A stretch of 64,000 nucleotides of DNA from Phycisphaerales bacterium (GTDB lineage Bacteria > Planctomycetota > Phycisphaerae > Tepidisphaerales > Tepidisphaeraceae). Positions within the stretch are counted from its first letter, which is position 1. Each line of letters begins with the position of its first letter. The stretch spans positions 1-64,000 of the forward strand of contig JADYZN010000007.1 in assembly GCA_020853095.1 (NCBI GenBank), written 5' to 3'. This document shows, in pieces, positions 1 through 64,000 of the stretch. Both the position numbers and the translations under genes were made by a program. The notes beneath the pieces are model-generated. The model was not told the origin of the DNA. It saw nothing but the letters and a program-made list of their open reading frames with translations, and did no database searches.

Positions 1-107
1 CGCACTCCTGCGGAGCCCTATCCTCCGAGGCGGCGCGAGAAGTATAACGCGCGGACGGTTTTGTATTGGGAAAAAATCGGTCTTGACAACGAAATGCCTT
101 TCATGGA

Positions 108-179
108 TAGGGTCCGCACCGCGGACCTTTTTTGCGGCGGATCGCCCATCGGTCAAAATGGTCCGCGGTGCGGACCCTA
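108..179. terminator. Pair of mirrored identical terminator hairpins
   Basis: A perfect 20-bp inverted repeat has arms at 108-127 and 160-179 with a 32-bp spacer. Each arm is itself a hairpin (stem GGTCCGC, loop ACC, stem GCGGACC). The left hairpin is followed by a run of T on the plus strand (128-133); the right hairpin, read on the minus strand, is followed by ATTTTG. The simplest reading is two back-to-back intrinsic terminators: one for a gene entering from the left edge, one for the hisS transcript (minus strand, ending at 295). The long inverted repeat could also fold as one large cruciform. I see no gene in bases 1-294. Confidence 0.7.
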
Positions 180-294
180 CGGGGAAAAAGGCGTGAGGTC
201 CGGATACGGGTACGGATACGCAGATAGTTTATTGAATTCACGCCGCCGGATGGCCTTGGAGGGCGTCGCTTCCGCAGTGTCGCGATTCACGGTT

Positions 295-1560
295 CTACCG
301 CATCGCCTGCAATTCAGAAATGATCCGATCCACCGGAACCGGCCGTTGTTCGCCGGTGGCAAGGGATTTGAGCAGGATGGTCTTTTCCGCCAGTTCGCTG
401 TCGCCGCGAATCAGGCAAAACGCGGCCTGTTCACGGTCGGCGATTTTGAATTGCGCCTTGACCGACCGGCCGGACAAATCCATGTCCGCCACCAATCCCG
501 CGTGACGCAATTCCTGCATCAGGACGAAGTTGGCATCGGCGGCGGCCGGGCCGTGCGAGATCAGATAAAACAAGGGTGCAGACGCCTCGGCGGGAACCGA
601 CTTTTGAGCCTCCAACGCCAGCAGCAGCCGTTCGATGCCCGATCCAAACCCAACCCCCGGCGTCGGCCGGCCGCCCAGTTGTTCAACGAGATTGTCGTAT
701 CGCCCGCCGCCCCCCACCGCATTTTGCGAACCCAAACCGGCGGCCGTCACTTCCCACAGCGTATCGGTGTAATAATCAAACCCGCGAACCAGCATCCCAT
801 CGACCGCGAAATCGACCTTCTGTTCGCTCAATAACTGCTGCACACGGTCAAAATGCGACCGGCTGCGGGGCGAAAGGGCTTCGTACGCCGATGGAACCCC
901 CCGCCGGGCCTCGACATCGCGGGGGTCTTTGCTGTCCAAAATCCGCAGCGTGTTTTCTTCCAATCTCCGCTGCGAATCCTCGCTCAATTTCGATGCCATC
1001 GGACGGAAAAATTCCTGGAGCATCCGCCGATACCGGGCCTTGCTTTCCCCATCCCCCAGGCTGTTGAGCCGCAGGCTCAGGTCTTTCAATCCGCAGCGGC
1101 GATAAAAATCCAACTGCAACAAAATGCACTCGACATCCTGCTGCGGCTCGGCGATGCCGAACGCTTCGGCGCCAAACTGATGATGCTGGCGCAACCGCCC
1201 TTTCTGCGGCCTCTCATATCGGAAGTTGGGGCCGATGTAATAAACCTTCAGCCGCGCCCCCTCCTGTGCCAGCAGATTGTTTTCGATGGCCGCCCGAACC
1301 ACGCCCGCTGTCCCTTCGGGGCGCATCGTCATCGACTCATCACCCCGGTCGGTGAAGGTGAACGTCTCCTTGTGAACGATGTCGGATGTCTCCCCCACCC
1401 CGCGATGAAACAGCTCGGTGCATTCCAGGATCGGCGTGCGAATCTCTGAAAAATGATACAACCGGCTCACCTGGCGCGCAACCCCCTCCACCGCCTGCCA
1501 GCGACCGCTGTCGGCCGGCAGAATGTCCACAAAACCTTTGGGTGCGTTGATTTTCGTCAT
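295..1560 (-). CDS. hisS: Histidine--tRNA ligase (HisRS)
   Basis: Class II aminoacyl-tRNA synthetase that charges tRNA-His in the cytoplasm. The 421-residue protein has the usual bacterial length. Recognisable family motifs are the N-terminal KGFVDILP, the motif-2 region with MRPEGT, the histidine-binding loop RGFDYYT and the glycine-rich GGGGRYD, followed by a C-terminal anticodon-binding domain ending VPVDRIISEL. I start it at MTKINAPKGF (1560); the reading frame stays open upstream to 1710, but that extension lies over the end of tig and is Arg-rich noise. It follows tig by 22 bp on the same strand, so the two are probably co-transcribed, and it ends before the hairpins at 108-179. Confidence 0.97.
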   Translation of the reverse strand: MTKINAPKGFVDILPADSGRWQAVEGVARQVSRLYHFSEIRTPILECTELFHRGVGETSDIVHKETFTFTDRGDESMTMRPEGTAGVVRAAIENNLLAQEGARLKVYYIGPNFRYERPQKGRLRQHHQFGAEAFGIAEPQQDVECILLQLDFYRRCGLKDLSLRLNSLGDGESKARYRRMLQEFFRPMASKLSEDSQRRLEENTLRILDSKDPRDVEARRGVPSAYEALSPRSRSHFDRVQQLLSEQKVDFAVDGMLVRGFDYYTDTLWEVTAAGLGSQNAVGGGGRYDNLVEQLGGRPTPGVGFGSGIERLLLALEAQKSVPAEASAPLFYLISHGPAAADANFVLMQELRHAGLVADMDLSGRSVKAQFKIADREQAAFCLIRGDSELAEKTILLKSLATGEQRPVPVDRIISELQAMR

Positions 1561-1582
1561 GTCAACCGCGAGCCGCGGCGGT

Positions 1583-2962
1583 TCAGGCCGATGCGCCCGC
1601 GTTGCCCTGTGCCTGCGTCGGCTCCACTTCCTCGATCTGCGCCGATTCCAGAATCTTGTCGATCGCCTTCTGCTCACGCATCTGCAGATACAGGTTGGCC
1701 AGGCTGCCATCCTTGGACATTTCCTGCTTGAGCTTTTCCGGACGGCGGTCGCGCTGGGCGGCGATCATGGCGATCCGCCCGTTCAATTCGGCCTCGTCCA
1801 CGTCCACATTCTGATCCTGGGCAACCTTCTGCAAAATAAAGAACAGCTTCAACTCGCGCACGGCCTCCTCCTTGGCCCCGCCGCGCAACTGTTCAATGTG
1901 CCCTTCGACCTCTTCGCGGGGAATGCCTCGAAGCATCAGATCGACCGCGCGACGATTGACAACCCGATCGGTCTGGCGATCCGACAACTTGGCCGGCAAT
2001 TCGATGTTGACCCCTTCCAGCAGGTACTTGTTGACCTGTTCGCGCATCAGACGCTGAACATCCGCCTTGATTCGCTCATCCAACTGCTCCCGCAGCGCAT
2101 CGCGAACCTGCTGCTCGGTTTCAAAACCCAATCCCGTCAAAAACTGCTCGTTCAACTCGGCCAGTTCCAGCCGCTTGATGTCCTTGACCTTGATCTCGAT
2201 CTGCACTTCCTTGCCGGCGATTTCCGCATTGGAATGCCCTTCGGGGGCCTTGACGGTGAACGTGCGGACCTGGTCGGGTTTTGCCCCCTGAAGCTGCTTG
2301 GCCAGATCATCCACCGAAATCCCCGCGATCCGGCCCGGACGGGCGACGATCTGCGCATCGTGCTGATGGGTAATTTCCTTGTCATCCACCTTCACGTGCA
2401 CGTCCGCGACGATGTAATCCCCCTCCTCGACGCCCCGATCTTCCACCGGTATCAACGCACCCTGCTGCTGGCGAAGATTCTTCATCGCCTCATCGACGTT
2501 GGCTTCAGTCACCTGAACCTTGGCCTTTTGAATCTTCAATCCCTTCAATTCGGGCAACGTGATCTGCGGCTGCACCTCCACCTGGAACGAATAACTCATC
2601 GCCCCATCGGCCGGCAGCTTGATGTCATCCGGATTGTCAAATTCCGGCTCGCCAAGCACCTGAAGCTCGTTCTTCTCCAGCGCCTGCTTGTAGCTTTCCT
2701 GGATCAAATCCCGACGAACCTGCTCCCGCACATCGGTGTTAAATCGTTTCTCCACCAGCTTTTGCGGCGCATGGCCCGGCCGAAACCCAGGAACCGCCGC
2801 CTGCTGGCGAACTTCCTTGAATTGCTCGGCCAATTTGGCGGCGATCCGCTCCTGTGGAATCTGCACCGACACCTTCTTGGTCCCCGGCCCGGCATCCTCA
2901 ATGGAGACCGGATACGCAAATTCCTGCTCAGTTTCGGCCGCGGCGGTGGAACTCTCTGTCAT
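1583..2962 (-). CDS. tig: Trigger factor chaperone
   Basis: Ribosome-associated folding chaperone and peptidyl-prolyl isomerase. The 459-residue protein has the family order: an N-terminal ribosome-binding domain with the signature region VPGFRPGHAP (about residues 57-66; the classic core is GFRxGxxP), a central FKBP-like domain (roughly 150-240, containing GDYIVADV) and a helical C-terminal chaperone arm. The tail after about residue 440 is a low-complexity Gln/Ala/Gly segment. It starts at ATG 2962 and is first in a tig-hisS unit on the minus strand. In many bacteria tig precedes clpP-clpX; here it precedes hisS, so the clp genes must be elsewhere. Confidence 0.96.
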   Translation of the reverse strand: MTESSTAAAETEQEFAYPVSIEDAGPGTKKVSVQIPQERIAAKLAEQFKEVRQQAAVPGFRPGHAPQKLVEKRFNTDVREQVRRDLIQESYKQALEKNELQVLGEPEFDNPDDIKLPADGAMSYSFQVEVQPQITLPELKGLKIQKAKVQVTEANVDEAMKNLRQQQGALIPVEDRGVEEGDYIVADVHVKVDDKEITHQHDAQIVARPGRIAGISVDDLAKQLQGAKPDQVRTFTVKAPEGHSNAEIAGKEVQIEIKVKDIKRLELAELNEQFLTGLGFETEQQVRDALREQLDERIKADVQRLMREQVNKYLLEGVNIELPAKLSDRQTDRVVNRRAVDLMLRGIPREEVEGHIEQLRGGAKEEAVRELKLFFILQKVAQDQNVDVDEAELNGRIAMIAAQRDRRPEKLKQEMSKDGSLANLYLQMREQKAIDKILESAQIEEVEPTQAQGNAGASA

Positions 2963-3153
2963 GACAAATCCTCACAAACTCATCAAAAATCAATACTCCC
3001 AAAGCGCACGGCCATCCCGCACCGCAAGGGCGAAAGTTAAGAATCGTACCGTAAAACCCTGTCTTTGCAACCGTCCAACCCACATCATCCCAAGGACGGG
3101 CCAAATGGACATGAACATTGGAGATACAACACAAGACGATCTGACACCCGCTG

Positions 3154-3220
3154 TGGAGGGAGGCGGTCCTCCGCCGCCGATTTGTCCAATAGGCACGGCG
3201 TCGCGGAGCGACGCCCTCCA
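3154..3220. repeat. 67-bp REP/MITE-like palindromic element
   Basis: The element begins TGGAGGG and ends CCCTCCA, so its termini are inverted repeats. Inside are two further hairpins: one built from GGCGG/CCGCC near the left end and one perfect 8-bp stem, GGCGTCGC-GGA-GCGACGCC, near 3198-3216. It sits in the 263-bp gap between tig and the winged-helix gene, where I see no gene. A short degenerate piece of the same sequence (GGAGGGCGTCGCT) appears near 258-270 beside hisS. Compound palindromes of this kind are typical of REP or MITE-type dispersed elements. Only one full copy is in the window, so copy number is unknown. Confidence 0.55.
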
Positions 3221-3225
3221 GGCCC

Positions 3226-3606
3226 CTAATCAATCCACTCATCGCTGGCCATGACCGTGATGGCGGATTGTTGCTCGTCGGGGGTTGTCTGTGGCGTCGA
3301 TTCGATTGCCGGCCCCGACTCCAGGCGACGATGGCTCATCGCCGACAGCAGCCGCCGGACGTGGGATTCCAGCGCCGTCCGCCCCTGCGGCGTCAATTTC
3401 ATGCTCGTGACCGGCTTGCCCTGGCGAAACGACTTGTCGATGTCCACCAGGCCGGCCGTCGCCAGGCGTTTGGCATGACAGCTTAAATTCCCATCCGTCA
3501 ACTTCGTCACCCGCCGCAGATGGACGAATTCCACCTCGGCTTCCACCGCCAGCGCCGTCAAAATGCTCAACCGGCCGGGATTGGCAATCAGCGAATCGAA
3601 GGACAT
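3226..3606 (-). CDS. Winged-helix DNA-binding regulator (MarR/ArsR-like, HTH_34 type)
   Basis: A 126-residue protein that is nearly all one winged-helix domain. The start (FDSLIANPGRLSILTAL), the recognition helix region (TDGNLSCHAKRLATAGLV) and the wing (KPVTSMKLTPQGRTALESH) match the small stand-alone winged-helix regulators that include HTH_34. The C-terminal 35 residues are Pro/Ser/Thr-rich and look disordered. Such proteins repress nearby or distant promoters; no ligand residues are obvious. It is on the same strand as, and 46 bp downstream of, the S24 repressor gene, so it could be co-expressed with it. Its target is unknown. Confidence 0.8.
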   Translation of the reverse strand: MSFDSLIANPGRLSILTALAVEAEVEFVHLRRVTKLTDGNLSCHAKRLATAGLVDIDKSFRQGKPVTSMKLTPQGRTALESHVRRLLSAMSHRRLESGPAIESTPQTTPDEQQSAITVMASDEWID

Positions 3607-3652
3607 ATCCGACTTATCGGACGATCACCGACGATTTCGCCAAAAAATATCC

Positions 3653-4465
3653 CTATTCCTCATCCACCCGCTGATATTTGAACACCGCCCGATACAAACC
3701 CGATACCTCCTCCGACGCGATCGTCCGCGGACGATATTTTTCGTTGCGGGGCTGCAATCTCAACACCGGCTTTCCCCCCTCATCGGATTCAAAAAACACC
3801 CGCTTGAACGTCGTCTGGCCATCGCCGAATCGCACAAAACAATCATCCCCGTTGCGAACGGTCGTCCCGGGCGAAAAAACCACGATGTCGCCGGCCCGGT
3901 ATTTGGGGCACATCGAATCCCCATGCACCCGCGCCGCGAACGCCTGGTCATCGTGCAGGTCCGGGCAGGAGACGTAATCATCCGCCACGCCGCGCGGATA
4001 CGACAGGTCCGTAAAATCCCGCGGATACCCCGCCGACACCTTGTTGATGATCGGAACCGCGTTGGTGGAAACGTGTTCGATGTTGCCGGCCGATCGGTCC
4101 ACAAATTCCTGCAACACCCCCGATAAATACGCATCGTCCAGATTCACCGATCCAGCGCCCGACATGGCCGGCACATCGGGTTTGATCTCCCCATCCGGCT
4201 TCTGCTGCGACAATAATTTCTGCAACACCACCCGCACATCCCGCGGCGTACGCTGAAGATGCGCCTGCGTCAGCAAATGCCCCGGCGTAAAAGCCAGCGA
4301 CTGCTCCAGCTTCCGCAATTTTTCGTCGCTGGGTGGATTGGGAACCCGACCGGTCTCGATCAACGACAAATACGGCTTGGAAATCCCCGTCCTCCCCGCC
4401 AGTTCATCCAGCGTCAAACCCAGCTTTCGCCTCTGCCGACGAAGTTGTATGCCCAGTCCTTCCAT
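3653..4465 (-). CDS. XRE-family repressor with S24 (LexA/CI-type) self-cleavage domain
   Basis: A 270-residue phage-type repressor. Residues about 7-55 are an XRE helix-turn-helix (GLTLDELAGRTGISKPYLSLIE). Residues about 140-270 form an S24 peptidase fold. The serine is Ser184 in HGDSMCPKYRAGD and the lysine is Lys221 in TTFKRVFF; the 37-residue spacing equals that of Ser119/Lys156 in E. coli LexA. A candidate autocleavage bond, Ala145-Gly146 in KVSAGYP, lies 39 residues before the serine. By analogy, RecA filaments would trigger self-cleavage and derepression. I chose ATG 4465 because GGAG lies six bases before it; an in-frame ATG at 4471 and a TTG at 4492 are alternatives. It is divergent from the operon starting at 4651. 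Confidence 0.9.
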   Translation of the reverse strand: MEGLGIQLRRQRRKLGLTLDELAGRTGISKPYLSLIETGRVPNPPSDEKLRKLEQSLAFTPGHLLTQAHLQRTPRDVRVVLQKLLSQQKPDGEIKPDVPAMSGAGSVNLDDAYLSGVLQEFVDRSAGNIEHVSTNAVPIINKVSAGYPRDFTDLSYPRGVADDYVSCPDLHDDQAFAARVHGDSMCPKYRAGDIVVFSPGTTVRNGDDCFVRFGDGQTTFKRVFFESDEGGKPVLRLQPRNEKYRPRTIASEEVSGLYRAVFKYQRVDEE

Positions 4466-4557
4466 CGCCATCTCCGATTTTCGCCTTCGCAAGAATATTT
4501 AACGCCCTCAATACTCTATTGAATAACGAATATTGAAAAATAATGCAAGAAAAATAC

Positions 4558-4600
4558 TTGACATTTACCTAACATGAGATATGCTATGGAAGATGTTTAG
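4558..4600 (+). promoter_or_regulatory. Promoter and candidate operator of the terminase cassette
   Basis: A consensus -35 box TTGACA (4558-4563) is 16 bp from a -10-like TATGCT (4580-4585). An imperfect inverted repeat, CTAACAT at 4569-4575 and ATGTTTAG at 4593-4600, brackets the -10 box, which is where a repressor would act. The divergent gap 4466-4650 is strikingly AT-rich and also holds a direct repeat TATTGAA at 4517 and 4531, which may serve the leftward S24 gene. Assignment of the S24 protein as the binder is inference from the divergent arrangement. Confidence 0.6.
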
Positions 4601-4650
4601 CGGCTATCAAACACGCCGCGATCAGATCTCCGGTCGAACGGGAAGCGGCC

Positions 4651-5061
4651 ATGTCCATCCTCGATGAAATCTCCGAAAATCCTCGCGTCGGCTCCTTTTC
4701 ATCCCCGCGGCTGCTTGATCGCATCCGATTCCTGGATGATGCCGACCAGATGCTCCTGACGCTCGTCCAGCAGGGGTCGGTCAGCCTTCGACAAATTTCC
4801 CGACTGACCGGCGTTCATGGCGGCACGCTCTCCCGGCGGATTCATCGACTGGCCAGCCGCCTGCACGATCCGGTCGTGGCATCCCTCATCGACCATGGCA
4901 AAGCCCTGCGGACGGAACATCGCCAGCTTGGCATCGAGCATTTTCTGCACGGCAAAAGCATCACCCAGCTCGCGGACCTGCATCAGATGACCCGACGGGA
5001 AGTCTCCCGCATTTTGACCTTTCTGCGCGGCTGGTCTCGCGGAATTGCCATGCGAGGCTGA
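4651..5061 (+). CDS. Small double helix-turn-helix protein
   Basis: A 136-residue basic protein that I do not recognise by name. Two HTH-like segments can be seen: one near residues 45-75 (SLRQISRLTGVHGGTLSRRI), like sigma-70 region 4, and one near 108-130 (SITQLADLHQMTRREVSRIL). It is the first gene of the cassette, following the promoter at 4558, with GGGAAG upstream of ATG. In phage maps a small DNA-recognition protein often precedes the terminase large subunit, so it might stand in for the missing small terminase, or it may simply be an activator. There is no sigma region 2, so a full sigma factor is unlikely. Confidence 0.7.
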   Translation: MSILDEISENPRVGSFSSPRLLDRIRFLDDADQMLLTLVQQGSVSLRQISRLTGVHGGTLSRRIHRLASRLHDPVVASLIDHGKALRTEHRQLGIEHFLHGKSITQLADLHQMTRREVSRILTFLRGWSRGIAMRG

Positions 5062-5087
5062 TTTCCCATCGCACACAAGGGGGCAAC

Positions 5088-5696
5088 GTGTTGTCAAAAC
5101 CAATCCCCGCAATCGACCACGCGCAACGCATCCGGCAATGGTTTGGCATTGGTCAGAACAGGCCGATTCAATACCCGGCCGATGCGTTGACGCCACCTGA
5201 ACCCGGCCGGCTCCATCTGATCAACGGGCCTTCCGGATCGGGAAAAACCCGCCTGATGCGCCGACTGCGCCATCGCTGGCGCGGCGACTTTTGCCTTTTC
5301 GATCTGGATGCGATGAAACTCCCGCGATGCCCCACCATCGAATGCTTCGCACGTCTGCAACTGGAAGTGGCGTTGCATCTTCTGTCCCGCGTCGGTTTGG
5401 CCGAGGCGCACACGTGGCTTTTGCCCGCGCATCGGCTCAGCGAGGGACAGCGATGGCGATTGAAACTGGCCATCGCCCTGATGAATGCGCGCGACGCCGA
5501 TCGGCCGGCCATTTTGTTCGCCGATGAATTTGCCGGTTGTCTTGATCCACTGACCGCTCGCATCGTCGCCCATACCCTGCATCGTCAAATTCGAGCTTTT
5601 CAACTGCGCGCCCTGATCGCCACCTCCCGCGACGACTTGCTGAGCGTCTTGTGTCCCGACCAGGTGATTCAATGTGATTTTGGCGTTTGTCGATGA
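5088..5696 (+). CDS. ABC-type P-loop ATPase, stand-alone (COG2401-like half)
   Basis: A 202-residue soluble ATPase. Walker A is GPSGSGKT (47-54), the ABC signature is LSEGQ (117-121), Walker B is ILFADE (142-147), and the D-loop LD follows at 152-153. The switch position where transporters have His reads IATSRDD, so the H-loop His seems to be replaced. There are no membrane segments and no permease partner. Its ABC core followed by a separate GNAT gene resembles the fused ABC-ATPase plus acetyltransferase proteins of COG2401. The start is GTG 5088, four bases after AAGGGGG. It is second in the cassette. A role in DNA handling, like other soluble ABC ATPases, is inference. Confidence 0.8.
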   Translation: MLSKPIPAIDHAQRIRQWFGIGQNRPIQYPADALTPPEPGRLHLINGPSGSGKTRLMRRLRHRWRGDFCLFDLDAMKLPRCPTIECFARLQLEVALHLLSRVGLAEAHTWLLPAHRLSEGQRWRLKLAIALMNARDADRPAILFADEFAGCLDPLTARIVAHTLHRQIRAFQLRALIATSRDDLLSVLCPDQVIQCDFGVCR

Positions 5697-5718
5697 ATCA
5701 ATCGAAAGTGGGGAAACC

Positions 5719-6381
5719 ATGAATCCGAGTTCATTCCTGCCCGGCCGGTTCATCATCGAACCGGGCGATCGACAGGATTATTTCGCCTTGCATCGGTTTC
5801 ATTACTGCGCCAAACCGCCAGCGACCTTCGCCGCCATCCGGGTGGTGCGATATGAAGAACCAAACCAGCCACGTCGGCTTGCCGGCGTCGCGGTGCTGTC
5901 GTGGCCGGCCCCGTGCAATCTTGGACGCCAGCGCTATTTCCGCACGCGGGATTCTCCGTTTGGCCAGCGCCTGCGTTGGATCAACCGGCATCTGCGCACG
6001 ATCAGCCGGATCATCGTCCACCCGCAATTTCGCGGCATCGGGCTGGCGTCGGATCTCGTGCGGCACATCCTCGCCTCCAGTCCCACGCGCTTCATCGAAA
6101 CCACGTCCAAAATGGCTGCCATTCATCCCTTTTTTGAGCGCGCCGGCATGAAAAGGGTGGCCTTGCGCGACGAGGATGCCGCCTATTTCATTTACGACCA
6201 TTTCAATGGGGGAAACCGTGACCTGTTCGCCAATCGAATCGATCGACCTGTGGCAACCCTGTTCAACTCCGCGGATGTTGCGTCGCTGGATCGAGCAACA
6301 TCTGAACCTGCATCTGCCGGATCAACCTGTCTGTCCGTATCACCAGTCGCCGATGCAATACCTGATTCAATCCTATTTTGA
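5719..6381 (+). CDS. GNAT-fold acyltransferase, Mom/COG2401-like
   Basis: A 220-residue protein. The GNAT acyl-CoA loop is clear: ISRIIVHPQFRGIGLASDLV (residues 95-114; R105-G-I-G108). Downstream, SKMAAIHPFFERAGM (130-144) and an N-terminal HRFHY (25-29) resemble COG2401-type acetyltransferase domains and the Mom group, in which phage Mu Mom modifies adenine in DNA. The start at ATG 5719 follows GTGGGG by five bases, 22 bp after the ATPase gene. The real domain seems to end near residue 165; the last roughly 55 residues are low-complexity and overlap the terminase start in another frame. Substrate is unknown; DNA or protein modification is inferred from context. Confidence 0.75.
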   Translation: MNPSSFLPGRFIIEPGDRQDYFALHRFHYCAKPPATFAAIRVVRYEEPNQPRRLAGVAVLSWPAPCNLGRQRYFRTRDSPFGQRLRWINRHLRTISRIIVHPQFRGIGLASDLVRHILASSPTRFIETTSKMAAIHPFFERAGMKRVALRDEDAAYFIYDHFNGGNRDLFANRIDRPVATLFNSADVASLDRATSEPASAGSTCLSVSPVADAIPDSILF

Positions 6382-7657
6382 GCCGGCCGGTGATTTGGTG
6401 GTGTGGGCGCCGCGCGGCGGGGGAAAGACCCGCCTTGGGGCGGCCGCCACGCTGCTGGATTTGTTTCACAAGCCCGGCTGCTCGGTGCGAATCCTGGGCG
6501 GATCGTTGGAACAAAGTTACAAGATGTGGGATCACCTGTTGCCGGATGTTCAGCGTCTGGCGGCCGATCAACTGACCACCCGCGGCAATGCCAGACGTTT
6601 TCGACTTGAAAACGGCTCCGAAGCGTCGGTCCTGACCCAGAGCGAGCGCGCGGTGCGCGGCGTGCGCGTGCAGAAGGTCCGTTGCGACGAGGTGGAACTG
6701 TTTCGCCCCGAAGTCTGGGAGGCTTCCCAGCTCGTCACGCGAAGCCGGACGCCATCCGATGGCGAAGGCGGCGTCGAAATTCGCGGCGTGATCGAGGCCT
6801 TTTCCACCTGGCATCGCGTCGGCGGCATGATGCAGCGGATCATCGAATCGGCCCGCAAACAACACACGATGATCATCAAATGGTGCCTGCTGGAAGTTTT
6901 GCAACGTTGCCCGCCCGAACGATCGTGCGATTCATGCCCGCTGTGGGATGAATGCCGCGGGATCGCCAAGACGCGATGCGATGGGTTCATCGGCATCGAC
7001 GACGCCATCCGCATGAAACAGCGCGTCTCCCGCGAAGTCTGGGAGGCCGAAATGCTCTGCAAACGTCCCAGCCGGCGCAACGCCGTCTTCGCGGCATTCA
7101 ACGCCGACACCCACGTCCGCACGCAGTTTCCGGACATCACCACCTCCGCTGAAACGTGGCTGGCGATGGATTTTGGATTCGTCAATCCGTTCGTCTGCCT
7201 GTGGATCGTCCGGCACGACGACGTGACGTACGTCATTGATGAATACGTTCAGGAGCAACGAACGATGCAGGAGCATCTGGAGCAGGTCAAGGCCCATCCC
7301 TGGGGGCGGGTGCGTCGAATCGCGTGCGACCCGGCGGGATCGGGGCGAAACGAGCAGACGGCCGTGTCGAACGTCCAGATGCTTCGGGCGGCCGGTTACA
7401 CGGTGCGATTTCGCAAAAGCCGGATCGTCGAAGGAATCGAGATGATCCGCGCCGCCTTGCGTCCGGCCGCCGGCAAGCCGACGTTGTTCGTTCATCCGCG
7501 CTGCGCGAGGCTGATCGAGGCGTTGCGCAATTATCGTTACGCCGACCCATCCAGCGAATTGCCGCTGAAGGATGGAACCCATGACCACCCGATCGACGCC
7601 TTGCGGTATTATTTCGTCAACAGCCGGCGTTCCGAATCGCCGCCAAGATCGTATTGA
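6218..7657 (+). CDS. Phage-type terminase large subunit (TerL)
   Basis: A 479-residue DNA-packaging motor/nuclease homologue. The ATPase half has Walker A APRGGGKT (64-71) and Walker B VRCDEVE with D157-E158. The RNase H-like nuclease half keeps three acidic residues: D318 (LAMDFGF), D371 (IACDPAG) and D460 (HDHPIDAL). Between them is a cysteine cluster (C231, C237, C240, C246, C254) that looks like a metal-binding insertion. I place the start at GTG 6218, five bases after GGGGG, echoing the GGGG-AAACC-start arrangement of the preceding gene; ATG 6206 is an alternative. All catalytic residues look intact, yet no portal, capsid or small terminase gene is nearby. Confidence 0.88.
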   Translation: MTCSPIESIDLWQPCSTPRMLRRWIEQHLNLHLPDQPVCPYHQSPMQYLIQSYFEPAGDLVVWAPRGGGKTRLGAAATLLDLFHKPGCSVRILGGSLEQSYKMWDHLLPDVQRLAADQLTTRGNARRFRLENGSEASVLTQSERAVRGVRVQKVRCDEVELFRPEVWEASQLVTRSRTPSDGEGGVEIRGVIEAFSTWHRVGGMMQRIIESARKQHTMIIKWCLLEVLQRCPPERSCDSCPLWDECRGIAKTRCDGFIGIDDAIRMKQRVSREVWEAEMLCKRPSRRNAVFAAFNADTHVRTQFPDITTSAETWLAMDFGFVNPFVCLWIVRHDDVTYVIDEYVQEQRTMQEHLEQVKAHPWGRVRRIACDPAGSGRNEQTAVSNVQMLRAAGYTVRFRKSRIVEGIEMIRAALRPAAGKPTLFVHPRCARLIEALRNYRYADPSSELPLKDGTHDHPIDALRYYFVNSRRSESPPRSY

Positions 7658-7714
7658 TGATTTTCAACGAATCGAGCCGATGAAAACGAAGCTGCCAGAA
7701 TCTGTCAGGAAGCT

Positions 7715-7999
7715 ATGCCGGCCACGGGACCACATTGTCCGTTTCTCAACCGTTCCGATGCGCGGTGCGGGGATCATTTTCGGCTGGATCATCTGCAACA
7801 TGCGTACAAGTACTGCTTTGACCGCTACGCCGCGTGCCCGGTTTATCTGGAACTGCTGGTGGAACGGCGGGTGCGCCGAAATATCTCCGTGGGGGTGAGC
7901 CATGAACCAGAAGTTGAACCGGTCAAGGTCACGGTCCGCCGTCGAAACCACCAATCGCTCGCCGCGAGCGAGGCCGTTTCTGCTGGAACTGGCGTCTGA
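7715..7999 (+). CDS. Four-cysteine mini-protein of the terminase cassette
   Basis: A 94-residue protein with a compact N-terminal motif: C8-P-F-L-N, C18, C34 and C41-P-x-Y, embedded in HFRLDHLQHAYKYCFDRYAACP. Four regularly placed cysteines suggest a zinc or Fe-S site. I believe similar short CPFLN...CPxY proteins occur in other bacteria, but cannot name the family. The start is ATG 7715 with AGGA four bases upstream. The C-terminal half is basic and overlaps the Xer gene by 98 bp in another frame, so the functional part may end near residue 55. It follows the terminase gene by 57 bp and is probably in the same transcript. Confidence 0.6.
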   Translation: MPATGPHCPFLNRSDARCGDHFRLDHLQHAYKYCFDRYAACPVYLELLVERRVRRNISVGVSHEPEVEPVKVTVRRRNHQSLAASEAVSAGTGV

Positions 8000-8837
8000 G
8001 CGGGGGCTTGCGGACAATTCCATCCACGCCTATCGACGCGATCTGGAAGACCTCGACCGATTCCTGGAATCGCGCGGCAAAAATCCTGAAACCGCGGACG
8101 TGGACGACTACCGCGGCTATCTGCAGGACCAGACCCGACGGCACAAAAGCACCCGCACGGTCGCCAGGCGGCTGGCGGCGATCCGCATTTTTTTGCGATT
8201 TCTGGCGGCGCAGGGACAGGACACGGCGCTGATTCTCCAGCAGTTGGAACGTCCCAAGCCGGAGCGGTCATTGCCCAGGATTCTGAGCCGGGCGCAGGTC
8301 AATCAGCTCATCGGCGCGCCCAATCCCAAATCGATGCTTTTTTCGCGGGATGTGGCGATCCTGGAGCTGCTGTACGCCAGCGGCCTGCGCGCCAGCGAAT
8401 TGTGCGAGTTGAAATTGCGCGACGTCAACCTGACCGTTGGATGCGTTCGCGTGCTGGGCAAGGGCGCCAAGGAGCGGATCGTCCCCATGGGCCGGGCGGC
8501 GGCCGAGGCAATGGAGCGATACCTGCTGGATTGCAGGCCAAAACTGGAAAAATCCCCCGGCGAGCTGGTGTTTCTCTCCCGCACCGGCAAGCCGCTGGAA
8601 CGGGTCGCGTTGTGGATGCTGGTCGAGAAATACGGTCGATCCAGCGGGTTGCTCAATGACGTTTCGCCCCACGTCCTGCGGCATTGTTTCGCCACCCATC
8701 TGCTGGGCGGCGGCGCGGACCTGCGAATCGTGCAGGAATTGCTGGGCCACAGCGACATCAGCACCACGCAAATCTACACGCACGTCGATCAGTCGCGGCT
8801 GAAGTCGATTCATCAGAAATTTCATCCGCGGCGGTAG
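7902..8837 (+). CDS. xerD: Tyrosine recombinase XerC/XerD
   Basis: A 311-residue site-specific recombinase of normal Xer length. The N-terminal SAM-like DNA-binding domain covers about 25-110. The catalytic set is complete: R163 (ASGLRASEL), the lysine of the GKGAKER hairpin (187-190), H257 and R260 (HVLRHCFATHLL), H283 (LGHSD) and nucleophile Y292 (TTQIYTH). Xer proteins resolve chromosome dimers at dif with FtsK. Whether this is the housekeeping enzyme or belongs to the cassette is open: it overlaps the Cys4 gene by 98 bp and is probably co-transcribed. The start ATG 7902 follows GGGGTGA. XerC and XerD cannot be told apart here. Confidence 0.92.
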   Translation: MNQKLNRSRSRSAVETTNRSPRARPFLLELASERGLADNSIHAYRRDLEDLDRFLESRGKNPETADVDDYRGYLQDQTRRHKSTRTVARRLAAIRIFLRFLAAQGQDTALILQQLERPKPERSLPRILSRAQVNQLIGAPNPKSMLFSRDVAILELLYASGLRASELCELKLRDVNLTVGCVRVLGKGAKERIVPMGRAAAEAMERYLLDCRPKLEKSPGELVFLSRTGKPLERVALWMLVEKYGRSSGLLNDVSPHVLRHCFATHLLGGGADLRIVQELLGHSDISTTQIYTHVDQSRLKSIHQKFHPRR

Positions 8838-8850
8838 CTCGCATTGCCCG

Positions 8851-8878
8851 TTTACGGTTGCGGACAAGCGAGTACAAT
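8851..8878 (+). promoter_or_regulatory. Promoter of the GH57 gene
   Basis: TTTACG (8851-8856), a 16-bp spacer and TACAAT (8873-8878) lie in the 70-bp gap between the Xer gene and the GH57 start at 8908. TACAAT recurs as a -10 box elsewhere in the window (12427), which supports it as a housekeeping promoter form in this genome. Confidence 0.5.
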
Positions 8879-8907
8879 GACGTTTCAAAATTTGTCGAGA
8901 ATCCGCC

Positions 8908-10083
8908 ATGGCGTCAATCTGCTTCTATTTCCAGGTGCATCAACCGTTCCGGTTGCGGCGATACAGCGTTTTCGACACCGACCGGCATTATTTCGACGAT
9001 CACAAGAACGGGGAAATCTGCCGCAAGGTGGCCCACAAATGTTATCTGCCGGCCAACCGGATGATGCTGGAGACGATCAAGCGCCACGAGGGTCGGTTTC
9101 GCGTCGCCTATTCGATCACCGGCGCGGCGCTCGAGCAGTTTGAGCAGTACACGCCGGAAGTCATGGAGACGCTGTCGCAGCTCAATGCGACCGGGTGCGT
9201 CGAGTTTTTGAACGAGACGTATTATCACTCGCTGTCGTTTTTGTATTCGCGCGAGGAATTCCGGGCGCAGGTGGAGTTGCATCGGAACAAGATCAAGAGC
9301 TTGTTCGGCCAGGAACCGAGGGTTTTTCGCAACACCGAACTGATCTACAACAACGACCTGGCGCATTTTGTCAGTCACATGGGATATGATGCGATTCTGG
9401 CCGAGGGGGCGGATCAGATCCTGGGTTTTCGCAGTCCCAATTTCATCTATCGCCCGCCGCACGCGCCCAAGCTGAAGATGCTGCTGAAAAATTACCGGCT
9501 CAGCGACGACATCGCGTTTCGTTTTTCCAACCGCGAGTGGGAACAATGGCCTTTGACGGCCGAAAAATTCAGCAAGTGGATCAACCAGATCAACGGCAAC
9601 GGGTTTGTCTGCAACCTGTTCATGGATTACGAAACCTTCGGCGAACACCAGTGGGCGGACACGGGGATTTTTGATTTTCTACGACATCTGCCCGGTGAGG
9701 TGTTGAAACATCCGGACAACAATTTCCTGACTCCATCGCAGGTGTGCGACCAGTACGAGCCGGCCGGCGAGATCGACGTGCCGCACATGATCTCATGGGC
9801 CGACACCGAGCGCGACCTGTCGGCGTGGCTGGGCAATGCGATGCAATCCAACGCCCTGCACGAGCTGTACAAGCTGGAAGGGGCGCTCAAGGAAAAGGGT
9901 GATGAGCAGTTGCTGGCCGACTGGCGAAAGCTGACGACCAGCGATCATTTCTATTACATGTGCACCAAATATTGGTCGGACGGCGACGTCCACAAGTATT
10001 TCAGCCCGTACGAAAGTCCGTACGACAGCTACATCAATTTCATGAACGTGCTGGACAACATCCAGACCCGCATGCGGGAATGA
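8908..10083 (+). CDS. Glycoside hydrolase family 57 (alpha-amylase/glucanotransferase type)
   Basis: A 391-residue cytoplasmic enzyme acting on alpha-1,4-glucans such as glycogen. Family 57 marks are the N-terminal CFYFQVHQPFR, the conserved region GCVEFLNETYYHSL, the nucleophile region FRNTELIYNND with E144, and MDYETFGEH with D240 as the likely acid/base. The barrel is followed by a helical C-terminal part. No signal peptide is present. Short GH57 members of about 400 residues are alpha-amylase-like and often sit near glycogen genes; none is adjacent here. The precise specificity (hydrolase or transferase) cannot be read from the sequence. Confidence 0.9.
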   Translation: MASICFYFQVHQPFRLRRYSVFDTDRHYFDDHKNGEICRKVAHKCYLPANRMMLETIKRHEGRFRVAYSITGAALEQFEQYTPEVMETLSQLNATGCVEFLNETYYHSLSFLYSREEFRAQVELHRNKIKSLFGQEPRVFRNTELIYNNDLAHFVSHMGYDAILAEGADQILGFRSPNFIYRPPHAPKLKMLLKNYRLSDDIAFRFSNREWEQWPLTAEKFSKWINQINGNGFVCNLFMDYETFGEHQWADTGIFDFLRHLPGEVLKHPDNNFLTPSQVCDQYEPAGEIDVPHMISWADTERDLSAWLGNAMQSNALHELYKLEGALKEKGDEQLLADWRKLTTSDHFYYMCTKYWSDGDVHKYFSPYESPYDSYINFMNVLDNIQTRMRE

Positions 10084-10111
10084 TGGATGGGGCGTGATTC
10101 GGCCGGATGTT

Positions 10112-10978
10112 TCAGGCCGCGTGCCGGAACAAACCGGTGGTGGGCCGTCCGATGAGGTTCATCAGACGCTTTTCCAGCGGCGGATGGGTTTGAAAAAGCT
10201 GCGCGACCGATTGCATGACGTTGAGCGGCTCGATGATGAACATGCTGTTGAAGGCGGGGTTGACGTCCAGGGGAATGCGCCGGGAGGCGAGATTGATTTT
10301 TTCAAGGGCCGTTGCGAGCCACATGGGGTTGCCGCACAATTCGGCGCCGGCCTTGTCGGCGTTGAATTCGCGCGACCGGCTGATGGCGGCTTGAATCAGG
10401 CCGGCCGCCAGCGGACCAAGCAGCATGACCAAAAGGCCGGCGATCGGATTGACCGATTCACCCTCATCGTCGCGCCCGCCGCCGCCCCACATGAACATGT
10501 AACCGAGCATGCTGATGGCGCCGCCGATGGTGGCGGCGACGGATTGAATCAAAATGTCGCGGTGACGGACGTGGGCCAGTTCGTGCGCCATGACGCCGGT
10601 CAGTTCGTTGCGATCCAGCAGTTGCAAAATGCCCTCGGTGGCACAGACGGCGGCGTGATTGGGACCGCGTCCGGTGGCGAAGGCGTTGGGGGCGGGCGTC
10701 GGCGAAACGTAGACGCGCGGCATGGGAAGGTTGCCGCGCTGCGCGAGGCCGGCGACGATCTGATACAACTCGTGGTCCGGGCCGACTTCCTGAGCCCGCA
10801 TGGAGGCCAGGGCGATTTTGTCGCTGAAAAAATACCCCGCGAAATTCATGGCGGCGGCGAAAAACAGGGCGATGACCACGCCCTGGCGGCCGCCCAGAAG
10901 ATGGCCGGCGAACAGGATCAGCGCGGTCAACAGGCCCATCAGGACGGCGGTTTTGACGTTGTTGTAGAACTTGCTCAT
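10112..10978 (-). CDS. htpX: Membrane zinc metalloprotease HtpX
   Basis: M48-family protease that degrades misfolded membrane proteins. The 288-residue protein has two N-terminal membrane helices (about 12-30 and 34-50), the zinc motif H132-E-L-A-H136 in VMAHELAHVRHRD, further hydrophobic segments near 150 and 190, and the third ligand region SREFNADKAG. The length is typical. It converges with the GH57 gene (28-bp gap) and diverges from the TolB-like gene at 11088. Its own promoter is probably in the 109-bp divergent gap. Confidence 0.95.
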   Translation of the reverse strand: MSKFYNNVKTAVLMGLLTALILFAGHLLGGRQGVVIALFFAAAMNFAGYFFSDKIALASMRAQEVGPDHELYQIVAGLAQRGNLPMPRVYVSPTPAPNAFATGRGPNHAAVCATEGILQLLDRNELTGVMAHELAHVRHRDILIQSVAATIGGAISMLGYMFMWGGGGRDDEGESVNPIAGLLVMLLGPLAAGLIQAAISRSREFNADKAGAELCGNPMWLATALEKINLASRRIPLDVNPAFNSMFIIEPLNVMQSVAQLFQTHPPLEKRLMNLIGRPTTGLFRHAA

Positions 10979-11056
10979 CGGAGGGGTGTATATACAAAAA
11001 CCGGTCCAAAGGGGAAATTAGAAATTCCCAAAAAGATTCAACCTCGAATTACAGGC

Positions 11057-11078
11057 TATAATATAAGGTGAAAGGAGG
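11057..11078 (+). promoter_or_regulatory. TATAAT box and strong ribosome binding site
   Basis: A perfect TATAAT (11057-11062) lies 25 bp before the gene at 11088, with no good -35 box upstream. AAAGGAGG (11071-11078) is a near-perfect Shine-Dalgarno sequence nine bases before the ATG. The leader is very short. Confidence 0.55.
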
Positions 11079-11087
11079 ATCGACATC

Positions 11088-11807
11088 ATGCGATGGATGG
11101 GATGGGGATTGGTGGTGTTGTGGAGCGCGGTCTGTCTTGGCTCGCCGACGACCCGGCCGGCGAAGGTGCGCATCGGCGTGATGCCCTTCGCGGCGATCGG
11201 GCCGGCCGGCGGGCATGAATGGATGGGCAAGGCGATTCAACAAAGCCTGATCGCGGATTTGTCACGGATGGACGGAGTGCGGGCGATGGAGATGTCGTCG
11301 CGTCAACAGGCGAGCGAGGTGGATTGGGTGGTGGAAGGGGAATTTCAGATTCTTGGGCCTGATTTGCGCATTACCGGGCAGGTAATCGAATCGGCCGGCG
11401 GCGACGTGATCGGTGGAATCAAAACCAGTGGCGGAGTGCGTGATCTGTTCGCGCTGGAAGATGCGGCGGGGATGCAGATCAAACGGATGATCAATCCACC
11501 CGTAACAACAAACCAATCCGTCGCGCGGCCGGAGATTGAACCGCCGACCGATGTTCGGCTGGGCCGATATGCGTTGAGGCCATACGAAGGCTCGGCGTTG
11601 CAGCGCGCGGTGAACGGCGACGGGGTGATCGACCGTTATCAAAGCCAACAGTCCTATTACGAACGATACATGCTGGGCTGGCCGGGGATCGGTTATGGAT
11701 ATGGCTATGGCAGTGCGCCATACGGGCCATATGGGTATGGCGTGCCGGTGTATGGATGGCGGCATTTCGGGGCCTGCCGGGTGGATCGACATGCGTGGCG
11801 GCGATGA
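11088..11807 (+). CDS. Secreted TolB/FlgO-like domain protein with Gly/Tyr tail
   Basis: A 239-residue exported protein. Residues 1-19 are a signal peptide ending near CLGSPTTRP. Residues about 25-130 (KVRIGVMPFAAIGPA, then MGKAIQQSLIADLSRMDG, later VDWVVEGEFQILG) have the alternating strand/helix pattern of the TolB N-terminal/FlgO-type domain found in periplasmic and adenylate-cyclase-associated proteins. The C-terminal 50 residues are rich in Gly-Tyr-Pro repeats. The function is unknown; a periplasmic or outer-membrane-associated role is inferred from the signal peptide. The last 20 residues are unusually basic. Confidence 0.75.
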   Translation: MRWMGWGLVVLWSAVCLGSPTTRPAKVRIGVMPFAAIGPAGGHEWMGKAIQQSLIADLSRMDGVRAMEMSSRQQASEVDWVVEGEFQILGPDLRITGQVIESAGGDVIGGIKTSGGVRDLFALEDAAGMQIKRMINPPVTTNQSVARPEIEPPTDVRLGRYALRPYEGSALQRAVNGDGVIDRYQSQQSYYERYMLGWPGIGYGYGYGSAPYGPYGYGVPVYGWRHFGACRVDRHAWRR

Positions 11808-11848
11808 GGGTTTGACGGATTGGCGGCCGGCGTCGATCATGTCGCCCC

Positions 11849-12370
11849 ATGACAAAAGAACAACTGGCCAAACGGATCGCGGAAGTGTCGCTGTTGCGGG
11901 GGGAATTCACGCTGCGCAGCGGGCGAAAGAGCAACTATTACCTGGACAAGTACCGGTTTGAAACCCAGCCGGACGTGCTCAAGGCGCTGGGGGAATTGTT
12001 CGCCAAACACGTCGGCCCGAAGGTGGACCGCATCGCCGGCGCGGAACTGGGTGCGGTTCCGTTGGCGGCGGCGGCCAGCATGGCCAGCGGCAAGCCGTGC
12101 GTGTTCATCCGCAACCAGAAAAAGGATTACGGCACGGCCAAACAGGTTGAAGGCGTGTTGAACGCCGGCGAAACCGTGCTGATCGTGGAGGATGTGCTGA
12201 CCACCGGCGGGCAGGTGCTGGAGGCGGCCAAAGTGCTCAAAGACCTCGGGATGAAGATCGAAAAAATCGTCGCGGTGATCGACCGTCAGGAAGGGGCCAG
12301 GGAAAATATCGAAGGGGCGGGGCTGGTGTTCGAGGCGCTGTTCACGACAACCGATCTGGGAGTTCGTTGA
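11849..12370 (+). CDS. pyrE: Orotate phosphoribosyltransferase
   Basis: Fifth step of de novo pyrimidine synthesis: orotate plus PRPP to OMP. The 173-residue protein shows FTLRSGRKSNYYLD at the N-terminus, the orotate-side GAELGAVPLA, and the PRPP-binding motif VLIVEDVLTTGGQ (about 109-121). It follows the TolB-like gene by 41 bp on the same strand. The partner enzyme PyrF is encoded 6.4 kb downstream, not adjacent. The length is slightly short but normal for bacterial PyrE. Confidence 0.95.
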   Translation: MTKEQLAKRIAEVSLLRGEFTLRSGRKSNYYLDKYRFETQPDVLKALGELFAKHVGPKVDRIAGAELGAVPLAAAASMASGKPCVFIRNQKKDYGTAKQVEGVLNAGETVLIVEDVLTTGGQVLEAAKVLKDLGMKIEKIVAVIDRQEGARENIEGAGLVFEALFTTTDLGVR

Positions 12371-12403
12371 CGTTTCGATGCGCGGATGACAGACGGAAAT
12401 TTC

Positions 12404-12432
12404 TTTTCAATTTCAGCCTCGGGATTTACAAT
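12404..12432 (+). promoter_or_regulatory. Promoter of the DUF485/symporter operon
   Basis: TTTTCA (12404-12409), a 17-bp spacer and TACAAT (12427-12432) stand between pyrE and the DUF485 gene. Spacing is ideal and both boxes match four or five of six consensus positions. Confidence 0.5.
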
Positions 12433-12487
12433 CCGCCAACGCGGGGCGACGGCCTCGCGACGTTGAAATTCGCCGGGAGATCAGGTC

Positions 12488-12730
12488 ATGGGCGACAAGC
12501 CATCCAATCAACAGGCGGGGACAAATCGGGCCGGCCGGATCGGACTGATGCTGTTCGCGGTGTACGTCCTGTTCTACGCGGGATTCATGGGCCTGAGCGC
12601 CTTTGCGCCGCAGGTGATGTCTTCTCGTCCGCTGGGCGGGGTGAACCTGGCGATTGATTATGGAATGGGGTTGATCATCGGGGCGTTTGCGCTGGCGCTG
12701 CTGTACATGGCGTTGGCGCGCAAATCCTGA
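12488..12730 (+). CDS. DUF485 membrane protein
   Basis: An 80-residue protein with two membrane helices (about 20-40 and 54-75) separated by a short loop. Size, topology and position directly ahead of an SSS-family symporter match DUF485 (YjcH), which accompanies the acetate permease ActP in E. coli. It is presumably an accessory subunit or regulator of that transporter. The gap to the symporter gene is 27 bp. Confidence 0.85.
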   Translation: MGDKPSNQQAGTNRAGRIGLMLFAVYVLFYAGFMGLSAFAPQVMSSRPLGGVNLAIDYGMGLIIGAFALALLYMALARKS

Positions 12731-12757
12731 ACACGTTGGCGCATTTGAGGGCCGTGC

Positions 12758-14656
12758 ATGCTCTATAGCACTTCCGCCGGGGCGATCTCGATCTTCCTGT
12801 TTTTTGTCGCCGTGGTGCTGGGGTTGTCGTTTTATCTGGGCCGAAAGGCCAAAAGCGCCAAGGGATATTACGCCGCCCACGGTCAGATCGGCTGGTTCGT
12901 CAATGGGATCGCCTTCGCGGGGGATTATCTGTCGGCCGCCAGTTTTCTGGGCATCTGCGGGATGATCGCCTTTTACGGATACGATGGATTTCTGTATTCC
13001 ATCGGATACCTGGCCGGGTGGATCGTGGCGCTGTTCGTCATCGCCGAGCCGATCAAACGGCTGGGCAAATTCACCTTCGCCGACGCGATGGATGCACGTT
13101 TCAATTCGCGCGGCATCAAGCTGGCGGTGGCGATCTCGACGTTGATCGTGTCGGTGTTTTACCTGATCCCGCAGATGGTGGGGGCCGGGGCGCTGGTTCG
13201 ACCGCTGCTGGGGTTGCGGTATGAATGGGGCGTGCTGCTGGTGGGGATCACGGTGACGCTGATCGTCGTCACCGCCGGCATGGTCAGCACGACCTGGGTG
13301 CAGTTCATCAAAGGTTCGCTGCTGGTCATCTTCTGCGCGATCCTGGTGGGGATGATTCTGAAACGGGGACTGGTGGAAAAGTCGGCCGGGGTAATCGAGA
13401 TGGACCGGCCGGTGACATCGGCGGCGATGGCCCCGCAAGGGGGCTGGGTTGGCAAACCTTATCTGCGCACCCCGCAGAGCAACGGCCGGATCGCCACCTA
13501 TCGAATCGCTTCAACGACGGATGGAAAAACGACCTATACCCTGGCGCAAACCCTGACCAAAACGCCTGATGGGCAAACCCTGGTCAATGGCCTGCCGCAA
13601 AATGAACACAACGACCTGCAATCGGTCGGAACCATCGCCGACCTGCCGGGAGATCAAAAACAGACCGGCCCGCTGGGACCGATGTCGTTCCTCTCCACGC
13701 TGCACGACTCGACGATCATCACCTGGGCCAAAGAGAAGATCACCGAGGCCGATGGAACCTGGACGATGGTTTATTATCAGGTCGCCAAAAAAGGATCGGA
13801 CCTGCTGGCACCGGGCGCTTCGCCCACGTTTTCGGGGGTGCGGTCGGCGTCGATCAGCAAGAAGCTCGACTTCATCTCCCTGATGCTGGCGCTGTTTTGC
13901 GGCACGGCGTCATTGCCGCATATTTTGATCCGCTATTACACCGTCAAGGACCAGTCGGCCGCCCGCAAAAGCACCGTGGTCGGCATCGCCGCGATCGGAT
14001 TTTTCTACGTTCTGACGCTGTACCTGGGGCTGGGGGCGATGACCAGCGGGGCGCTGGACCCGACCGATTCCAACATGGCCGCCCCGCTGTTGGCCAGGAG
14101 TTTCAGCAACACGCTGTTCGCGATCATCTCGGCGATCGCCTTCACGACGGTGCTGGGGACGGTGTCGGGCCTGATCATGGCCGGCGCGGGGGCGGTGGCG
14201 CATGATCTGATGGAAAATTTCTTCCGGATGAAGATGGATGACCATCAGAAGGTCTTTTACGGCAAACTGGTGGCGGTGCTGCTGGGGGCGGGGGCGATGG
14301 GGCTGGGGATCGCGTTCCAGAAGATCAACGTGACGTTCCTGGTCGGTTGGGCGTTCAACATCGCCGCCAGCGCCAATTTGCCGGCGCTGGTGATGCTCCT
14401 GTTCTGGAAGCGCACCACGTCCAAAGGCATCACCGCGGCCGTCGCGGTGGGGATGATCTCCAGCCTCGCGTGGATTTTGCTCTCCCGGCAGGCCTATTCG
14501 GAGGTGTACAACATTGATCCCAACCGCTCGATCATCCCCTTCTCCCAACCGGCGCTGGTGACGATCCCGCTGGGGTTCGTGGTGCTGGTGGCGGTGTCGT
14601 TGCTGACCAAAAAGAACGCCCGGCCGGCCGAATCCACCGTGCTGGCCGGTGAATAA
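12758..14656 (+). CDS. Sodium:solute symporter, ActP/acetate permease-like
   Basis: A 632-residue SSS-family transporter with about 13 membrane helices. The first helix region, SFYLGRKAKSAKGYYAAHGQIG, and GIAFAGDYLSAASFLGICGM are typical of the ActP branch. A hydrophilic domain of about 150 residues (roughly 215-360) interrupts the helices and makes the protein longer than E. coli ActP (about 549); I do not recognise it. Pairing with DUF485 supports monocarboxylate uptake, but the substrate is not proven. It ends 147 bp before the PrsW-like gene. Confidence 0.88.
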   Translation: MLYSTSAGAISIFLFFVAVVLGLSFYLGRKAKSAKGYYAAHGQIGWFVNGIAFAGDYLSAASFLGICGMIAFYGYDGFLYSIGYLAGWIVALFVIAEPIKRLGKFTFADAMDARFNSRGIKLAVAISTLIVSVFYLIPQMVGAGALVRPLLGLRYEWGVLLVGITVTLIVVTAGMVSTTWVQFIKGSLLVIFCAILVGMILKRGLVEKSAGVIEMDRPVTSAAMAPQGGWVGKPYLRTPQSNGRIATYRIASTTDGKTTYTLAQTLTKTPDGQTLVNGLPQNEHNDLQSVGTIADLPGDQKQTGPLGPMSFLSTLHDSTIITWAKEKITEADGTWTMVYYQVAKKGSDLLAPGASPTFSGVRSASISKKLDFISLMLALFCGTASLPHILIRYYTVKDQSAARKSTVVGIAAIGFFYVLTLYLGLGAMTSGALDPTDSNMAAPLLARSFSNTLFAIISAIAFTTVLGTVSGLIMAGAGAVAHDLMENFFRMKMDDHQKVFYGKLVAVLLGAGAMGLGIAFQKINVTFLVGWAFNIAASANLPALVMLLFWKRTTSKGITAAVAVGMISSLAWILLSRQAYSEVYNIDPNRSIIPFSQPALVTIPLGFVVLVAVSLLTKKNARPAESTVLAGE

Positions 14657-14715
14657 ACCCGCCGGTTGGCCGGAGAGGCGCGGGTGGAATGTCGTCCGAA
14701 GGCGGAAAAATTATT

Positions 14716-14759
14716 TTGACTTGAACCTAACGATGCGGGTATTTTGCGCATCTGTTAGG
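14716..14759 (+). promoter_or_regulatory. Promoter with palindrome over the -10 region
   Basis: TTGACT (14716-14721), 18 bp, TATTTT (14740-14745). An inverted repeat with arms CCTAACGATGCG (14726-14737) and CGCATCTGTTAGG (14747-14759, one bulged base) surrounds the -10 box. The stem could act as an operator or as an RNA hairpin; there is no T-run after it, so it is not a good terminator for the symporter gene. It would drive the gene at 14804. Confidence 0.55.
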
Positions 14760-14803
14760 GTGTGGATCGCATGTCGAACACGTTTTAATTAGGGAGACAG
14801 GCC

Positions 14804-15817
14804 ATGTTTCATGCCGGTGCGAATGCCACGGCGTTGTGGGTCGCGGTCATCGTGGCGATCATTTATCTGATCCTGGTCCGACTGGCGGACATGAACGAAA
14901 AAGAGCCGTTGTGGGCGGTGGCGGTGGTCTTTTTGTTCGGGTTCGTCGGGGCGATCATCCTGATGTTCGCGGTCGATTCGATCACGCTCGAATTCAACGT
15001 CTGGGCCTCGGCCATCTGGGAGGAGGTCGTTCGCTTCCTGGCGTTGTTCGCCGGCATGCTGGCATTGAACGCCTTTGCCCAGTCGCGCGGCTGGAGCGAG
15101 ATGGGGGGAATGATGGATGGCATCGTCTACGGCGCCACGGCCGGGCTGGGTTTCGCGGTGGGACAGTCGTTTGTCCATGATGTGATGATGCCCGCGCACG
15201 CCGGCCCGCTGGCGGCGGTGATGGCGCCGAGCTTTGGGACGCTGGTCTGGACGACCGCCCTCAAGGGGCTGGCCGATGGGTTGTTCGGGGCGATCATGGG
15301 GGCGTTCTTCGGGGCGGCGGCCTATCGTCACACCGCCATCGAGCGGATCATTTACCCCATCGTCGGGCTGATCGTGGCGATCGCGGCCCATTACGGCTAT
15401 CGCAACCTGGCGTATGGCAACGCCCTGGGCGGTTCCAACGGCATGATCCGGCTCTGGATCGCGCTGCTGATCCCGCTGGCCTTTATCGTGGCGTTGATCA
15501 TCTATTCGCTGGCGTGGGAAAAACACGCCATCCGCGAGGAACTGGCCGGCGAGGCCGACGGCGGCACGGTCACCGGCGACGAGTTGGCGATCCTGGGCGG
15601 AACGGCCGCCCGCAAAAGCCGATACCTGGGAATGCTTCTGTCGGGCCGATATCGCGATTACGTCGCCTCGCGTGCCCTGGCCAACTGGCAGGTGGAACTG
15701 GCGATGACCAAGCGAAGGCTTGGCCGTGAACAGGACCCCCGACGCCGGCAGATGCTGGAGGCCGAGGTGGGCCGGATCCGCCAGACCATTCTTCGCGCCA
15801 AGGCGCAGAAGCCGTAA
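14804..15817 (+). CDS. PrsW-like intramembrane protease family protein
   Basis: A 337-residue protein with about eight membrane helices and a cytoplasmic basic C-terminus. The N-terminal DMNEKEPLW, the glutamate pair E73-E74 (IWEEVVRF) and DGIVYGATAGLGFAVGQ match the PrsW family. In PrsW proteins the GFA segment normally supplies a glutamate (GFAxxE); here that position is Gln, so activity is questionable. The last 75 residues form a charged, probably coiled-coil tail. It has its own promoter with a palindrome. PrsW cleaves anti-sigma factors in Bacillus; no anti-sigma gene is nearby. Confidence 0.75.
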   Translation: MFHAGANATALWVAVIVAIIYLILVRLADMNEKEPLWAVAVVFLFGFVGAIILMFAVDSITLEFNVWASAIWEEVVRFLALFAGMLALNAFAQSRGWSEMGGMMDGIVYGATAGLGFAVGQSFVHDVMMPAHAGPLAAVMAPSFGTLVWTTALKGLADGLFGAIMGAFFGAAAYRHTAIERIIYPIVGLIVAIAAHYGYRNLAYGNALGGSNGMIRLWIALLIPLAFIVALIIYSLAWEKHAIREELAGEADGGTVTGDELAILGGTAARKSRYLGMLLSGRYRDYVASRALANWQVELAMTKRRLGREQDPRRRQMLEAEVGRIRQTILRAKAQKP

Positions 15818-15902
15818 GTCAATCGAATCTCAACGTTCTTGTTCTTGAAAGATCAATGAATCAACCGGTTCCATCCGGACCGATCGTACAAGGGAGATGG
15901 CA

Positions 15903-16643
15903 ATGAATTCGCATCCTTCCAAACCACGCCGAACGCTCCTGTTCACGGCATTGGCCGCGCTGGCGGCGGTGTTCGCCGGCACTGCGATCAGCTTTGCGCT
16001 GGATCGCCAAGACAAACCCACCGGCACGCATGTCCCCATGCTGCTGGCACAGTTCGGCGGCTTTGGCGGCAATGGCGGCGGAAACCAGGGAGGCAACGAC
16101 CAAGGTGACAACGGCGGACAGGGTGGCTATGGCGACCAGGGTGGCTATGGCGATCAGGGAGATGAACCGCCACCGCCTCCCCGTCGAACGCCCCGCCGCA
16201 AAGGTCCTTCCCAGCGCAAGCCTCGTGAGCAGGCCCCCCAGCGCGGCGCGTTGGATCAGCTTGTTCAGCACACCGTCGGCGACTTCGAGCTGAAGAGCGC
16301 CCAACGGGACAACAACGCCATCCAGCAGGGCGCCATCGACGCCTTGCAACTGCAATATCAGGATTCGCAGGGCACATCGTTGGGCCATTATCTGATTGCG
16401 CTGCAATCGGCCAACCAGGCCACGCAGGGCGGCAACAATCTCGCCCGTGAATTTGAACAGAAATTCCAGCTTTCCGGCGAAGGGGATGTTAAGAATTCCA
16501 ACGGCGAGGTTCAGGGTCACGTCTGGGTTTTCCATGGCGACAACGGCGAGGAAATCGTCCTCTGGACCAACAATCAAGTCATCGCCATGGCCGGCTCCGC
16601 CGAAGGGTACGCCGTCCAGTTCATGAAGGATCTGCCTTACTGA
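15903..16643 (+). CDS. Exported Gly/Gln-rich protein of unknown function
   Basis: A 246-residue protein I do not recognise. A signal peptide or single anchor covers about residues 10-35 (LLFTALAALAAVFAGTAISFA). Residues 50-85 are a Gly/Asn/Gln/Asp-rich stretch containing the repeat GGYGDQ, followed by a Pro run and a basic PRRTPRRKGPSQRK segment. The C-terminal 130 residues are a soluble domain (QHTVGDFELKSAQ, later VWVFHGDNGEEIVLWTNNQ) that may be structured. The start is the second ATG, six bases after AGGGAG; the first, at 15897, abuts that site. The gap 16644-16917 to the next gene holds nothing I can identify. Confidence 0.65.
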   Translation: MNSHPSKPRRTLLFTALAALAAVFAGTAISFALDRQDKPTGTHVPMLLAQFGGFGGNGGGNQGGNDQGDNGGQGGYGDQGGYGDQGDEPPPPPRRTPRRKGPSQRKPREQAPQRGALDQLVQHTVGDFELKSAQRDNNAIQQGAIDALQLQYQDSQGTSLGHYLIALQSANQATQGGNNLAREFEQKFQLSGEGDVKNSNGEVQGHVWVFHGDNGEEIVLWTNNQVIAMAGSAEGYAVQFMKDLPY

Positions 16644-16917
16644 TCGCAGACATTGAATGCCCGGATCAATCAGCGCGTGGGTGGATCCAGGTGGGAGAAC
16701 CAAGGCGGTTTCGCCGCCGGAGGCAATCATCGCCTGGGAGAAATCCGGTTGGATTCCCCGCCCGCGGATGTCCCGCGCCGGCGGCGAAACAGCGCTTTGA
16801 CAAGTCCTCTTCTATCCGATGCCCCTGACAGCCCTGTGTCACCACGCGCATCTGAATGTTGGAGGGCGTTTCCGCCGTACGATATGATCGAGCCAGCCGA
16901 ACAAGGAGCGACGAAGG

Positions 16918-17997
16918 ATGGCGGCCGACTATACGCGGATTCACCGATTGCTGAAGTTGCTCACGCTCATCCAGGGTGGAAAAGGGTGGACCTCTCAGCG
17001 GCTGGCGCGGGAATGCAACGTGACGCAGCGGACGATCTACCGCGACCTGAAGATGCTTCAAGGGGCGGGCATTCCGTATTTTTACGATGAGCCAACCGGA
17101 GGATATTCGATCCGGCGGGATTTTTTTCTTCCTCCGGTGCAGTTGACGCTGGATGAATCGCTGGCCCTGTCGGCGCTGGCCGAGCACGTGGGCGGGCAGG
17201 AACAGGTTCCCTTCACCAATGCCGCGGCCAAGGCCATCTGCAAGATCCGCGGCCTGCTGCCGGATGACTTGAGACAGTCACTGGAACAAAGCGAAAAACA
17301 CCTGTCCATTCAGCTCGCCGCCGCCATGCCCCCCGAATCGTCACGGGATGTCTACGACGCGGTTCGGCTCGCCCTGGAGCGCAGGCGGACGTTGCGATGC
17401 CGGTATGAATCGCTGGGAAAGGAATCCAACAACCACGAATTTCTTTTCAACCCTTATGCCCTGTTTTTCAACCAGCGCGCCTGGTACGTGGTCGGCCACC
17501 ACGATGGCCATCGTGCGACCCGCTGCCTGAAACTCAGCCGGTTCACATCCCTGCAACCGACCGACGTGCCCTATGATCCGCCGCGTGATTTCTCATTGTC
17601 GGGCCATCTGGGCAACGCCTGGCGCATGATCCGGGGCGACAAAAGTTATGACGTGGAATTGCGAATCGACGCCGATTTTTCCGAGACCATCGCCGACACC
17701 CATTGGCACGCCACCCAGGAAGTGACATGGAACAAGGACCAGTCGATCACGTTTCGCTGCCGGGTGGATGGACTCGATGAGATCGTCTGGTGGGTGATGA
17801 GCATGGGGCCGCACTGCGTGGTCCGCAAACCCGCCGAACTGGCCAGGCGGGTGAAGAAGCTGGCCGGGGAAATCGTCCGACAGTACGACAACCCTCACCC
17901 TCCACACCGATCACGGGCGGACAAAACAACCCGGCGCGGCGGTCTCACCCGTCTGCCCGAAACGTCGCGCAATAAAAAACCCCGCAGGCGTGGGTGA
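16918..17997 (+). CDS. WYL-domain transcriptional regulator (HTH_11 + WYL)
   Basis: A 359-residue regulator. Residues 5-60 are a DeoR-type winged HTH (GKGWTSQRLARECNVTQRTIYRDLKML). Residues about 140-215 form a WYL domain; the diagnostic segment reads RAWYVVGHH, with Val-Val in place of Leu. A C-terminal WCX-like domain follows to about 325, then a basic tail. WYL proteins sense ligands, often nucleic acid or nucleotides, and several control defence islands, but nothing of the sort is adjacent. Its 3' end overlaps the terminator of the convergent Nfu-like gene. Confidence 0.88.
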   Translation: MAADYTRIHRLLKLLTLIQGGKGWTSQRLARECNVTQRTIYRDLKMLQGAGIPYFYDEPTGGYSIRRDFFLPPVQLTLDESLALSALAEHVGGQEQVPFTNAAAKAICKIRGLLPDDLRQSLEQSEKHLSIQLAAAMPPESSRDVYDAVRLALERRRTLRCRYESLGKESNNHEFLFNPYALFFNQRAWYVVGHHDGHRATRCLKLSRFTSLQPTDVPYDPPRDFSLSGHLGNAWRMIRGDKSYDVELRIDADFSETIADTHWHATQEVTWNKDQSITFRCRVDGLDEIVWWVMSMGPHCVVRKPAELARRVKKLAGEIVRQYDNPHPPHRSRADKTTRRGGLTRLPETSRNKKPRRRG

Positions 17998-18008
17998 AAC
18001 CTACGGGG
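17972..18008 (-). terminator. Intrinsic terminator of the Nfu-like gene
   Basis: Read on the minus strand: stem CCCCGTAGG, an 11-base loop, stem CCTGCGGGG (one G-T pair), then TTTTTT. It lies downstream of the gene ending at 18100 and overlaps the last codons of the convergent WYL gene. Confidence 0.65.
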
Positions 18009-18099
18009 TAAGGAGGGAAGAAACACTTCGCAACTGTCTTACGCGAGTCGCTTGTGTAAAGTTCGTCCAATGGCCGTGAAAATATTCAACAATTCTTTT

Positions 18100-18363
18100 T
18101 TATAGGACCTTCAGTGTCTTGCGTACGCCTTCTTTTATTGCCGGCCACTTCGCTTCAGCTCGCTTGTTGACGGTGATGAAGTCGCCCAACAGCAGCAGAC
18201 TGCTCACGCCGGGAATCTCGAACAACGCTGACGCCACCGGATGATCCTTCGCCGCGGCGGCGTCAAAAAAACTGGTCGACTGCTCCGAAATGGACCGGTT
18301 TAGGATGAACTTCAGGGCGTTGGGGTTGGGGGTCGGTTGAACCTCCAGCACGACAAAACCCAT
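18100..18363 (-). CDS. Nfu/NifU N-terminal-domain protein (Fe-S scaffold type)
   Basis: An 87-residue single-domain protein. MGFVVLEVQPTPNPNALKF is the classic start of the Nfu N-terminal domain, and IPGVSSLLLLGDFITVNK matches its second conserved segment. The C-terminal CxxC Fe-S scaffold domain of full Nfu proteins is absent, so on its own it probably assists rather than carries clusters. I chose ATG 18363, preceded by AGAGGA; the frame stays open to 18438 but the extra residues are not family-like. Its promoter region carries a perfect palindrome. Confidence 0.85.
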   Translation of the reverse strand: MGFVVLEVQPTPNPNALKFILNRSISEQSTSFFDAAAAKDHPVASALFEIPGVSSLLLLGDFITVNKRAEAKWPAIKEGVRKTLKVL

Positions 18364-18387
18364 CGCATCCTCTCTTGTTGGCGGCGG

Positions 18388-18416
18388 AGTATAGCGATCC
18401 GTTTTTTTATCGCTAT
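18388..18416 (-). promoter_or_regulatory. -10 box and palindromic operator upstream of the Nfu-like gene
   Basis: A perfect inverted repeat, ATAGCGAT (18391-18398) and ATCGCTAT (18409-18416), has a 10-bp T-rich centre. On the minus strand TATACT (18393-18388) overlaps one arm and could be the -10 box of the gene starting at 18363. Further upstream (18430-18462) is a long A/T tract that could be an UP element. Confidence 0.5.
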
Positions 18417-18558
18417 GCCTTTGCAACGAAATTTTCAAATTTTTTTTAATTTTTTTTTCGCGCGTCGGATCATGGCCGTCCGGGCCGAAGGGTTGTCACT
18501 GGACGAACAAGCCCCGGCACGCTAATTTATCGCCGCATACGACCCTGAAAGGAGACCC

Positions 18559-18633
18559 ATGGCCAAGCCAAGGCGCCGGCGCAAAGTCGGCAGCAAGAAG
18601 CGCAAAGCCCGGCGTGACCGGCGCAAGCGATAA
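18559..18633 (+). CDS. 24-residue Arg/Lys microprotein, possible small ribosomal protein
   Basis: ATG 18559 to TAA 18631 encodes 24 residues, of which 16 are Arg or Lys; it begins MAKPRRRRK and ends RRDRRKR. AAAGGAG lies eight bases before the ATG, a strong ribosome binding site for so short a frame. The composition recalls very small ribosomal proteins such as bL37 of mycobacteria, bTHX of Thermus and the bS22/COX24-like proteins, but I cannot assign it to one. It is followed by two short hairpins (around 18651 and 18670) and then pyrF. It could also be an RNA- or DNA-binding peptide. Confidence 0.6.
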   Translation: MAKPRRRRKVGSKKRKARRDRRKR

Positions 18634-18791
18634 CCATAACCACTGAACCGGCGGACACTTTCCGCCCGTGCCCATTTGATTGGGCATCACGACAAGCCAT
18701 CGGCATTGAAACTCCTTTTGGGGTTGAGATGCCGATTGCTTTGTCTTTTCAGCCCCGCTGTTTTGCCTCGTTGTCCATTGGTGAGATGCCC

Positions 18792-19736
18792 ATGGCCGAT
18801 CATTTTGCCGATCATCTGCCGCGGGAGATCGCCCGCAAAAATTCCCCCATCTGCGTCGGGATCGACCCGATCCTCGATTCGTTCCCCCAATCGGCGTGCG
18901 TTGAATCGCGCCGGCAACCCGATTCGCTGGATGCGGCCGTGGACGACCTGTTTCATTTTGGCCAGAAAATCCTGGAGATTGTCGCCCCGCACGTCCCGTG
19001 CGTGAAATTCCAGTCGGCCTACTTCGAGCGGTATCTGTGGGAAGGGGTTGAGGCGTACTATTCGCTGGTGCAATCCGCCCGCGAGCTGGGGCTGGTGGTG
19101 ATCGGCGACGTCAAGCGGGGCGACATCGGATCAACCGCATCGGCTTATGCGGCCGGCCATCTCGTTGAGCCCCCCTTCGCCGAGATGGATGAGTCCGCCG
19201 CACCCGATGCGATCACCGTCAATCCCATGCTGGGGCTGGACACCCTCGAACCGTTCATCCAGGCGGCCCGATCGCAGAACAAGGGTCTGTTCGTGCTGGT
19301 GCGCACCAGCAATCCCGGGTCGGCCGCATTGCAGGATGTGGTGCTGGCCGATGGGCGAACCTGGTCGCAGGCGCTGGCCGACCAGCTTCGGCCGTTGACC
19401 GAAGACCCGGCGATGATGGGAACCAGCGGATGGTCGGCCATCGGCGCGGTGGTCGGGGCGACGCAAACCCATACCATCCAGTCCCTGCGGCAACGGCTGC
19501 CCAAAAGCATCTTCCTGCTCCCCGGATATGGCACGCAAGGGGCGACCGCCGAAATGACCCGCGCGGCCTTCATCAATGGACAGGGGGCGCTGGTCTCCGC
19601 CAGCCGGAGCATCCTGTATGCCCATCGCACCCCAAAATTCGCTTCACAATTCGGCGATCAGTGGGAAAAATGTGTCGAAGCGGCCGTCCTGGAGATGAAG
19701 CGGGAAATCAACCAGGTGGTCGGAACGAATTTATAA
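18792..19736 (+). CDS. pyrF: Orotidine 5'-phosphate decarboxylase, type 2
   Basis: Last step of UMP synthesis: OMP to UMP plus CO2. The 314-residue length and motifs belong to the longer type 2 family: ICVGIDPILDSFP near the start, the catalytic DxKxxD segment VIGDVKRGDIGSTA, and GLFVLVRTSNPGS. The start ATG 18792 is six bases after GGTGAG; the in-frame ATG 18786 abuts that site and ATG 18729 is less likely. The gene to its right, murD, is 35 bp away on the same strand. Confidence 0.94.
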   Translation: MADHFADHLPREIARKNSPICVGIDPILDSFPQSACVESRRQPDSLDAAVDDLFHFGQKILEIVAPHVPCVKFQSAYFERYLWEGVEAYYSLVQSARELGLVVIGDVKRGDIGSTASAYAAGHLVEPPFAEMDESAAPDAITVNPMLGLDTLEPFIQAARSQNKGLFVLVRTSNPGSAALQDVVLADGRTWSQALADQLRPLTEDPAMMGTSGWSAIGAVVGATQTHTIQSLRQRLPKSIFLLPGYGTQGATAEMTRAAFINGQGALVSASRSILYAHRTPKFASQFGDQWEKCVEAAVLEMKREINQVVGTNL

Positions 19737-19771
19737 CCGCCGCACCCCCTGCGGGCCGGCGGACAAGCATC

Positions 19772-21076
19772 ATGCAACCATTGCAATCCAGTCGAGTCAC
19801 GGTGATGGGGCTGGGCCGATTCGGCGGCGGCATCGCGGTGACGCGCTGGCTGGTGGAACAGGGCGCCCGGGTTCTGGTCACCGACCGCGATGGGGCCGAC
19901 AAACTGGCCGATTCGATCAAATTGCTGGATGGGCTGCCCCTCCAATGGCGATTGGGCGGCCATCAAACCGACGATTTCACCGACACCGACCTGGTGGTCG
20001 CCTCGCCGGCGGTTCCACTGGACAACCCGTATCTGGCGGCCGCCCGACAGGCCGGCGTGCCGATCACGACCGAAATCAAACTCTTCATCGAACGCTGCCC
20101 GGCCCCCATCCTGGGCGTCACCGGAACCAAGGGCAAATCGACGACCACCGCCATGCTCGGGGCGATATTATCCACCCGTCATCGCGCCTGGGTCGGCGGA
20201 AACATCGGCCGATCCCTGCTGGCCGACCTGCCACACATCGATCCCAAAGACCCCGTGGTGCTGGAATTGTCCAGCTACATGCTGGAACACCTGCGGCCGA
20301 TGGCCTGGTCGCCCCACGTGGCGGTCGTGACGATGATCGCCCCGGATCATCTGGAATGGCACGGATCCTTTGAAGCCTACATCCGGGCCAAACGCATCAT
20401 CGTGCAGTTTCAACGAACGGGCGATTTCGCAATCCTCAATGAGAACGATGCGGGCGCCAAAGAACTCTCGACGGCCGGCGGCGGAAAAGTAATCGGTTTT
20501 GGCGGGCCGGAATCGCGACCCTTTGAACTGGCGCTGCCCGGTTCGCACAACCAGTCCAACGCCCAGGCCGCCTATGCGGCCGCTTCGACGCTGGGCATCT
20601 CGTGGGAGGAAGCACAGGAATCGCTGCGTCATTTCGCCGGACTGCCCCACCGCCTGCAATTGGTCCATGAATCGGCCGGCGTACGCTATTTCAACGACTC
20701 CATCGCCACCATCCCCGAAGCGGCCATCGCCGCATTGAACGCCTTCGCCCCGCGCACGGTCATTCAGATCGTCGGCGGGTATGACAAACACCTCCCCTTT
20801 ACCGCGCTCAGCGCCGCGCTGGCCGAACGGGCCAAGGCCGCCTTGTGCATCGGTGCCACCGGCCCGACCATCGCCGAACTGATGGCCCAGTCAACGCTCC
20901 GGTCTCCCGCCCCGGCCTATTCCTGCGGCGACCTGCCCACCGCTCTGCGGATGGCCCGACAGATCGCCATCGCGGGAGATTGCATCCTGTTGTCCCCCGG
21001 ATGCGCCAGCTACGATCAATTCGTCAATTTCGAGCAACGCGGAGAGATGTTCGCGAAACTGGCCCGGGAGATGTGA
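19772..21076 (+). CDS. murD: UDP-N-acetylmuramoylalanine--D-glutamate ligase
   Basis: Adds D-Glu to UDP-MurNAc-L-Ala in cytoplasmic peptidoglycan synthesis. The 434-residue protein has the three Mur ligase domains: Rossmann-like N-terminus (VTVMGLGRFGGGIA), ATP-binding central domain with GVTGTKGKSTTTAML, and C-terminal domain with FNDSIATIPEA and IVGGYDK. Presence of murD shows that this lineage makes peptidoglycan. The start at ATG 19772 fits the family; the frame runs open much further upstream through pyrF but in the wrong frame for that gene. No other mur or division gene is adjacent. Confidence 0.95.
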   Translation: MQPLQSSRVTVMGLGRFGGGIAVTRWLVEQGARVLVTDRDGADKLADSIKLLDGLPLQWRLGGHQTDDFTDTDLVVASPAVPLDNPYLAAARQAGVPITTEIKLFIERCPAPILGVTGTKGKSTTTAMLGAILSTRHRAWVGGNIGRSLLADLPHIDPKDPVVLELSSYMLEHLRPMAWSPHVAVVTMIAPDHLEWHGSFEAYIRAKRIIVQFQRTGDFAILNENDAGAKELSTAGGGKVIGFGGPESRPFELALPGSHNQSNAQAAYAAASTLGISWEEAQESLRHFAGLPHRLQLVHESAGVRYFNDSIATIPEAAIAALNAFAPRTVIQIVGGYDKHLPFTALSAALAERAKAALCIGATGPTIAELMAQSTLRSPAPAYSCGDLPTALRMARQIAIAGDCILLSPGCASYDQFVNFEQRGEMFAKLAREM

Positions 21077-21077
21077 C

Positions 21078-21887
21078 ATGGCCAAGGACCGTTCCCGCCG
21101 TTATCACGACCGCGTCGCCCGACAGTATGACAGCATTTACGATGACCCGTACTGGCATTTTCATGATGAGCTGACCTGGCGGATGATCAAGCCGTATCTG
21201 CCCCGCGATGCGACCGCCCCGTGCGCCGACCTGGGCACCGGCACGGGCAAATGGGGGTTGCGGCTGCTCAAAAGCGGATACCCGATCACCTTCCTGGACC
21301 ATGCGGCCGCGATGATCGAACAGGTGCGACAGAAACTGGCGGACAATCCCCGCGCATCCAAAGCCACGCTGGTGGTGGGCGACCTGGTCGATCTGCGCGA
21401 ATTGCCGGATGATCAATTCGGCCTGATCCTGGCGATGGGAGACCCGCTGAGCATCTGTTCGGACCCCACCCGCGCGGCCCGCGAGATGTTCCGCATCTGC
21501 CGGCCGGGCGGAACGGTCATCGCCACCGCCGACAACAAACTGGCGGCCATCGACCATTTCATCGAACGGGGCAAACTCGATGAACTGGAACAATTTCTTG
21601 AAACCGGCCGCACCCAATGGCTGACGGCCGACCAGCGCGAACGGTTTGAATTGACCACCTTCACCCCCCTGTCGTTACGGCGGCTTTTTGAACGCGCCGG
21701 CTTCTCGGTGGTGGATGTCAGCGGCAAAACCATCCTCCCGATCCGCCAGAACAAACACCTGCTGGCCGGGCGGGATGCCCAGCAACGGCTCTTAAAACTC
21801 GAATCGGACCTGCTCAAAGACCCCACCACCGCCGCCCGCGCCGCCCATTTGCAGATCACGGCCCAAAAACCGGCCAATACCCCATAA
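21078..21887 (+). CDS. Class I SAM-dependent methyltransferase
   Basis: A 269-residue methyltransferase of the UbiE/Methyltransf_11 type. Motif I is CADLGTGTGKWGLRLL, followed by FLDHAAAMIEQVR, the acidic motif VVGDLVDLRELPDDQFGLIL and a FRICRPGGTVIATAD post-motif. The ATG is one base after the murD stop, so translation is probably coupled. The substrate is unknown. The C-terminal 50 residues are helical and charged. It ends 170 bp before a plus-strand terminator. Confidence 0.85.
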   Translation: MAKDRSRRYHDRVARQYDSIYDDPYWHFHDELTWRMIKPYLPRDATAPCADLGTGTGKWGLRLLKSGYPITFLDHAAAMIEQVRQKLADNPRASKATLVVGDLVDLRELPDDQFGLILAMGDPLSICSDPTRAAREMFRICRPGGTVIATADNKLAAIDHFIERGKLDELEQFLETGRTQWLTADQRERFELTTFTPLSLRRLFERAGFSVVDVSGKTILPIRQNKHLLAGRDAQQRLLKLESDLLKDPTTAARAAHLQITAQKPANTP

Positions 21888-22058
21888 ATTGACCCTGCCG
21901 GGCGAAAAAACAAATTCCTGAAATTTCCATTTGCCTCCGGCCCATCTGAATCGTAAATCATCTTCGTCAGGAACAAGCGACCCATCGAACGCACGAATGC
22001 CTCGACGTTTGATGTGTCGCCCAAGCCTGACACGACGCTCCCTTCCCACTTTCTGGCG

Positions 22059-22095
22059 ATGCTCGCTCCGGCGATCCGGGGCGAGCATTTTTTTT
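22059..22095 (+). terminator. Intrinsic terminator after the pyrF-murD-methyltransferase genes
   Basis: Stem ATGCTCGCTCC, loop GGCGATCC, stem GGGGCGAGCAT, then eight T. It ends on the stop codon of the convergent beta-helix gene. Confidence 0.8.
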
Positions 22096-23681
22096 CACCC
22101 TCCATCCGGCAGCGTCGATCCACCGGCGACGGTGTTGTCGATCAACTTCAGATTCCTGAACGCCGGATGGCCATCGGCCTTGTCGGGGTTCCAACGGACC
22201 ATGCGCCGAACGGCCTGCCGGCCATATCCCGCGGCCGTGGCGCAATGGTCAAAATGATTGCCCTTCACCGTGACATCGTACGCGAACGGCCCTTCATCGA
22301 ACGTTTCGCCCAAACCCGACTCAAAGGAGATGGCGGCCCCGCTCAGATGGGTGAAGGCGTTGGCTTCGATCAATCCCTGGCCCGTCTGGATGCGGCAGCC
22401 GATCCCGCGCGACGGGCCGAAGGTGTTGTCGCGGATGACAAACCCCTCGCCGCTTCGGGAGAGATTGATCGCGCGATCCGCCACAAAACCCGCCGGGAAC
22501 GCCGGTTCGCCGAACAATCCATCTTTCCGCAACCGGCGAATCGTGATCAGCCGACCCCCGCCCGGCGCGGCGTTGGCGTAAACCCACAGCCGATCCCCCT
22601 CCTTCAATGGGATGGCGGCCGAGTCGTAACGCAATTCTCCTTGCGCGGCGATCGAGATGGCGAACGGCTTGGCATACAGATGAATCGCATCATCCCCCAG
22701 CCCTTCAAAATGCGAATCATGGATGAACGGGCCGCTCAAGCCCCCTTGATAATGCACCCCATCCCCCGGCGACACCACCCATTGGCCGGCAGCGCGTTCC
22801 ATGCGCAAACGATCCAGCTCCAGCCGGTCACACCCATAAGCCTCGATCATCATCCCGCGCGAACCGACTATGCGAAGGTTGCGCAGCGTTGGATGGACAT
22901 TCCCGCCGGTGAAACAAAACATCGACTCCCCCGGCTTTCGGCGCATCAGCACCACCCGCTGACTTTCCAGAAAAGCCTTCGCATCGGCCAGTCCCCACTG
23001 GCCGCATCGCACGCGCAACGCCCCTTGTGCCGGCCAAACTTCCAGAACCGGAAAATAATCGAGAAAATCCTCGCGCGGCTGACCCGCCTCATTCAACGCC
23101 ATGCCGATGCAGCCGCTGGCCGGAGGGCCAAACACACCCGCCCGAAATGGCGGCGAAGCCCGATCCAGCTCCAGATCAAAAGTCACCTTACCGGCCTCAT
23201 CCACGATCACCTGCCGGGCGATTCCCGCCAGCCAATCCCGCGCCTCGGGCGCAAAATCGACCACCAAATCCCTCATCACCAATTCCCTTGTGTCGTGGAT
23301 GAAAAAGACTTTGCGCAACAACCCCGCCTGATTGGGCGCATGATCGCGGATCACCAGCCGGGTTTGATCCCCCTGCCCGCGAATCACCAGAAGATCGGCC
23401 CCAACAATCCTGACCAGCGCGAACTCATCTTCAACCGACTCCAACGGATATTCCCCTGCCCCCAACCCCACCTCCGCCCCCACAACCCGGCCAGACCGAA
23501 GCGCCTCGGTTGCCTGTTCGATCGCCCGACGAATCGCCGGCGTGGCATTTTGCCCATCGGCCGGCGGCTCGATCCGCGCCTGAAAAAGACCCTCCATGCC
23601 CCCGCCAAGGGCGATATTCACGCCCAAAACGCAATAAATCACAAAAAAGAGCGTCCTCGGTCGCATCGCTGAAACCCGCAT
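22095..23681 (-). CDS. Exported right-handed beta-helix repeat protein
   Basis: A 528-residue protein with a signal peptide (LFFVIYCVLGVNIAL, about residues 11-25) and a parallel beta-helix body. Typical rungs are LVIRGQGDQTRLVIRDH, LVMRDLVVDF, LRNLRIVGSRGMMIEAYG, FIHDSHFEGLGDDAIHLYA and FVIRDNTF...IEANAFTHLSG, which resemble pectate-lyase-type and polysaccharide-depolymerase repeats (NosD/beta_helix). It probably acts on a polysaccharide in the periplasm or outside the cell; the substrate cannot be read. It has no obvious operon partner and diverges from nuoG with a 47-bp gap. Confidence 0.8.
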   Translation of the reverse strand: MRVSAMRPRTLFFVIYCVLGVNIALGGGMEGLFQARIEPPADGQNATPAIRRAIEQATEALRSGRVVGAEVGLGAGEYPLESVEDEFALVRIVGADLLVIRGQGDQTRLVIRDHAPNQAGLLRKVFFIHDTRELVMRDLVVDFAPEARDWLAGIARQVIVDEAGKVTFDLELDRASPPFRAGVFGPPASGCIGMALNEAGQPREDFLDYFPVLEVWPAQGALRVRCGQWGLADAKAFLESQRVVLMRRKPGESMFCFTGGNVHPTLRNLRIVGSRGMMIEAYGCDRLELDRLRMERAAGQWVVSPGDGVHYQGGLSGPFIHDSHFEGLGDDAIHLYAKPFAISIAAQGELRYDSAAIPLKEGDRLWVYANAAPGGGRLITIRRLRKDGLFGEPAFPAGFVADRAINLSRSGEGFVIRDNTFGPSRGIGCRIQTGQGLIEANAFTHLSGAAISFESGLGETFDEGPFAYDVTVKGNHFDHCATAAGYGRQAVRRMVRWNPDKADGHPAFRNLKLIDNTVAGGSTLPDGG

Positions 23682-23728
23682 CCCCGGATGGTGAAATTCG
23701 CCTCAAATCAGTATACCATTGTCCTTCT

Positions 23729-25330
23729 ATGCCCAAGATCACCGTGGATGGAAAAGTTATCGAATGCAAGGACCGCCAGATGGTGCTGCAGGCGTGTCTG
23801 GATGCGGGAATCACGCTGCCGCATTATTGCTATCATCCGGGACTGTCGATCCCAGCCAGTTGCCGCATCTGCCTGATGGAAGTCGAAGGCATCCCCAAGC
23901 TCATCCCCTCGTGCCAGACCCCGGTGCGGGATGGGATGGTCGTTCATACCAAAAGCCCCAAATCCATCGCCAACCAGAAACAGGTGATGGAATACCTGCT
24001 GGTCAACCATCCGCTGGATTGCCCGGTCTGCGACCAGGCGGGCGAATGCTATTTGCAGGATTATTCCTATCAATACGGCCGCAGCGAATCCCGCTTTGAG
24101 GAAGACAAGCATAAAAAGCCCAAAAAAGACGTGGGATTGAACGTCCTGCTCTACAACGACCGCTGCATCATGTGCACCCGTTGCGTGCGGTTCACGCGCG
24201 AAATTTCGGGGACCAGCGAGCTGTACGTCAACGGGCGCGGCCATCGCGAGGAAATCGACATCTTCCCCGGCAAACCACTGGACAACAAACTCTCCGGCAA
24301 CGTCGTGGACCTGTGCCCGGTGGGGGCGCTGCTGGACAAGGATTTCCTGTTCAAACAGCGCGTCTGGCTGCTCAAAAGCATCCCCTCCATCAGCCCCGTG
24401 GACAGCGGCGGCGAAAACATCTATCTCGACGAAAACAACCGCCAGGTCTGGCGCATCAAACCACGTTACAACGCGCAGGTGAACACCTGGTGGATCAGCG
24501 ATGACACCCGCTCCTCCTACAAGGCGTTGTACGACTCCAAACGTCTGAAGACCGCCCAGCGCACCCAGTACGGCGCACAGGTGGAGACCCCCTTCGCCAA
24601 CGCCCTGCAACAGGCGTCGGCCGACCTGAAAAACCTGGCCGCAACCAACGGCCCGGGCAGCATTTATGCGATGCTCTCCCCCATGATGGCGTGCGAGGAA
24701 GCGTGGCTGTTGGGCCAGTGGATTCGTTCGGTGGACCCGCAGGCGGTGCTGGTGCTTGGGCCGGTTCCCACCACCGGCGAAGATGAGATTTTCCGCAACT
24801 CCCTGACCGGAAAACAGACGTTCGTCATCAAGGCCGAAAAAGTCCCCAACGCCGCGGGCATCCGCCGGGTGATGGAGTTGCTGGGTGGCCCGACCGCGAC
24901 ATTTGAAGAATTCGCCGCCGGCACCAAAGCCGAGATCAAAAAGCTCAAAGGGGGCTGGATCGTCGGCGGATACCTGAGCAACTGGGTTCCGGCCGATCTG
25001 CCGATGCTGATGAAACGCGGCTACAAAGTCGTTCAGGATACGCTGCAAAACGCCCTGACCGGCAGCGCCGATGTGCTGCTGCCCTCGGCGTTTTGGGCCG
25101 AAAAAGATGGATGCTGGGAAAATTTCCAGGGCATCCTGCAGGCCTTCACGGCGGCGGTCCCCCCGGCCGAAGGCGCCCGCCGCGAAGGGGATGTCTATCA
25201 GTCGCTGCTGGAACGTCCCGGCCTGTACAACGCGGCACAGGTGCGTCAGGAAATGGGCGACCCGTTCGCGGCCGTGCAATTGCCGACCGAAGACGCCGAG
25301 GCCCCGGCGTTCGCGTTTTCTGAGTTGTAA
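23729..25330 (+). CDS. NuoG-like iron-sulfur protein (NADH dehydrogenase subunit G type)
   Basis: A 533-residue protein with the full set of N-terminal clusters of complex I subunit G: [2Fe-2S] with C34, C45, C48, C62; the His-ligated [4Fe-4S] with H94, C98, C101, C107 (HPLDCPVCDQAGEC); and a [4Fe-4S] with C146, C149, C152, C196. The remainder (about 215-520) is a shortened molybdopterin-oxidoreductase-like domain. Genuine NuoG is usually 600-900 residues and lies among nuo genes; here no other nuo gene is near. It may serve complex I from a distant locus or another NADH/hydrogenase complex. The start at ATG 23729 lacks a clear ribosome binding site. Confidence 0.85.
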   Translation: MPKITVDGKVIECKDRQMVLQACLDAGITLPHYCYHPGLSIPASCRICLMEVEGIPKLIPSCQTPVRDGMVVHTKSPKSIANQKQVMEYLLVNHPLDCPVCDQAGECYLQDYSYQYGRSESRFEEDKHKKPKKDVGLNVLLYNDRCIMCTRCVRFTREISGTSELYVNGRGHREEIDIFPGKPLDNKLSGNVVDLCPVGALLDKDFLFKQRVWLLKSIPSISPVDSGGENIYLDENNRQVWRIKPRYNAQVNTWWISDDTRSSYKALYDSKRLKTAQRTQYGAQVETPFANALQQASADLKNLAATNGPGSIYAMLSPMMACEEAWLLGQWIRSVDPQAVLVLGPVPTTGEDEIFRNSLTGKQTFVIKAEKVPNAAGIRRVMELLGGPTATFEEFAAGTKAEIKKLKGGWIVGGYLSNWVPADLPMLMKRGYKVVQDTLQNALTGSADVLLPSAFWAEKDGCWENFQGILQAFTAAVPPAEGARREGDVYQSLLERPGLYNAAQVRQEMGDPFAAVQLPTEDAEAPAFAFSEL

Positions 25331-25356
25331 GTCTTTGCTTGAACAGGACTTAATTC

Positions 25357-26490
25357 ATGCGGGATCCTCGCGATTACATTTCGGCCCGCGCCACCGCCGT
25401 GGATGCTTCGGGCATTCGCAAGGTTTTTGATTTGGCGGCGAAGATGAAAGACCCGATCAATTTCTCGATCGGACTGCCTGATTTTGACGTGCCGCAAACG
25501 GCCAAGCTGGCCGCCATCGAGGCGATTGAAAGCGGGCACAACCGTTATACGCAGACCCAGGGCATCGCCCCGTTGCGCGAACGTCTGCGGCGGGATTTGT
25601 CGGCCGAAGTCGGGCGGGATGTGGGGGAGGTGCTGATCACCAGCGGCGTGTCGGGCGGGTTGTTCCTGGCGATCTTGTCGGTGATCAATCCGGGCGATGA
25701 GGCGATCTTCCTTGATCCTTATTTCGTCATGTACAAACACCTGCTGACGCTGGCCGGCGGCAAGTCGGTGGCGGTGGACAGCTATCCCGATTTTCGATTT
25801 CACGCCGACCGGGTTGAACGGGCCATCACGCCGCGAACCAAGATGCTGATGCTCAATTCGCCCAGCAACCCCACCGGCGTGGTGATGAGCCAGCAGGAGG
25901 TGAACCAGGCGGTGGAACTGGCCCGCAAGCACGACCTGCTGCTCCTGAGCGACGAGATTTACGAGCCGTTTTTGTACGATGATGAAGGGGGAAAAAAGCC
26001 GACGCTCGCATCTCCCGCCAGGTTGTACGACAAGACGATCATCCTGCGCGGATTTTCCAAGAGCCACGCCATGACCGGCTGGCGATTGGGCTATGCGGCC
26101 GGGCCGGAGGCGATCCTCTCGCAGATGACCAAGTTGCAGCAGTACACCTTCGTCTGCGCCCCATCGCCGCTGCAATACGCCGCATTGAAGGCGCTGGATG
26201 TGTCGATGGATCAAGCGGTCGCGGACTATCGCCGCAAACGCGACTTGGTGTTCAATCTGCTGTCACGAAAATTTGAAGTGGTCAAACCGCAGGGGGCGTT
26301 TTACGTCTTCCCCAAGGCCCCGGCCGGCAAAACCGCATCGCAATTCGTCGCCCAGGCCATTGAAAACAACGTCCTGATCATTCCCGGCAACGTCTTTTCC
26401 GAACGCGACACCCACTTTCGCATCAGCTACGCCACCACGGACCAGAAAGTCCAGGAGGGTTGTGAAATCCTCAACCGGCTGGCGGGATGA
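25357..26490 (+). CDS. Class I/II pyridoxal-phosphate aminotransferase
   Basis: A 377-residue fold-type I aminotransferase related to aspartate aminotransferase. Conserved features: the N-terminal SIGLPDFDVP, GHNRYTQTQGIAPLR, substrate-side NSPSNPTGVVM, DEIYEPF with the PLP-ring Asp, and the Schiff-base lysine in LRGFSKSHAMTGWRLGY. It lies 26 bp downstream of the NuoG-like gene and may share its transcript, and it converges on the Gfo/Idh/MocA gene with a five-base gap. The amino-acid substrate is not evident. Confidence 0.92.
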   Translation: MRDPRDYISARATAVDASGIRKVFDLAAKMKDPINFSIGLPDFDVPQTAKLAAIEAIESGHNRYTQTQGIAPLRERLRRDLSAEVGRDVGEVLITSGVSGGLFLAILSVINPGDEAIFLDPYFVMYKHLLTLAGGKSVAVDSYPDFRFHADRVERAITPRTKMLMLNSPSNPTGVVMSQQEVNQAVELARKHDLLLLSDEIYEPFLYDDEGGKKPTLASPARLYDKTIILRGFSKSHAMTGWRLGYAAGPEAILSQMTKLQQYTFVCAPSPLQYAALKALDVSMDQAVADYRRKRDLVFNLLSRKFEVVKPQGAFYVFPKAPAGKTASQFVAQAIENNVLIIPGNVFSERDTHFRISYATTDQKVQEGCEILNRLAG

Positions 26491-26495
26491 AGTTC

Positions 26496-27584
26496 TCATC
26501 GCAGCGTCGGCTTGACCGGCCGGCCGGTGCGGGCGGATTCGTAGCAGGCTTCGGCGATGGCGACCGACTTGGCGGCTTCGCGCCCGTCGATCAGCGGGGT
26601 TCGCTTTTCGTCCATCGCCGCCAGAAATTCCCGGATGTTCAAACTGTGGTTGCGATGATCAAACGCCATCGGATCGCCCGCCCCGCCGGCGTGCGCGGTT
26701 TTGGCGCCCAGTTGACGGCAAAGCTCCTCATCCTCCGGTTTCTGATCGCGAAAACGATAGGTTAAAAGCGTATCCTCGTGGATTTCGATCGTCCCATCGC
26801 GGCCGGCCAGCAGCATCCGCCGCAACGATCCCGGCCAGGCAGCGGTTGTGCCCAGTAATTGTCCCAATCCCCCATTGGCAAAGCGGAAAATCGCCAACAC
26901 GGCATCCTCCACCTCGATCAATTTCGGGTCGTGGCCCAGCTTGTCCGTACAGGCGAACACCTCCGTCACCGGCATCGCATCAGAGTCTTTGATCCCCGCG
27001 GAGGCGAACCATTGCAGCAAATCCAGGTTATGAATCGACTGATTCATCAACGCCCCGCCCCCATCCAGCGCCATGGAACCCTGCCAACGGCCTTCGCCGT
27101 AATAGCTGTCCTCCCGCCACCACGGGACCCAGGCGGATAAGATCGCCAGTTTGCCGAATCGCCCCTGGGAGATGGCGGCATGGGCGGCCTGGTTGGACGG
27201 CCCGAATCGCTGTGGGAATATCCCGCCAAGGTGGATTCCCGCCTGATTTGCGGCGTCGATCATCCGCCGGCAGCGATCCACGGAAATCTCCAGCGGTTTT
27301 TCACACAGGGCGTGGACTTTATATCGGGCACAGAGCAACACTCCATCCAGATGCGCCCCGCTGGGGGTGGCGATGACCGCCACATCCGGGCGTTCGCGTT
27401 GCAACATCACCTCGGCGTCTTCGTACCACTGACACCCATGTTGGCCGGCAAAGGCCTCCCCTTTTTCGCGATTCCGCCGGCTGGCGGCCACCAGGGTGGC
27501 GTTGGGCAGGTCGCCAATGGCCCTGGCAATCGCCCCGGCCACCGCGCCGGCCCCGATGATGACGAGTCGATGGGTCTTGCTCAT
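26496..27584 (-). CDS. Gfo/Idh/MocA-family oxidoreductase
   Basis: A 362-residue NAD(P)-dependent sugar or cyclitol dehydrogenase. The N-terminal Rossmann motif is LVIIGAGAVAGAIARAI; the family EKP signature occurs in HALCEKPLEIS, and GGGALMNQSIHNLDLLQWF contains the usual catalytic HxxDxL segment. These proteins are numerous in planctomycetes. I start at ATG 27584 (MSKTHRL); the frame is open to 27680 but runs into a terminator. No signal peptide is present. The substrate is unknown. Confidence 0.9.
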   Translation of the reverse strand: MSKTHRLVIIGAGAVAGAIARAIGDLPNATLVAASRRNREKGEAFAGQHGCQWYEDAEVMLQRERPDVAVIATPSGAHLDGVLLCARYKVHALCEKPLEISVDRCRRMIDAANQAGIHLGGIFPQRFGPSNQAAHAAISQGRFGKLAILSAWVPWWREDSYYGEGRWQGSMALDGGGALMNQSIHNLDLLQWFASAGIKDSDAMPVTEVFACTDKLGHDPKLIEVEDAVLAIFRFANGGLGQLLGTTAAWPGSLRRMLLAGRDGTIEIHEDTLLTYRFRDQKPEDEELCRQLGAKTAHAGGAGDPMAFDHRNHSLNIREFLAAMDEKRTPLIDGREAAKSVAIAEACYESARTGRPVKPTLR

Positions 27585-27640
27585 GGTTTGGGAGTTGTAA
27601 CGGACCTTTCGGCGGGTTGCCAGTTTCGGTTGGCGCATGG

Positions 27641-27671
27641 AAAAAGGGGCGACCGGTGAAGGTCGCCCCTT
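27641..27671 (-). terminator. Intrinsic terminator of the outer-membrane-protein gene
   Basis: Stem AAGGGGCGACC (27644-27654) pairs with GGTCGCCCCTT (27661-27671) around a six-base loop; on the minus strand it is followed by a T-run. It ends the transcript of the gene at 27699-28217. Confidence 0.85.
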
Positions 27672-27698
27672 GAGTTTCACCTTTAGATCAGGTTTGGC

Positions 27699-28217
27699 TT
27701 AAAGCCGCACACCGAGCTGGAGGCCGTACATGAAGTCGCCGTTGCTCAGCGTTGAGCCACCAGCCGAGTTGTTGCAGAACATTTCATATGCAATGCTCAG
27801 CCCGACGTAGGTGGTCTCGTTCAGGAAGTACTTCACGCCGGCTTCGGGCCCAAACTGGAAGCTGTCGTTGGAGCCATGGCCCCAGCTGAAGCCCACGTTG
27901 GCTCCGACAAACGGCTGCCACTGGCCGCGGTCGCCCATCGGGAAGTGGTAGTCAGCGAACACGCTGGTCGTGCCGTCGAGGTCGCTGCCCGCCCCGAAGT
28001 CGTCGAAGCTCACCGACTGGCGAAGACCGACTTCGAGGTTGTCGCTCAGCAGGTAACCCAGACCGACGCCGACGCCAGCCGACACGCCGTCAAGGTCCGG
28101 TCCATGGTTGCCGGCGCCTTGCAGCGTCAGATCCCAATCACCGGTCTTGAAGTGAGCCGACGCAATGGCCGGGAACAAGCATCCCACGGCCGCCAATACG
28201 ATTAACTTCCGCAACAT
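27699..28217 (-). CDS. Small outer-membrane beta-barrel protein
   Basis: A 172-residue exported protein. The signal peptide ends at AIASA-HFKTG (about residue 21). The body alternates hydrophobic and polar residues in strands (WDLTLQGAG, VGVGLGYLLSDNLEVGLRQ, WQPFVGANVGFSW, TYVGLSIAYEMF) and ends YGLQLGVRL, a typical barrel terminus. It resembles the OmpW/OMP_b-brl families of eight-stranded barrels. The ribosome binding site GGAGGT is six bases before ATG 28217. Strong signals at both ends (RBS and terminator) suggest an abundant protein. Function unknown. Confidence 0.8.
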   Translation of the reverse strand: MLRKLIVLAAVGCLFPAIASAHFKTGDWDLTLQGAGNHGPDLDGVSAGVGVGLGYLLSDNLEVGLRQSVSFDDFGAGSDLDGTTSVFADYHFPMGDRGQWQPFVGANVGFSWGHGSNDSFQFGPEAGVKYFLNETTYVGLSIAYEMFCNNSAGGSTLSNGDFMYGLQLGVRL

Positions 28218-28598
28218 AGTTGACCTCCATTACAGAGATTTTTTCTAGCCGAGAGACGTCTTGTCCCCGCGGATCGGGCTAAATTTGCCCCGGGCCGTTG
28301 CGGCTTGGCCCGCGCGACCGGTTTATACGCTCCACAGCGCACAACCCCGATACGCGATACAGTCGGAACATCCGACGACAGGAATTAGTTTCGGCATTAT
28401 CGCTTCACAAACTCCAGAGATAAGCTATTAAGCCCATGATTTTCGGACAACGCTTAATCTGGAGAATTTTTCACGCTTAGCGCGAACTTTTTCCGCCGCC
28501 CAATTTAGGGCTGCCAAGAGCATAATCAACAAATTCCAATTGAAATCAACAGGTTCGGAGTTTTGGGTCCGATAAAAGTACGCCAAATTGTCGTACCA
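28218..28598. other. 381-bp intergenic region without a recognised gene
   Basis: Lies between the barrel-protein start and the mltA stop; both genes read leftward. It must contain the promoter and 5' leader of the barrel gene; a TATAAA on the minus strand around 28322-28327 is a possible -10 box. I see no reading frame with coding character and no clear terminator for mltA. Relatively AT-rich from 28380 to 28560. Confidence 0.5.
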
Positions 28599-29867
28599 TT
28601 AAGGTCTCTTCATGGCCACCGGTGGAGGCGGGGCGAACTGGTCCATGCGGTCGGGACGGATCGCGATGTAGTACAGTTCTCCTTCGTGCAACTGATGACC
28701 TGCGATTCGGCCGGCCTGTTCGCCGACACCCATGTAGATGTCGCATCGACCGGCCGCCCGGATCGCCCCACCACGATCCTGATCCATCATAAACCCTTTG
28801 AACAACTGGGTTTGCCCCATTTCATTGACCGGCACGGGAACCTGTAAAAAGGCCGGCATGGCCCGTGGATAGACCGCCTTGTCGGTGGCGATGGAGGCAA
28901 AGGGAGTGACCGGAACATTCAATGCGCCAAACGGGCCGCCGGTCCGTTCGGTAAAAAAGACATAGCGGCGATTGAGCGACAAATAATGATCCATCGCCTG
29001 GGGGTGGGCCTGAAAATAGGTTTGCAGGGTTTTATTGCTGAGCTGGTCCTTGCGGATCACCCCATCGGCGATCATCTGCTGGCCGGGACTGGTATAGGGA
29101 TACCCGTTGAGGCCGGCGTATCCGATTTCATAAATTTTCCCATCCACCAGCCGCAATCTTGCGGAACCTTGGACGGTAATCACATACGTTTCCCAGCGGC
29201 TTTTGAGCCAGACGAGTTCCTGGCCGGCCAGCGGGCGATCGGATCCTTCGATTTCCGAGCGGGTGTAATAGGGAACCAGTTGGCCATCGGGTGTTTTGCG
29301 TTGGGCGATTTCAGGGTTGGCCGGGTCGGTCACCAGGTCGGCGGGGCGTTTATATAAAGGAAACTGATAAGGCCCCTGCCGGGTCAGGCTGGCATCATAG
29401 ATGGGGGTGAAATAGCCGGTGAACAAGACCCGGCCGGTGTATCCGCCCGTGGGGTTGGGCGCTCCAATGCTTTTATAAACCTCGAAGTTATCGGCAATTG
29501 CGCGATTCCACCCGCCGCCGCTGAGAGCCTGGGGAGTGTCCAACAGCCGCAATAATGCGTGCTGGGTGGCGACGGCCCGTTCGTGGGAGATGTCGAGGTA
29601 GGGATAAAACTGTCGGCTGCTGGGCGCATTGAGATAGGTCAGGTTGTTCTGGATGGACTGACGCAAGGCGGCCACATCCCGGATCTGGTGGGAGAAGTCG
29701 GGGTATTCGCTGGGGGAGATTTTGCGGAGCGCCATTTGGCCGGCGGGGAGTTCTTGGTTGAAATTGATGGGCTGGGCTGGGGGTTGCTGGGTTTTGCAAC
29801 CCGCCAGCAGGGCGACGGACAGGACCAGGGTGAACGGGGCATTGTTTCGCATCCATGCGGTGATCAC
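28599..29867 (-). CDS. mltA: Membrane-bound lytic murein transglycosylase A
   Basis: A 422-residue lipoprotein that cleaves peptidoglycan to 1,6-anhydro products. A lipobox LLAGC follows a short hydrophobic stretch near the N-terminus. The MltA domain is clear: RVLFTGYFTPIYDASL, LVWLKSRWETYVITVQGSARL, GYAGLNGYPYTS, and the 3D domain with MDQDRGGAIRAAGRCDIYMG, which carries the catalytic Asp. The best start is GTG 29867, five bases after GGAGG; ATG 29852 and ATG 29879 are in frame. It confirms an outer membrane and peptidoglycan in this organism. Confidence 0.9.
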   Translation of the reverse strand: MITAWMRNNAPFTLVLSVALLAGCKTQQPPAQPINFNQELPAGQMALRKISPSEYPDFSHQIRDVAALRQSIQNNLTYLNAPSSRQFYPYLDISHERAVATQHALLRLLDTPQALSGGGWNRAIADNFEVYKSIGAPNPTGGYTGRVLFTGYFTPIYDASLTRQGPYQFPLYKRPADLVTDPANPEIAQRKTPDGQLVPYYTRSEIEGSDRPLAGQELVWLKSRWETYVITVQGSARLRLVDGKIYEIGYAGLNGYPYTSPGQQMIADGVIRKDQLSNKTLQTYFQAHPQAMDHYLSLNRRYVFFTERTGGPFGALNVPVTPFASIATDKAVYPRAMPAFLQVPVPVNEMGQTQLFKGFMMDQDRGGAIRAAGRCDIYMGVGEQAGRIAGHQLHEGELYYIAIRPDRMDQFAPPPPVAMKRP

Positions 29868-30159
29868 GCTTTCCTCCATGAAAAGTTGGAGGTTCATCAT
29901 ACTCAAACAGGAGGATAAAAACAGACCGCCAGGAACAGCGTCGGGAACCATCGGTGCAAAAAGGTGTTGAAAACATGAGAATTTTGTGCGGGGGGGATTG
30001 AAAATCGTTGGTTTTACTGTACTTTTTTCACTCATCCCGCAGGCACCGCCCGTGCCTGTGCTGTCGAGAGGTCCTTGCAGGGAGCAGGCCCATCGGCTTC
30101 AGGAGGGATGCGGCAGAACCCGCATCCAATGGCTCCACGTCTGAAAGGAGATCGGGCAT

Positions 30160-30474
30160 ATGGCCAAGGCATCCAATAATGGTAAGCCGCTGACCAAGTC
30201 GGAACTGGCCGCGCAGTTGGCGGAGAAGGTCGGGATCAGCAAAAAGCAGGTCTCGTTGTTTTTCCAGGCCCAGTCGGAACTGGCCTACAAGCAGGCGAAG
30301 AACACCTTCGTCATTCCGGGCATCGGCAAGCTGGTTCTCAGCGAGCGCGCCGCCCGCGAAATGGTGATGCGTTTCGGCCCCAAGGCCGGGCAGACCGTCA
30401 AGGTCCCCAAGAAGAAGGTTCTCAAGTTCCGAGTTGCCAAAGCCGCCAAGGACGCCATCCTCGGCCGCAAGTAA
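30160..30474 (+). CDS. HU/IHF-family DNA-binding protein
   Basis: A 104-residue nucleoid protein. The N-terminal helices (LTKSELAAQLAEKVGISKKQVSLFF) and the beta-arm region (FVIPGIGKLVLSERAAREMVMRFGPKAG) match HU. The usual RNP tip of the DNA-bending arm is replaced by a RFGPKAGQTVKVP segment, as in other divergent HU-like proteins, and the C-terminus KKKVLKFRVAKAAKD is standard. Lysine-rich ends suggest tight DNA binding. GAAAGGAGAT precedes ATG and a strong terminator follows, indicating high expression. Confidence 0.9.
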   Translation: MAKASNNGKPLTKSELAAQLAEKVGISKKQVSLFFQAQSELAYKQAKNTFVIPGIGKLVLSERAAREMVMRFGPKAGQTVKVPKKKVLKFRVAKAAKDAILGRK

Positions 30475-30503
30475 TCGGAGCCTGAACCCACAGGCCAACG
30501 CCA

Positions 30504-30531
30504 GCCGCGACCCCAGGGTCGCGGCTTTTTC
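30504..30531 (+). terminator. Intrinsic terminator of the HU gene
   Basis: Ten-base stem GCCGCGACCC/GGGTCGCGGC with a minimal CA loop, followed by TTTTT. It runs into the stop codon of the convergent DUF2442-XRE gene. Confidence 0.88.
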
Positions 30532-31036
30532 ATTGCTTCGATTTTTCCAACACATTCGCCACGGCGGCCATGTAATCGGATGTTTTCAAACGGTGAGCCT
30601 TGGCCATTTTTCCCAATGCGTTGGCCGTGGCGCGGGTTTTTCCTTGTTCGATCCGGCGGACGGTGCGCTCGTCCAGGCCGGTCATTTCCTGCTGGCTTAG
30701 ACCGCGCGATTCCCTGAACAGGCGAATCGCCCGCCCGTATCGTTCGTTGAACCTGGCCTGTTTTTGCTGTGCTTTTAATCGCGCCTGGGGATCAATCGCC
30801 TGCTGCAATTGCGGCCAGCCGATATGAAGGTCCAGGTTGGGCCAATGGAGAAAATCGCCCTGTGGATCAATCTCGAATTTTGACCGTTCCTCCGGCGAAA
30901 CGTTTCTCAGCTTTGGCAGCTTGTCCTCCGGCACGCGCAGGCGCTCAAACGCCGGCGAGATGACCACCAATTGATTGTTGTCCCACCAGGCATCCAGAAA
31001 TGTCGGGTCGACAAAGCTGATTCGTTCCTTTGGCAT
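30530..31036 (-). CDS. DUF2442-XRE fusion regulator
   Basis: A 168-residue protein. Residues 1-85 look like DUF2442 (ISPAFERLRVPEDKLPKLRNVSPEERSKFEIDPQGDFLHWPNLDLHI), a small domain often found with toxin-antitoxin or XRE partners. Residues 100-150 are an XRE HTH (AIRLFRESRGLSQQEMTGLDERTVRRIEQGK). The two normally separate parts are joined here. No cognate toxin gene of the usual size is adjacent; the neighbours are HU and the secretin-like gene, 12 bp upstream on the same strand. It could be a solitary antitoxin-like regulator. Confidence 0.78.
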   Translation of the reverse strand: MPKERISFVDPTFLDAWWDNNQLVVISPAFERLRVPEDKLPKLRNVSPEERSKFEIDPQGDFLHWPNLDLHIGWPQLQQAIDPQARLKAQQKQARFNERYGRAIRLFRESRGLSQQEMTGLDERTVRRIEQGKTRATANALGKMAKAHRLKTSDYMAAVANVLEKSKQ

Positions 31037-31048
31037 GACTTGAAATGT

Positions 31049-32518
31049 TTACTCCGCCGTCGCCAGCAGCGTGGGGGTGACGAAGAAGTAGAGGTCGGTC
31101 ATTTGCTGCTGCGAGCGGTGGTTTTTGAAGAGCCATCCAAGCAGCGGCAGGTCACCCAGGCCGGGGACTTTGTTTTCGCGGACGGTGGTGCGCGCCATGC
31201 GCAGGCCGCTGATGACCAGGGTGTCGCCGTCGGCGACGGTGACGGCGGTTTCGGCTTCGCGGGATTCGATGATGGGGTTGACCAGCACCTTGTCGGGGTT
31301 CTGGCCGTTGATCTTGGGCAGCGGGGCGAAGCCGGCGACGTTGGAGACGATGGAGATGGTGTGCAGTTTCACGCGGTCCGGGCCGATGGATTGCGGGGTG
31401 ATGTAAAGCTGCACGCCGACGGGCTTGTATTGGGTGGAGATGGTCAGCGCCCCGTTGACGATGGAGGAGGCCTGCACCGGCAGTTCCTGGCCGGCCAGCA
31501 TGTAGCCGGTCTGGCCGGCGGCGACGGTCATGCGCGGCGAGGAGACCAGGTTGATCATCCCCGCGTCGGCCAGGAGCTGGATCGACATGTCGATCGAGAT
31601 TCCCGCCTCCTGGAAAATTTTCATGAACGACAGCACCGATCCCTGGAAGGGCGTGCCGGAGGCATCCTTCATCGCCTCGATGAAATTCGGCGTCTGGAAG
31701 ATGGACTGGGCGACCTGCGAATTGTCGCTGGCCAGCCGTTTGGCCAGGGCCTTGGCGCCTTGTTGAAAATCAAAGTCGCGCGAGGCTTCAAAAATCCGCG
31801 CGGAAATCTCCACCTGTTGCGGCGGCACGTCCAGCCGATAGAGCATCTCCAGCATGGGCGCTTTCATGGCCGGGTCGCAGGTGATGACCAGGGTGTTCTC
31901 GGCCGGCAGCGGTGTGATCGTGCCGGCGGCGCCCAATTGCTGCTGCAAAACGTTGACCAATGGAACCAGGTCCGGCGCCGAGACCGTGACGGTTCGACGG
32001 GAGGTGTTGGCATCCCGCGACGAAGTGACGGTGGACCCGCCAAAATTCTGCAACGTCCAGATCAGTCGAACCCGCCGATCGGGCAATTCCACAACCTGCA
32101 CCGGCAAATCCTTCAGGTGGTAACTGGGGTGCATGACAAAGGGCTGGGTGGTGGCGGCGGCGTTTGGCTGGGTGGTCGGCACATAGACGATCTCGCGGAT
32201 CGGTTCGGCCGGCTGGGTGGCGGCGGCCTGAGCCGGATTGGAATCGCTGGCGGCCTTGTCGGCGGGCAAAGTGGTCGGGGCGGCGGATTGTGTTCCCATT
32301 CGATCCCAGATGGGACGGGGGCCGGTGTTTTCAATCACATCCCATTTGACGGCGGATAAATGCCGCTGGCTGGCCTGATAAGCGGCCGCATCCGTATCCG
32401 GATCGCCCGAAACCATACGCATGGGTGTCACGGTGGTCTGACTGGCGCATCCCCCCACCAGCAACACCGCCAGGGCCGCTGGGATCCATTTTCGCATTTT
32501 GAATTGTGGCCGCATCAT
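31049..32518 (-). CDS. Secretin-like outer-membrane lipoprotein (type II/III secretion superfamily)
   Basis: A 489-residue protein with a lipobox (VLLVGGCAS) after a short signal sequence. The middle shows NolW/N-domain-like alpha-beta units (TLVITCDPAMKAPMLEMLYRLDVPPQQVEISARIFEASRDFDF) and the C-terminal 200 residues the secretin barrel signature (LVSSPRMTVAAGQTGYMLAGQELP, then VNPIIESREAETAVTVADGDTLVISGL, ending GDLPLLGWLFKN). It is shorter than PulD/GspD and has no other secretion genes nearby, so it may be a stand-alone pilotin-type secretin. ATG 32518 follows GAGG by eight bases; ATG 32515 is an alternative. Confidence 0.85.
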   Translation of the reverse strand: MMRPQFKMRKWIPAALAVLLVGGCASQTTVTPMRMVSGDPDTDAAAYQASQRHLSAVKWDVIENTGPRPIWDRMGTQSAAPTTLPADKAASDSNPAQAAATQPAEPIREIVYVPTTQPNAAATTQPFVMHPSYHLKDLPVQVVELPDRRVRLIWTLQNFGGSTVTSSRDANTSRRTVTVSAPDLVPLVNVLQQQLGAAGTITPLPAENTLVITCDPAMKAPMLEMLYRLDVPPQQVEISARIFEASRDFDFQQGAKALAKRLASDNSQVAQSIFQTPNFIEAMKDASGTPFQGSVLSFMKIFQEAGISIDMSIQLLADAGMINLVSSPRMTVAAGQTGYMLAGQELPVQASSIVNGALTISTQYKPVGVQLYITPQSIGPDRVKLHTISIVSNVAGFAPLPKINGQNPDKVLVNPIIESREAETAVTVADGDTLVISGLRMARTTVRENKVPGLGDLPLLGWLFKNHRSQQQMTDLYFFVTPTLLATAE

Positions 32519-32742
32519 CAACACCACCTCATGTCGGCTGGATTACGGATGAGGGATGATACCGGATCGAAAGTGTGAATGCTCCGATTTTTTCCTCTCA
32601 CCCGTCTTTTTCTATTCGACCATCAGGAGGAAAATCGTTCGTTTTCTTTGATTTTATTTACGATTGTCAGATTCTTGCCGCAATATCAACGGTGGCACGG
32701 TCATTGCTGTGTTTGAGTGATAACTTGGACAAGGATCCAATT

Positions 32743-33261
32743 ATGATGGACAACCCACATGGATATCGGAACGACTATCGTGCTGAAGGAAACCCGCCGG
32801 ATGCGGTCGGTTCAGAAGGGACGATTCGGCAGTTGAACTCGCTGTTGCGGGGAGAAATTTCAGCGACCGAGGCTTATCGCCTGGTGATTGATCAGGCCGG
32901 CTGTGCCGATGAGGCGGCCAAGAAAAAAATCGGGATGCTGCGGGAGATCCAGCAGGACCACGGCCAGGCGGAGCAAACCCTGCGGGATCGGATCAAGGAA
33001 TTGGGTGGTGAGTCATCCGATTCATCCGGCCCATGGGGTGTGTGGACGAAGCTGATTCAGAAATCGGCCGACCTGTTTGGAGACAGCCCGGCTCTCAGAA
33101 ACCTCAAGGAAGGGGAAGATTTCGGGTTGAAAAAATATCAGGATGCCGCGGAAAACGTGGATGGGCCAACCGCCGACATGATTCGCAACCAACTTATTCC
33201 ATTTCAGCAAAAACATATCAAACAGCTTGACCAATTGATTCCGCCGGCCCATGTCAGTTAA
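32743..33261 (+). CDS. DUF2383 four-helix-bundle protein (PA2169-like)
   Basis: A 172-residue soluble protein. After a polar N-terminus, helices run from about residue 25: TIRQLNSLLRGEISATEAYRLVIDQ, IGMLREIQQDHGQAEQTLRDRIKELGG, LIQKSADLFG and LKKYQDAAENVDGPTADMIRNQLIPFQQKHIKQLDQLI. The pattern, with Glu and His positions in ferritin-like spacing, matches PA2169/DUF2383 proteins, which are stress-associated. The first of two adjacent ATG codons, 32743, follows AAGGA. The 224-bp gap to its left holds its promoter and that of the secretin gene; nothing else is evident. Confidence 0.82.
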   Translation: MMDNPHGYRNDYRAEGNPPDAVGSEGTIRQLNSLLRGEISATEAYRLVIDQAGCADEAAKKKIGMLREIQQDHGQAEQTLRDRIKELGGESSDSSGPWGVWTKLIQKSADLFGDSPALRNLKEGEDFGLKKYQDAAENVDGPTADMIRNQLIPFQQKHIKQLDQLIPPAHVS

Positions 33262-33288
33262 GCCAAAAGCCCGCCATCAGCCAAATAA

Positions 33289-33327
33289 AAACGCCCGGAC
33301 ACTTTTTCGTAAGTGCCGGGCGTTTCT
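33289..33327. terminator. Bidirectional terminator between convergent genes
   Basis: A long stem, AAACGCCCGG plus CACTT pairing with AAGTG plus CCGGGCGTTT, has one bulged A and a short loop. A-runs on the left and T-runs on the right allow it to work for both the DUF2383 gene (plus) and rpsR (minus). Confidence 0.8.
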
Positions 33328-33348
33328 TGGTTTATGATAAATTTTGAA

Positions 33349-33627
33349 TTAAAAGCCGGTGGTGACGTAAGGGAGCAGGGCCATATATCGCGAGCGTTTG
33401 ACGGCGCGGGCGAGCATGCGCTGTTCCATGGCGTTGGCGCTGGTGCGTTTGCGGGAGAGGATCTTGCCGTTGCCGCTGACCATTTTGCGGAGCGACTCGG
33501 TGTCCTTGTAGTCGATGTAGACTTCGCCGGAGGCGCTGGTGCGCGTGACCTTGATCTTGGGGCGGCTGAAAGTCTGGAATTTTTCGGTCTTTTCGCGACG
33601 TTCGCGGTTGCTTTCGGGTCTGGGCAT
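33349..33627 (-). CDS. rpsR: Small ribosomal subunit protein bS18
   Basis: A 92-residue ribosomal protein. The core VYIDYKDTESLRKMVSGNGKILSRKRTSANAMEQRMLARAVKRSRYMALLPYV is diagnostic of bS18. The start at ATG 33627 follows GAGGAG; the in-frame ATG 33645 is part of that ribosome binding site. In many bacteria rpsR sits between rpsF and rplI; here it stands alone, in a monocistronic unit ending at the 33289 terminator. Basic residues dominate the N-terminus, as usual. Confidence 0.95.
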   Translation of the reverse strand: MPRPESNRERREKTEKFQTFSRPKIKVTRTSASGEVYIDYKDTESLRKMVSGNGKILSRKRTSANAMEQRMLARAVKRSRYMALLPYVTTGF

Positions 33628-33728
33628 TGCGTTACGACTCCTCATTCAATTTAAGGGGGAGGATTATAACTGGGCGATAAGGGAAAGCAAGCGGCCGCGA
33701 TGAACGGAAAAAGTATCGCGGGGTTGGG

Positions 33729-33756
33729 TTGTCTCAGCGGGGTTGTCTCCTATAAT
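33729..33756 (+). promoter_or_regulatory. Promoter of the ferredoxin gene
   Basis: TTGTCT (33729-33734), a 16-bp spacer and a perfect TATAAT (33751-33756), 39 bp before the ferredoxin ATG at 33795. Confidence 0.6.
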
Positions 33757-33794
33757 CGGGTCCCTGCTTCAGGTTTTAGGGAGTTGGTATTTTT

Positions 33795-34061
33795 ATGGCG
33801 CATATTATTGCACAGCCGTGCATCAACACCAAGGACACCGCATGCGTGGCGGTCTGTCCGGTCGATTGCATTCACCCGACCAAGGAAGATGGTGATTTTT
33901 CGGCCGAGGAGATGCTGTACATCGATCCGGATACTTGCATTGATTGCGGATTGTGCGTGGATGAATGTCCGGTGCAGGCGATCTTTCCACAGGAGGATCT
34001 GCCGGCGGAATGGGCGAGCTTTATCGAGCGAAACGCCGAATATTACACCAGGAAGAAATAA
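33795..34061 (+). CDS. Ferredoxin with [3Fe-4S] and [4Fe-4S] clusters
   Basis: An 88-residue electron carrier. The first binding set is C9-x7-C17-x3-C21-P, which lacks the usual second cysteine of a CxxC and is the 7Fe-ferredoxin pattern; the second set is C48-x2-C51-x2-C54-x3-C58-P. C25 completes the four-cysteine [4Fe-4S] set. Overall it resembles FdxA of Mycobacterium and Azotobacter ferredoxin I. It is first of a likely ferredoxin-YHS protein transcript (12-bp gap). Confidence 0.92.
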   Translation: MAHIIAQPCINTKDTACVAVCPVDCIHPTKEDGDFSAEEMLYIDPDTCIDCGLCVDECPVQAIFPQEDLPAEWASFIERNAEYYTRKK

Positions 34062-34073
34062 AGGAGCCTTGAT

Positions 34074-34535
34074 ATGAAAGAGATGTTTTTACTGGGTGCG
34101 ATGATACTGGCGGGAGCCGGGACTTTGGCCAACGGCCACGAGGCGTGTGAACGCTCAAAGCCGGCCGAATGCCCGACAACCACTGAATGCACAAAGCATT
34201 CGGACTGTGATCAGTCCGACAAATGCACCAAGTCCACTGACTGTGATCAGTCCGACAAATGTGCCAAGCCTGCCGACTGCGATCAGTCCGACAAGAGCGC
34301 TGAATGCTCGAAATCCGAAGAATCCTCGAAATCTGCTGCATGCCCGACGACCGCTCCGACGACGCAGGAGGCGGCCAAGCCAATCAACAAGTTCTGCGCC
34401 ATCCAGGGCGAGGGCAATCCGATCGACCCGGAGGTGACGGTGGTGTACAAGGGTCAAACGATCGGGTTTTGTTGTTCCGATTGCATCGCCGAGTTCCAGA
34501 AGGACCCTGAGAAGTACATGAAGAACCTGAAGTAA
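34074..34535 (+). CDS. Secreted Cys-repeat protein with YHS/TRASH-type metal-binding domain
   Basis: A 153-residue exported protein. Residues 1-20 are a signal peptide. Residues about 25-90 are a low-complexity Cys/Asp/Ser/Lys region including three 12-residue repeats DCDQSDKCxKxx. Residues 103-153 form a YHS-like domain (INKFCAIQGEGNPIDPEVTVVYKGQTIGFCCSDCIAEF) with cysteines able to bind heavy metals. GGAG lies ahead of the ATG. Its place between a ferredoxin and the copper ATPase suggests periplasmic copper or other soft-metal binding; this is inference. Confidence 0.8.
   Translation: MKEMFLLGAMILAGAGTLANGHEACERSKPAECPTTTECTKHSDCDQSDKCTKSTDCDQSDKCAKPADCDQSDKSAECSKSEESSKSAACPTTAPTTQEAAKPINKFCAIQGEGNPIDPEVTVVYKGQTIGFCCSDCIAEFQKDPEKYMKNLK
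34203..34310 (+). repeat. Three 36-bp coding repeats
   Basis: Units start at 34203, 34239 and 34275, each opening GACTGYGATCAGTCCGACAA. The first two are almost identical; the third diverges after 22 bases. They encode the 12-residue Cys/Asp repeat of the metal-binding protein. The strong DNA identity, including third positions, points to recent duplication. Confidence 0.85.
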
Positions 34536-34561
34536 AATAAAAATCTGAAGCAGTGAATTTC

Positions 34562-34589
34562 GGGCCTGTCGCGTGACAGGCCCTTTTTT
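34562..34589 (+). terminator. Intrinsic terminator after the YHS-domain gene
   Basis: Stem GGGCCTGTC, loop GCGT, stem GACAGGCCC, then TTTTTT. Confidence 0.9.
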
Positions 34590-34595
34590 AATGCG

Positions 34596-34626
34596 CCGGC
34601 CGGGGTGGCCGGATGGGGGCTATAAT
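34596..34626 (+). promoter_or_regulatory. copA promoter with palindrome; leaderless start implied
   Basis: A perfect TATAAT (34621-34626) ends only eight bases before the copA ATG at 34635, so transcription would begin at or next to the start codon. There is no -35 box; instead a palindrome CCGGCC-GGGGT-GGCCGG (34596-34612) occupies that place, as expected for an activator site. No Shine-Dalgarno sequence precedes the ATG. Confidence 0.6.
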
Positions 34627-34634
34627 GGGTCCAT

Positions 34635-36947
34635 ATGACGACGACGATTGATCACCAGACCAAGGAAGCGGCCATCAGCGTGGATGGGATGGACTGCGCC
34701 AGTTGCGTGGCCCACGTGGAACAGGCGATGAAGCAGGTTCCGGGGGTGGAGGCGTGCCAGGTGAATCTGGCGCGGGGGCGGGCGACGGTGCGGTACAACC
34801 CGGCGACGACCGATGCGGAGGCGATTTCGCAGGCGATCACCAAGTCGGGATATCCAGCCGAGCTGGAATCGATCGATGATGCGAAAAACGTGGAGGAACA
34901 ACGGCTGTTGAGGCAACAGGCCCATGCCCGAACGTGGTTTTACCGGGCGATGGCGGGGGTGGCGCTGTGGCTGCCGGTCGAGTTGACCCACTGGACATTG
35001 AAATGGATGGGGCAGGATCACCAGCACCAGGCGATGGCCGGGGGTGTGGACTGGATGACCTGGGCGGCGTTGATCAGCAGCACGCTGGCGATGGTGTACG
35101 TCGGATGGGGTTTTTATCGCGGGGCGTGGGGCGCGTTGAAACGTCGAACCACGGACATGGACACGCTGATCGCGATGGGAACGTCCGTGGCGTACGTCTA
35201 CAGCCTGGTGGCGTTGCTGGGGTATCTGGGGGGGGCGTGGCGGCAATTGCCGGATTTGTATTTCATGGAAGCCTCCGGGTTGCTGGCGTTAATCAGCCTT
35301 GGGCATTGGCTGGAGGCGCGGGCGCGGGATTCGGCCGGTTCGGCGATTCGGAAGTTGATGCAACTGGCGCCCAGCACCGCCCGGCGGCTCAATGAAGCCG
35401 GCGAGGTGGAGGAAGTGCCGGTGGCGCAACTGCATAAAGGGGAGCGGGTGCTGGTGCGGCCGGGGGACCGGGTTCCGATGGATGGGGTGGTGACCGAGGG
35501 GCGCTCGAGCGTGGATGAGTCGATGATCAGCGGCGAGCCGTTGCCGGTGTTGCGGGAGGCGGGGGATGAGGTGATCGGGGGGACGGTCAACCAGGATGGT
35601 CGGCTGGTGGTGCGGGTGATGAAGGTGGGAAGCGAATCGGCGTTGGCGCAGATCGTGGCGCTGGTGGAGAAGGCGCAGTCGGCCAAGCCGCCGGTGCAGC
35701 GGCTGGCGGATCGGATCGCGGCGGTGTTCGTGCCGGTGGTGCTGGGGATCGCGCTGCTGACGGCGGTGGGATGGCATGCGTGGGGATTGGCGCACCATTG
35801 GGAGGCGGCGGCGACGTGGGGGATGATGGCCAAGGCGGTGTGCAGCGTGCTGATCATCGCCTGCCCGTGCGCGCTGGGGCTGGCGTTGCCGGCGGCGATG
35901 ATGGTGGGGACCGGACGGGGGGCGCAGCGGGGGATCCTGGTGCGGGACATTGATGCGCTGCAGAACGCCGAACGGATCGACACGGTGGTGCTGGACAAGA
36001 CCGGCACGATCACCCGCGGCAAGCCGGTGGTGGGACGGGTGGTGGCGATGGATGGGATGTCGGAGGGGGAGATCCTGCGGCTGGCGGCGTCGGCGGAGCA
36101 GTTCAGCGAGCATCCGCTGGCCCGCGCGATCGTCGGGAGGGCGAACGAAGAGGGATTGAAGTTGAGTTCCCCGGATCAGTTTTCAAACGAGCCGGGATAT
36201 GGGGTGGTGGCGCGGGTGGAGGGGCGGAACCTGCTGGTGGGCAGCGAAGCGTTGTTGCGCAAACAGGCCAACGGGTCGGCGCTGATGGATGCGCCGGCGG
36301 TGGATGGGATGGGTTCGATCGTCCACGTGGCGCACCAGGAGGAGGGGGGCGCGGTGCGGCGGCTGGGGTACGTCCAGATCACCGATCAGATCAAGGAGGA
36401 TTCAGCGCGGGCGATCGCGCTGCTGCACGCGATGAAACTGCGGACGGTGCTGTTGACCGGCGACAACGAGACGACCGCGCGGGCGATTGCCCGGCAGGTG
36501 GGGATCGACGATGTGCGGGCGGGGGTCCGGCCGGATCAGAAGGCGGCGGAGATTCGCAAATTGCAGGAGGAGACGGCCGGCGGCGCGGGAGCGAACCGGC
36601 GAAAGGTGGCGATGGTGGGGGATGGGATCAACGACGCCCCGGCGCTGGCGGCGGCGGATCTGGGGATCGCGATCGGGTCGGGGTCGGACATCGCCAAGGA
36701 GAGCGGGGACATCGTGCTGGTGGGGTCGTCGCTGGTGGAAATCGCGGCGGCGATCCGGCTGTCGCGGGCGACGATGCGGACGATCCGGCAGAATTTGTTC
36801 TGCGCGTTTTTGTACAACGTGCTGGCGATTCCGCTGGCGGCGCTGGGATTGCTGAACCCGCTGATCGCGGCCGGGGCGATGGCCTTGTCGGATGTGACGG
36901 TGATTGGAAACGCGCTGTTGCTGCGGCGGGCGAAAATTGATGGGTGA
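34635..36947 (+). CDS. copA: Copper-translocating P-type ATPase
   Basis: A 770-residue P1B ATPase that pumps Cu(I) out of the cytoplasm. Order of parts: one N-terminal heavy-metal domain with C21-A-S-C24 ([12 protein letters not shown]), helices from about 98, the actuator motif (MISGEPLPV), the membrane metal site C410-P-C412, phosphorylation loop DKTGT with D454, HP motif (SEHPLARAI), hinge [16 protein letters not shown] and two final helices. The YN pair of helix 7 is present ([11 protein letters not shown]); helix 8 reads [12 protein letters not shown], with Asp where many CopA have Ser. It has no operon partners downstream on this strand. Confidence 0.95.
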
Positions 36948-37101
36948 AGAGCAAAAAAAGGTAATGATTTGGACTTGACGAGGGGAAGGGGGATCGGTTC
37001 AATACCGCCACTTTGTCGGATGGCCGGACAGGCCGTGAAATTCGTCATGGGCTGTCTGAAATCCACGGTGGAATATCCATAATTCGTATGAGGGAACATC
37101 C

Positions 37102-37488
37102 ATGATCGCTGAATTGGAACTGATGGACGACGAACTGGCGTTGGAAGTGTGCGGGGCGGCCCTGGAGAGGGAGGTCGCGCGCGAACCGTTGCAATCCTGG
37201 CCGGACAGCGACCTGCTGCCACAGGGAGCCAAACGACGAAAAGATGAGGATGAGGAGGAAGACGAGGAGGAGGACGAGCAGGATGACGAGCAGGATGAGG
37301 AGGAGGAAGAAGACGAGGAGGACGAGGAGGATGAGGAAGCCGACGACCTCGATGATGAAGAAGAAGACGAGGAGGAGGACGAGGACGAAGATGAAGATGA
37401 CGACGAGGAGGACGACTTCGACGATCCGGATGATGATGACGACGACTACGATGACGATGATGACGACGATGATTTCGACGATGAATGA
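37102..37488 (+). CDS. Extremely acidic Asp/Glu-tail protein
   Basis: A 128-residue protein I cannot assign. The first 48 residues are an ordinary sequence (MIAELELMDDELALEVCGAA..., then a basic AKRRKD). From about residue 48 to the end almost every residue is Asp or Glu, with a few Gln, Ala, Phe and Tyr. The estimated charge is around -70. GGGAACATCC precedes ATG, and a good terminator follows. Similar acidic tails occur on histone- or nucleic-acid-mimic proteins, calcium binders and chaperones. Translation in this frame is supported by its start, the promoter-sized gap and the terminator. Confidence 0.7.
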   Translation: MIAELELMDDELALEVCGAALEREVAREPLQSWPDSDLLPQGAKRRKDEDEEEDEEEDEQDDEQDEEEEEDEEDEEDEEADDLDDEEEDEEEDEDEDEDDDEEDDFDDPDDDDDDYDDDDDDDDFDDE

Positions 37489-37523
37489 TTGAAATCATCG
37501 AATCGCGACGGCTGATTTTTTTC

Positions 37524-37557
37524 AAACGCGGCGCCCGGATGGGTTCCGCGTTTTTTT
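37524..37557 (+). terminator. Intrinsic terminator of the acidic-protein gene
   Basis: Stem AAACGCGG (37524-37531) and CCGCGTTT (37546-37553) with a 14-base loop, followed by T to 37557; it reaches the stop of the convergent arfB gene. Confidence 0.8.
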
Positions 37558-38005
37558 ATGACCAGTCGGTGGATCGGCGGCGGGATTTGGTTTGGGAATG
37601 GTGGCGTTTGGAATCGAGCCGGCGGGTTTTGGAGGCGCGGGTGGGTTTGGTTTTGCGGCGGGGGCGAGGCTTGTGGAAGGCCGCGAGGATCAGCCGTCCA
37701 AGACGGTCGATCAGTTCCTGGCGGTTTTGTTCCTGCGAGCGGTGTATGGCACAGGAAAGGTGAAGCTGGTCCAGACGGGTCAGTCTGCCGCCGGCCAGCG
37801 TGCGCAATCGAATCCGGGCGGCGGGGTCCAGCCCCTGGATTTGGTCGATCGTCAGCCAGACTTCGGCCTTGGTGTTGAGCTTGTTGACGTTTTGCCCGCC
37901 GGGGCCGCCGCCGCGGGCGAATTGCCATTGCAGCGCCGATCGGGGAATGCAAAGGCCCGGCGCCAACTCGATCACAGACTCGGAAAATGGATCGGGCGCG
38001 GCCAT
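37556..38005 (-). CDS. arfB: Ribosome-rescue hydrolase ArfB (YaeJ/ICT1 type)
   Basis: A 149-residue peptidyl-tRNA hydrolase that releases stalled ribosomes without a codon in the A site. The GGQ motif is at 36-38 within FARGGGPGGQNVNK. The C-terminal 45 residues are a basic tail (PRPRRKTKPTRASKTRR), the part that in ArfB enters the empty mRNA channel. The length is as expected. It is downstream of the two CopD-like genes on the same strand with a six-base gap, so the three may be one operon. Confidence 0.93.
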   Translation of the reverse strand: MAAPDPFSESVIELAPGLCIPRSALQWQFARGGGPGGQNVNKLNTKAEVWLTIDQIQGLDPAARIRLRTLAGGRLTRLDQLHLSCAIHRSQEQNRQELIDRLGRLILAAFHKPRPRRKTKPTRASKTRRLDSKRHHSQTKSRRRSTDWS

Positions 38006-38011
38006 GGCGGT

Positions 38012-38605
38012 TTATGGAGAGGGTGGGTTGGGCGCGGATTGGAGCTGTTTCATGCCGACCTTGGCGGCGCTTTCGGTGACCAGCAGTCGAACGTGGCGGG
38101 TGGCCGAGCCGAGAAAAATCACCACCAGTAAAATGACCAGGTTCATGCGCATCCAGCGAACCGGATGTTCAGGCGGGCGGCGGCCGAGGGTTAAAAACAG
38201 CGCCACGATCACCGCGGTCAGCCCCGCGCCGGCGTGTGCGGCCATCCACCACCCCGAGCGCATCGCCAGCCGGGCGCGGGCGGTGGGAGGTTCGGTCTGC
38301 CCTGAAACCTGGTTGACGATGGCCGCGCCGTCGATGTCGTAAATCGTGAGGTGTCGATAGATGCTGACGACGCCGCTGAAGATCAGCACGCCGGCGCTCA
38401 GCCAGACGATCCAGCGAAAAACCCAGCGGGCACGCCCGAACACCGACAATTGTTGGGTGGCCTTCAGCTCGTCGATCGCGATGGGAACCACCATCTCATA
38501 AAACAGCGTTCCCCCGACCAGCAGCGTGGTGCAGACGATGTGGAGATACCGGCTGATCAGGAAAAAGAGATTCGACCAGAAATGGGACAGCGTGGGTTCA
38601 AGCAT
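38012..38605 (-). CDS. CopD-like four-to-five-helix membrane protein
   Basis: A 197-residue integral membrane protein. Helices at about 12-33, 62-82, 118-140 and 150-170; the first contains a conserved His (SRYLHIVCTTLLVGGTLFY) and the third and fourth HAGAG and TRHVR. This layout resembles the CopD/copper-resistance D and related DUF2269-like families, whose His residues may bind copper or haem. It overlaps the next gene (38598-39029) by eight bases, so the two are translationally coupled. Confidence 0.72.
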   Translation of the reverse strand: MLEPTLSHFWSNLFFLISRYLHIVCTTLLVGGTLFYEMVVPIAIDELKATQQLSVFGRARWVFRWIVWLSAGVLIFSGVVSIYRHLTIYDIDGAAIVNQVSGQTEPPTARARLAMRSGWWMAAHAGAGLTAVIVALFLTLGRRPPEHPVRWMRMNLVILLVVIFLGSATRHVRLLVTESAAKVGMKQLQSAPNPPSP

Positions 38606-39029
38606 TGGAGGTGATGGGGGTTGAATGTTTCAAGACCGCGCGTTCGCGCAGTCCCTTGAGCGTGGAGGCCAGCAGCACCACCACGAACAGCAACGCCACC
38701 CCCCATGCCATCAACCGGCCGCTGGGAACGGGTTTGGCCGTCGCCACGATCAGCAGGATGATGGCCGCCAGCGCCAGCAGGATGTGCATCCCGAACACGC
38801 CATGCAGCACGCCCGGCCAGAGGCTGTATTGGCCCCATGCCCGCCAGGCGTTGAACGAGCCGGTCAGGATCAGGAGCAAAATGCTTCCATGAAACACCGG
38901 CTTGAACGCCCGCCCGCGCGGCGCGGCCGTCGGGGCCAGCACCATCCAGAAGATGCCCCCCACCACGATGCACGCGCACAGCACGTGCACCCAGCGGGAA
39001 ACCGTCGATGCCACCAACAACCAATCCAT
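38598..39029 (-). CDS. CopD-like small membrane protein
   Basis: A 143-residue protein with four membrane helices. SRWVHVLCACIVVGGIFWMV mirrors the His-containing first helix of its neighbour, suggesting an ancient gene duplication; FHGSILLLILTGSFNAWRA and GVFGMHILLALAAIILL follow. It is the first gene of the likely membrane-pair-arfB unit, divergent from elbB. A role in copper handling is inferred from resemblance to CopD and from copA two kilobases away. Confidence 0.7.
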   Translation of the reverse strand: MDWLLVASTVSRWVHVLCACIVVGGIFWMVLAPTAAPRGRAFKPVFHGSILLLILTGSFNAWRAWGQYSLWPGVLHGVFGMHILLALAAIILLIVATAKPVPSGRLMAWGVALLFVVVLLASTLKGLRERAVLKHSTPITSNA

Positions 39030-39159
39030 GCCATTCCCTTTCCCAATTTACCGGCGAGCAAAAATGTAATACATCTGTATCATGCCCGGTGGATTCCGCC
39101 AAGCCACGCGGCGGCGCAAATCCCCAATATCGGGTCTTTTTTTACCGGGAGGACCGGCC

Positions 39160-39837
39160 ATGGCCATGCGTGTCGGCGTGATTCTCAGCGGATGCGGGTT
39201 CAAGGATGGCAGCGAAATTCACGAGGCGGTCAGCATCCTCATCGCGCTGGATCGGCGCGGGGCGACGATCACCTGCATGGCGCCGGACGAGCCGCAATCG
39301 GAGGTGCAAAACCATTTCACCGGCCAAAAAGAGGCCTATGCGCGCAATATCCTGCACGAATCGGCCCGGATCGCGCGGGGCAGGATCGTCGATTTGGCGG
39401 GGGTCAGGGCGGCCGACCTGGATGCGCTGATTTTTCCCGGCGGATACGGGGCGGCCAAGAATTTGTGCGATTTCGCGTTCAAGGGGGACCAGTGCCGCGT
39501 GCGGGAGGATGTTCGACGGTTGTTGCTGGAGATGCATCGCGCCGGCAAACCGATCGGGCTGGCATGCATCGCGCCGGTGATGGCGGCGGCGGTGTTCGGA
39601 TCGGCGGGGTTGTCGCCGCAGTTGACCATCGGCACGGATGCCGGCACGGCCGGCGCGATCAACGCCATGGGGGCGGTCCACCATCCCACCGGGCCGGCCG
39701 ACATTCACGTTGATGAGAAAAACCGGCTGGTGACCACCCCCTGTTACATGAACGATGTGGGGCCGTGGATCGTCTACCAGGGGGCCGACAGGATGGTGGA
39801 GGCGGTGCTGAAAATGGCCGGCGGGGGCAGCCGGTGA
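39160..39837 (+). CDS. elbB: ElbB-type glyoxalase (DJ-1/PfpI fold)
   Basis: A 225-residue protein of the isoprenoid-biosynthesis-associated ElbB family. Signature pieces: VGVILSGCGFKDGSEIHEAV at the start, ALIFPGGYGAAKNLCDFA and the nucleophile-elbow cysteine in IGLACIAPVM. E. coli ElbB has glyoxalase activity in vitro; the in vivo role is unclear. The start ATG 39160 follows GGGAGGA by seven bases. Its stop codon overlaps the GTG of the HAD gene, so the two are coupled. Confidence 0.92.
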   Translation: MAMRVGVILSGCGFKDGSEIHEAVSILIALDRRGATITCMAPDEPQSEVQNHFTGQKEAYARNILHESARIARGRIVDLAGVRAADLDALIFPGGYGAAKNLCDFAFKGDQCRVREDVRRLLLEMHRAGKPIGLACIAPVMAAAVFGSAGLSPQLTIGTDAGTAGAINAMGAVHHPTGPADIHVDEKNRLVTTPCYMNDVGPWIVYQGADRMVEAVLKMAGGGSR

Positions 39838-40571
39838 ATCCATACCAGGCCGTGTTATTCGATCTGGGGGACACGCTGGTGGACTTTGAGCCGCTGGACA
39901 CGCGGGAATTGTTTCGCATCTCGGCCCAACGAAGCTATGACCACCTGCTGTCGGCCGGGGCGAAGTTGCCGGATTTTGAATCTTTTTTCCGCTCGCAATA
40001 CCGGGGGTTGCGCTGGTCTTATCTGTGGGCGAAACTGCGGCGAAAGGAGTTCAACAGCATTCATCTGCTGCGGCGATTGTGCCGAAAGATCAATCATCCG
40101 CTGGATGAACAGGGGTTGTACGAGCTGGCGTGGCTCTGGTACAGCCCGTTGTGCGATTACGCCAGTGTGGAAGCGGGATTGACCGAAGCGCTGGACCGGT
40201 TGCAAAAGGGGGGCGTCCGGATGGGGATTGTCTCCAACACGTTCGTGCCGGGGAAAATACTGGATCGGCATCTGAAGGAAGTGGGATTGCTCGATTATTT
40301 TCCGGTGCGGGTCTATTCCAGCGAAGTGGGTTTTCGCAAACCCAATCGCCGGATATTCGAGCTTGCACTACAACAACTGGATGTCAGGCCCGAACAGAGC
40401 CTGTTTGTGGGGGACTTGTTGAAGACCGACATGGTGGGCGCGCGGCGGGTGGGGATGACCACGGTGCTGAAATCCCCCTTCGCCGGTTCCAGGCCCAATC
40501 CGCTGGCGCACCACACCATCCGCGCCATGAGCGAACTGCCGGCGATCGTGCTGGGAAATCAGACCAATTGA
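39834..40571 (+). CDS. HAD-superfamily hydrolase
   Basis: A 245-residue phosphatase-type protein. Motif I is AVLFDLGDTLVDF with nucleophile Asp; motif II is MGIVSNTF; the Lys of motif III is in GFRKPNRRIF; motif IV is FVGDLLKTDMVGARRVGM. A helical cap lies between motifs I and II (about 20-95). The start is GTG 39834, overlapping the elbB TGA by the GTGA arrangement. It converges on the deacetylase gene with 13 shared bases. The substrate is not evident. Confidence 0.88.
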   Translation: MNPYQAVLFDLGDTLVDFEPLDTRELFRISAQRSYDHLLSAGAKLPDFESFFRSQYRGLRWSYLWAKLRRKEFNSIHLLRRLCRKINHPLDEQGLYELAWLWYSPLCDYASVEAGLTEALDRLQKGGVRMGIVSNTFVPGKILDRHLKEVGLLDYFPVRVYSSEVGFRKPNRRIFELALQQLDVRPEQSLFVGDLLKTDMVGARRVGMTTVLKSPFAGSRPNPLAHHTIRAMSELPAIVLGNQTN

Positions 40572-41233
40572 TCCAGCCCGCCGAGGCCGAGCACTTCATG
40601 GGTGAAAAACGGCTCGGCGTAGGGCCGGTCGATCCGGCCGCCGAAATAGCCGTTGAGCGTGCGCACCATCTGCGGGACCGGGCTGTTGTTTTGGACGAAC
40701 TGGGATTGGTAACAGGCGACGGCCTTCAGCTTGGTTTCCATTTGTTCGGTGATGTCGATGCAGAACGTCGGCTGAAAACTCATCCGCAGATGCGTGCAGA
40801 AATAGTAGATGATCCGCTTGGGATGCCACGGCTCGCCGGGGATGGCGCTTTTGGAAAGCTTGGCGTCGAATCGGGCATCCTCCGCGATGCGCGTGACGGC
40901 CACGTGATCCGGATGGGCATCGGTGGGATAGGGGATGAACATCCAGTTGGGCCGATGCCGGCGAATCACCGCCGCCAGCTTGTGACGCGAGGGGATGTCA
41001 TGCACCACTTCACGGTTTTTCAAACCCAGCAGCGTGCGCTCGACGCCGAGAACTTTGGCGGCGGCGGCTTTTTCGCGGGTGCGAATCTCCACCGACCCCA
41101 GCGGCGTCGGCTCTCCATCGGTCATGTCCACCAGATGCACCGCGTGCCCCTGCGACACCAGCCGGGCGATCGTCCCGCCCATGCCCAGTTCCTGATCGTC
41201 CGGATGCGGACCAATGACCAAAATGGATGCCAT
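40559..41233 (-). CDS. PIG-L/LmbE-family deacetylase, BshB1-like
   Basis: A 224-residue zinc-dependent N-deacetylase. Zinc motif: IGPHPDDQELG near the start (the family HPDD) and DAHPDHV at about 105. Pieces such as GSVEIRTREKAAAAKVLGV, the W-x-PKRIIYYF segment and AVACYQSQF strongly recall BshB1, which deacetylates GlcNAc-malate in bacillithiol synthesis. Relatives act on other GlcNAc-linked substrates. It is two bases after the GT4 gene, in a lipA-GT4-deacetylase operon on the minus strand. Assignment to a thiol pathway is inference. Confidence 0.82.
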   Translation of the reverse strand: MASILVIGPHPDDQELGMGGTIARLVSQGHAVHLVDMTDGEPTPLGSVEIRTREKAAAAKVLGVERTLLGLKNREVVHDIPSRHKLAAVIRRHRPNWMFIPYPTDAHPDHVAVTRIAEDARFDAKLSKSAIPGEPWHPKRIIYYFCTHLRMSFQPTFCIDITEQMETKLKAVACYQSQFVQNNSPVPQMVRTLNGYFGGRIDRPYAEPFFTHEVLGLGGLDQLV

Positions 41234-41235
41234 GT

Positions 41236-42393
41236 CTACTCCTGATTCAGTAATTCCCGATACACATTGTCCAACGCCTCCACCATGACGCGCGTATCGA
41301 ATCGCGCCAAGGCGAAATCCCGGCCGGTTTGGCCGAAGCGTTGGCGCATCGGCTCATCGGCGGCGAGCGTCGCGATCGCGCCGGCCAGCTTGGCCGCGTC
41401 GAACGGCGGCAGGACAAACCCGCTGCGGCCGTCCAGCACCGCCTCCTTGGACCCGTCGATGTCGTAGGTGATCACCGGCTTGGCGGCCAGCGCCCCCTGC
41501 GGCAGCGCGCGGGCCAGCCCTTCACGTCGCGAGGGGTGGGCGACGATGTCCATCGCCCCAATCAGTTCCGGAACCTGTTGCGGCGGGACCATGCCGGTCA
41601 GGATAAACCGGTCGCGCAGGCCCATCTGTTCCATCTGCTTCTCATAATTCGCCCGCAACAGGCCGTCCCCCACCCATAAAAATCGCAAATTCGGGTATTT
41701 TCGGCATAAATCCGGGGCGATTTGGATCAGGTCCTCGTGTCCTTTGAGATAAAACAGACGGGCGATCGTGCCGACGACGATCTGGTCATCGGCGATCCCC
41801 AGCCGTTGGCGCACGGCCTGGCGGGTGCGGATGCTATCGACGAACGCGGCCGTTTCCATGCCGCTGTAAACCGTGGTGTATTGTCCCGGCCGGCCGATTC
41901 GTGCCGCCAGCGACTGATCCCGCATCGAATCGGCCACGCAGACGATTTTGTCGGTGATCGGCGCGGCCTGGCGTTCCAGCACCTTGTATGCCTCATTGAC
42001 CGCCCGCCAGCGGCTGGACGTGAAGGACAGGCCGTGAATGGTGTGAACGATTTTGCCCCGGCCGGCGCGATGGGCTGCCCATCGGCCGATGATTCCCGCC
42101 TTGCTGGAATGCGTATGAACGATGTCCGGCGACAACGCCCGCAGCCGGCCGGCCAGCCACTGGTACGTCCGCCAATCCTGAATCGGCAGGATCGATCGGC
42201 GCATCCGCTCGATGACTTCCACGCGATAACCGTATGTCCGCGCCCGCTCCATCAGCGACCCTTCAGGCCCGATGGCCGGCCCGGTGATCAACGTCACCTC
42301 GTGGCCGCGATCGTGTTGACCTTCGCACGACAGAAGCGTGTTTTCCTGTGCTCCGCCGATGATGAGTCGAGTAATGACGTGAACGATCCGCAT
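41236..42393 (-). CDS. Family 4 glycosyltransferase
   Basis: A 385-residue GT-B enzyme. N-terminal half: HVITRLIIGGAQENTLL and DIVHTHSSKAGIIGRWAAHRAG; C-terminal half: VGTIARLFYLKGHEDLI, FLWVGDGLLRANYEKQ and the donor-binding SRREGLARALPQGALAAKPV (EGxxxxLxE-like, with Gln). It is cytoplasmic, with no membrane helix. It sits between lipA (nine-base gap) and the deacetylase (two-base gap). Pairing a GT4 with a GlcNAc-deacetylase occurs both in low-molecular-weight thiol pathways and in polysaccharide loci. The sequence looks more like exopolysaccharide GT4s than BshA. Confidence 0.88.
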   Translation of the reverse strand: MRIVHVITRLIIGGAQENTLLSCEGQHDRGHEVTLITGPAIGPEGSLMERARTYGYRVEVIERMRRSILPIQDWRTYQWLAGRLRALSPDIVHTHSSKAGIIGRWAAHRAGRGKIVHTIHGLSFTSSRWRAVNEAYKVLERQAAPITDKIVCVADSMRDQSLAARIGRPGQYTTVYSGMETAAFVDSIRTRQAVRQRLGIADDQIVVGTIARLFYLKGHEDLIQIAPDLCRKYPNLRFLWVGDGLLRANYEKQMEQMGLRDRFILTGMVPPQQVPELIGAMDIVAHPSRREGLARALPQGALAAKPVITYDIDGSKEAVLDGRSGFVLPPFDAAKLAGAIATLAADEPMRQRFGQTGRDFALARFDTRVMVEALDNVYRELLNQE

Positions 42394-42402
42394 CGATCCC
42401 GC

Positions 42403-43320
42403 TTACCCCACCGCCGCCGCGTGGGCCTGGACCTGTCGTTCGGCGTGATAGCTGCTGCGCACCAGCGGCCCGGATTCGACGTGTCGCAGGCCGCGGCTTT
42501 CTCCCAGCCGTTTCCATTGGACAAATTCATCCGGCGGCACGAACCGCGCCACCGGCAGATGGTGGGCCGTGGGTTGTAAATACTGGCCGATGGTCAGGAT
42601 GTCGCACCCGATCGCCACCAGGTCGTCGATGACCGATTCGATCTCGTCACCCTGTTCTCCCAGGCCGACCATGATGCCGGCTTTTGTGATAAATCCTTTT
42701 TCCTTCGATATTTGCAGCAATTTGAGCGAGCGCTGATATTTGGCCTGCGGGCGGACCTTGCGATACAGCCTTGGGACGGTCTCCAGATTGTGTCCCAGGA
42801 TCACCGGCGTGGCGTCCAGAACCAGTTGCAGGGCCTGCCAGTTGCCGCAGAAATCGGGGATCAGCACCTCGATGCTGGTTCGAGGCGACTGGAGTCGAAT
42901 CTGTCGGATCGTCTCGGCCCAGATGCCCGCCCCGCCATCGGGCAATTCATCCCGGTTGACGCTGGTGATGACGACATGGCCCAGGTCCATCGCCTTGACC
43001 GCCTCCCCCACCCGCCTGGGTTCATCCAAATCCAATTCCGTCGGCCGGCCGGTGGCGATGTTGCAATAACCGCATGATCTCGTGCAGACGTTTCCCAGGA
43101 TCATCAGCGTCGCGGTCCCCGCCGACCAGCATTCGCCCATGTTCGGGCACTTGGCGCTCTGACAAACGGTGTGCAGGCGCTGTTCATTGACCAGCTTTAA
43201 CAGCCGCGCGTACCCCTCGCCCCCCGGCATTTTCATTTTCAACCACGATGGTTTGCGCTGTGTCCCCCCCGCCGCTTCCTGTTGTGGCGTCAAAATCATG
43301 TGCTGTAACGAAACGCTCAT
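42403..43320 (-). CDS. lipA: Lipoyl synthase
   Basis: Radical-SAM enzyme that inserts two sulfurs into octanoyl groups on lipoyl domains. The 305-residue protein shows both clusters: the auxiliary one C-x4-C-x5-C (CQSAKCPNMGEC) and the SAM one C-x3-C-x2-C (CTRSCGYC), then a C-terminal GSS-like RSSYHAE segment with the ligand serine. The length is normal. It is first in a minus-strand unit with the GT4 and deacetylase genes, although these have no obvious link to lipoate. lipB is not in the window. Confidence 0.96.
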   Translation of the reverse strand: MSVSLQHMILTPQQEAAGGTQRKPSWLKMKMPGGEGYARLLKLVNEQRLHTVCQSAKCPNMGECWSAGTATLMILGNVCTRSCGYCNIATGRPTELDLDEPRRVGEAVKAMDLGHVVITSVNRDELPDGGAGIWAETIRQIRLQSPRTSIEVLIPDFCGNWQALQLVLDATPVILGHNLETVPRLYRKVRPQAKYQRSLKLLQISKEKGFITKAGIMVGLGEQGDEIESVIDDLVAIGCDILTIGQYLQPTAHHLPVARFVPPDEFVQWKRLGESRGLRHVESGPLVRSSYHAERQVQAHAAAVG

Positions 43321-43365
43321 AATCCCATTATGCCCCTCCTTTCCCTCCGCCGCCAGCGTCCAAAG

Positions 43366-45048
43366 TCAGAAGCGGACGTTCAGAACACCACCGCTGGGAC
43401 AATCCAGCTCATGCAGGCCGGGACCCACGCCATATTCCTTTGCCAGCGCGACGCCATCCGCCGTTTCCGGCCGGATGGCCGCACCCCGCGGCAGTTTCAC
43501 GATGACCGCGGGATGATCGTCGGCATTGATCAGAACCGTGTGCGTATCTTCATGGATTGCGATGGGATGGCTCGAAAAGGTGGCGGCGATCTCGAACGCA
43601 TTCAACCGGCGATGGAAACTCTGAAAATCTCCGCCGGCCCAACGCGGCGTCAATTCCCCCTGGTTCAACACCGCCTGGTGACGACGGTAAAAGCCCATCC
43701 AGCTCCGCAGTGCGGCGAGGTGATCCTCGGGCAGTTCAAGGATCGGCGCTCCAACCGAAGGGACGCCGAATAATGAGGGGATCACATGCCGATGCACTGC
43801 TGAAACCGGCTCGGCGGCCGACCAGAGGCTCGGATCGTATTGCAACGCCACCCGCGAAGCCATCGGCCATAAATTGGCGAAATTCAGGCGGTTGCTTTCA
43901 GGATCAAACGGAACATCCAGGCAGCGCAGAGAAGAAGTCAACCGCGTGGCCAGAAGATTGGGCGTCAGCGTCCATTCAAAATCCGGCCGCACCGACCGAC
44001 AGGCATCGATCCATCGACGCACCACCAGAGCGTAGGCTTCACCGACATCCTGCCCCACCTCGCCCGGCCCAAGCAGGCCGTAATCATAATCCACCTTGAA
44101 GCCGGTAATCGCGTAACTTTGAACCAACTGTTCCAGCCGCTGTCGAACGTGCTCGACGGCGGCGTTGTTTCGCGGGTCGATCATCGCGTAGCCTTCATCA
44201 AGCCAGGAACGGAGCAACGACGGCTGCAACTGCTGATGAGATCGGCTCTTCATCCCGACCATGAACGGCGCGATCCAAAGCGTGTATCGCAGCCCCATCT
44301 CACGGACCCGCCGGACATGCCCGGCGAAATCAGGGAATTTTCGCGGTGATGGTTCCCAATCCCCCTGCCATTGATGCCACGGCCCCAATACCGCGCCAAC
44401 GCGCTGCGAAGCGTCGTAAGACCATCCATCATCGAGAATCAGGTTGCCAAAACCCAGCTCGGCCGCCAGTTTTGCGCAGCGTTCAATGCGATCCTGATCC
44501 ATGTCGCCATGGAATGCGTACCAGGTGCAGTAGGCGGGTTCAAAACAAGCCGCGGGCGCCGGCGGCGATTCAAAATCACGCCATATCCTGTCGGCCAGTT
44601 TGTGAACCGGCGATGGATCGGTGGATAGCAACAGCTTCGTCCCCGCTGCATTTGGCCAGTGAATGTGCAGGCGGTAGCACGCCTTCGCTTGATCCAGCGC
44701 CCATTCGATGCGAATTTCCTGATCGGCCGGCTCGGCCAAGAGCAACAGTCGGTTATGCAAATGGCGATCCACCAGGGCCAGCAAAGCGGGTTTGTAATAA
44801 GGTGTGGCGACAAATTTCCCCCTCCACACAACCTTCTGCAACGTGCCGCGATCGCCATACGGGAACCACAGGCCGTTGATTCCTCCAATGGGCACGACCA
44901 GAGATGCCGTTATCGGGCCGGAACACCCCGACGGCGGTGACAGATGTGATACACCCGGCTGCCCCGGCTGCAAGGTCTGCCCGTCCGCCACCGGTCCCTG
45001 CTGGGCCTGCCACTGAAGTGATAGCGTCCGTACTTCCAAATCAGACAT
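43366..45048 (-). CDS. Glycoside hydrolase, GH36/alpha-galactosidase-like
   Basis: A 560-residue cytoplasmic enzyme with a beta-sandwich N-terminal region (to about 170) and a TIM barrel. GFGNLILDDGWSYD and ITGFKVDYDYG match the clan-D alpha-galactosidase motifs; the Asp in KVDYDYG is the likely nucleophile, and a second Asp in LRCLDVPFDPES may be the acid/base. The C-terminal 90 residues are a beta-domain. No signal peptide is present. I start at ATG 45048, preceded by GGTGG; the frame is open to 45066. It lies 18 bp downstream of the propeller gene. Confidence 0.8.
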   Translation of the reverse strand: MSDLEVRTLSLQWQAQQGPVADGQTLQPGQPGVSHLSPPSGCSGPITASLVVPIGGINGLWFPYGDRGTLQKVVWRGKFVATPYYKPALLALVDRHLHNRLLLLAEPADQEIRIEWALDQAKACYRLHIHWPNAAGTKLLLSTDPSPVHKLADRIWRDFESPPAPAACFEPAYCTWYAFHGDMDQDRIERCAKLAAELGFGNLILDDGWSYDASQRVGAVLGPWHQWQGDWEPSPRKFPDFAGHVRRVREMGLRYTLWIAPFMVGMKSRSHQQLQPSLLRSWLDEGYAMIDPRNNAAVEHVRQRLEQLVQSYAITGFKVDYDYGLLGPGEVGQDVGEAYALVVRRWIDACRSVRPDFEWTLTPNLLATRLTSSLRCLDVPFDPESNRLNFANLWPMASRVALQYDPSLWSAAEPVSAVHRHVIPSLFGVPSVGAPILELPEDHLAALRSWMGFYRRHQAVLNQGELTPRWAGGDFQSFHRRLNAFEIAATFSSHPIAIHEDTHTVLINADDHPAVIVKLPRGAAIRPETADGVALAKEYGVGPGLHELDCPSGGVLNVRF

Positions 45049-45066
45049 TCCACCACACCGCATCAA

Positions 45067-46272
45067 TTATCGTGCGGATGCCAACGATTCCATCCCGGTC
45101 AACCTCATCACCAATTCACCCACGCCGCCTCCCTGGATGGAGGGTTTGATGGCGTAGATTTTGCCCCCCTTGGTGGCGGCGAAGATCAGGCCATCCTTGT
45201 CGGGGTTGGCGGAGAAAAGTTGCAGGTCGGTCCGTTGGGACTGGAAGACCTGTTTGCCGGTTTTCTGGTCAAAGGCGGTGATGCGATTGTCGCGCGTGCG
45301 CATGTAGGCGAACTGCTCATCGGCCGCCAGAAATTCAACGGCGTCGGGGGCGATCCACTTGGCGTCACGGTTGTCGCCCGATCCGTATTGCGGAAACTTG
45401 CTTTTGGTCTTGTCGATGGCGACCACGCCGATTTCCGGGACCGCCTGATAGACCGTATCGGCCGTCACCTGGGGCGAAGCGGTCAGCGGCCGGCCGGAAA
45501 AATACTGCCACTTGACCTTTCCGGTCATCCGATCCACGCAATACAGCTTGCTGTCGGTCGAGGCGAAATAGACCCCCTCCTGATCCGCCTTCACGTCGGC
45601 CACGATCTTACCGGAAGTCAGAAAGACGCCCCCTTCCAGGGGCCAGATTGCCGAGCGATCTTCGGAGACCGCGTAAATTTTTCCATCCTGTGTGCCGGCG
45701 TACACGATGCCCTGATAGAGCGCCGGGGCTGCCGAGAGCGCTCCGCCGGGCGTCATCACCTGCCAGATGGGAACGGCCGACGGGCGGGTGATGTCCATGG
45801 CGATCAGCCGGCTGCCGCCGGGGTATTCCGAGCCGAAATAGACCACGTTTTTATTCCCCACGGCCGGGGATCGGATGGCGTTTTCGGTGTTGATGGTGCG
45901 CTGGCGGTTGCCCTGGCGGTCATAGACTTCCAACGTCGTGTTGGTCGGGAAGACCAGTTTGTCTCCCAGGACCACCGGCGGAAACAGGTCGATGGCGGCG
46001 CTGGCGACGGCGTCGATGTTCAGCACCTGCCCGCCGGAACGGGACAGGATGTAGGCTTTGTGGCTGTGGGTATAGACGAAAATCAGGTCGTCGCGGACGA
46101 ACATTCGATCGACCGAGTCGTCTTTCAAAGCCAGATCAGCTTCCCAGTGCTGTTGAAAACTCTGGGCGGGAATCGGCTGATTTTGGTCCGTGGTCTGGGG
46201 TGGCGGGTTGTGACGACATCCCATCCCAACGGCGCTCAGCGCCAACACAAGGCTCAACAGTGGCTTATTCAC
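45067..46272 (-). CDS. PQQ-type beta-propeller lipoprotein (BamB-like)
   Basis: A 401-residue exported lipoprotein. The lipobox is AVGMGC at about residues 15-20. The mature protein is a chain of PQQ-type blades, for example AYILSRSGGQVLNIDAVASAAI, PIWQVMTPGGALSAAPALYQGIVYAGTQDGKIYAV, DRMTGKVKWQYFSG and ITAFDQKTGKQVFQSQ. BamB of the outer-membrane assembly complex has this form, but many planctomycetal propellers have other roles. The start is GTG 46272, seven bases after AGGAG. It follows the flippase gene by 103 bp. Confidence 0.85.
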   Translation of the reverse strand: MNKPLLSLVLALSAVGMGCRHNPPPQTTDQNQPIPAQSFQQHWEADLALKDDSVDRMFVRDDLIFVYTHSHKAYILSRSGGQVLNIDAVASAAIDLFPPVVLGDKLVFPTNTTLEVYDRQGNRQRTINTENAIRSPAVGNKNVVYFGSEYPGGSRLIAMDITRPSAVPIWQVMTPGGALSAAPALYQGIVYAGTQDGKIYAVSEDRSAIWPLEGGVFLTSGKIVADVKADQEGVYFASTDSKLYCVDRMTGKVKWQYFSGRPLTASPQVTADTVYQAVPEIGVVAIDKTKSKFPQYGSGDNRDAKWIAPDAVEFLAADEQFAYMRTRDNRITAFDQKTGKQVFQSQRTDLQLFSANPDKDGLIFAATKGGKIYAIKPSIQGGGVGELVMRLTGMESLASAR

Positions 46273-46375
46273 GGGTGTGCTCCTGCTTGTGCGGACCGCG
46301 CTGGAACCGCGATTTCGAGGATCCTCTATTCGCCGCAACGATAGCATTATGAGCGGGTTATCGTCAAACTTCCGG

Positions 46376-47716
46376 TCAGCCCCCCACAAGCCCGATGGAG
46401 GGATTTTGGACTTTCGGGCTGGATTTGAAGCATCCCGCCGAGCGCAGATAGATCACGCACCATGCCAGCCGGGCCACCGCCGCTGCGATGGCGCCGATCA
46501 GGGTTCCGTTGATCCCCATCCAGACCGTCAGCGGCAGTGCGATGGCGGCCGTGGCGATCATGCCGGCCAGGTTGGCGATGAAAAACCAGCGGCTGTGGCC
46601 CATTCCGCCCAATACGCTGCCCAGCATCGTGCCCAGAAAATCGACCGCGTGGCACACCACCAGCATCCTGAGCGCCAGCGTCAGGTCTTCGTATGGCGAA
46701 CCCACCCCATAAAACACCTCCAGCACCAGCACCGGCATCGCGGCCACCAGCAGGTAATAAGGCGTCACCAGCACGGCCCCCAGGAGGGTGTATTTGATCC
46801 CCACCCGCCACGCCGCCTTTGGCCCGCGCAGCAGCGCCCGTGAGGCGGCCGGCACGATCAGGCTGCCGATCCCGAACAGAACCGGGTGAATCACCCCCAG
46901 GATGATCGTGATCGCCGCCAGCCGGCCGGCCTCATCCAAAGTGTAAAAATAGGCCAGCACCCAGGGAACCACCTGCAAACTGACCACGCTCACCAGGCTG
47001 CTGAGCAGCATCCATCGTCCCAGGTCCCAACTGATTTGGACAAACCCCCACCATTGCTGTTTTCCCGCCCAACGAATTCCCAGTTGCAAACCCTGCACCG
47101 CCGCCCCCGCCGCCGCCGCCACGCACATGGCGACAAACGCCATGTGCAAGTTCAACCCGCCCCGTTCAGCGAAAACGAAGATCACCACGGACTGGCCCAG
47201 AAAATGAATCGCATCGCCCCAGATCGCATCGCGATATCGCAGGTGCGCCATCATCGCCCGCCGAATGGTCTCCTGGAGATGCCAAAAGAGCATCGCACCG
47301 CACAACCAGATCGCCAGGTCCGCGCGTTTGAGGACGATCGCGGCGATGGTCGCCGCCCCCATCAAGGGCAGGCTCAACAAACCTGAGAGCAACAGCGATT
47401 GTCCGGCCAGCCGCCGCAACCCCGGCAGGTCGGCCGTCGCTCCTTTGACCGAGAGGGGATAACTCACAAACGCGGCATGAATGCTGTTCAAAAAGAGCAG
47501 GATTCCGAAAAGAATCGCGAAGACACCGTAATCATGACTGGCCACGTTGCGGGCCAGCAGGATGTTGGTGGCGAAATTGCCGACGCTGACCACCCCCTGG
47601 TCGGCGAGGCTCCAGAATCCTTTGCTCAGAGCGGAGCGCGCGGAGACCAATCCCGACTCATCGGCCGACGCGGTCAGGTCCTTGGCTGGAAGCAAAGTGG
47701 GTTGCGGACGATCCAT
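46376..47716 (-). CDS. Polysaccharide flippase (Wzx/MOP superfamily)
   Basis: A 446-residue membrane protein with about 12-14 helices. The N-terminal segment GFWSLADQGVVSVGNFATNILLARNVASHDYGVFAI is typical of RfbX/Wzx exporters of lipid-linked oligosaccharides. Further family cues are the paired helices with charged loops and the terminal WMGINGTLIGAIAAAVARL. It could belong with the propeller, GH36 and GT4 genes in a surface polysaccharide context, though the block is loosely spaced. The substrate is not known. Confidence 0.85.
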   Translation of the reverse strand: MDRPQPTLLPAKDLTASADESGLVSARSALSKGFWSLADQGVVSVGNFATNILLARNVASHDYGVFAILFGILLFLNSIHAAFVSYPLSVKGATADLPGLRRLAGQSLLLSGLLSLPLMGAATIAAIVLKRADLAIWLCGAMLFWHLQETIRRAMMAHLRYRDAIWGDAIHFLGQSVVIFVFAERGGLNLHMAFVAMCVAAAAGAAVQGLQLGIRWAGKQQWWGFVQISWDLGRWMLLSSLVSVVSLQVVPWVLAYFYTLDEAGRLAAITIILGVIHPVLFGIGSLIVPAASRALLRGPKAAWRVGIKYTLLGAVLVTPYYLLVAAMPVLVLEVFYGVGSPYEDLTLALRMLVVCHAVDFLGTMLGSVLGGMGHSRWFFIANLAGMIATAAIALPLTVWMGINGTLIGAIAAAVARLAWCVIYLRSAGCFKSSPKVQNPSIGLVGG

Positions 47717-47937
47717 TCGCGTTAAATTGATCCCTCATCCGCTGTGACTGATGCAGTAAGAAAACGACGCCATTCACTATACTACATAACTGTAAATCCA
47801 TTGGAGATCATCGGCGGATTTGCCGCCCGTTTGAAGATCGACCGGTCAGACGTGGATTTTCTTCGCGCAGCATGTTTGCAAGCCTTTGTTTTATCGGGCT
47901 TTACGAAACATCCGCGAAATGAATGCCCATTTCTGAT

Positions 47938-47967
47938 TTGAAACAGGGTGCATCGGCAAGATATGCT
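47938..47967 (+). promoter_or_regulatory. Promoter of the amidohydrolase gene in an AT-rich gap
   Basis: TTGAAA (47938-47943), 18 bp, TATGCT (47962-47967), 42 bp before the start at 48009. The same TATGCT box is used in the terminase-cassette promoter. The gap 47717-48008 is notably AT-rich; I see no gene I trust in it. Confidence 0.5.
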
Positions 47968-48008
47968 GATGATGAACTTGGATTTCCGAATCACTCAGGA
48001 GTTTGATC

Positions 48009-48809
48009 ATGCCGGTTGATGGGATACAGGCGATTGACGTTCATGCGCATTATGGGATTTATCTTGAACCGGAACGCCCATCTGCCGAGCCGTTCATGAC
48101 GGGCGATGCGGCGACGGTGGTTCGGCGGGCGAAGGAGGCGAATACGCAGTACACGATCGTGTCGCCGTTGCTGGGGTTGTTGCCGCGCGGCAAGGCGGAT
48201 GCGGTCGCGGGGAACGATGAGGCGGCCAGGGTGGTGGCCGAACACGAGGGTTTGTTGCAGTGGGTGATCATTGATCCGCGCCGGCCGCGGACGTTTGAGC
48301 AGGCCGATGAGATGCTCAGGATGCCCAAGTGCGTCGGGATCAAAATCCATCCGGAGGAGCATCTGTATCCAATCAAGGAATTTGGGGAGAGGATTTTTTC
48401 CTTCGCGGCCGAACGGCGGGCCTTGGTGTTGACCCACAGCGGCGAGCAGAACAGCCTTCCGGCCGATTTTGTGCCGTACGCGGATGCTTATCCGGAGATG
48501 AAGCTGATCCTGGCCCACATCGGCTGCGGATGGGATGGCGATCTGGGCCATCAGGTGCGGGCGGTGGCAAAATCCCGCAAGGGGAATCTGTTCGCCGACA
48601 CCTCCAGCGCCAGCAGCATCTATCCGGGTTTGATCGAATGGGCGGTGTCGGAGATCGGTGTGGACCGTGTGTTGTACGGAACCGACACACCGCTGTACAT
48701 GGCCGCCATGCAAAGAACACGGATCGACCGGGCGGAATTGAGCGATTCGCAGAAAAAGCGGATTTTGCGCGAAAATGCGGTGGGGTTGCTGGGAAAGAAA
48801 TTGCCGTAA
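48009..48809 (+). CDS. Amidohydrolase-family protein (Amidohydro_2 type)
   Basis: A 266-residue TIM-barrel metal-dependent hydrolase or decarboxylase. Metal-site pieces are AIDVHAHYG (HxH) near the start, LVLTHSGEQNS, LILAHIGCGWDGD and a final YGTDTPLY with the catalytic Asp. GIKIHPEEHLYP in the middle is also typical. The start ATG 48009 follows CAGGAG by seven bases; the frame is open a little further upstream. The substrate cannot be told. It converges with ppdK. Confidence 0.82.
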   Translation: MPVDGIQAIDVHAHYGIYLEPERPSAEPFMTGDAATVVRRAKEANTQYTIVSPLLGLLPRGKADAVAGNDEAARVVAEHEGLLQWVIIDPRRPRTFEQADEMLRMPKCVGIKIHPEEHLYPIKEFGERIFSFAAERRALVLTHSGEQNSLPADFVPYADAYPEMKLILAHIGCGWDGDLGHQVRAVAKSRKGNLFADTSSASSIYPGLIEWAVSEIGVDRVLYGTDTPLYMAAMQRTRIDRAELSDSQKKRILRENAVGLLGKKLP

Positions 48810-48881
48810 CGAATTTGCGCCCGGTGGAGATGAAATCCATCGTCACCGAAGGCAGGGTGTGATGCGAGATGCACCCGCCGG

Positions 48882-48917
48882 CCCCCACCCTCTCCACAAA
48901 TGCGGAGAGGGTGAGGG
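48882..48917. repeat. Palindrome between amidohydrolase and ppdK genes
   Basis: CACCCTCTCC (48886-48895), loop ACAAATGC, GGAGAGGGTG (48904-48913), with three further pairs after one mismatch. It has no T-run on either side, so it is either a weak bidirectional terminator or a member of a dispersed palindromic family; CCCTCTCC/GGAGAGGG palindromes are common intergenic elements in GC-rich genomes. Confidence 0.55.
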
Positions 48918-48934
48918 AGCGGGTCAACGGGAAA

Positions 48935-51655
48935 TTATCGCTTTTTGCCTTTTTTGGCGCCGGCTTTGGCTTTGGATGATGATTTGAGCACCGCGTGGGC
49001 GGCGGCCAAACGGGCGATGGGGACGCGGTACGGCGAGCAACTGACGTAATTCAGGCCGACGTTGTGGCAGAATTCGACGCTGGAGGGGTCGCCGCCGTGT
49101 TCGCCGCAGATGCCGCATTTGAGCGTCGGGTTGACGCTTCGGCCTTTTTGGACGGCCATTTCGACCAGTTGGCCGACGCCGGTGACGTCGAGGCTCTGGA
49201 AGGGGTCGCGTTCGAGGATTTCCTTTTTCAGATAATCCGGCAGGAACGAGTTGACGTCATCGCGGCTGTAACCAAACGTCATCTGCGTCAGGTCGTTGGT
49301 GCCGAAGCTGAAGAACTCGGCAGTCCGTGCCATCTCGTCGGCGGTCACGGCGGCGCGGGGCACTTCGATCATCGTGCCGTACATGTAATCCACCTTCACC
49401 TTTTTCTCGGCCATGACGGCCTTGGCGGTCTGGTCGGTGAAGGTCTTGAGATAATCCAGTTCCTTTCGCGTGCCGGCCAGTGGGATCATGATCTCCGGCA
49501 GCACCTTGATGCCCTGTTTTTTACAATCGCAGGCGGCCTCGATGATCGCCCGGACCTGCATCTCGAGGATTTCGGGATAGGTGATCGCCAGGCGGTCGCC
49601 GCGGTGGCCGAGCATCGGGTTGGCCTCGTGTAGCTGGGCGATGCGCTGGCGGACCTGTTCGACGCTCAGATTGAGGCTGCGGGCCAGTTCGGCCTGGTCC
49701 TTTTCGCTGTGCGGGAGAAATTCGTGCAAGGGCGGATCGAGCAGCCGGACCGTCACCGGCAGGCCCTTCATCTCCTTGAAGATGCCGATGAAATCCTCGC
49801 GCTGATAGGGCAGCAGTTTCAACAGGGCCGCTTTGCGGGCCTCGGTGTTGCCGGCGAGGATCATCTCGCGCATATGATGAATGCGCTGGGGATCAAAGAA
49901 CATGTGTTCGGTGCGGCACAGGCCGATCCCTTCAGCGCCGAACCCGCGGGCCACCTGGGCATCGTTGGGGGTGTCGGCGTTGGTGCGAACCTTGAGCGTG
50001 CGGTATTTGTCGGCCCATTTCATGATCTGGGCGAACGGCCCGCTGAGGCCCGGTTCGACGGTCGGGACCTGGCCTTCCATGACTTCGCCGGTGCCGCCGT
50101 CGATGCTGATCCAGTCGTTGGGTCCGAAGGTCTTTTCGCCGATGCGGACCAGGCGATTGGCCGCGTCGATCAGGACGCCGCCCGCCCCGGCCACGCAGGG
50201 CGTGCCCATGCCGCGGGCGACGACCGCCGCGTGGCTGGTCATGCCGCCGGTGCTGGTGAGGATGCCTTCGGAGACGTGCATGCCGCCGATGTCGGCCGGC
50301 TCGGTTTCGCGGCGGACGAGGATGATCTGTTCGCCGCCGGCCACGCGACGTTCGGCCTCCTCGGCCGTGAACGCGACCTTGCCCACGGCCGCGCCCGGCG
50401 ATGCGGGCAGACCCCGCGCCAGCACGTTGCGTTTGGCGTTGGGGTCGAACGTGGGGTGAAGCAACTGGTCGAGGCTGGCCGGGTCAACCCGCAGGATGCC
50501 GGTTTTCTCGTCGATCAGTTTTTCCCGCACCATGTCCACGGCGATCTTCACCGCCGCCTGGGCGGTGCGCTTGCCGTTGCGGGTCTGGAGCATGTACAGC
50601 TTGCCTTTTTCGAACGTGAACTCGAAATCCTGCACGTCGCGGTAGCGGTTTTCGAGGATGTCCTTGATCTTCAGCAGCTCTTTCCAGCTTTTTGCGCTCC
50701 ACTGGCCCATCTGGTCGCAGGGGATGGGGGTGCGGATGCCGGCGACGACGTCCTCGCCCTGGGCATTGATCAGAAATTCGCCGTAAAACTTGTTTTCGCC
50801 GGTGGAGGGGTTGCGGGTGAACGCCACGCCCGTGGCCGAATCCTCGCCCATGTTGCCGAAGACCATCGACTGGACGTTGACGGCCGTCCCCGGCAGGCCG
50901 CGAATGTCATTCAATTCGCGATACTTGATCGCCCGGTCGCCCATCCAGCTCTTGAAGACGGCTTCGATGGCGTGTTCGAGCTGAATCAGGGGGTTTTGCG
51001 GGAAACTTTCGCCGACGTGGCGTTGATAGATGTTTTTGTAGCGTTCGACGACTTCGCGCAGGCCGGCGGTGTCGAGGTCGGTGTCGAGCTTGGCGCCGCG
51101 GGCGTTTTTCACGGCCGTCAATTCGTGCTCGAAATGCTCGTGATCCACCCCCATGACCGTGTCGCCGAACATGTTGATCAGCCGGCGATAGCTGTCGTAG
51201 GCAAAACGTTCGTTGCCGGTCAGCCTGGCCAGCCCTTCGACCACTTTGTCATTGAGGCCGATGTTCAGCACCGTGTCCATCATGCCGGGCATGGACATCT
51301 TGGCACCGGATCGCACGGCCACCAGCAGCGGGTTGTTGGGGTCGCCGAACTTTTTGGCGGCGGCTTTTTCCACCTTGAGCAGGTTGGCGCGAACCTCATC
51401 CATCAGGCCGCGGGGCAGCTTCTGGCCCAGGTTGTTGTATTCAGCGCACGATTGGGTCGTGATGGTGAACCCCGGAGGCACCGGCAGGCCGATGCTGGTC
51501 ATGTCGGCGAGGTTGGCTCCCTTGCCTCCCAGCAGGTCTTTCATGTCGCCGCGGCCTTCGGCCTTGCCGGCGCCGAAAAAGTAGACGCGCTTGACCTTGG
51601 AACCGGCGGCGCGGGGGGCGGTTTTTTTGCTGGGACGAGACTTCTTGACGGCCAT
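48935..51655 (-). CDS. ppdK: Pyruvate, phosphate dikinase
   Basis: Interconverts pyruvate, ATP and Pi with PEP, AMP and PPi in central carbon metabolism. The 906-residue protein has the standard order: N-terminal nucleotide-grasp domain (LLGGKGANLADMTSIGLPVPPGFTI), central phosphohistidine domain with GGMTSHAAVVARGMGTPCV, and C-terminal PEP/pyruvate barrel with GTNDLTQMTFGYSRDDV and the acid cysteine in LKCGICGEHGGDP. Basic 20-residue N- and C-terminal extensions (KKSRPSKK, KAKAGAKKGKKR) are additions to the core. AGGAG is seven bases before ATG 51655. It has no operon partners. Confidence 0.97.
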   Translation of the reverse strand: MAVKKSRPSKKTAPRAAGSKVKRVYFFGAGKAEGRGDMKDLLGGKGANLADMTSIGLPVPPGFTITTQSCAEYNNLGQKLPRGLMDEVRANLLKVEKAAAKKFGDPNNPLLVAVRSGAKMSMPGMMDTVLNIGLNDKVVEGLARLTGNERFAYDSYRRLINMFGDTVMGVDHEHFEHELTAVKNARGAKLDTDLDTAGLREVVERYKNIYQRHVGESFPQNPLIQLEHAIEAVFKSWMGDRAIKYRELNDIRGLPGTAVNVQSMVFGNMGEDSATGVAFTRNPSTGENKFYGEFLINAQGEDVVAGIRTPIPCDQMGQWSAKSWKELLKIKDILENRYRDVQDFEFTFEKGKLYMLQTRNGKRTAQAAVKIAVDMVREKLIDEKTGILRVDPASLDQLLHPTFDPNAKRNVLARGLPASPGAAVGKVAFTAEEAERRVAGGEQIILVRRETEPADIGGMHVSEGILTSTGGMTSHAAVVARGMGTPCVAGAGGVLIDAANRLVRIGEKTFGPNDWISIDGGTGEVMEGQVPTVEPGLSGPFAQIMKWADKYRTLKVRTNADTPNDAQVARGFGAEGIGLCRTEHMFFDPQRIHHMREMILAGNTEARKAALLKLLPYQREDFIGIFKEMKGLPVTVRLLDPPLHEFLPHSEKDQAELARSLNLSVEQVRQRIAQLHEANPMLGHRGDRLAITYPEILEMQVRAIIEAACDCKKQGIKVLPEIMIPLAGTRKELDYLKTFTDQTAKAVMAEKKVKVDYMYGTMIEVPRAAVTADEMARTAEFFSFGTNDLTQMTFGYSRDDVNSFLPDYLKKEILERDPFQSLDVTGVGQLVEMAVQKGRSVNPTLKCGICGEHGGDPSSVEFCHNVGLNYVSCSPYRVPIARLAAAHAVLKSSSKAKAGAKKGKKR

Positions 51656-51916
51656 GTTGATACTCCTTGGGCGGATGGCGGGATCGGACGTTGGACGGCG
51701 ACTACGATGGCCGTACCCGATTCGTCCGAACCCTCATAAAAACAACGGGTTTCCCGCAGTTTGAGCGGGGCAGTATAGGAACACCCAAAATCAGCGTCAA
51801 TGGAGATGATAATTGACGCCGTTGAGTCCGGTATTTACACTTTTCTTTCAACGTGACCGTGTGGTCAAACGCATTTCACCAGCCTTGCTGGTCATTTACA
51901 GAGAAGGAGACCCTCC

Positions 51917-52192
51917 ATGTCGCAGGCACCGAATTCATCAACCCCGACCCCTCCCGGCCCGGCCAACAGCAATCGCGTGATGATTGGCGTCCTGGGAATC
52001 CTCCTGGGCGGATGGGGCGTTCACCGCTTTATGCTCGGCGACACCACCGGCGGCATCATCCGCATCGGCCTCACGGTTGTCACCTGCGGCATCGGCGGCA
52101 TCATCGGCCTGATCGAGGGAATCATCTACCTCACCAAGACCGACCAGCAGTTCTACGACACTTACGTCGTCCAGAAAAAAGCCTGGTTCTAA
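51917..52192 (+). CDS. TM2-domain membrane protein
   Basis: A 91-residue protein with a Pro/Ser/Thr-rich N-terminus of about 18 residues and two membrane helices joined by the family signature: LGGWGVHRFMLGDTTGGIIRI, then IIGLIEGIIYLTK. The TM2 domain is common as a stand-alone small membrane protein, with no fixed function. GAAGGAGA is eight bases before the ATG. The 261-bp gap to its left holds its promoter and that of ppdK; I see no other gene there. Confidence 0.88.
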   Translation: MSQAPNSSTPTPPGPANSNRVMIGVLGILLGGWGVHRFMLGDTTGGIIRIGLTVVTCGIGGIIGLIEGIIYLTKTDQQFYDTYVVQKKAWF

Positions 52193-52340
52193 AACCGATC
52201 CAGTTCGGTTTGCCAAGAGCCACACACCAGATGTGTCCCGGACAGGCGCCTTCCGGAAACGGAGAACTGCGCGCAGATTGTAGACCCGTGATCTTTTAAT
52301 AATGTCTCAGAATTTGTCTCGCTATATAGCATTATTGACT

Positions 52341-52395
52341 ATTTTCCTAAAATACGTTATTTTCCGTCATCGGAAAATACCGATATAAGGAAAAT
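52341..52395 (+). promoter_or_regulatory. Nested palindromic operator over the AbiEi start
   Basis: An inner perfect inverted repeat TATTTTCCG (52358-52366), TCAT, CGGAAAATA (52371-52379) is flanked by outer half-sites ATTTTCC (52341-52347) and GGAAAAT (52389-52395). Both pairs are centred on 52368. The last half-site covers the Shine-Dalgarno bases and the first two bases of the start codon (ATG 52394). AbiEi antitoxins are known to repress their own operon at inverted repeats, so this is a strong operator candidate. Confidence 0.75.
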
Positions 52396-53434
52396 GAACG
52401 AAATTGACTTCAAGACGATGTTGCGGGATGGCCGTTTGGTGGTTAGGCCATTGGAGATTCGCAGTCTGGCCAGCCAAAGTCAGGGCGCGGATGTCATTAT
52501 TAACGTTACCTGGCGCGGGCGGTCGGGCCGGTTTGTGGCAACGTTCAAACGAGATGCAAAACCACTGACAATAAAGATGGCCATCGAGCAGGTTCGGGAG
52601 TCCGCCCGCGCATCGGGAGAGGGCCAACCCATGCTTGTCGCGCCTTATTTCAGTCGCGAGAAACTCGACCAATTGCTTGATGCCGGGATCAGCGCCATTG
52701 ATTTCTGCGGCAACGCCGTCGTCGAGGTTCCCGGCGAGTTTCTTTTTTACAAGACCGGCAATCCCAACCAGTACCCCGACAATGCCCCCATTCGCTCGGC
52801 GTATCGGGGTGATGGGTCGATGGTGGCGCGGGTGCTGCTGCTGCTGCGTCAGTTCCAGGCAGTCAGCGAGATTCAGGAGGCCATCCGATCCCGTGGCGGC
52901 GCGCTGACACTGGGCATGGTCTCCAAGGTTCTAAAGCGGCTTGAGTCAGACCTGTCCATCGAACGCCTCGGGCGCAACGCGGTGCGGGTCATCCAGCCGG
53001 AACGACTGCTCGACGGCCTGTTGGATGCGTATCAACCACCCAAGGCGCAAACCACCTGGCTGGGCAAGGTCGCACTTGGCGCCGACGAGTTGCTCGCCAA
53101 GCTGCGGGGGATCGACGGCGGAAACGTGGTGCGTACCGGCGAATCTTCGGCGATCGACTATGCATCCTGGGCGGGTGAACCACTTCTCTGCTACTACTGC
53201 CGGGCGACTCCCGCCATGTTGCTGGCGCATTTGGGCGCGGACGCAAAAGAGACCGGTGCGTTTGCCAATCTGCGGCTGATCCAGGTCCAGGACCAACTGG
53301 CGTATTTCGATGCCCGGCCAAATCTGGCCGCTTCACCAATTCAGGCCTACCTGGAAATGGCCAGTGGTGACAAGCGGCAGAAGGAAGTCGCCGGCCAGAT
53401 TCGCAGCGCCATCCTCGGCGCAACAGGACCATGA
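52394..53434 (+). CDS. AbiEi-family antitoxin/transcriptional regulator
   Basis: A 346-residue protein of the type IV AbiEi (AbiEi_2) group. An N-terminal alpha-beta region (residues 1-110, with MLVAPYFSREKLDQLLDAGISAIDFCGNAVVEVPG) precedes a winged HTH (about 133-185: VARVLLLLRQFQAVSEIQEAIRS...LGMVSKVLKRLESDLSIERLG). The C-terminal 130 residues are an antitoxin-type domain. Its stop codon is followed by one base and then the ATG of the nucleotidyltransferase, so the pair is coupled. A promoter-proximal nested palindrome fits autorepression. Confidence 0.82.
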   Translation: MNEIDFKTMLRDGRLVVRPLEIRSLASQSQGADVIINVTWRGRSGRFVATFKRDAKPLTIKMAIEQVRESARASGEGQPMLVAPYFSREKLDQLLDAGISAIDFCGNAVVEVPGEFLFYKTGNPNQYPDNAPIRSAYRGDGSMVARVLLLLRQFQAVSEIQEAIRSRGGALTLGMVSKVLKRLESDLSIERLGRNAVRVIQPERLLDGLLDAYQPPKAQTTWLGKVALGADELLAKLRGIDGGNVVRTGESSAIDYASWAGEPLLCYYCRATPAMLLAHLGADAKETGAFANLRLIQVQDQLAYFDARPNLAASPIQAYLEMASGDKRQKEVAGQIRSAILGATGP

Positions 53435-53435
53435 C

Positions 53436-54302
53436 ATGAACGATCACCTGCTGCGCAGCAACCTCCTGGACCTGCTCCATGCGCTGGGTCACGACGCCCG
53501 GGGCGTTCTTCTGGGCGGAGGCTATGGCCTTTATCTCAAACAACTGCATCTGGCCCGGTCCGGCGTGCGCACCTTGATTGGCGCGGAACTGTGGCCGGCG
53601 CCGCGGGCAACCGAGGATTTGGATTTGATGCTGTCGGCCGAACTCGTCGCGGAGGTGCGATCCATGACCGCGCTCCGCGGCGCGTTGGACAGGCTCGATT
53701 ACAGAGTCGTCGAGGGGTCGGAGTACCTGCAATTTGTCCGAACCATCAACGCCACGCATGTCGTCAAGGTCGATCTGTTGACCGCGCAGCTTGATCTGCT
53801 CCAGAACATTGCCGACATCAGCGCTGACGGCCGCCGCGCCAGGCCCACGGCCGCGGATCATCCCATGCTCCATGCACACCCCACCGACGGCGCGTTGACG
53901 CTGATGGAATCGCCGCTGGTGATCCAGCTCGCGGGCACGCTCTCCGATGGCCGGGCGTTCGCCGCGCCCGTCACGATTCCCAATTCGTTCAACTATCTCC
54001 TGATGAAACTCACCGCATACCGCGACCGGCGCAACGACCCGGACAAAGATCTGGGCCGCCATCACGCGATGGATGTATTCCGCATCGTGGCGATGTTGAC
54101 CGAACCGGAGCGAGATCAGGTCCAGGCGAACCTGCGCCGTTTTGTGACCAACGCCCAGGTGCGCTCCTGCATCGAACTGGTGCGATCGGATTTCAACGGC
54201 CCTGCCGCATCCGGCATGCTGGCGATGCGCGAACATCCACTATGGCGAAACGATCCACAACTGCCGGTTTGCCTCGAGGCCCTGTTGGGCATCATGCCCT
54301 GA
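53436..54302 (+). CDS. AbiEii-like nucleotidyltransferase (toxin partner)
   Basis: A 288-residue protein with the minimal nucleotidyltransferase motifs: a Gly-rich strand VLLGGGYGLYL (24-34) and T59-x-D61-x-D63 (RATEDLDLML), with a further Asp in HVVKVDLLT. In type IV systems AbiEii adds nucleotides to tRNA and stops growth; the AbiEi partner counteracts it. Here the protein is encoded directly after the AbiEi-like gene. It could instead be the shorter nucleotidyltransferase found in plasmid-maintenance pairs. The gap to the next gene (54303-54466) holds no other gene. Confidence 0.8.
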   Translation: MNDHLLRSNLLDLLHALGHDARGVLLGGGYGLYLKQLHLARSGVRTLIGAELWPAPRATEDLDLMLSAELVAEVRSMTALRGALDRLDYRVVEGSEYLQFVRTINATHVVKVDLLTAQLDLLQNIADISADGRRARPTAADHPMLHAHPTDGALTLMESPLVIQLAGTLSDGRAFAAPVTIPNSFNYLLMKLTAYRDRRNDPDKDLGRHHAMDVFRIVAMLTEPERDQVQANLRRFVTNAQVRSCIELVRSDFNGPAASGMLAMREHPLWRNDPQLPVCLEALLGIMP

Positions 54303-54466
54303 ATGGCTTCCATTGCCATGCGATGGGAAACTTCTGTTGGAACAGACCATCGACCGCGATGAATTTCAAATTCATTCCGTATCACCATCTTTTTTGATCT
54401 TATCCGTGACGCGGAACACCATTGGCTGTAAGATTCCCTTCATACTTTACAACGGGAGCAAATTTC

Positions 54467-55723
54467 ATGGCCGAGGCCGCGGACGTGTCGCGAATCAATC
54501 AGTGGATCGACGAAGCGGTTGGATCCACTCCCATCGTGGACCTGCACACTCACTTATACCCCCCCACCTTCGGACCGCTGATGCTCTGGGGGATTGATGA
54601 GTTGATCACCTATCATTATCTGATCGCCGAGACGCTTCGCATCGCCACGATCCCCTACGAGCAATACTGGTCGATGAGTCAGAAGCAGCAGGCCGAGTTG
54701 ATCTGGAAGACGTTGTTTGTCGAACACGCCCCGATTTCGGAGGCTTGCCGGGGGGTTTTGACGGTTCTTCAGCGATTGGGGCTGGATGTCGGCTCGGCCA
54801 ACCTGGACCAATTCCGCGAGTTTTTCCGTTCGCAGACGCCGCAGAAATATCTTGATCTTGTGATGAAAACGGCCAACGTTCGCACGCTGGTCATGACCAA
54901 CGATCCCTTTGAATCGGTCGAGCGCGAGACGTGGCTGAACAACCCACAGGTCGATCCGCGCTTCAAGGCGGTCCTGCGGATCGACCCGCTGCTGGTGGGT
55001 TGGCCGCGCGTGGCGGATGTATTGACCGACCACGGGTACAAGGTCTCCCAGAACCTGGGCACCGCCGACATGAAGGAGATTCGACGATTTCTGACCGACT
55101 GGCTGGACCGCATGAAGGCGATCTACATCGCCTGCTCGTTGCCGCCATCGTGGCGATATCCCGATGATTCACCGGCCACGCGGGTCATCAACGAAGCGAT
55201 TTTGCCCATCGCCCGCGAGCGCAACCTTCCATTTGCCACGATGATCGGGGTCAACAAGCTGGTCAATCCATCGCTTCGGCTGGCGGGCGATTCGGTGGCC
55301 AAGGCCGATGCCCGCAGTTTTGAGCGGCTCTGTGCGGAGAATCCGAAAAACAAATTCCTGGTGACGATGCTGTCGCGCGAAAATCAGCACGAGCTGGCGG
55401 TGGCTTCGCGCAAATTCCGCAACATGCTGCTATTCGGCTGCTGGTGGTTCATGAACAACCCCATCCTGATCGACGAGATCACCCGCATGAGGATGGAATT
55501 GCTGGGCACCAGCTTTGTGCCGCAGCATTCGGATGCCCGTATCCTTGATCAGATCATTTACAAATGGGACCACAGCCGGGCCATCATCGGCCAGGTGTTG
55601 AAAGACAAATTCCACGACATTTCGGCCGCCGGTTGGGCCGTCACCCGGCCACAGGTCCAGAAAACCGTGCAGGACTTTTTCGGCGGCAACTTTGAGCGAT
55701 TTTTGCAATGGACCCCCACCTGA
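54467..55723 (+). CDS. Uronate-isomerase-like amidohydrolase
   Basis: A 418-residue TIM-barrel protein of the glucuronate isomerase (UxaC) branch of the amidohydrolase superfamily. The metal-site segment VDLHTHLYPPTFG contains HTH; GIDELITYHYLIAE is family-like; further pieces are TLVMTNDPFE, FKAVLRIDPLLVGWP and the C-terminal GCWWFMNNP. The start ATG 54467 follows GGGAG by eight bases. It overlaps the molybdoenzyme gene by 16 bp, which suggests a functional link that classical UxaC does not have. The true substrate is uncertain. Confidence 0.75.
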   Translation: MAEAADVSRINQWIDEAVGSTPIVDLHTHLYPPTFGPLMLWGIDELITYHYLIAETLRIATIPYEQYWSMSQKQQAELIWKTLFVEHAPISEACRGVLTVLQRLGLDVGSANLDQFREFFRSQTPQKYLDLVMKTANVRTLVMTNDPFESVERETWLNNPQVDPRFKAVLRIDPLLVGWPRVADVLTDHGYKVSQNLGTADMKEIRRFLTDWLDRMKAIYIACSLPPSWRYPDDSPATRVINEAILPIARERNLPFATMIGVNKLVNPSLRLAGDSVAKADARSFERLCAENPKNKFLVTMLSRENQHELAVASRKFRNMLLFGCWWFMNNPILIDEITRMRMELLGTSFVPQHSDARILDQIIYKWDHSRAIIGQVLKDKFHDISAAGWAVTRPQVQKTVQDFFGGNFERFLQWTPT

Positions 55724-57933
55724 AGCGCAAGCGTACCATCTCCGGCAAACTCAAGAATCTCATCCCGTTCGGCGTGGGCCAGAAAAAACCGCGCCATTTC
55801 CGGGACATGGCCCGCATCGTCTGGGAGAACAAGGACAATTTGTCGTATGGATGGAAAGTCCTCAGCCGCGGCGTGTGCGATGGGTGCGCGCTGGGAGTGG
55901 CGGGGTTTCATGACTGGACGATCGACGGCATCCACCTGTGCATGACCCGGCTGAACCTGCTGCGGCTCAACACGATGGGGCCGCTGGATGAGAGCAAGCT
56001 GGCGGACGTTGAAGCGCTGCGAAAACTGGACAATCGCCAGTTGCGCAAACTGGGCCGGCTGGCCCATCCGATGCTCCGCCGGCGCGGCGAAAAGGGATTT
56101 TCGCGCATCGGGTGGGATGAGGCGTATCGGATCATGGCGGATCGCATTCGCGCATCGGACCCCCGCCGATTGGCGTTTTTTCTGACCTCGCGCGGGTTGA
56201 CCAACGAGGTGTATTACGTCGCCCAGAAAGTCGCCCGGCTGCTGGGGACCAATCACATCGACAACGCCGCCCGGTTGTGTCATTCCCCATCGACCGGCGC
56301 GATGAAACGGTCGCTGGGCGTGGCCGCGACGACCTGCAGTTACAAGGACTGGTGGGGAACGGACCTGCTGGTTTTCTTCGGGGCCAATCCCGCCAACGAC
56401 CAGCCGGTCTCGATGAAATACATCGATTCGGCCAAAAAGCTGGGGACCAAGGTCGTGCTGGTCAACCCCTATCGCGAGCCGGGGATGGATCGGTATTACG
56501 TCCCCTCGACCGTCAAAAGCGCCATTTTCGGCAGCGACATTTCCGACTGGTGGTTCGCGGTGGCACAGGGGGGCGACATCGCGTTTCTGTATGGGGTGTT
56601 GAAAGTCATTTTTGAAAACGGATGGGAAGACCGCCATTTTCTGGATGTCCATGCCGACGGATATGAGCCGCTCAAACAGGCCGCCGTTGGGATGGCCTGG
56701 GAACAACTGGAACAACAGTCGGGCACGAGCCGGGCGGACATGGCGCAGTTCGCCGAGTTGATTCATGGGGCGAAGACGGCGGTGCTGGTCTGGAGTATGG
56801 GGATCACGCAGCACGCCTTTGGCGGGGATGCGGTGCAGATGATCCTGAACCTGGGATTGATCAAAGGTTACGTCGGCCGGGACCAATGCGGGCTGATGCC
56901 CATCCGCGGGCATTCGGGGGTGCAAGGCGGGGCGGAAATGGGGGCGTACGCCACCAGTTTTCCCGGCGGCAAGGCGGTCAACGCGCAGAATGCGGCCGAA
57001 TTATCGAAGGAATATGGGTTTGCGGTTCCGGACCAGGTGGGATTGACCGCTGCCGAGATGGTGGAGTCGGCCCATCGGGATGAGTTGGATCTGCTGTACA
57101 ACATGGGGGGCAATTTTTTGCGGACGCTGCCCGATCCGGATTACGTGGCCGAGGCGCTGGGGCACGTTCCGCTGCGGGTGCATCAGGACATCATCCTGAC
57201 CGACCAGATGTTCGTGGATGGGGAGCAGGTGTTACTTCTGCCGGCCCAGACGCGCTATGAGCAGGAAGGGGGCGGGACCGAGACGACCACCGAACGTCGG
57301 GTGATTTTCAGTCCGCAGATTCCGCGCGAGGTGGGAGAGGCCCGATGCGAATGGCGGATTTTGCGGCAGTTGGCCGAGGCGGTGGTTGGCGCGGAAAAGA
57401 TGGCGGGGTTCGGCTGTGACAGCGGGCAGGCGATCCGTCAGGAGATCGCCCGGATCATTCCCAGTTACGCGGGAATCGAAAACCTGCATCAGTCGGGGGA
57501 TCAGTTTCAATATGGCGGGCCGCATTTGTGCGCGGATTGGAAATTCCCGACGCCCGATGGCAAGGCGCATCTGCACGCGGTGGAGTTGCCCGATCGGAAC
57601 CGGCCGGCCGGCGCGTTTCATTGCAGCACCCGCCGGGGCAAACAGTTCAACACGCTGATTTACGCCTCGACCGATCCGATCACCGGCGCGGGGCGCGATG
57701 CGGTTCTGATGAACGCCGACGATGCGGCCGACCGTCATTTGAAACATGGGGATCGGGTGGTGTTGAGCAATTCACTGGGGCGGATGGAGGCGCGGGTGCA
57801 TCTGGCGGCCATCGCGCGGGGCAATTTGCAGGTTCACTGGCCCGAAGGCAACGTGCTGCTGGCCCGTCACGTTCTGGATCCCACCGGAAAAGTGCCCGAT
57901 TACAACGCCTACGTGCAGTTGAACCGAGCGTGA
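55708..57933 (+). CDS. FdhF/YdeP-type molybdopterin oxidoreductase (formate dehydrogenase-like)
   Basis: A 741-residue cytoplasmic molybdoenzyme with no twin-arginine signal. The N-terminus carries CDGCALGVAG...HLC (three cysteines plus a later candidate) in the position of the Fe-S site of YdeP-type proteins. C191 in ARLCHSPSTGAM occupies the Sec/Cys ligand position of formate dehydrogenases. The C-terminal MopB-like domain shows TDPITGAGRDAVLMN and HGDRVVLSN. It is encoded between a uronate-isomerase-like gene (16-bp overlap) and fdhD (1-bp overlap). The substrate may be formate or another small acid; no electron-transfer subunits are adjacent. Confidence 0.85.
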   Translation: MDPHLKRKRTISGKLKNLIPFGVGQKKPRHFRDMARIVWENKDNLSYGWKVLSRGVCDGCALGVAGFHDWTIDGIHLCMTRLNLLRLNTMGPLDESKLADVEALRKLDNRQLRKLGRLAHPMLRRRGEKGFSRIGWDEAYRIMADRIRASDPRRLAFFLTSRGLTNEVYYVAQKVARLLGTNHIDNAARLCHSPSTGAMKRSLGVAATTCSYKDWWGTDLLVFFGANPANDQPVSMKYIDSAKKLGTKVVLVNPYREPGMDRYYVPSTVKSAIFGSDISDWWFAVAQGGDIAFLYGVLKVIFENGWEDRHFLDVHADGYEPLKQAAVGMAWEQLEQQSGTSRADMAQFAELIHGAKTAVLVWSMGITQHAFGGDAVQMILNLGLIKGYVGRDQCGLMPIRGHSGVQGGAEMGAYATSFPGGKAVNAQNAAELSKEYGFAVPDQVGLTAAEMVESAHRDELDLLYNMGGNFLRTLPDPDYVAEALGHVPLRVHQDIILTDQMFVDGEQVLLLPAQTRYEQEGGGTETTTERRVIFSPQIPREVGEARCEWRILRQLAEAVVGAEKMAGFGCDSGQAIRQEIARIIPSYAGIENLHQSGDQFQYGGPHLCADWKFPTPDGKAHLHAVELPDRNRPAGAFHCSTRRGKQFNTLIYASTDPITGAGRDAVLMNADDAADRHLKHGDRVVLSNSLGRMEARVHLAAIARGNLQVHWPEGNVLLARHVLDPTGKVPDYNAYVQLNRA

Positions 57934-58787
57934 TGCCCATGAGCGATGATTCGGCCGACATGCCGCTGGATGCGCCGGTTCGACGGAAGGTGCTGTATTG
58001 GCGGGCCGATGGCAAGGTTGAATCGCGTGAGGATGATCTGGCGCGCGAGGATCCGCTGGAGATTCGGGTGCGCGGGCGGTCGTTCAGTTTGACGATGCGG
58101 ACGCCGGGGCAGGATGAGGAGCTGGTCGCGGGGTTTTTGCTGGGGGAGGGATTGATCCGCCGTCGCGAGGATCTGATCCGCATCGAACCGTGCGACCGCA
58201 ACGAACAGGGGCACATCATCAACGCGGTGCTGGCGCCGGAGGTGGCGGTGGATTTTGAACAATACACCCGCCACACGTTCGCTTCCTCCTCGTGCGGGTT
58301 GTGCGGCAAGGCATCCATCGACGCGGTGAGACGACAATTTCCGCATCTGGAGTCGAAGGTGGAGGTGGAGTCGGGGGTGTTGTTAAAATTGCCCGAACGG
58401 ATGGGAAGGGCGCAGGCGGATTTTCATCGGACGGGCGGATTGCACGCGGCGGCGCTGTTCGATGCGGCCGGCCGATTGTTGGTGATCCGCGAGGACATCG
58501 GCCGGCACAATGCGGTGGACAAGGTGCTGGGATATGCCTTGTTGAAGCTGCAATTGCCGCTGAACGACCTGATCTTGCTGGTCAGTGGACGGCTGTCGTT
58601 TGAGATTCTGCAAAAATCGCTGGCGGGCGGTGTGCCGATTTTGGCGGCCGTCTCCGCTCCATCGACTTTGGCCGCCGAATTCGCCCAGCAAAGCGGCCAG
58701 ACGCTCATCGGATTTCTGCGCGATCAGCGAATGAACGTGTACACCCATCCTCAGCGCGTGCGATTTGAAGCAGGCTCATCGTTGTAA
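57933..58787 (+). CDS. fdhD: Sulfurtransferase FdhD for formate dehydrogenase maturation
   Basis: Transfers sulfur to the molybdenum cofactor of formate dehydrogenases. The 284-residue protein shows ELVAGFLLGEGLI, the catalytic CxxC in SSSCGLCGKASI, TGGLHAAALFDAAG and EDIGRHNAVDKVLG, all diagnostic. Its ATG overlaps the stop codon of the molybdoenzyme gene (TGATG), indicating coupled translation and that this enzyme is its client. An in-frame ATG at 57939 is an alternative start. The transcript ends at the terminator at 58927. Confidence 0.95.
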   Translation: MPMSDDSADMPLDAPVRRKVLYWRADGKVESREDDLAREDPLEIRVRGRSFSLTMRTPGQDEELVAGFLLGEGLIRRREDLIRIEPCDRNEQGHIINAVLAPEVAVDFEQYTRHTFASSSCGLCGKASIDAVRRQFPHLESKVEVESGVLLKLPERMGRAQADFHRTGGLHAAALFDAAGRLLVIREDIGRHNAVDKVLGYALLKLQLPLNDLILLVSGRLSFEILQKSLAGGVPILAAVSAPSTLAAEFAQQSGQTLIGFLRDQRMNVYTHPQRVRFEAGSSL

Positions 58788-58897
58788 CCATTGGCTGGCT
58801 AATCAATTACAAATGTTCGTGAAATTTCCGCACGAACTGGCGCGATTTTTGCGAACTTTTTTACGATGCTTGCTGAACTTTCACGGTGGACGGTGCG

Positions 58898-58966
58898 TAC
58901 AATTATCGTACGAGCCTCCTTCCCTGGGTGCCGTGGAGTTCCGAGAGATCCACGGCACCTTTTTTA
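58898..58966 (+). terminator. Strong terminator with upstream TACAAT box
   Basis: An 11-bp perfect stem, GGTGCCGTGGA (58927-58937) and TCCACGGCACC (58949-58959), followed by TTTTTT ends the fdhD transcript after a 139-bp trailer. A TACAAT at 58898-58903 upstream leaves room for a roughly 60-nt independent RNA ending at the same terminator, but its -35 box is poor. The remaining gap to recJ (59079) contains no gene I can recognise. Confidence 0.8.
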
Positions 58967-59078
58967 TGCGCTGATCACGAACATCGTCCGCGCACTTTTT
59001 TCGGACCGATTCGCGGTCATGGTTGTTGAGGTTTGGCGATGGCGGTAAGCTGCGGCGGGACTCATCAAAGAAGCACGG

Positions 59079-60842
59079 ATGCACACCCCAAAGCGATGGA
59101 ACATGCCGCCGGTGGATGTCGAAGCCGCCAAAAAACTGGCGGATCGGTTGAACGTCTCGCCATTGGTGGCGCAGATTCTTCTCAATCGCGGGCTGTCGGA
59201 TCTGGAAAGCTGCCAGGGTTTTTTGCGGCCGACGCTCAAGTCGTTGCATGATCCGAACCAATTGGCCAATCTGCAAACCGCCGCCGGGCGGATCGCCAGG
59301 GCCATTCGCGATGGCCAGTCGATCGTCATCTATGGCGACTATGATGTGGATGGCATCACCGCCACATCCATCTTGTGGCACGCGATCCGGACGCTGGGGG
59401 GCAAGGCGAGTTATTACATCCCCCATCGAACCGAAGAAGGGTACGGCCTGAACACCGAGGCGATCGCGCAGGTTTGCGACCAGGGAGCGAAGCTGATTGT
59501 CACGGTCGATTGCGGCGTCACGGCCATCGAGCAGGCAAAGGTGGCGGCCGAACGGGGGGTGGACCTGATCATCACCGATCACCACGAATGGAAGGAACGG
59601 GAGGATGAACAGGGCAACCGGGTGGCGGATCTGCCGGTCTGTCACAGCATCGTGCATCCGCGGCTGGGCGGGTCGGATTATCCCAACCCCAACCTGTGCG
59701 GCGCGGGGGTGGCGTTCAAGCTGGCGTGGGGAATCGGGCAGGCGATGAACGGCTCCACGAAGGTGGATGAGATGTTTCGGGCGTTTTTGCTGGAGGCGAC
59801 GGCGCTGGCGGCGCTGGGGACGATCGCGGACGTGATGCCATTGGTTGGGGAAAACCGCATTTTGGCGCATTTCGGGCTTGGAGGGTTGAAGCAGAGCAAA
59901 CTGATCGGGGTGCAGGCGTTGATCGAGTCGGCCGGGTTGAGCGGTCAGAAGCTGGACAGCTATCACGTCGGCTTTCTGCTGGCGCCGAGGCTCAATGCCT
60001 GCGGACGGATGGGGCATGCCCGCCTGGCGGTGCAGATGTTGACCGATGCGGATCAGGCCAAATCGCTGGAGATCGCCAGATATCTGGAGACGCAGAACCG
60101 GCAACGACAACAGACCGAACGGCGGATCCTGGAGGAGGCGCTGAACCAAATCGCATCGCGGGGACAAGACCCACAGGAACGGCGATCCATCGTGCTGGGG
60201 AGCACGGACTGGCATCCAGGCGTCATCGGGATCGTCGCCTCCCGGCTGGTGGAACGGTTTCATCGCCCGACGATCCTGGTGGCGATGAACAACGGCCACG
60301 GTTCGGGGAGCGGGCGGTCGATCGCGGGGTTTCATTTGTCACGGGCGCTGGATGCGTGCCATGACTGTCTGGAATCGCACGGCGGGCACGAAATGGCGGC
60401 GGGATTGAAGTTGCAAAGCGGCCGGTTCGAGGAATTTCAAAACGCCTTTGAAGAACACGCCCGATCGGTCCTGAAACCGCATCAACTGATCCCGGAACTG
60501 GCGATTGAATGCCAGGTGGAATTGTCGCAGATGAATGAAGGGTTGGTGAACGATCTCAAACGGCTGGGGCCGTTCGGGAATGGCAATCGCCAGCCGGTAT
60601 TATGCTGCCGCGATGTGGAGCTGGCTCAGCCGGCGCGACGGGTGGGGAAAACCGGCGAACATCTGCAACTGTTTGTCCGACAAGGAGATGTGTTCATCAA
60701 GGCGGTCGCGTTTGGTTTTGGCGGCCTGGTGGATCAATTGAAGGCGGGCCGGCGGGTGGACCTGGCGGTGGAGCCGTCGATCAATCAATTCAACGGGCGA
60801 TCCAGCGTTGAGCTGATCGTCAAGGACATGCAACTGGTTTGA
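59079..60842 (+). CDS. recJ: Single-stranded-DNA-specific exonuclease RecJ
   Basis: A 5'-to-3' single-strand exonuclease of recombination and repair. The 587-residue protein has the DHH phosphoesterase motifs: VIYGDYDVDGITATSIL (about 84-100), a Mn site Asp in VTVDCGV, ITDHHEW and an Asn/Asp-rich later motif, then the DHHA1 domain with GSGRSIAGFHL and GGHEMAAGL and a C-terminal OB-fold. The length is standard. It is downstream of the fdhD terminator and has no clear operon partner; its promoter is in the gap 58967-59078. Confidence 0.95.
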   Translation: MHTPKRWNMPPVDVEAAKKLADRLNVSPLVAQILLNRGLSDLESCQGFLRPTLKSLHDPNQLANLQTAAGRIARAIRDGQSIVIYGDYDVDGITATSILWHAIRTLGGKASYYIPHRTEEGYGLNTEAIAQVCDQGAKLIVTVDCGVTAIEQAKVAAERGVDLIITDHHEWKEREDEQGNRVADLPVCHSIVHPRLGGSDYPNPNLCGAGVAFKLAWGIGQAMNGSTKVDEMFRAFLLEATALAALGTIADVMPLVGENRILAHFGLGGLKQSKLIGVQALIESAGLSGQKLDSYHVGFLLAPRLNACGRMGHARLAVQMLTDADQAKSLEIARYLETQNRQRQQTERRILEEALNQIASRGQDPQERRSIVLGSTDWHPGVIGIVASRLVERFHRPTILVAMNNGHGSGSGRSIAGFHLSRALDACHDCLESHGGHEMAAGLKLQSGRFEEFQNAFEEHARSVLKPHQLIPELAIECQVELSQMNEGLVNDLKRLGPFGNGNRQPVLCCRDVELAQPARRVGKTGEHLQLFVRQGDVFIKAVAFGFGGLVDQLKAGRRVDLAVEPSINQFNGRSSVELIVKDMQLV

Positions 60843-60859
60843 TGCCCGATGGCGTGGCC

Positions 60860-61432
60860 TCAGCTTGGCGGCAGGGCCTGTGTGGGGGGCGCATTGAGCG
60901 AGCGTTTGCGCGACTTGGGGCCGGCGGGAGTGGAGACGGCGTCATCCTTGGCGTTTTGTGTGCCGCGGGCCATGGCGATGGCGCCGGTGCGGGCCAGTTC
61001 GCGGATGCCGTAGGGGCGCAGCAGCTCGATCAGCGCTTCGATCTTGTCTTCGGTGCCGGCCAGCTCGACGATCAGGCTCTGGCGGGCGACGTCGACGATT
61101 TTGCCGCGAAAAAGGCGGACGATTTCGATGACTTCGTTGCGTTTATCCGGGCCGACGCTGACGGTGATCAGCACCATCTCGCGCTCGACGTACGCGGTGT
61201 CCTTGAAGTCGCGAACCTTGACGACGGGCACGAGCTTGCCGAGTTGTTTGCGGACCTGTTCGAGGGTGTTTTCATCGGCGGTGACGACGATGGTCATGCG
61301 CGACAGGTCGTGGTTCTCGGTGCGGCCGACAACCAGCGAATCGATGTTAAACCCCCGCGCGGCGAACATGCCGGCGACATTGGCCAAAACACCCGGTTCA
61401 TTCATCACCAGGGCTGAAATCACGTGACGCAT
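60860..61432 (-). CDS. ilvN: Acetolactate synthase regulatory (small) subunit
   Basis: The ACT-domain regulatory subunit that confers valine feedback on acetolactate synthase in branched-chain amino-acid synthesis. MRHVISALVMNEPGVLANVAGMFAARGFNIDSL is the canonical N-terminus; KVRDFKDTAYVEREMVLI and the C-terminal GIRELARTGAIAMARG are also diagnostic. The length of 190 residues is slightly above the usual because of a basic Pro-rich tail. ATG 61432 follows AGGAG. It is the last gene of a probable minus-strand operon with tsaE and thiL; ilvB is not adjacent. Confidence 0.95.
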   Translation of the reverse strand: MRHVISALVMNEPGVLANVAGMFAARGFNIDSLVVGRTENHDLSRMTIVVTADENTLEQVRKQLGKLVPVVKVRDFKDTAYVEREMVLITVSVGPDKRNEVIEIVRLFRGKIVDVARQSLIVELAGTEDKIEALIELLRPYGIRELARTGAIAMARGTQNAKDDAVSTPAGPKSRKRSLNAPPTQALPPS

Positions 61433-61523
61433 AAAACTCCTGCGAAAAACTCGGAAATGGGATTGTAAGAGAATTGCCACGGATAGGGAAATCCGGCGTC
61501 AGATGCGGGCGATTGAAAATAAA

Positions 61524-61958
61524 TCAGGGCGAATTCGGGCGGCGGATGTCGATTTGCCGGCTGGTGGTGGAGGTGGGGGTGAGCGTGATGTGGAGGGTCA
61601 TGGGCGGAAGCAGCGATTCAACCCGCGAGGCCCATTCGATGATGACCAGGCCTTGTTGCTGGAGCAATTCTTCAAATCCGATGGCTTGGAGGTCCGCCGG
61701 GCCGGAGATGCGGTAGGCGTCGAGATGGAAAATGGCGCCGCGGGGGGTGGGATAGAGGTTCAGCAGGACGTAGGTGGGACTGCTGACGGCCCGTTCGTGG
61801 CCGCCATAGGCGCGGACCAGGCCCCGGACGAACTGGGTTTTGCCGGCGCCCAGGTCGCCATGCAGGGCGAGGCAATCGCCAGGCCCAAGGGTGGAGGCCA
61901 GATCGGCGGCGATCTGTTCGGTCTGGGCAACGGAATGGGAAAAAAAGGTGGTTGACAT
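61524..61958 (-). CDS. tsaE: tRNA t6A synthesis ATPase TsaE
   Basis: The ATPase partner of TsaB-TsaD in making N6-threonylcarbamoyladenosine at position 37 of ANN-decoding tRNAs. The 144-residue protein has Walker A GDLGAGKTQFVRGL, the substrate-linked SPTYVLLNLYP and Walker B-type LDAYRI, the hallmark order of TsaE. ATG 61958 is five bases after the thiL stop. The C-terminus is a short Thr/Ser-rich strand. tsaB and tsaD are not in the window. Confidence 0.93.
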   Translation of the reverse strand: MSTTFFSHSVAQTEQIAADLASTLGPGDCLALHGDLGAGKTQFVRGLVRAYGGHERAVSSPTYVLLNLYPTPRGAIFHLDAYRISGPADLQAIGFEELLQQQGLVIIEWASRVESLLPPMTLHITLTPTSTTSRQIDIRRPNSP

Positions 61959-61963
61959 GGATG

Positions 61964-62851
61964 CTATATCGAGTGTTGCCAGCCGAGGGATGGCAGGGGT
62001 TGCAGACCCTGGTCGGTTTGCAGTTGCAAACCCTGGCCGGCGGTGATTCGGCCGATGCGGATGGCCGAATCGCACGGCCCGGAGCAGGTGAACAGCAGCT
62101 CGTAATCCTCACCATCGTGCAAGGCGTGTTGCAGGGGAGGGCGATGATCCTGTCGGGATAGTTCGATGGCATCCGGATGGATGGGGACCAGGGATGATTC
62201 GACGATCGCGCCGACGCCGCTTTGCTGACAGATGTGGGCCAGATCGCGCGAGAGTCCATCGGACAGGTCGATCATGGCCGTGAGGGGAAATCGGGTGGCC
62301 AGGTCGCGGGCCTCGTGGATGCGTGGGGAAAAGGTCATGTGCCGGCCGAGGATGGAACCGCCGAGCGGGCCGGTGACGTAGATGGCATCGCCGGGTCTGG
62401 CGTGGCGCCGGGTGATGGGTTGGATGCCGGCCGACCGGGCGAGGATGGTCACGGTAAAGGCGAGCGGATGGGGCCATGAGGCGGTGTCGCCGCCGATGAT
62501 GGCGCAATCGAAGGGGTCGGCGGCACTTTTGAGTCCGAGGTATAACTCCTTTGCATAACTGAGGTTGCAATTAGCAGGCAATGCGACGGTGGCCAAAGCC
62601 GCCACGGGGAGGCAGGCCATGGCGGCGCAATCGGAGAGATTGCGGTTCATCACCTTTTGGCCGATGGAACGGGGAGTGTGTTTGGAGGAATCAAAATGGA
62701 CGCCATCGAGGACCTGATCGACGCCGGCAACCAGCAGGTCATCCGATGACCAGCGCAGGATGGCCAGATCATCACCGGCCGGCAGGATGATGTTTTGGCC
62801 AGAACGCTGCTGGGTACGAATCCAGTTGATGAAGTCCGATTCACCGGGCAT
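61964..62851 (-). CDS. thiL: Thiamine-monophosphate kinase
   Basis: Phosphorylates thiamine monophosphate to thiamine diphosphate. The 295-residue AIR-synthase-fold protein shows LPAGDDLAILRW, LLVAGVDQVLDGVHFD, IGQKVMNRNLSDCAAMACLPVAAL and AMIDLSDGLSRDLAHIC, all diagnostic. The start at ATG 62851 (MPGESDF) is right for the family; the frame stays open to 63229 inside dppA. It lies 13 bp downstream of the peptidase gene and five bases upstream of tsaE, a compact operon. Confidence 0.94.
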   Translation of the reverse strand: MPGESDFINWIRTQQRSGQNIILPAGDDLAILRWSSDDLLVAGVDQVLDGVHFDSSKHTPRSIGQKVMNRNLSDCAAMACLPVAALATVALPANCNLSYAKELYLGLKSAADPFDCAIIGGDTASWPHPLAFTVTILARSAGIQPITRRHARPGDAIYVTGPLGGSILGRHMTFSPRIHEARDLATRFPLTAMIDLSDGLSRDLAHICQQSGVGAIVESSLVPIHPDAIELSRQDHRPPLQHALHDGEDYELLFTCSGPCDSAIRIGRITAGQGLQLQTDQGLQPLPSLGWQHSI

Positions 62852-62864
62852 GGAGGATAATTTA

Positions 62865-63710
62865 TCAGGGTTGGGCCGGCGGGGGTATCGGTTTCCAGTT
62901 TGCGTTGGGGTAATCGTAAAGGTCCAACGGGGTGTCGATCCACCAGCGGGTGGTGCGGGCGGAAAGGCGCTGGACGTTGGGGATTCGACCAAGACTGTCG
63001 GCGGGTTCGCTCCAGGCCCATTCAACGGTGATTTCGATGGGGGTGCGGGTGTGCAACGGGGCGGGCCATGATTTTTTGTCGCGGAGGATGTTCGCAAAAT
63101 CATGTCGGATGCGCCGGCGGACTTCGGCGGTGTCGTACAACTGGCAGGTCGCCCAACCCGTACCGCGTTTTGTGGGTGTGGTGGCGATGCCGGGGATGAT
63201 CCGGCGGGCTTCATCGCACAGGGCCTCATCGCCCGAGGCGTAGACCATCGGGATGTTCAACGCGCCGGCGTACAGGGCGAATTGACTCAGTTCGCCCGAT
63301 TCCTGGCCGTTGATCTGAAATCGGCAGATGACCTTGGGATTTTGCGTGTGGTCGAGAAAACCGTTGATCGTGCCGGCCATGGCGTGCTGGCCGATCATGG
63401 CGACGGCGGAGATGGACTGATCGAACGCTTCCAATCGCAATGGATTTCGGGTGGCGAAATAGACCTTGCGGGCGCGCGGGTCGAGCAGGTCTGTGACAAA
63501 ACCCTTGTTTTCATTGACGCCATGGCCATCGACGACAAAGACCCGCGTTGCGCCGCCATCAAAAGCCCCGGCGACGGCGGCGTTGACCTCCTCGGTCAGA
63601 TGCCGCAACGCCTGTTGATAGGCCGGATCGTCGCGGTTGGGGGGATAGCACTGATCCCACGAGTCGATGCCGCTGATCCCCTCGAGATCGGTCACGATGT
63701 AAACGTTCAT
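62865..63710 (-). CDS. M55-family D-aminopeptidase (DppA-like)
   Basis: A 281-residue zinc peptidase that may act on D-amino-acid peptides from the cell wall. The N-terminal YIVTDLEGISGIDS carries the metal-binding Asp and Glu; FVVDGHGVNENKG supplies His and Asp; IGQHAMAGTINGFLDHT matches the family core. The length is typical for M55 (about 270-280). It is second in the minus-strand operon after the edge-truncated gene (10-bp gap). Confidence 0.9.
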   Translation of the reverse strand: MNVYIVTDLEGISGIDSWDQCYPPNRDDPAYQQALRHLTEEVNAAVAGAFDGGATRVFVVDGHGVNENKGFVTDLLDPRARKVYFATRNPLRLEAFDQSISAVAMIGQHAMAGTINGFLDHTQNPKVICRFQINGQESGELSQFALYAGALNIPMVYASGDEALCDEARRIIPGIATTPTKRGTGWATCQLYDTAEVRRRIRHDFANILRDKKSWPAPLHTRTPIEITVEWAWSEPADSLGRIPNVQRLSARTTRWWIDTPLDLYDYPNANWKPIPPPAQP

Positions 63711-63720
63711 GATTCAGCTC

Positions 63721-64000
63721 TTATTGAGTGATTTTCAGCAACAGGAGGTGTCCTGAGGCGTTGTCGTATGCAAGATATCCCTGCTGGGATGGATCGGGGT
63801 ACAACTGTTCGATTTGCATCGTGGAAGGGTCAAGATTGCCGGTGACGTGAAAATGCTGGCGATCGATGGCGGCCCAATGATCGGTGTTCAGCATCAACAG
63901 CGCGGGATAGGAGGTTCGCACGGGCGGTTCGGCGATGCGGTCGATGGTCAGCGCGGACATCGGATCGGCGGCGGCGGCGAAGAAGATGAAGCCGAGTTTG
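63721..64000 (-). CDS. Partial gene of unknown function, cut by the window edge
   Basis: The frame ends at 63721 and is still open at base 64000: upstream of the ATG at 63960 the codons read on as KLGFIFFAAAADP, so the ATG is probably internal and the visible 93 residues are only the C-terminus. It contains PALLMLNTDHWAAIDRQHFHVTG and a short terminal strand LLLLKITQ. I do not recognise it. Ten bases separate it from the DppA-like gene, so it is probably in the same operon. Confidence 0.55.
   Translation of the reverse strand, partial: KLGFIFFAAAADPMSALTIDRIAEPPVRTSYPALLMLNTDHWAAIDRQHFHVTGNLDPSTMQIEQLYPDPSQQGYLAYDNASGHLLLLKITQ

Follow-up and report, generated by a model that had tools for sequence, protein, structure and literature searches.

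Proteins of the COG2401 type (MK0520) consist of an ABC-type ATPase fused to a predicted acetyltransferase. Phage homologues carry the annotation 'MK0520 protein, ABC-type ATPase fused to a predicted ...', and in the Salmonella phage SSU5, the Pseudomonas phage nickie and several Rhizobium phages (L023-L027) the ABC ATPase (PHROG 293/11143) and the GNAT acyltransferase (PHROG 886) are separate genes 5' of TerL. The gene order in these phages is ParB-like, (ParB or methylase), ABC, small genes, GNAT, a TerS-like HTH gene, TerL, portal and capsid. Earlier work predicted that GNATs coupled to an ABC ATPase acylate a base in DNA (PMC7824862).

The window analysed here, a stretch of 64,000 nucleotides from a Phycisphaerales bacterium, carries a pair of the same kind. 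The earlier note on this DNA had described two open reading frames, an ABC ATPase and a GNAT, 22 bp apart and with similar ribosome-binding sites. Both details were confirmed: the ATPase gene runs from a GTG at 5088 to a stop at 5696 and the GNAT gene from an ATG at 5719 to a stop at 6381, with the sites GGGGGCAAC-GTG and GGGGAAACC-ATG, respectively. A third similar site, GGGGGAAACC-GTG, precedes a terminase gene. This TerL gene and an HTH gene upstream, both absent from the earlier note, belong to the same gene run as ABC and GNAT. Open reading frames and profile matches in the window yielded a five-gene packaging locus, in which a divergent repressor gene is followed by HTH, ABC, GNAT and TerL in one direction, while the remainder of the window was annotated as ordinary host genes. 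The features of the locus are:

3653..4492, minus strand: CI/LexA-type repressor, XRE HTH plus S24 self-cleaving peptidase (Pfam Peptidase_S24 2e-18, HTH_31 2e-11, phrog_4 1e-32)
4558..4585, plus strand: sigma-70-like promoter TTGACA-16-TATGCT, 5' of the operon (consensus match only)
4651..5061, plus strand: HTH DNA-binding protein, operon gene 1, 136 aa, two sigma-r4/AsnC-like HTH units (profile matches; dN/dS 0.12)
5088..5696, plus strand: soluble ABC ATPase, 202 aa, COG2401-like, without permease (PHROG 11143 1e-20, PHROG 293 8e-14)
5719..6381, plus strand: GNAT acyltransferase, conserved domain at about 5737-6195 (PHROG 886 7e-14)
6206..7657, plus strand: TerL, packaging ATPase plus RNase H-like nuclease, start at ATG 6206 or GTG 6218 (Pfam Terminase_6C 5e-12, phrog_2 4e-18)

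We favor the view, from sequence comparison, that the ABC-GNAT pair belongs to the packaging locus of a phage that was domesticated and is inherited vertically; the most likely identity of this element is a gene transfer agent (GTA) of the Phycisphaerae.

TerL overlaps the GNAT frame in a different reading frame. The GNAT domain ends near 6200, and the tail from 6206 to 6381 is the out-of-frame overlap with TerL. The dN/dS of this tail was 1.4 at a dS of only 0.15, compared with 0.26 for the GNAT core and 0.27 for the overlapped part of TerL. Because of this difference between tail and core, the C-terminal tail of the GNAT is taken as a by-product that shows no selection of its own.

The relation to COG2401 was examined by profile comparison with the SSU5 proteins. 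The ABC ATPases matched with an hhalign probability of 100% (E 3e-42) and the GNATs with 98.8% (E 5e-17), which is conclusive for homology at the level of sequence profiles. The COG2401-type relation proposed in the earlier note was thus borne out by the SSU5 matches and the phage annotation, both domains being homologous to those of the MK0520 type, with the GNAT corresponding to the acyltransferase part. On the other hand, the split into two genes is not the free-standing and unusual trait it was taken for. Because SSU5, nickie and the Rhizobium phages carry two genes as well, this state is already known in phages, and fused ABC-GNAT genes occur in some related genomes (L051, L052, L054, L256) and one viral contig (L287). 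What sets the window apart from the fused MK0520 type is two genes tied to TerL and a repressor. It also differs from SSU5, nickie and the Rhizobium phages, which are complete phage genomes with a TerL only remotely like that of the window: the window genome lacks ParB and TerS between its GNAT and TerL genes, and the SSU5 capsid belongs to a different family, phrog_212.

The ATPase contains Walker A (GPSGSGKT), signature (LSEGQ) and Walker B (ILFADE), as had been described. Its AlphaFold model (pLDDT 93) showed the usual ABC-ATPase fold. The loss of the H-loop His reported before is real in the window's protein (ATSRDD) but does not extend to the family, since the position was occupied by H in 17, R in 10, Q in 4 and N in 2 of the 33 aligned homologues. 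Because the residue varies in this way, we regard its loss as a trait of the lineage.

The distribution of the system was studied in genomes that are nearly all metagenome-assembled. TerL was present in 150 of 298 genomes sampled evenly across the class (120 of the 230 good ones), nearly always as a single copy with a frame free of stops, and about half of the class is without the system. Named matches of the genome scan fell nearly all in Planctomycetota, mostly Phycisphaerae and Sedimentisphaerales, and included the finished ZRK34 chromosome. The Phycisphaerales chromosome CP070806.1 has two TerL copies (L227 and L247) about 2 Mb apart. The GNAT was found in 40 of 61 relatives, one copy each. 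Among genomes at least 90% complete, GNAT and TerL occurred together in 26, GNAT alone in 5, TerL alone in 1 and neither in 11 (p 8e-6, relatedness being ignored). The order HTH-ABC-GNAT-TerL was kept in the 38 loci read, often with the divergent repressor. GNAT was near TerL in 29 and ABC in 28 of the 55 loci with enough upstream sequence, and the HTH gene lies directly 5' of ABC in many loci of the class. The recurrence of this gene order in dozens of genomes means that the adjacency of ABC and GNAT is not due to chance. Other families have ParB-like and TerS-like genes between GNAT and TerL. One family has an NlpC/P60 cell-wall hydrolase gene between GNAT and ParB (L043 of genome G046, 4816-5622).

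Five genomes keep ABC-GNAT without TerL or capsid, so the role of the pair need not be packaging. In a locus of G027 (L054, 3410-8912) a fused ABC-GNAT gene, with neither TerL nor capsid, adjoins EcoRI-type and D12 adenine methyltransferase genes, and nucleases of the SacI/GmrSD-HNH type lie alongside. This single context suggests a second life of ABC-GNAT in a restriction-modification setting.

The usual targets of GNATs are proteins or small molecules. The window's GNAT has the acyl-CoA loop RGIGLA and the segment HPFFERAGM, which the earlier note had pointed out and which are both hallmarks of the family. In 39 sequences the residues H28, Y29, R70, N89, R97, P102, R105, G108, E127, F139 and G143 were invariant. 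The AlphaFold model (pLDDT 92) has a GNAT fold, and its matches in the PDB were led by the nucleobase acetyltransferase TmcA, with Mu Mom (8bv8) at rank 15; these scores were not specific, and the protein acetyltransferases Naa50 and RimI were matched as well. An ordinary RimI-group enzyme, for which the earlier note had allowed, was not found, as the RimI score, 14.6 bits, lay below the cut-off of 86.4. The suggested link to Mom did not hold at the sequence level: the hhalign probability was 0.6%, and Mu Mom falls in PHROG 1384 instead of 886. We therefore rejected membership in the Mom family after profile comparison; what the two share is the GNAT fold. A Mom scan of viral contigs retrieved only close relatives of Mu.

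We tentatively regard ABC-GNAT as a DNA acyl-modification module of the candidate GTA. A serious rival, which may quite possibly be correct, is that the GNAT acetylates a protein, such as TerL, the portal, RNA polymerase or a DNA-binding protein, and not DNA. This would fit the usual substrates of GNATs and the fold matches to Naa50 and RimI, and Rac-type GNATs of phages do modify host RNA polymerase (PMC7824862). Yet the coupling of the GNAT to an ABC ATPase, ParB-like genes and TerS argues for DNA, and so do the one fused ABC-GNAT that has adenine methyltransferases and restriction endonucleases as neighbours, in a locus without capsid genes, and, with the reservation on specificity given above, the fold matches to TmcA and Mom.

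Portal and capsid genes follow TerL in three genomes (G017, G033 and G042), and searches with these genes located their counterparts in the window's own genome. There, the portal and an SU10-type major capsid (MCP) are encoded on another contig, C22, at about 11.6-14.9 kb, so that TerL, portal and SU10 capsid are present in the same genome. This head locus (L106, G000:C22:11601-16460) comprises genes for the portal, the SU10-type capsid, a connector-like protein, a holin-like protein and a lipoprotein, and it is bounded by a Ser/Thr kinase gene and argH. The capsid (SU10_MCP 2e-84) was found as a single copy in 33 and the portal (SPP1_portal 5e-13) in 32 of the 61 relatives. In the good genomes portal and capsid co-occurred perfectly (26 with both, 17 with neither). 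TerL and MCP were both present in 25 genomes at least 90% complete, TerL alone in 2, MCP alone in 1 and neither in 15 (p 1e-8, relatedness again ignored). The argH gene adjoins the head locus in four of the six genomes of the own family that were read (the window's genome, G001, G018 and G021, not G006 and G009). In the sister species G001 the portal frame is interrupted in its variable middle (L109, contig C24, 3273-4857); either a frameshift or an error of the assembly may be the cause.

A few families have the packaging and capsid loci side by side. In genomes that are complete or nearly so, the two loci lie apart, by 0.98 Mb in G041 (2.16 Mb versus 3.14 Mb on one contig), 128 kb in G054 and 62 kb in G037. 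Because of these distances the element cannot package itself as one piece. Several transposase-like genes surround the capsid locus of G041 (L116), the genome in which TerL lies furthest away.

Three protein searches recognised no tail genes in the genomes of the own family; a marginal match in G022 (E 3e-4) was not counted. Tail-like genes were restricted to families f2, f9, f10, f11 and f15. Either the tail genes of the own family are too divergent or located elsewhere, or the particle is tailless. That recognised genes do not explain delivery in the own family is the weak point of the GTA reading. Together with the five genomes that retain ABC-GNAT without TerL or capsid, the patchy tail genes would fit domestication for a use other than transfer, e.g. 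a compartment that contains DNA but has no tail, or interference with phages entering the cell. We consider such a use unlikely. Portal and TerL imply DNA packaging, and in several families the head genes are accompanied by a holin-like gene, which suggests release. Other families retain a longer head-tail cluster. Furthermore, PADLOC defence families gave no match for GNAT or TerL, and the ATPase matched generic ATPase domains only.

If the genes belong to a GTA they should be inherited with the chromosome and kept under selection. The own family was monophyletic in the trees of MCP (support 0.97, n=14) and GNAT (0.82), while the support for TerL was only 0.31. The capsid, TerL and GNAT trees recovered nearly every family with at least two members. 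Family f16 was not monophyletic for MCP or GNAT, and the ABC tree failed to recover the own family. In Mantel tests against RpoB distances the rho was 0.70 for TerL (p 0.001), 0.45 for GNAT, 0.35 for ABC and a weak 0.20 for MCP (p 0.064). The weak correlation of MCP, the low support for TerL, the ABC tree and family f16 leave room for some horizontal transfer. Between two species of the genus dN/dS was 0.08 for the capsid, 0.095 for the repressor, 0.11 for TerL, 0.12 for HTH, 0.235 for ABC and 0.26 for GNAT; the reference genes argH and XerD of the same species gave 0.20 and 0.07. By these sequence measures, the packaging and capsid genes are kept as working genes under purifying selection. 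Neither integrase nor replication genes were found at the packaging (C7) and head (C22) loci, both of which are flanked by host genes, and the XerD in the window scores as a housekeeping recombinase.

A quite improbable explanation of the same data is that related phages integrated repeatedly and that only packaging and capsid genes linger in defective prophages. All genes have phage homologues, some viral contigs combine a related TerL with ABC-GNAT or capsid, and the weak correlation of MCP with RpoB and the failure to recover f16 point in this direction. However, recurrent integration hardly accounts for single copies with intact frames, dN/dS values of 0.08-0.26, the monophyly of the family, the conserved address at argH, loci up to 0.98 Mb apart and the lack of an integrase or replication genes, with XerD being a housekeeping enzyme by its score. 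Thus a GTA fits better than recurrent prophages, because class-wide vertical inheritance, purifying selection and scattered loci coincide with portal, capsid and TerL, a self-cleaving repressor and no replication or integration genes. In the viral contigs L284 and L287, TerL relatives adjoin ABC or fused ABC-GNAT and TerS-like genes. These two may be free phage relatives of the ancestor, and the viral relatives of TerL, which share about 30-38% identity, are possible ancestors.

That the ATPase is an ordinary transporter subunit beside an unrelated acetyltransferase is effectively refuted by the conserved linkage: its predicted model is nearest to the transporter ATPases HrtA, MacB, FtsE and LolD in a structure search, but there is no permease in the operon or nearby, just as the earlier note had stated, transporter equivalogs scored 47.5 against a cut-off of 266.1, and ABC and GNAT remain neighbours across the class as well as in phages, and are fused elsewhere.

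The repressor offers a clue to the control of the candidate GTA. LexA and CI share the same Ala-Gly, Ser and Lys residues for self-cleavage. Thirteen homologues that lie beside the cassette all keep the catalytic Lys (FKR) and the Ala-Gly site of cleavage, and 12 of them the catalytic Ser (GDSM). Because of this conservation we infer a damage-induced relief of the HTH-ABC-GNAT-TerL operon. The promoter-like TTGACA-16-TATGCT agrees with the consensus in 10 of 12 positions, and its TTGACA is also kept in G001; two promoter-like sites were found where 0.9 were expected. No operator shared by packaging and head loci was seen, i.e. no common 14-mer at up to 2 mismatches, and the single short palindrome found, at 4508, is not kept in G001.

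We propose that the S24 self-cleaving repressor would keep the operon off until DNA damage or stress lifts repression and HTH, ABC, GNAT and TerL are produced together. Portal and SU10-type capsid would be supplied by the second chromosomal locus, and TerL would pump host DNA into the resulting capsids. The ABC ATPase is predicted to act on DNA or a packaging protein, as a dimer without permease, and to present the substrate to the GNAT by ATP-dependent positioning, whereupon the GNAT would acylate this substrate ahead of packaging, DNA bases being the most likely target. Base acylation might protect packaged DNA from the restriction systems of recipients. The scheme in full, in which a new class-wide GTA lineage arose independently from phage, is controlled by a repressor that cleaves itself and marks packaged DNA by ABC-assisted base acylation, is doubtful as a whole. 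If packaged DNA did bear an acylated base, marking or protection of transferred DNA would become a concrete experiment, and the orphan ABC-GNAT module would gain a testable role.

Known GTAs are confined to a few lineages, and new ones were mostly found by their likeness to known ones. A published planctomycete GTA was not found in the open-access literature, which is not all of the literature. The TerL of a Zavarzinella prophage has been placed near the TerLs of RcGTA (PMC7947584). The ZRK32 phage is extrachromosomal according to its paper, the text of which names no terminase or capsid, and for these reasons it was not linked to the present genes. The candidate system probably gives rise to gene transfer particles, and these would be of a type so far undescribed in Planctomycetota. 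If so, a GTA would be kept in about half of a bacterial class, and domestication of phages as GTAs would be more widespread. Compared with RcGTA and the RcGTA-like elements of Alphaproteobacteria, the system of the Phycisphaerae belongs to another phylum and has an unrelated capsid type (SU10_MCP), an SPP1-like portal, the ABC-GNAT module, a CI/LexA-type repressor and no recognised tail in the own family. We think it probable that these genes represent a GTA of independent origin. Like RcGTA, the candidate comprises vertically inherited, single-copy head and packaging genes under purifying selection, which are distributed over more than one locus and are not accompanied by replication genes.
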